Assembly (NCBI GenBank): GCA_016212295.1
Contig: JACRGO010000065.1
Span: 1 to 7,473 of the forward strand
Reading direction: 5' to 3'
Length of the DNA stretch: 7,473 bases
Source of the DNA: Nitrospinota bacterium
Lineage (GTDB): Bacteria; Nitrospinota; Nitrospinia; JACRGO01
Part shown: positions 1 through 7,473 of the stretch, piece after piece
Numbering within the stretch: position 1 is the first letter of the stretch
How the letters are laid out: every line of letters begins with the position of its first letter
The notes under the pieces: model-generated
Database searches by the model: none
The model's input: only the letters and a program-made list of their open reading frames with translations
Told to the model about the DNA's origin: nothing
Position numbers and translations under genes: made by a program

Positions 1-28
1 CTGTATTGCGTGGGGTCAAACCCATATT

Positions 29-89
29 GCCCTCCTTTTTATGGTTTTATAGTTTGTGGTGAACTATTTTATTACCATAAATGGAGGGC
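29..89 (+). terminator. Composite long hairpin, possible terminator
   Basis: The outer arms GCCCTCC (29-35) and GGAGGGC (83-89) pair. TTATGGT (39-45) pairs with ACCATAA (74-80), and ATAGTT (49-54) pairs with AACTAT (62-67) around a 7-nt loop, with small T-rich or A/T bulges between. On the plus strand the stem is followed by TTTT at 90-93, so it could end a transcript entering from left of the window. Read on the minus strand, as the 3' flank of the gene ending at 124, it has no U-run after the stem. It may instead be a remnant of a small palindromic element. Confidence 0.4.
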
Positions 90-123
90 TTTTGCTTCCT
101 TTATAACTCAGGTCTCCTTTTTT

Positions 124-1278
124 CTACACTACCAATAAATTTGCACCCTGTAATTGGGCACCACTTAAATTCGCGCCTTGCAATTGGGCACCGTCTAAAT
201 TCACGCCCTGCAATTTAGCCTTTGCTAATTTTGCGTCTCTCAGAATGACGCCCTGGAGGTTGGCCTCTCTTAAATCCGCATTTCGCAGATCGGACTTGGA
301 AAAATCCGAGAATCTCAGGTCCCTTCCCCTTAAATCCAACCCTCTGGCGTGCTTGAGCCAAGCCTCCTCCAAATCCTTTCCTGTCATTATATAGGCGTTC
401 AAGATCGCGTCCGATGGAGGAGAGGCAACCAGTGTCTGTTCCACTAATTTTAAACGAGGCATAAGAGGTTCCAGTGCTTGTGGGAGCATGTTGGAAAAGA
501 AGAGGACAATCAGGAGAAAGTTAAAAAAACCCACAAGGATGAAAGATCGGAAAAAAAATGCTGGATAAGTAGTTGAAGTGGCATTCCTGTTTCTTATGTA
601 ACCTTCCGACCAATGCCATTTCAACATTTTAAAAAAACCATCGTACTCCTCTTTCAATAATTCTTTATTTATTTCTCCCATCCTCGGCCAAAAAAGTAAG
701 AGGAGAAAACCGTCCGCGACCAACGCGATAAAATGCCATATAGCCATACCCAAGCTGTGATAAGCGGAAAATCGCCACTGGATAGAGAACAGAATATAGA
801 AGGGAAGCAAGCCATACGACAGAAAGATGGATGTCCTTAAAAGAAAGGAGTTGACGCTCCCCGTGGAGCCGTCTCTCCTGAATTCCACCAGATGGTTATA
901 GAGGAAGGGATAGAGCGTCAGAGTATTGCCACCTATTTTTTTACGCTCATCATCCCAGGCATGGAGCTTCCTGGCATGGGCCAGGAGATTGAAAAGAATG
1001 TTGTGGTGGAAGGCCAGGACCAGTATGGGAGCAATGCCATAGAAAGCAAATAGTCTGATGTCAACGCCAAGAAGGGGCAGTTTAATGGCCCCGTTGGGGT
1101 CGAGGAGCTGGCGGTCCGTGGTGGAGGCCGCCACGATGAGGATGTAAAACATGTTGGTGAGAAAGAAGAGGAGGAGATTGCGGTTCAGGCCGCTGGATTT
1201 GTCCAAGGCCTCCTTCAAATTCTCCAACTCCTTTGCCTTTTCTTCTTCCCCGTCTTCCTTGTCCGTCTCTTCACTCAT
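124..1278 (-). CDS. Membrane protein with C-terminal pentapeptide repeats
   Basis: This 384-residue protein starts at ATG 1276-1278 and stops with TAG at 124-126. It opens with a highly charged Glu/Lys-rich segment (residues 1-30). About five hydrophobic segments follow, near residues 34-52, 76-98, 145-167, 177-198 and 240-262, so it is an inner-membrane protein. Residues about 313-381 form pentapeptide repeats of the A(D/N)LxG type (for example LRNADLREANLQG), which in known families fold as a right-handed quadrilateral beta helix. Pentapeptide tails on membrane anchors are common in bacteria and their role is mostly unknown; protein-protein interaction is a guess. A GAAGG ribosome-binding sequence lies 8 nt before the ATG and an extended -10 promoter just upstream. 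It is divergent from the signalling row and AT-richer than those genes. Nothing ties it to a named gene. Confidence 0.85.
   Translation of the reverse strand: MSEETDKEDGEEEKAKELENLKEALDKSSGLNRNLLLFFLTNMFYILIVAASTTDRQLLDPNGAIKLPLLGVDIRLFAFYGIAPILVLAFHHNILFNLLAHARKLHAWDDERKKIGGNTLTLYPFLYNHLVEFRRDGSTGSVNSFLLRTSIFLSYGLLPFYILFSIQWRFSAYHSLGMAIWHFIALVADGFLLLLFWPRMGEINKELLKEEYDGFFKMLKWHWSEGYIRNRNATSTTYPAFFFRSFILVGFFNFLLIVLFFSNMLPQALEPLMPRLKLVEQTLVASPPSDAILNAYIMTGKDLEEAWLKHARGLDLRGRDLRFSDFSKSDLRNADLREANLQGVILRDAKLAKAKLQGVNLDGAQLQGANLSGAQLQGANLLVV
143..232 (-). repeat. 30-nt tandem repeats encoding pentapeptide pairs
   Basis: Three consecutive 30-nt units (143-172, 173-202, 203-232) encode pairs of pentapeptides (LxGAQLQGAN-like). 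The first two are clearly similar at DNA level, with only a few mismatches, and the third is more diverged. This fits tandem duplication at the 3' end of the gene and a tail whose length may vary between strains. Confidence 0.6.
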
Positions 1279-1305
1279 GGATTAAGCCTTCGCCTTTCAG
1301 ACGGC

Positions 1306-1314
1306 ATTATACCA
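1306..1314 (-). promoter_or_regulatory. Extended -10 promoter for the pentapeptide-repeat gene
   Basis: Read on the minus strand this is TGGTATAAT, a perfect extended -10 (TGn TATAAT). About 17-18 nt upstream there is only a weak -35 (GAATTT/TGAATT), as is usual for extended -10 promoters. Transcription would start near 1299, leaving a 5' leader of about 20 nt with GAAGG as ribosome-binding site before ATG 1278. Confidence 0.55.
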
Positions 1315-1414
1315 TAGGAGAATTTTAAAAATTCATACCGGCTTTAAAAAAACAATAACTTAACGTCATTTTGGCGGACTGAAAATAGAACACTGAGCGG
1401 CTTTTCCGCAACCA

Positions 1415-1473
1415 CCTGTCTGTGTGCGTCTGCCTGTCGCGTCCGCGACGCAGACAGGGAACGCACAGGCAGG
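1415..1473. repeat. Imperfect palindrome of CCTGTCTG/CAGGCAGG type
   Basis: The left half starts CCTGTCTGTG and the right half ends CGCACAGGCAGG. CGTC/GACG and TGCCTGTC/GACAGG pairing continues toward the centre, with small mismatches and indels. The repeat is made of CTGTC/GCGTC words. It looks like a small dispersed palindromic element in non-coding DNA, and no gene crosses it convincingly. Confidence 0.55.
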
Positions 1474-1485
1474 GAAGAATCGACA

Positions 1486-1590
1486 TCCCCCTGGCCCCCT
1501 TTTTTAAGGGGGAATATCTCAAAAATCCACCACTGCCGGGGAATATCTCAGAAAGTCCCCCCCTGGCAAGGGGGGATCAAGGGGGGTGTG
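1486..1590. repeat. C-run/G-run hairpins with direct repeats
   Basis: Two short hairpins are present: CCCCCTT...AAGGGGG (1495-1512) and a C7/G6 stem (1556-1576), followed by another G6 run (1581-1586). A 17-nt direct repeat differing at one base, GGGGAATATCTCARAAA, occurs at 1509-1525 and 1538-1554. The block resembles the CCCCCTT/AAGGGGG dispersed repeats of many environmental bacterial genomes. The first hairpin is not followed by a clean U-run, so I do not call a terminator. Confidence 0.55.
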
Positions 1591-1674
1591 ATTCATAAAT
1601 CCATTTGATTTTTAAAGATTGAAAATGGAAATTTCTATACTATGAACTTATCGCCATGCGAGCGGACAAAAAAA

Positions 1675-1695
1675 ATCAGGAGTCAGGGACCAGGA
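1675..1695. repeat. Three-unit heptamer array (NNCAGGN)
   Basis: Three heptamers run in register: ATCAGGA (1675), GTCAGGG (1682) and ACCAGGA (1689). They belong to the same word family as the ACCAGGR array inside the CheA gene at 6604. The sequence lies at the left edge of the hairpin cluster. Confidence 0.5.
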
Positions 1696-1712
1696 TATGA
1701 AAAAAATTCCTT

Positions 1713-1827
1713 GCCGGCTCCACAGGGCTTCGCCACCATGGAGCCAGCAGAGAACGGTTTGAAACAGTTCCCTGCGCCTTACCCCTTTTTTTTGCCGTAA
1801 GGATGCAGCCGGGGACGGCTGAGCTGC
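1713..1827. other. Cluster of four adjacent hairpins, candidate structured RNA or element
   Basis: Four stems follow one another. Stem 1 pairs GGCTCCA (1716-1722) with TGGAGCC (1739-1745) and has an inner GGC-TTC-GCC. Stem 2 spans 1748-1774 (CAG, GAAC, GTT paired with AAC, GTTC, CTG; two mismatches). Stem 3 pairs CCTTAC (1777-1782) with GTAAGG (1797-1802) around a T-rich loop. Stem 4 pairs AGCCG (1807-1811) with CGGCT (1816-1820) around GGGA. The block is GC-richer than its AT-rich flanks and is not convincingly coding. I do not recognise a known riboswitch core on either strand. The strand is undetermined. Confidence 0.4.
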
Positions 1828-1946
1828 CTGAATTACAAGGAAATGGAATTGTTTTGGACATTCGGTAATTGCAGTTTGGAACTTATCTGTAATTTGTTAT
1901 TTGAGATTTTGTTTTCCTTATTGGTTGCGTCGAAGTCCTTGTTTTC

Positions 1947-1975
1947 TTGCAAAAACTGCGGGAATGGTTTTTAAT
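1947..1975 (+). promoter_or_regulatory. Possible sigma70-type promoter of the HEAT-repeat gene
   Basis: TTGCAA (1947-1952) and TTTAAT (1970-1975) are separated by 17 nt, an ideal spacing. Transcription would begin close to 1982, right at the ATG at 1983, giving a leaderless or nearly leaderless mRNA. This fits the absence of a good ribosome-binding sequence there. The match is moderate and rests on pattern alone. Confidence 0.3.
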
Positions 1976-1982
1976 AGAAACC

Positions 1983-4109
1983 ATGTTTGAACGGCATAAA
2001 ATACAGAAAATCCTGGAGCAATTTTCCAAGCTTGATGAAAAGGCGCAGCGGGAAGGATTGGAAAAGCTTGCCGTCTACGGCAATACAGCCATCCCATATA
2101 TCTTCGACGCCCTGCGCAGGCGCCAGGTCCTCCTCACGGACGGAAGGAAAATCCTTTCCCGGCTTTACAGCAAGGACAACCTGGACGCGTATATTAAAAT
2201 GCTGAAAGAGCCGCGTGACGACATCCGAGGCATGGTGAAGGACGTCATCCAAAAAATAGCGGGCGCGGCCGCCATTCCAGCGTTGATGGAAAACTTCGGA
2301 CACGCGGACTTTCAGATCAGGAAGGCCGTGTGCGATCTCCTGTCCGCGATGGCGAACGACAAAATCATCCCACGAATTTCACCGTACCTGCAGAGCAAGC
2401 AAAAAGACATTCAAAAAAGCGCCATTGAACTCCTCGGCAGGATTGGAGGGGTCCAGGCGATCCCCCTCCTGACACCCTTTTTTAAAGAGGAGGACTGGTG
2501 GATACGGAGAAAGGCGGTGGACGCCCTTTGCAATATAAATGACAGCCGCGCCCTGCCTCCGTTGGCGGATTTGCTGGCCGGGGAGAAGGAGCCGCTTATC
2601 ATCAAGAGCATACTCGAGGCGTTCGCCGTTATCGGAGACAAAAGCATAGTTCCCTCCGTGCTCCCGTTTCTCAAGCACGCGGACCTGGTGATACGCCAAA
2701 AGGCGGTGGACGCCCTTGGGAAAACAGCCGCGGCGGACCATATCCCGGACCTTATGAAACTCATGAGGGAATCGGACGTGAACGTGCGCCGCGGCGCCGT
2801 TGAGGTATTGAACATGATCAAGGACCCGCAGGCCGGCAAGGTCCTGATCAAATGCGTGAAGGACAGCGATTGGTGGGTGAGGGAAATAGCGACCGACGCC
2901 CTGGCTGAGATTTCCGGCGGCAACATCAATCAGATGCTGGTCCGCCTCCTCTCTGATCCGGATGAAAACGTGAGGCGTTCGGCCGTGGAGTATTTTAACC
3001 GCGTCGCGTATCCTCCCGCTTATGAGTCTTTGCTGCGTCTACTGGACGACCGTGACTGGTGGGTGCGCGAGAAGGCCATCACCGCCCTTGGTAAACTCAA
3101 TAAACCGGAGGCCATTCCTCATATCATGCGGCTCGTGAACGACGCCGAGATCAAGTGGGCCATTCCCCATGCCTTGGGGGAAATAAAATCCGAGAAGGCC
3201 CTGCCGTACCTCCTGGCCTTGCTTAAGGACGCCGACAAGGCGGTGCGCATATCCACCTTGAAAGCCATCCAGAATTTAGACCATCCGGACGTAATTCCAG
3301 GCATCAAGGAGACGGCCCTGGACCATGACTTGGAGGTCGCGGACACGGCGCTTGCGATCCTGAAAAACAAGACCGGCAGGACCTTCGCGCGAAGCAGGGG
3401 CACGGAGCGCCGCGCCCCTACGCCCGGCGCCTCGCGCGGGGCGGCGGGCATGGCCCCGGCCAGCGTAATTCTTTCCCCACCCCAAACCTCCGGCGCCGGG
3501 GCCTTGAAGGAGGCCATCGTGGCGTTGGACCAGCGCGGCCCTGAGGGGCTGGAGGGAAAGACGGAAGACCCCTTCGCGGCTAGGCGCGGGCAGACACTGA
3601 CTGATTTCATGAAGCCTCTGGCCTCTGTCTACAAGGCGAGGTTCATGAACAGCGCCGACAGTGGTTTCCTTGGGGTTTTCAGTAGCGCCAGGGACGCCGT
3701 GCTTTTTTCCCTGGAGATGCTCAAGGCGGTACGGGAACATAACCAAAAAGTGGAGAGGATGGAGCGGATGCATCTGAGGCTGGCGATCCACGCGGGCGTT
3801 GTCAGGTCCGGCGCCGGGGACAAGCGTTCTGAAAGGGACGCCGCCTTGGCCTCCATTCTGAAAGGCGTTTCAAGGGAGATGCTGATTGAATGCAGGGGCG
3901 GGATGAAGGACTATGAAATGCCGGAAACCAACCGTTTATTTATCACGGAAGCGGTTTACAATCAGATAAAGGACATTGGGGACTTCAGGGTTTCGCTGGT
4001 GGGAATGTTCGAGCTGGATGGGACGGCGGAAAAAACAAGGGTCTACTCCGTTTCCGCCCAAGCCGAGGTTTCCGTGCAGGCGAGTGACCCTTGGACAGAG
4101 TTTGTGTGA
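1983..4109 (+). CDS. HEAT-repeat protein with degenerate class III cyclase-like domain
   Basis: This is a 708-residue protein from ATG 1983. An in-frame TTG at 1947 would add 12 residues, but it coincides with a plausible -35 box and has no ribosome-binding site. Residues about 26-460 are tandem HEAT/PBS-lyase-like helical repeats (xAVDALGxI, IPxLxxLL), a protein-binding solenoid. DWW(V/I)R occurs at W172, W297 and W359. Residues about 462-520 form an Ala/Pro/Arg-rich linker. Residues about 535-700 resemble the latter part of class III adenylyl/guanylyl cyclase domains (SGFLGVF, LRLAIHAGVV, RLFITEAVYNQI, ending RVYSVS). The usual GDGF metal-binding motif reads ADSGF, and no N-terminal DIxGFT motif is visible, so catalysis is unlikely and a sensory or docking role is more probable. 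No signal peptide or membrane segment is visible. It heads the plus-strand row that includes a cNMP-binding protein. Confidence 0.85.
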   Translation: MFERHKIQKILEQFSKLDEKAQREGLEKLAVYGNTAIPYIFDALRRRQVLLTDGRKILSRLYSKDNLDAYIKMLKEPRDDIRGMVKDVIQKIAGAAAIPALMENFGHADFQIRKAVCDLLSAMANDKIIPRISPYLQSKQKDIQKSAIELLGRIGGVQAIPLLTPFFKEEDWWIRRKAVDALCNINDSRALPPLADLLAGEKEPLIIKSILEAFAVIGDKSIVPSVLPFLKHADLVIRQKAVDALGKTAAADHIPDLMKLMRESDVNVRRGAVEVLNMIKDPQAGKVLIKCVKDSDWWVREIATDALAEISGGNINQMLVRLLSDPDENVRRSAVEYFNRVAYPPAYESLLRLLDDRDWWVREKAITALGKLNKPEAIPHIMRLVNDAEIKWAIPHALGEIKSEKALPYLLALLKDADKAVRISTLKAIQNLDHPDVIPGIKETALDHDLEVADTALAILKNKTGRTFARSRGTERRAPTPGASRGAAGMAPASVILSPPQTSGAGALKEAIVALDQRGPEGLEGKTEDPFAARRGQTLTDFMKPLASVYKARFMNSADSGFLGVFSSARDAVLFSLEMLKAVREHNQKVERMERMHLRLAIHAGVVRSGAGDKRSERDAALASILKGVSREMLIECRGGMKDYEMPETNRLFITEAVYNQIKDIGDFRVSLVGMFELDGTAEKTRVYSVSAQAEVSVQASDPWTEFV
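3396..3419. repeat. In-frame palindrome in the HEAT/cyclase linker
   Basis: AGGGGC-A-CGG (3396-3405) and CCG-C-GCCCCT (3410-3419) form a 10-position stem with one A-C mismatch around AGCG. It encodes Arg/Gly/Thr/Ala/Pro residues around 472-479 in the disordered linker between the HEAT and cyclase-like parts. It resembles AGGGGC/GCCCCT palindromes that are usually intergenic in environmental genomes. Confidence 0.5.
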
Positions 4110-4115
4110 GAAAGA

Positions 4116-4146
4116 CAGTTCACGGTTTACGGTTCACGGTTTACAG
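4116..4146. repeat. Left inverted arm of the four-helix cassette (heptamer array)
   Basis: Four heptamers run in register: TTCACGG (4119), TTTACGG (4126), TTCACGG (4133) and TTTACAG (4140). Positions 4116-4134 are a perfect 19-nt inverted match to 4510-4528. The arm starts 7 nt after the HEAT gene's stop codon and ends 22 nt before the ATG of the enclosed gene. No target-site duplication is evident. Confidence 0.85.
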
Positions 4147-4167
4147 TTGGTAAAACCAAAAAAACTT

Positions 4168-4524
4168 ATGAGCGCTTCTTTTGAGGATTTGGAAGTCTGG
4201 AAAAAATCCTGCCGGTTGGCGGTAACACTTTATGAATTATTGAGAGATTGCCGTGATTATGGTATTAAAGATCAAATGTTGCGCTCATCAATATCCATTC
4301 CCTCTAATATTGCGGAAGGGAGCGAAAAAAATAGCATTCCGGATTTTCAAAGGTTTATAAACATAGCAAAAGGTTCGGCGGCGGAACTGCGAACGCAAGT
4401 TTATATCTCAAGAGAGATTCATTTATTTTCAGATAAAGATTCAAAAAATCTGCTTAACGAATTGAAATCAATATCAAAAATGCTGCAAGCCTTGCATGAT
4501 TCATTAAAAAACCGTAAACCGTGA
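4168..4524 (+). CDS. Four-helix-bundle protein of the 23S rRNA intervening-sequence family
   Basis: This 118-residue protein starts at ATG 4168. The same frame is open further upstream, but only by overlapping the HEAT gene. It shows the family hallmarks: FEDLEVWKKS at the N-terminus, RSSISIPSNIAEG (residues 39-51), then FINIAKGSAAELRTQV (63-78) and a C-terminal helix. Length and motifs fit the S23/IVS protein family, related to the Avd accessory protein of diversity-generating retroelements. The biochemical role of stand-alone members is unknown. The gene is AT-rich compared with its neighbours, which suggests transfer. It lies between inverted heptamer arrays, and its stop codon TGA (4522-4524) lies inside the right arm. 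There is no clear ribosome-binding sequence. No 23S rRNA, reverse transcriptase or template repeat is present in the window. Confidence 0.9.
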   Translation: MSASFEDLEVWKKSCRLAVTLYELLRDCRDYGIKDQMLRSSISIPSNIAEGSEKNSIPDFQRFINIAKGSAAELRTQVYISREIHLFSDKDSKNLLNELKSISKMLQALHDSLKNRKP

Positions 4525-4538
4525 ACTGATAACCGTAA
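4510..4538. repeat. Right inverted arm of the four-helix cassette (heptamer array)
   Basis: Heptamers ACCGTAA (4511), ACCGTGA (4518), ACTGATA (4525) and ACCGTAA (4532) run in one 7-nt register. Positions 4510-4528 are the perfect 19-nt reverse complement of 4116-4134. The array overlaps the end of the four-helix coding sequence and provides its stop codon. Confidence 0.85.
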
Positions 4539-4556
4539 GCGTTTTTAATTTTTTAT

Positions 4557-4564
4557 GGGAGAGG
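4557..4564 (+). promoter_or_regulatory. Ribosome-binding site that fixes a TTG start
   Basis: GGGAGAGG is a strong Shine-Dalgarno match. Its GGAG core (4558-4561) sits 6 nt before TTG 4568. An ATG at 4555 is out of frame. The similar GGAGAGG precedes the CheA gene, which supports this as the local ribosome-binding consensus. Confidence 0.6.
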
Positions 4565-4567
4565 ATA

Positions 4568-5110
4568 TTGATTATCAAAAAAAACAAACAAACGAAAAAA
4601 GCGCCAAAAAAAGCAGGCAAGAAAAAGCTGGAAGCGTCCGATGCGAGAAAATCCGGGAACGAAATGTACCGGATGGGTTTAACGCTAAGGGAAAACCCGC
4701 TGCTGGAGGGATGGGCGCAATCCGAGATTGATTATCTAAGCCACAATCTCAGCCTGCGGAGCGTGCCGAATGGAAAAATAATCTTCAAGGAAGGCGACCA
4801 CGGCGATTACATGTTTTTCGTGATCCACGGAAAGGTGGAGGCCAGGCTGGACAGTTCCCGCAATCATCATGTCCTCGGACTCTTCAACTCCGGGTCCCTG
4901 GTGGGAGAAATGGCCCTGATAGACGAATATCCGAGGTCCGCCACGGTCTCCACCATTGAAGACACGGAAATACTGATACTTACCAAGACGAAATTCAAGA
5001 CCATCCTTCAGGACAAACCAAGTCTTGGGATCAAGCTCCTGCTCGGCATTTCGCGGGTCATCAGCACAAGGCTGAGAAACACAATGGGCAGGTTTTTTGA
5101 ACTGGCGTAA
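4568..5110 (+). CDS. Stand-alone cyclic nucleotide-binding domain protein
   Basis: This 180-residue protein uses a TTG start chosen from the strong ribosome-binding site; the next in-frame ATG is at residue 33. Residues 3-21 are Lys-rich and probably disordered. Residues about 42-165 are a CRP-type cyclic nucleotide-binding domain: FKEGDHGDYMFFVIHGKV (beta roll), then the phosphate-binding cassette GEMALIDEYPRSA (113-125). Glu114 and Arg123, which in the family contact the ribose and phosphate of cAMP or cGMP, are both intact. No helix-turn-helix, kinase or channel domain follows, so it is not a transcription factor of CRP type. It may act as a soluble cNMP-responsive partner in the adjacent signalling proteins. 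It follows the four-helix cassette by 43 nt. Ligand identity cannot be told from sequence. Confidence 0.9.
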   Translation: MIIKKNKQTKKAPKKAGKKKLEASDARKSGNEMYRMGLTLRENPLLEGWAQSEIDYLSHNLSLRSVPNGKIIFKEGDHGDYMFFVIHGKVEARLDSSRNHHVLGLFNSGSLVGEMALIDEYPRSATVSTIEDTEILILTKTKFKTILQDKPSLGIKLLLGISRVISTRLRNTMGRFFELA

Positions 5111-5118
5111 GAATAGAA

Positions 5119-5145
5119 CGCGGATGAAGCGGATTATCGCGGATA
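5119..5145. repeat. GCGGAT direct repeats
   Basis: Three copies of GCGGAT lie close together (CGCGGAT, AAGCGGAT, CGCGGAT) just after the stop of the cNMP-binding gene. They are followed by an AT-rich stretch with a T8 run near 5149-5156. The words resemble dispersed GCGGATTA-type repeats. There is no clear stem before the T-run, so a terminator is not called. Confidence 0.4.
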
Positions 5146-5197
5146 AATATTTTTTTAATTCCTTGTAAAGTGTATAAGTCTTTGTGCTTCTTTTTGG

Positions 5198-5243
5198 CTT
5201 TGTGCCTTAGTGGCAAAAAAAATGACAACCACAAGGCGCAAAG
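5198..5243. repeat. Imperfect inverted repeat of TTTGTGCC type
   Basis: CTTTGTGCCTTAGTGG (5198-5213) pairs with CCACAAGGCGCAAAG (5229-5243) with one mismatch and a one-base offset, around an A-rich loop. It is the left neighbour of the perfect 29-bp inverted repeat and is built from the same words. Confidence 0.6.
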
Positions 5244-5247
5244 ACAG

Positions 5248-5342
5248 AAGGCACAGAGGCACAAAGGCAGAAGGCACAGAGGAAAAAGAGCGCTATTGTT
5301 GGGTTTTACTTTATGCCTTCTGCCTTTGTGCCTCTGTGCCTT
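5248..5342. repeat. Perfect 29-bp inverted repeat upstream of parA
   Basis: Positions 5248-5276 and 5314-5342 are exact reverse complements, leaving a 37-nt loop. The arms are built of GGCACAGA/GGCACAAA/GGCAGAA words with 7-8 nt spacing. A word block (CAGAAGGCACAGAGG) is duplicated at 5245-5259 and 5268-5282. The right arm ends 15 nt before the ATG of the ParA gene. Transcribed, it would form a very stable hairpin. There is no U-run, so it is more likely a dispersed element that could affect mRNA processing or stability than a terminator. Confidence 0.85.
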
Positions 5343-5357
5343 TGCTGAGTGAGCTAA

Positions 5358-6095
5358 ATGCGAAAGATAGTCTTCACTAACCAAAAAGGCGGGACCGGAA
5401 AGACCACCACTGCAGTCACTGTCGGGGCGGCGCTGGCCCTCAAAGGCAAAAAGACGCTGCTGGTCGATATGGACCCACAGGGCAATATCGGACATTGGTT
5501 CGGGGTCTCCCCTCAAAAAACCCTGTACCATGTGCTTGTCGAAGAGGCTGAACCGCTCCAGTGCATCCAGGAAATCCGGGAAAACCTTCATCTTATTTCC
5601 GGGAACAAGACCCTGGCCCAGGCGGAGATCATCCTTTCCAGCCGAAGCGGCAGGGAGAATGTCCTCAGCCGCGCCATGGAAAACGTTAACGGTTATGATT
5701 ATGTTTTATTGGATTGCGCCCCTTCCCTGAGCCTTTTGAACCTCAATTCCCTCACCTATTCCAATGAGGCAGTAATACCTGTCTCAATGGATTATTTCTC
5801 CCTGATCGGGGTGAGGGAGGCCATGGACAACATGAAGATGGTCCGTGAGCGCCTCGGCCATCCGATAAAACTTTCGCTCATTGTCCCGACTTTTTTCGAC
5901 AAGAGAAACCGCAAGAGCTTTGAAACCGTGGAGACACTTGAAAAAAATTTCCCGGGCGCGGTCAGCGGTCCCATAAGAATAAGCGTGAAGATGTCAGAGG
6001 CTGTGAGCTATAGGGAAGATATTTTTGCCTTCGCCCCGAAGTCAGGCATCGCCGGAGATTATAAATTGCTCGTGGAGAGGATAGACAATGCCTAA
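5358..6095 (+). CDS. ParA/MinD-type P-loop ATPase
   Basis: This is a 245-residue protein. The deviant Walker A KGGTGKTT lies at residues 10-17, with the signature lysine K10 and K15. The A-prime motif LLVDMDPQGN is at 34-43, and Walker B YVLLDCAPS at 115-123. Length and motifs fit the Soj/ParA group that forms ATP-dependent dimers on the nucleoid or a polar landmark. No ParB gene follows. Instead the CheA gene starts inside the stop region (ATGCCTAA, 8-nt overlap), indicating translational coupling. Orphan ParA-like proteins in chemotaxis operons (ParC of Vibrio, PpfA of Rhodobacter) position chemosensory arrays, so that role is inferred here. The ATG is preceded only by a weak GTGAG. Chromosome or plasmid partitioning is less likely in this context. 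Confidence 0.92.
   Translation: MRKIVFTNQKGGTGKTTTAVTVGAALALKGKKTLLVDMDPQGNIGHWFGVSPQKTLYHVLVEEAEPLQCIQEIRENLHLISGNKTLAQAEIILSSRSGRENVLSRAMENVNGYDYVLLDCAPSLSLLNLNSLTYSNEAVIPVSMDYFSLIGVREAMDNMKMVRERLGHPIKLSLIVPTFFDKRNRKSFETVETLEKNFPGAVSGPIRISVKMSEAVSYREDIFAFAPKSGIAGDYKLLVERIDNA
6074..6080 (+). promoter_or_regulatory. Ribosome-binding site of the CheA gene inside parA
   Basis: GGAGAGG lies 7 nt before ATG 6088, within the last codons of the ParA gene. It supports 6088 as the CheA start and close co-expression of the two proteins. Confidence 0.7.
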
Positions 6096-7473
6096 AAAAA
6101 AGAGACAAAAGCCTTCCATCGGCTCGGACCCGTTCAGCGGGCATGAAGAAATAATGCAAAGCTTTTTTTCTCCCGGACCGGAACCGGAAATTGAATCAAT
6201 TGACAATCGACAATTTTCAATCGACAATGATATGTTCCCGGCCTTCCAGTCGGAATTGGAAGAGGGGCTGGAGCGGTTGGACCCTCTTTTGGTTGACCTT
6301 GAAAAAAAACCCGATGACGCGGACCTGGTCAACGAGGCCTTCCGGATTGTCCACACCATCAAAGGCTCCTCCGGCTTCATGCAATTCAACAAGTTAAAGC
6401 ATCTCTGCCACGCCACCGAGGGCCTGCTGTCGCAGGTCAGAAGCAAGAAACTCCAGCTATCCGTGGCGCTTATGGACATAATCCTCCAGGCGGTTGACAA
6501 GATGAAGGAGGCCGGACTCAAAATCAAGGAAAACCGCAATGAAGAGGAATTCGACGCTGGGTCTATTGTCTTCCTTCTGGAAAGCCTTTCCGGGACGCCT
6601 GAAACCAGGGACCAGGAACCAGGAACCAGGGGCCAGACGCCAGGGGCCAGTTCCCAGTCACCAATTGACAATCGACAATCGACAATTGAAAAGGACGCTC
6701 CTGCCCCCTGCCCCCTGCCCCCTCCTCCCCCTGCAACTGGCAACTGGCAACCGGTAACTGATTCCGGCATCGATAAAAGCATTATAGATGATTTTATCAT
6801 AGAGGCCCAGGAAGGATTGGACCAACTGGATGCAGACTTGATTGCCCTGGAGGAAAATCCGGAGGACAAGGAGCTTCTTAACAAGGTGTTCAGGATCATG
6901 CACACCTTGAAGGGCGCCGCGGGTTTTATCGGACTGACGGGCATTCAAGCCACGGCGCATAAGTCCGAGGACGTCCTGAACAAGATCCGGTTCGGGGAAT
7001 TGAAATCCAGTCCCATCGTCGTGGATGTGCTTCTGGAAGCGCTGGATGTGGTGAAAAACCTCATCAAGGACCTGGCCGGCTCCGGCGTGGAAAATACGGA
7101 CAACTCCCACGTGGTGAAGCGATTGCAAATGGTTTTGGACGATCCTTCTCAATTGACGATTGACAATCAGAAATCGTCAATCGTCAATCGTCAAGTGAAA
7201 AGAGAGCTCCTGCCCCCTGCCCCCCAATCGTCAATCGACAATCGACAATTGACAATTGGTTCCAAACAAACCGCCAGCGCCATCAGGGTGGACGTGGACA
7301 AGCTCGACAATCTGATGAATCTCGCCGGGGAACTGGTCCTTGCCAGGAACAGGCAGATTCAATTGAACAGGGACATAGCGCCTGAGTTGAGCGGCAAGGA
7401 AAAGCTCATGGAAGAGGCGGGCGCGGCCGCGAACCAACTGGATTTCCTTGCCACCGAGCTCCAGTTCGCGGTC
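6088..7473 (+). CDS. cheA: CheA-type histidine kinase with two Hpt domains (3' end outside window)
   Basis: The frame is open for 462 codons to the window end with no stop, so the gene is truncated on the right. The first Hpt (P1) domain covers residues about 47-160, with phosphoacceptor His89 in FRIVHTIKGSSGF. The second covers about 229-350, with His272 in FRIMHTLKGAAGF. The CheA dimerisation domain (P3) begins near 396 (IRVDVDKLDNLMNLAGELVLARN) and is cut; ATPase and CheW-like domains should follow outside. In the family, CheA autophosphorylates Hpt histidines and passes phosphate to CheY/CheB. Two Hpt domains are typical of alternative systems such as those controlling type IV pili. The linkers at about 36-47, 173-223 and 356-390 are low-complexity and are encoded by heptamer repeats. 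The gene overlaps parA by 8 nt. Confidence 0.92.
   Translation, partial: MPKKKRQKPSIGSDPFSGHEEIMQSFFSPGPEPEIESIDNRQFSIDNDMFPAFQSELEEGLERLDPLLVDLEKKPDDADLVNEAFRIVHTIKGSSGFMQFNKLKHLCHATEGLLSQVRSKKLQLSVALMDIILQAVDKMKEAGLKIKENRNEEEFDAGSIVFLLESLSGTPETRDQEPGTRGQTPGASSQSPIDNRQSTIEKDAPAPCPLPPPPPATGNWQPVTDSGIDKSIIDDFIIEAQEGLDQLDADLIALEENPEDKELLNKVFRIMHTLKGAAGFIGLTGIQATAHKSEDVLNKIRFGELKSSPIVVDVLLEALDVVKNLIKDLAGSGVENTDNSHVVKRLQMVLDDPSQLTIDNQKSSIVNRQVKRELLPPAPQSSIDNRQLTIGSKQTASAIRVDVDKLDNLMNLAGELVLARNRQIQLNRDIAPELSGKEKLMEEAGAAANQLDFLATELQFAV
6193..6227. repeat. Five-unit heptamer array in the CheA N-terminal linker
   Basis: Heptamers GAATCAA (6193), TTGACAA (6200), TCGACAA (6207), TTTTCAA (6214) and TCGACAA (6221) all end in CAA. 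They encode ESIDNRQFSIDND-like residues before the first Hpt domain. The length, 35 nt, is five units. Confidence 0.75.
6604..6757. repeat. 22-unit phase-locked mosaic heptamer array between the Hpt domains
   Basis: One 7-nt register runs through 154 nt and several word families. NCCAGNN units (ACCAGGG, ACCAGGA and so on) fill 6604-6659. Then come ACCAATT (6660) and GACAATC/T units (6667-6687), followed by a short transition. TGCCCCC occurs three times (6702-6722), followed by a C/T-rich transition, then CTGGCAA units (6737-6750) and CCGGTAA (6751). It encodes the low-complexity linker between Hpt1 and Hpt2 without a stop codon. Confidence 0.85.
7153..7257. repeat. 15-unit phase-locked mosaic heptamer array before the CheA dimerisation domain
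   Basis: Fifteen heptamers run in one register: TTGACGA and TTGACAA (7153-7166), a TCAGAAA spacer, TCGTCAA three times (7174-7194), GTGAAAA and GAGAGCT, CCTGCCC twice (7209-7222), then CCCAATC, GTCAATC, GACAATC and GACAATT twice to 7257. The first units are inverted relative to the TCGTCAA units: TTGACGATTGAC (7153-7164) pairs with GTCAATCGTCAA (7176-7187). The length, 105 nt, equals 35 codons, and no stop codon is present. Confidence 0.85.

Follow-up and report, generated by a model that had tools for sequence, protein, structure and literature searches.

Heptamer arrays in cheA and across a Nitrospinota genome probably derive from small mobile elements with a PF05635 gene

The window analysed here is the whole stretch of 7,473 nt, taken from the host genome G000, and its features are collected in Table 1. 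At its right end lies the first part of a cheA-like gene, and the contig end at 7362-7473 is a 112-nt overlap, inside cheA, with contig C83 (L058, G000:C83 1-300). The three heptamer arrays that cheA carries in the window are all located outside recognised domains, and a fourth is found on C83. Further upstream, between a HEAT-repeat gene and a cNMP-binding gene, an IVP (S23/four-helix-bundle) element was identified; the window contains no rRNA. Two other places show inverted repeats: a gene-less inverted pair of 8/15-nt words (AGGCACAG/CTGTGCCT) at 5190-5345, just upstream of a parA-like gene, and C/G-rich inverted repeats (CCCCCTTTTTTAAGGGGG; CCCCCCTGGCAAGGGGGG) in intergenic DNA at 1480-1580. 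A ParA-based orthologue search of the genome contigs gave one distant match.

Table 1. Position and content of the features in the window
Feature	Position	Strand	Remarks
IVP (S23/four-helix-bundle) element	4118..4526	+	5′ heptamer arm, gene, 3′ inverted heptamer arm
5′ arm, GTTCACG/GTTTACG heptamers	4115..4148	+	reverse complement of the 3′ arm
Four-helix-bundle protein gene, PF05635 23S_rRNA_IVP, 118 aa	4168..4524	+	Pfam E 1.4e-34
3′ arm, CCGTAAA/CCGTGAA heptamers	4509..4538	+	reverse complement of the 5′ arm; inverted-repeat score 19
cheA-like histidine kinase, N-terminal part	6088..7473	+	two Hpt domains and a dimerisation domain by Pfam; cut by the contig end, goes on in C83
CAATCGA heptamer array	6197..6228	+	N-terminal linker of cheA; read SIDNRQFSID
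Compound heptamer array	6604..6758	+	between the two Hpt domains of cheA; words CCAG, GACAAT, TGCCCCC, CTGGCAA
Second compound array	7152..7258	+	between Hpt 2 and dimerisation domain; TGCCCCC and GACAAT words follow inverted GATTGAC/GTCAATC arms

A sequence-only reading of this DNA had drawn attention to the array between the two Hpt domains, and its heptamer periodicity is real and non-random: the lag-7 self-match is 0.69 over 6600-6765, with values of 0.20-0.37 at other lags (multiples of 7 excluded), and TRF reports period-7 blocks at 6603-6630, 6662-6686, 6700-6723 and 6733-6760. The same reading described the four word families as unrelated, which is doubtful since CCAG is the reverse complement of CTGG. 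It also placed all four in one unbroken 7-nt register, while the TRF blocks start at 2, 5, 1 and 6 modulo 7. Continuity of the register across transitions is supported for the drift from CCAG to GACAAT, where in-register intermediates (GCCAGTT, CCCAGTC and ACCAATT) occur at 6646-6666, and for none of the remaining families; this is the sole transition with such intermediates, and the approximately two units at 6688-6701 (GAAAAGG ACGCTCC) between blocks are unlike either neighbouring family. Since any of the seven positions in a tandem heptamer may serve as the first, every family allows seven rotations, and the apparent lock is mostly a choice of unit start. The alignment used in the sequence-only reading (rotation 0) was the best word match in 0 of 6 family pairs, and for GACAAT and TGCCCCC five alignments tie at two matches of seven. 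Random phase across the genome had been named in advance as the outcome that would count against a lock, and the data come close to it: for 38 neighbouring blocks of similar words, at distances of 3-40 nt, an in-phase count of 7.5 compares with 5.4 expected. Thus, with block starts out of phase and genome-wide phases near random, we reject phase-lock as evidence, and the chance figure of 1 in 343 falls with it.

What had been overlooked is that the arrays pair in inverted orientation and are associated with IVP genes. In cheA, inverted heptamer arms are clear at 7152-7205 and weak at 6604-6758. Accordingly graded are the computed folds: the region 7145-7265 folds strongly (z -4.7; none of 200 shuffles was as stable), and the halves of the array between the Hpt domains form a ladder of 4-bp CCAG:CUGG stems, one heptamer apart, which barely beats its shuffles (z -1.6) and whose complementarity is equalled in 14% of random array pairs. 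At the protein level, all four GACAATCGACAA blocks of cheA lie in one frame, which is without TGA and reads IDNRQ, and the CAATTGACAATCGACAATTGAC form has TGA in both other frames; the fourth of these blocks sits on the broken cheA of C83, which weakens it as frame evidence. On C83, the reading of cheA is interrupted behind EEIGDPM and continues in another frame from DPEKL, with roughly 50 residues lost around the kinase N/G1 boxes, by deletion or misassembly. The cheA orthologue of a same-genus genome (G001, 57% identical) has linkers without arrays, and the cheA arrays have thus been gained or lost since the split. Linker lengths differ in both directions, so that insertion and growth in place are indistinguishable for these arrays.

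Genome-wide counts were made on 814 kb of the host genome, taken in stretches. The 7-nt autocorrelation scan that the sequence-only reading had proposed gave 182 lag-7 segments with a score of at least 12, far above the other lags (0, 9, 21, 25 and 11 for lags 5, 6, 8, 9 and 10), i.e. a density of about one heptamer array per 4.5 kb, and 7 nt is nearly the sole short period in this genome. Array words vary from locus to locus and the period is kept. Tandem degenerate heptamers dispersed in this way over the genome are what defines heptanucleotide STRRs, and the suggested link to STRR-type repeats is thereby supported. Of the proposed copying of DNA in 7-nt steps, a genome-wide process in 7-nt units stands, and the holding of phase across words does not. 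Besides the arm at 4115, 23 lag-7 segments are located inside open frames of at least 150 codons, the cheA arrays included. As a possible mark of RNA copying, the balance of transitions and transversions was considered and set aside (805 versus 794, not diagnostic).

Many arrays have an inverted partner nearby. Within 400 nt, an inverted match with a score of at least 12 was found for 98 of the 182 arrays, with 19 for the flanks of other arrays and 3 for random places; at a score of at least 15 the numbers were 72, 8 and 1. The share of arrays with an inverted partner within 400 nt is therefore 40-54%; 80 arrays have no inverted partner, and only 19 of the 182 adjoin an IVP gene. Among gene-less pairs, a dispersed hairpin of approximately 190 nt with AAATCCCAAATGACAAATAGC... 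arms (L066:14740-14880) has more than 20 similar places in the 814 kb, and three inverted heptamer pairs (L066:5327-5436, L066:12761-12862 and L096:4995-5094) share a similar central spacer, CTTCCTGCT, and possibly form one miniature element family.

The element at 4118-4526 has a PF05635 ORF enclosed by a terminal complementary stem, as is characteristic of IVS/S23p sequences. Being located outside any 23S rRNA gene, it is an IVP element and not an rRNA IVS. The nearest solved structure to the product of its gene is Xcc0516 (2GSC, E 5e-19), and the transcript of 4105-4550 is computed to fold with its arms paired (z -4.6). Compared with a second copy in the host genome (L130 = G000:C208), the element is 83% identical over 417 nt, and similarity starts and stops at the arms. 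The PF05635 family has 18 matches in this genome. Moreover, we collected 72 IVP copies from the host genome, the same-genus genome, other families of the class and plasmids, which are not fully independent as some plasmid copies share a site: inverted flanks (inverted-repeat score of at least 14 within 250 nt) were present in 59/72 copies and in 13/2400 random intervals, and arms with a period of 7 or 8 bordered 55/72 copies and 19/2400 random intervals on both sides. The period of the 108 periodic arms was 7 in 85 and 8 in 19. The plasmid copies are mostly cyanobacterial; Riemerella and Azospirillum copies are also armed, and the Azospirillum copy, which has heptamer arms, lies inside a 23S rRNA gene and is a classical IVS. 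In one variant (L133:8800-9700), the IVP gene is flanked by longer, non-heptamer repeats (CTTTATCTTTATCTCC...) and heptamer arms are missing. Several IVP elements are squeezed in between neighbouring genes of an operon, for the most part reading in its direction: in cas loci (L176, L178, L185), between nrdA and nrdB (L171) and among conjugation genes (L174).

Comparisons of related sites show that these elements move. Three related elements at different sites of Nostocales plasmids are 79-83% identical over 411-420 nt from arm to arm and unrelated outside. Between plasmid C of Trichormus variabilis and Nostoc linckia (L184 versus L195), flanks that are 97-99% identical enclose a 423-nt insertion with duplication of GTAAT, and between plasmids of Nostoc ATCC 53789 (L183 versus L170), a 413-nt insertion duplicates TTCTA. 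Such a clean 5-bp duplication was seen at only 2 of 9 compared filled and empty sites; most other pairs differ by the insertion plus 11 nt to >100 nt of further difference. In Stanieria (L173 versus L201), one plasmid carries a gene-less heptamer hairpin and the other a gene-bearing element. Data from these comparisons show that IVP elements are mobile units bounded by inverted heptamer or octamer arms, which flank the genes in several phyla, and since the copies share their arms and both filled and empty sites exist, we conclude that the heptamer arms are the ends of the IVP mobile elements. As for a driver, the host genome has one reverse transcriptase gene and two Y1 transposase genes, none of them tied to IVP elements, and with so few genes both candidates were dropped.

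The association of arrays with IVP genes also appears across the phylum. In a survey of 77 genomes, 20 of which have an IVP gene, we searched for a TGAC-type heptamer pattern and for its reversed form, which had been planned as a control and itself describes heptamers. Ten genomes contain arrays of either kind, and every one of them has an IVP gene (Fisher p 1.7e-7); with the reversed pattern excluded, arrays are present in 8/20 IVP genomes and 0/57 others (p 6e-6), where the effective sample is small because the genomes with arrays and IVP genes fall in about three clades. Matches of a second word pattern fall in a largely overlapping set of genomes.

Taken together, we consider it probable (about 0.6) that the heptamer arrays of this genome, those of cheA included, derive from small mobile elements that have inverted heptamer or octamer ends and, as their only gene where one is present, PF05635. 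The roughly nine-tenths of arrays here that are solo or form gene-less inverted pairs would then be non-autonomous copies or relics; mobilisation of the elements may be helped by the IVP protein together with a candidate recombinase or reverse transcriptase acting in trans. The drifting words might come about as slippage or hairpin processing adds or removes 7-nt units and point mutation makes arrays diverge, and inside cheA the survival of arrays would be limited to interdomain linkers and a stop-free frame. The cheA arrays hold no intact IVP gene (the family matches in the genome were checked); hence it is word type, inverted pairing and genome context that point to an origin from element ends, and we infer that these arrays are most likely gene-less derivatives of IVP elements tolerated between domains.

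Most arrays lie away from IVP genes, as would be expected if a polymerase or repair bias for 7-nt steps made arrays everywhere, into which IVP elements insert as guests or which they acquire. In many genomes, heptanucleotides outnumber every other repeat class, with polymerase contact length as a proposed cause, according to work cited in PMC4679880, and the copy number in the Coxiella IVS differs by one heptamer between strains (PMC4990558). However, generic slippage explains neither the inverted pairing of arrays, nor the mirrored arms of the same word that bound IVP genes in several phyla, nor why related copies match from arm to arm and no further. The Trichormus and Nostoc linckia pair is already one case of recent insertion, with complete arms, at an array-free site, and we regard this explanation as unlikely, albeit deserving of weight. 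A separate heptamer-generating process would produce a largely similar pattern if it also shaped the arms of IVP elements.

Gene-less hairpin pairs, the 190-nt family among them, and the two Y1 genes would also be compatible with REP/REPIN-like hairpins mobilised by a RAYT (Y1, HUH) transposase. REPs, however, are conserved sequences of 20-40 nt without a tandem period, whereas words here change by locus with the period kept, and two Y1 genes are few, which makes this origin improbable. A single process that copies in 7-nt steps, with words switching and phase held across families, would account for the in-register intermediates between CCAG and GACAAT; against block starts that are out of phase and near-random phases across the genome, little credence remains for it, slightly less still than for a RAYT origin. 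Finally, a draft genome of short contigs and a window that ends in a contig overlap within cheA could suggest an assembly artefact, but hundreds of arrays with different words, a frame that stays open through the arrays of cheA and complete plasmid records with this same architecture reduce this to a very slight chance.

Beyond this genome, derivation of arrays from mobile IVP elements could be extended, as a conjecture that we hold at somewhat less than even odds, to heptanucleotide repeats throughout the bacteria: the STRRs of cyanobacteria, GGGAATC of Xanthomonas and TAACTGA of Beggiatoaceae might belong, as arms or as relics, to one widespread class of IVP/S23 transposable elements, in which some enzyme would make and remake the arms in 7-nt (or 8-nt) steps and relics would be recruited as protein linkers. 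If true, a bacterial repeat class of so far obscure source would be given an origin, and this problem would merge with the question of where 23S rRNA intervening sequences come from and how they move, in a form testable in culturable cyanobacteria. Moreover, it would suggest that ‘four helix bundle’ genes between cas, nrd or conjugation genes are hitchhikers and not members of those systems, and short repeats would have a route to become protein linkers.

Parts of this picture are known from other systems. The IVS of 23S rRNA with an S23p/IVP ORF (Leptospira, Coxiella, Azospirillum and others) likewise carries its PF05635 gene between terminal inverted repeats, which pair into a long stem, and the Coxiella IVS contains tandem heptamers (GACAGAT) in 2-3 copies, varying between strains (PMC4990558). 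Unlike rRNA IVS, the elements described here are multicopy (15-18 family matches per genome) and located between protein genes, with target duplications at two sites and gene-less copies common. STRR and TAACTGA direct repeats of Cyanobacteria and Beggiatoaceae (PMC4679880) are also tandem heptamers, mainly intergenic and of scattered phylogenetic distribution, whereas here there are several words per array and some arrays in coding linkers; in the literature searched, no tie of these repeats to inverted pairing around an IVP gene was found. GGGAATC heptamers of Xanthomonas and Nostoc are genome-wide, with 70-75 convergent (inverted) pairs per Xanthomonas genome, and were interpreted by the authors as G-quadruplexes in a text without S23 or four-helix proteins (PMC4692102). 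Like the host genome, Xanthomonas has both heptamers and an IVP protein, Xcc0516 of Xanthomonas campestris, whose structure is solved. In cas loci, 18 IVP/four-helix-bundle genes have been noted (PMC3936711). Apart from the Coxiella IVS heptamers, the literature searched contained no paper that joins heptamer repeats genome-wide to IVP elements, and as most subscription papers and all preprints were outside that search, the genome-wide link is provisionally new. The Avd protein of diversity-generating retroelements has a four-helix-bundle fold and is said to be related; the only reverse transcriptase gene found in the host genome is on another contig (C142). As in REPIN/RAYT systems, short hairpin repeats are dispersed here without a full transposon; there, the sequence is conserved and the protein is a Y1 transposase, whereas here the period is conserved and the protein is a four-helix bundle.
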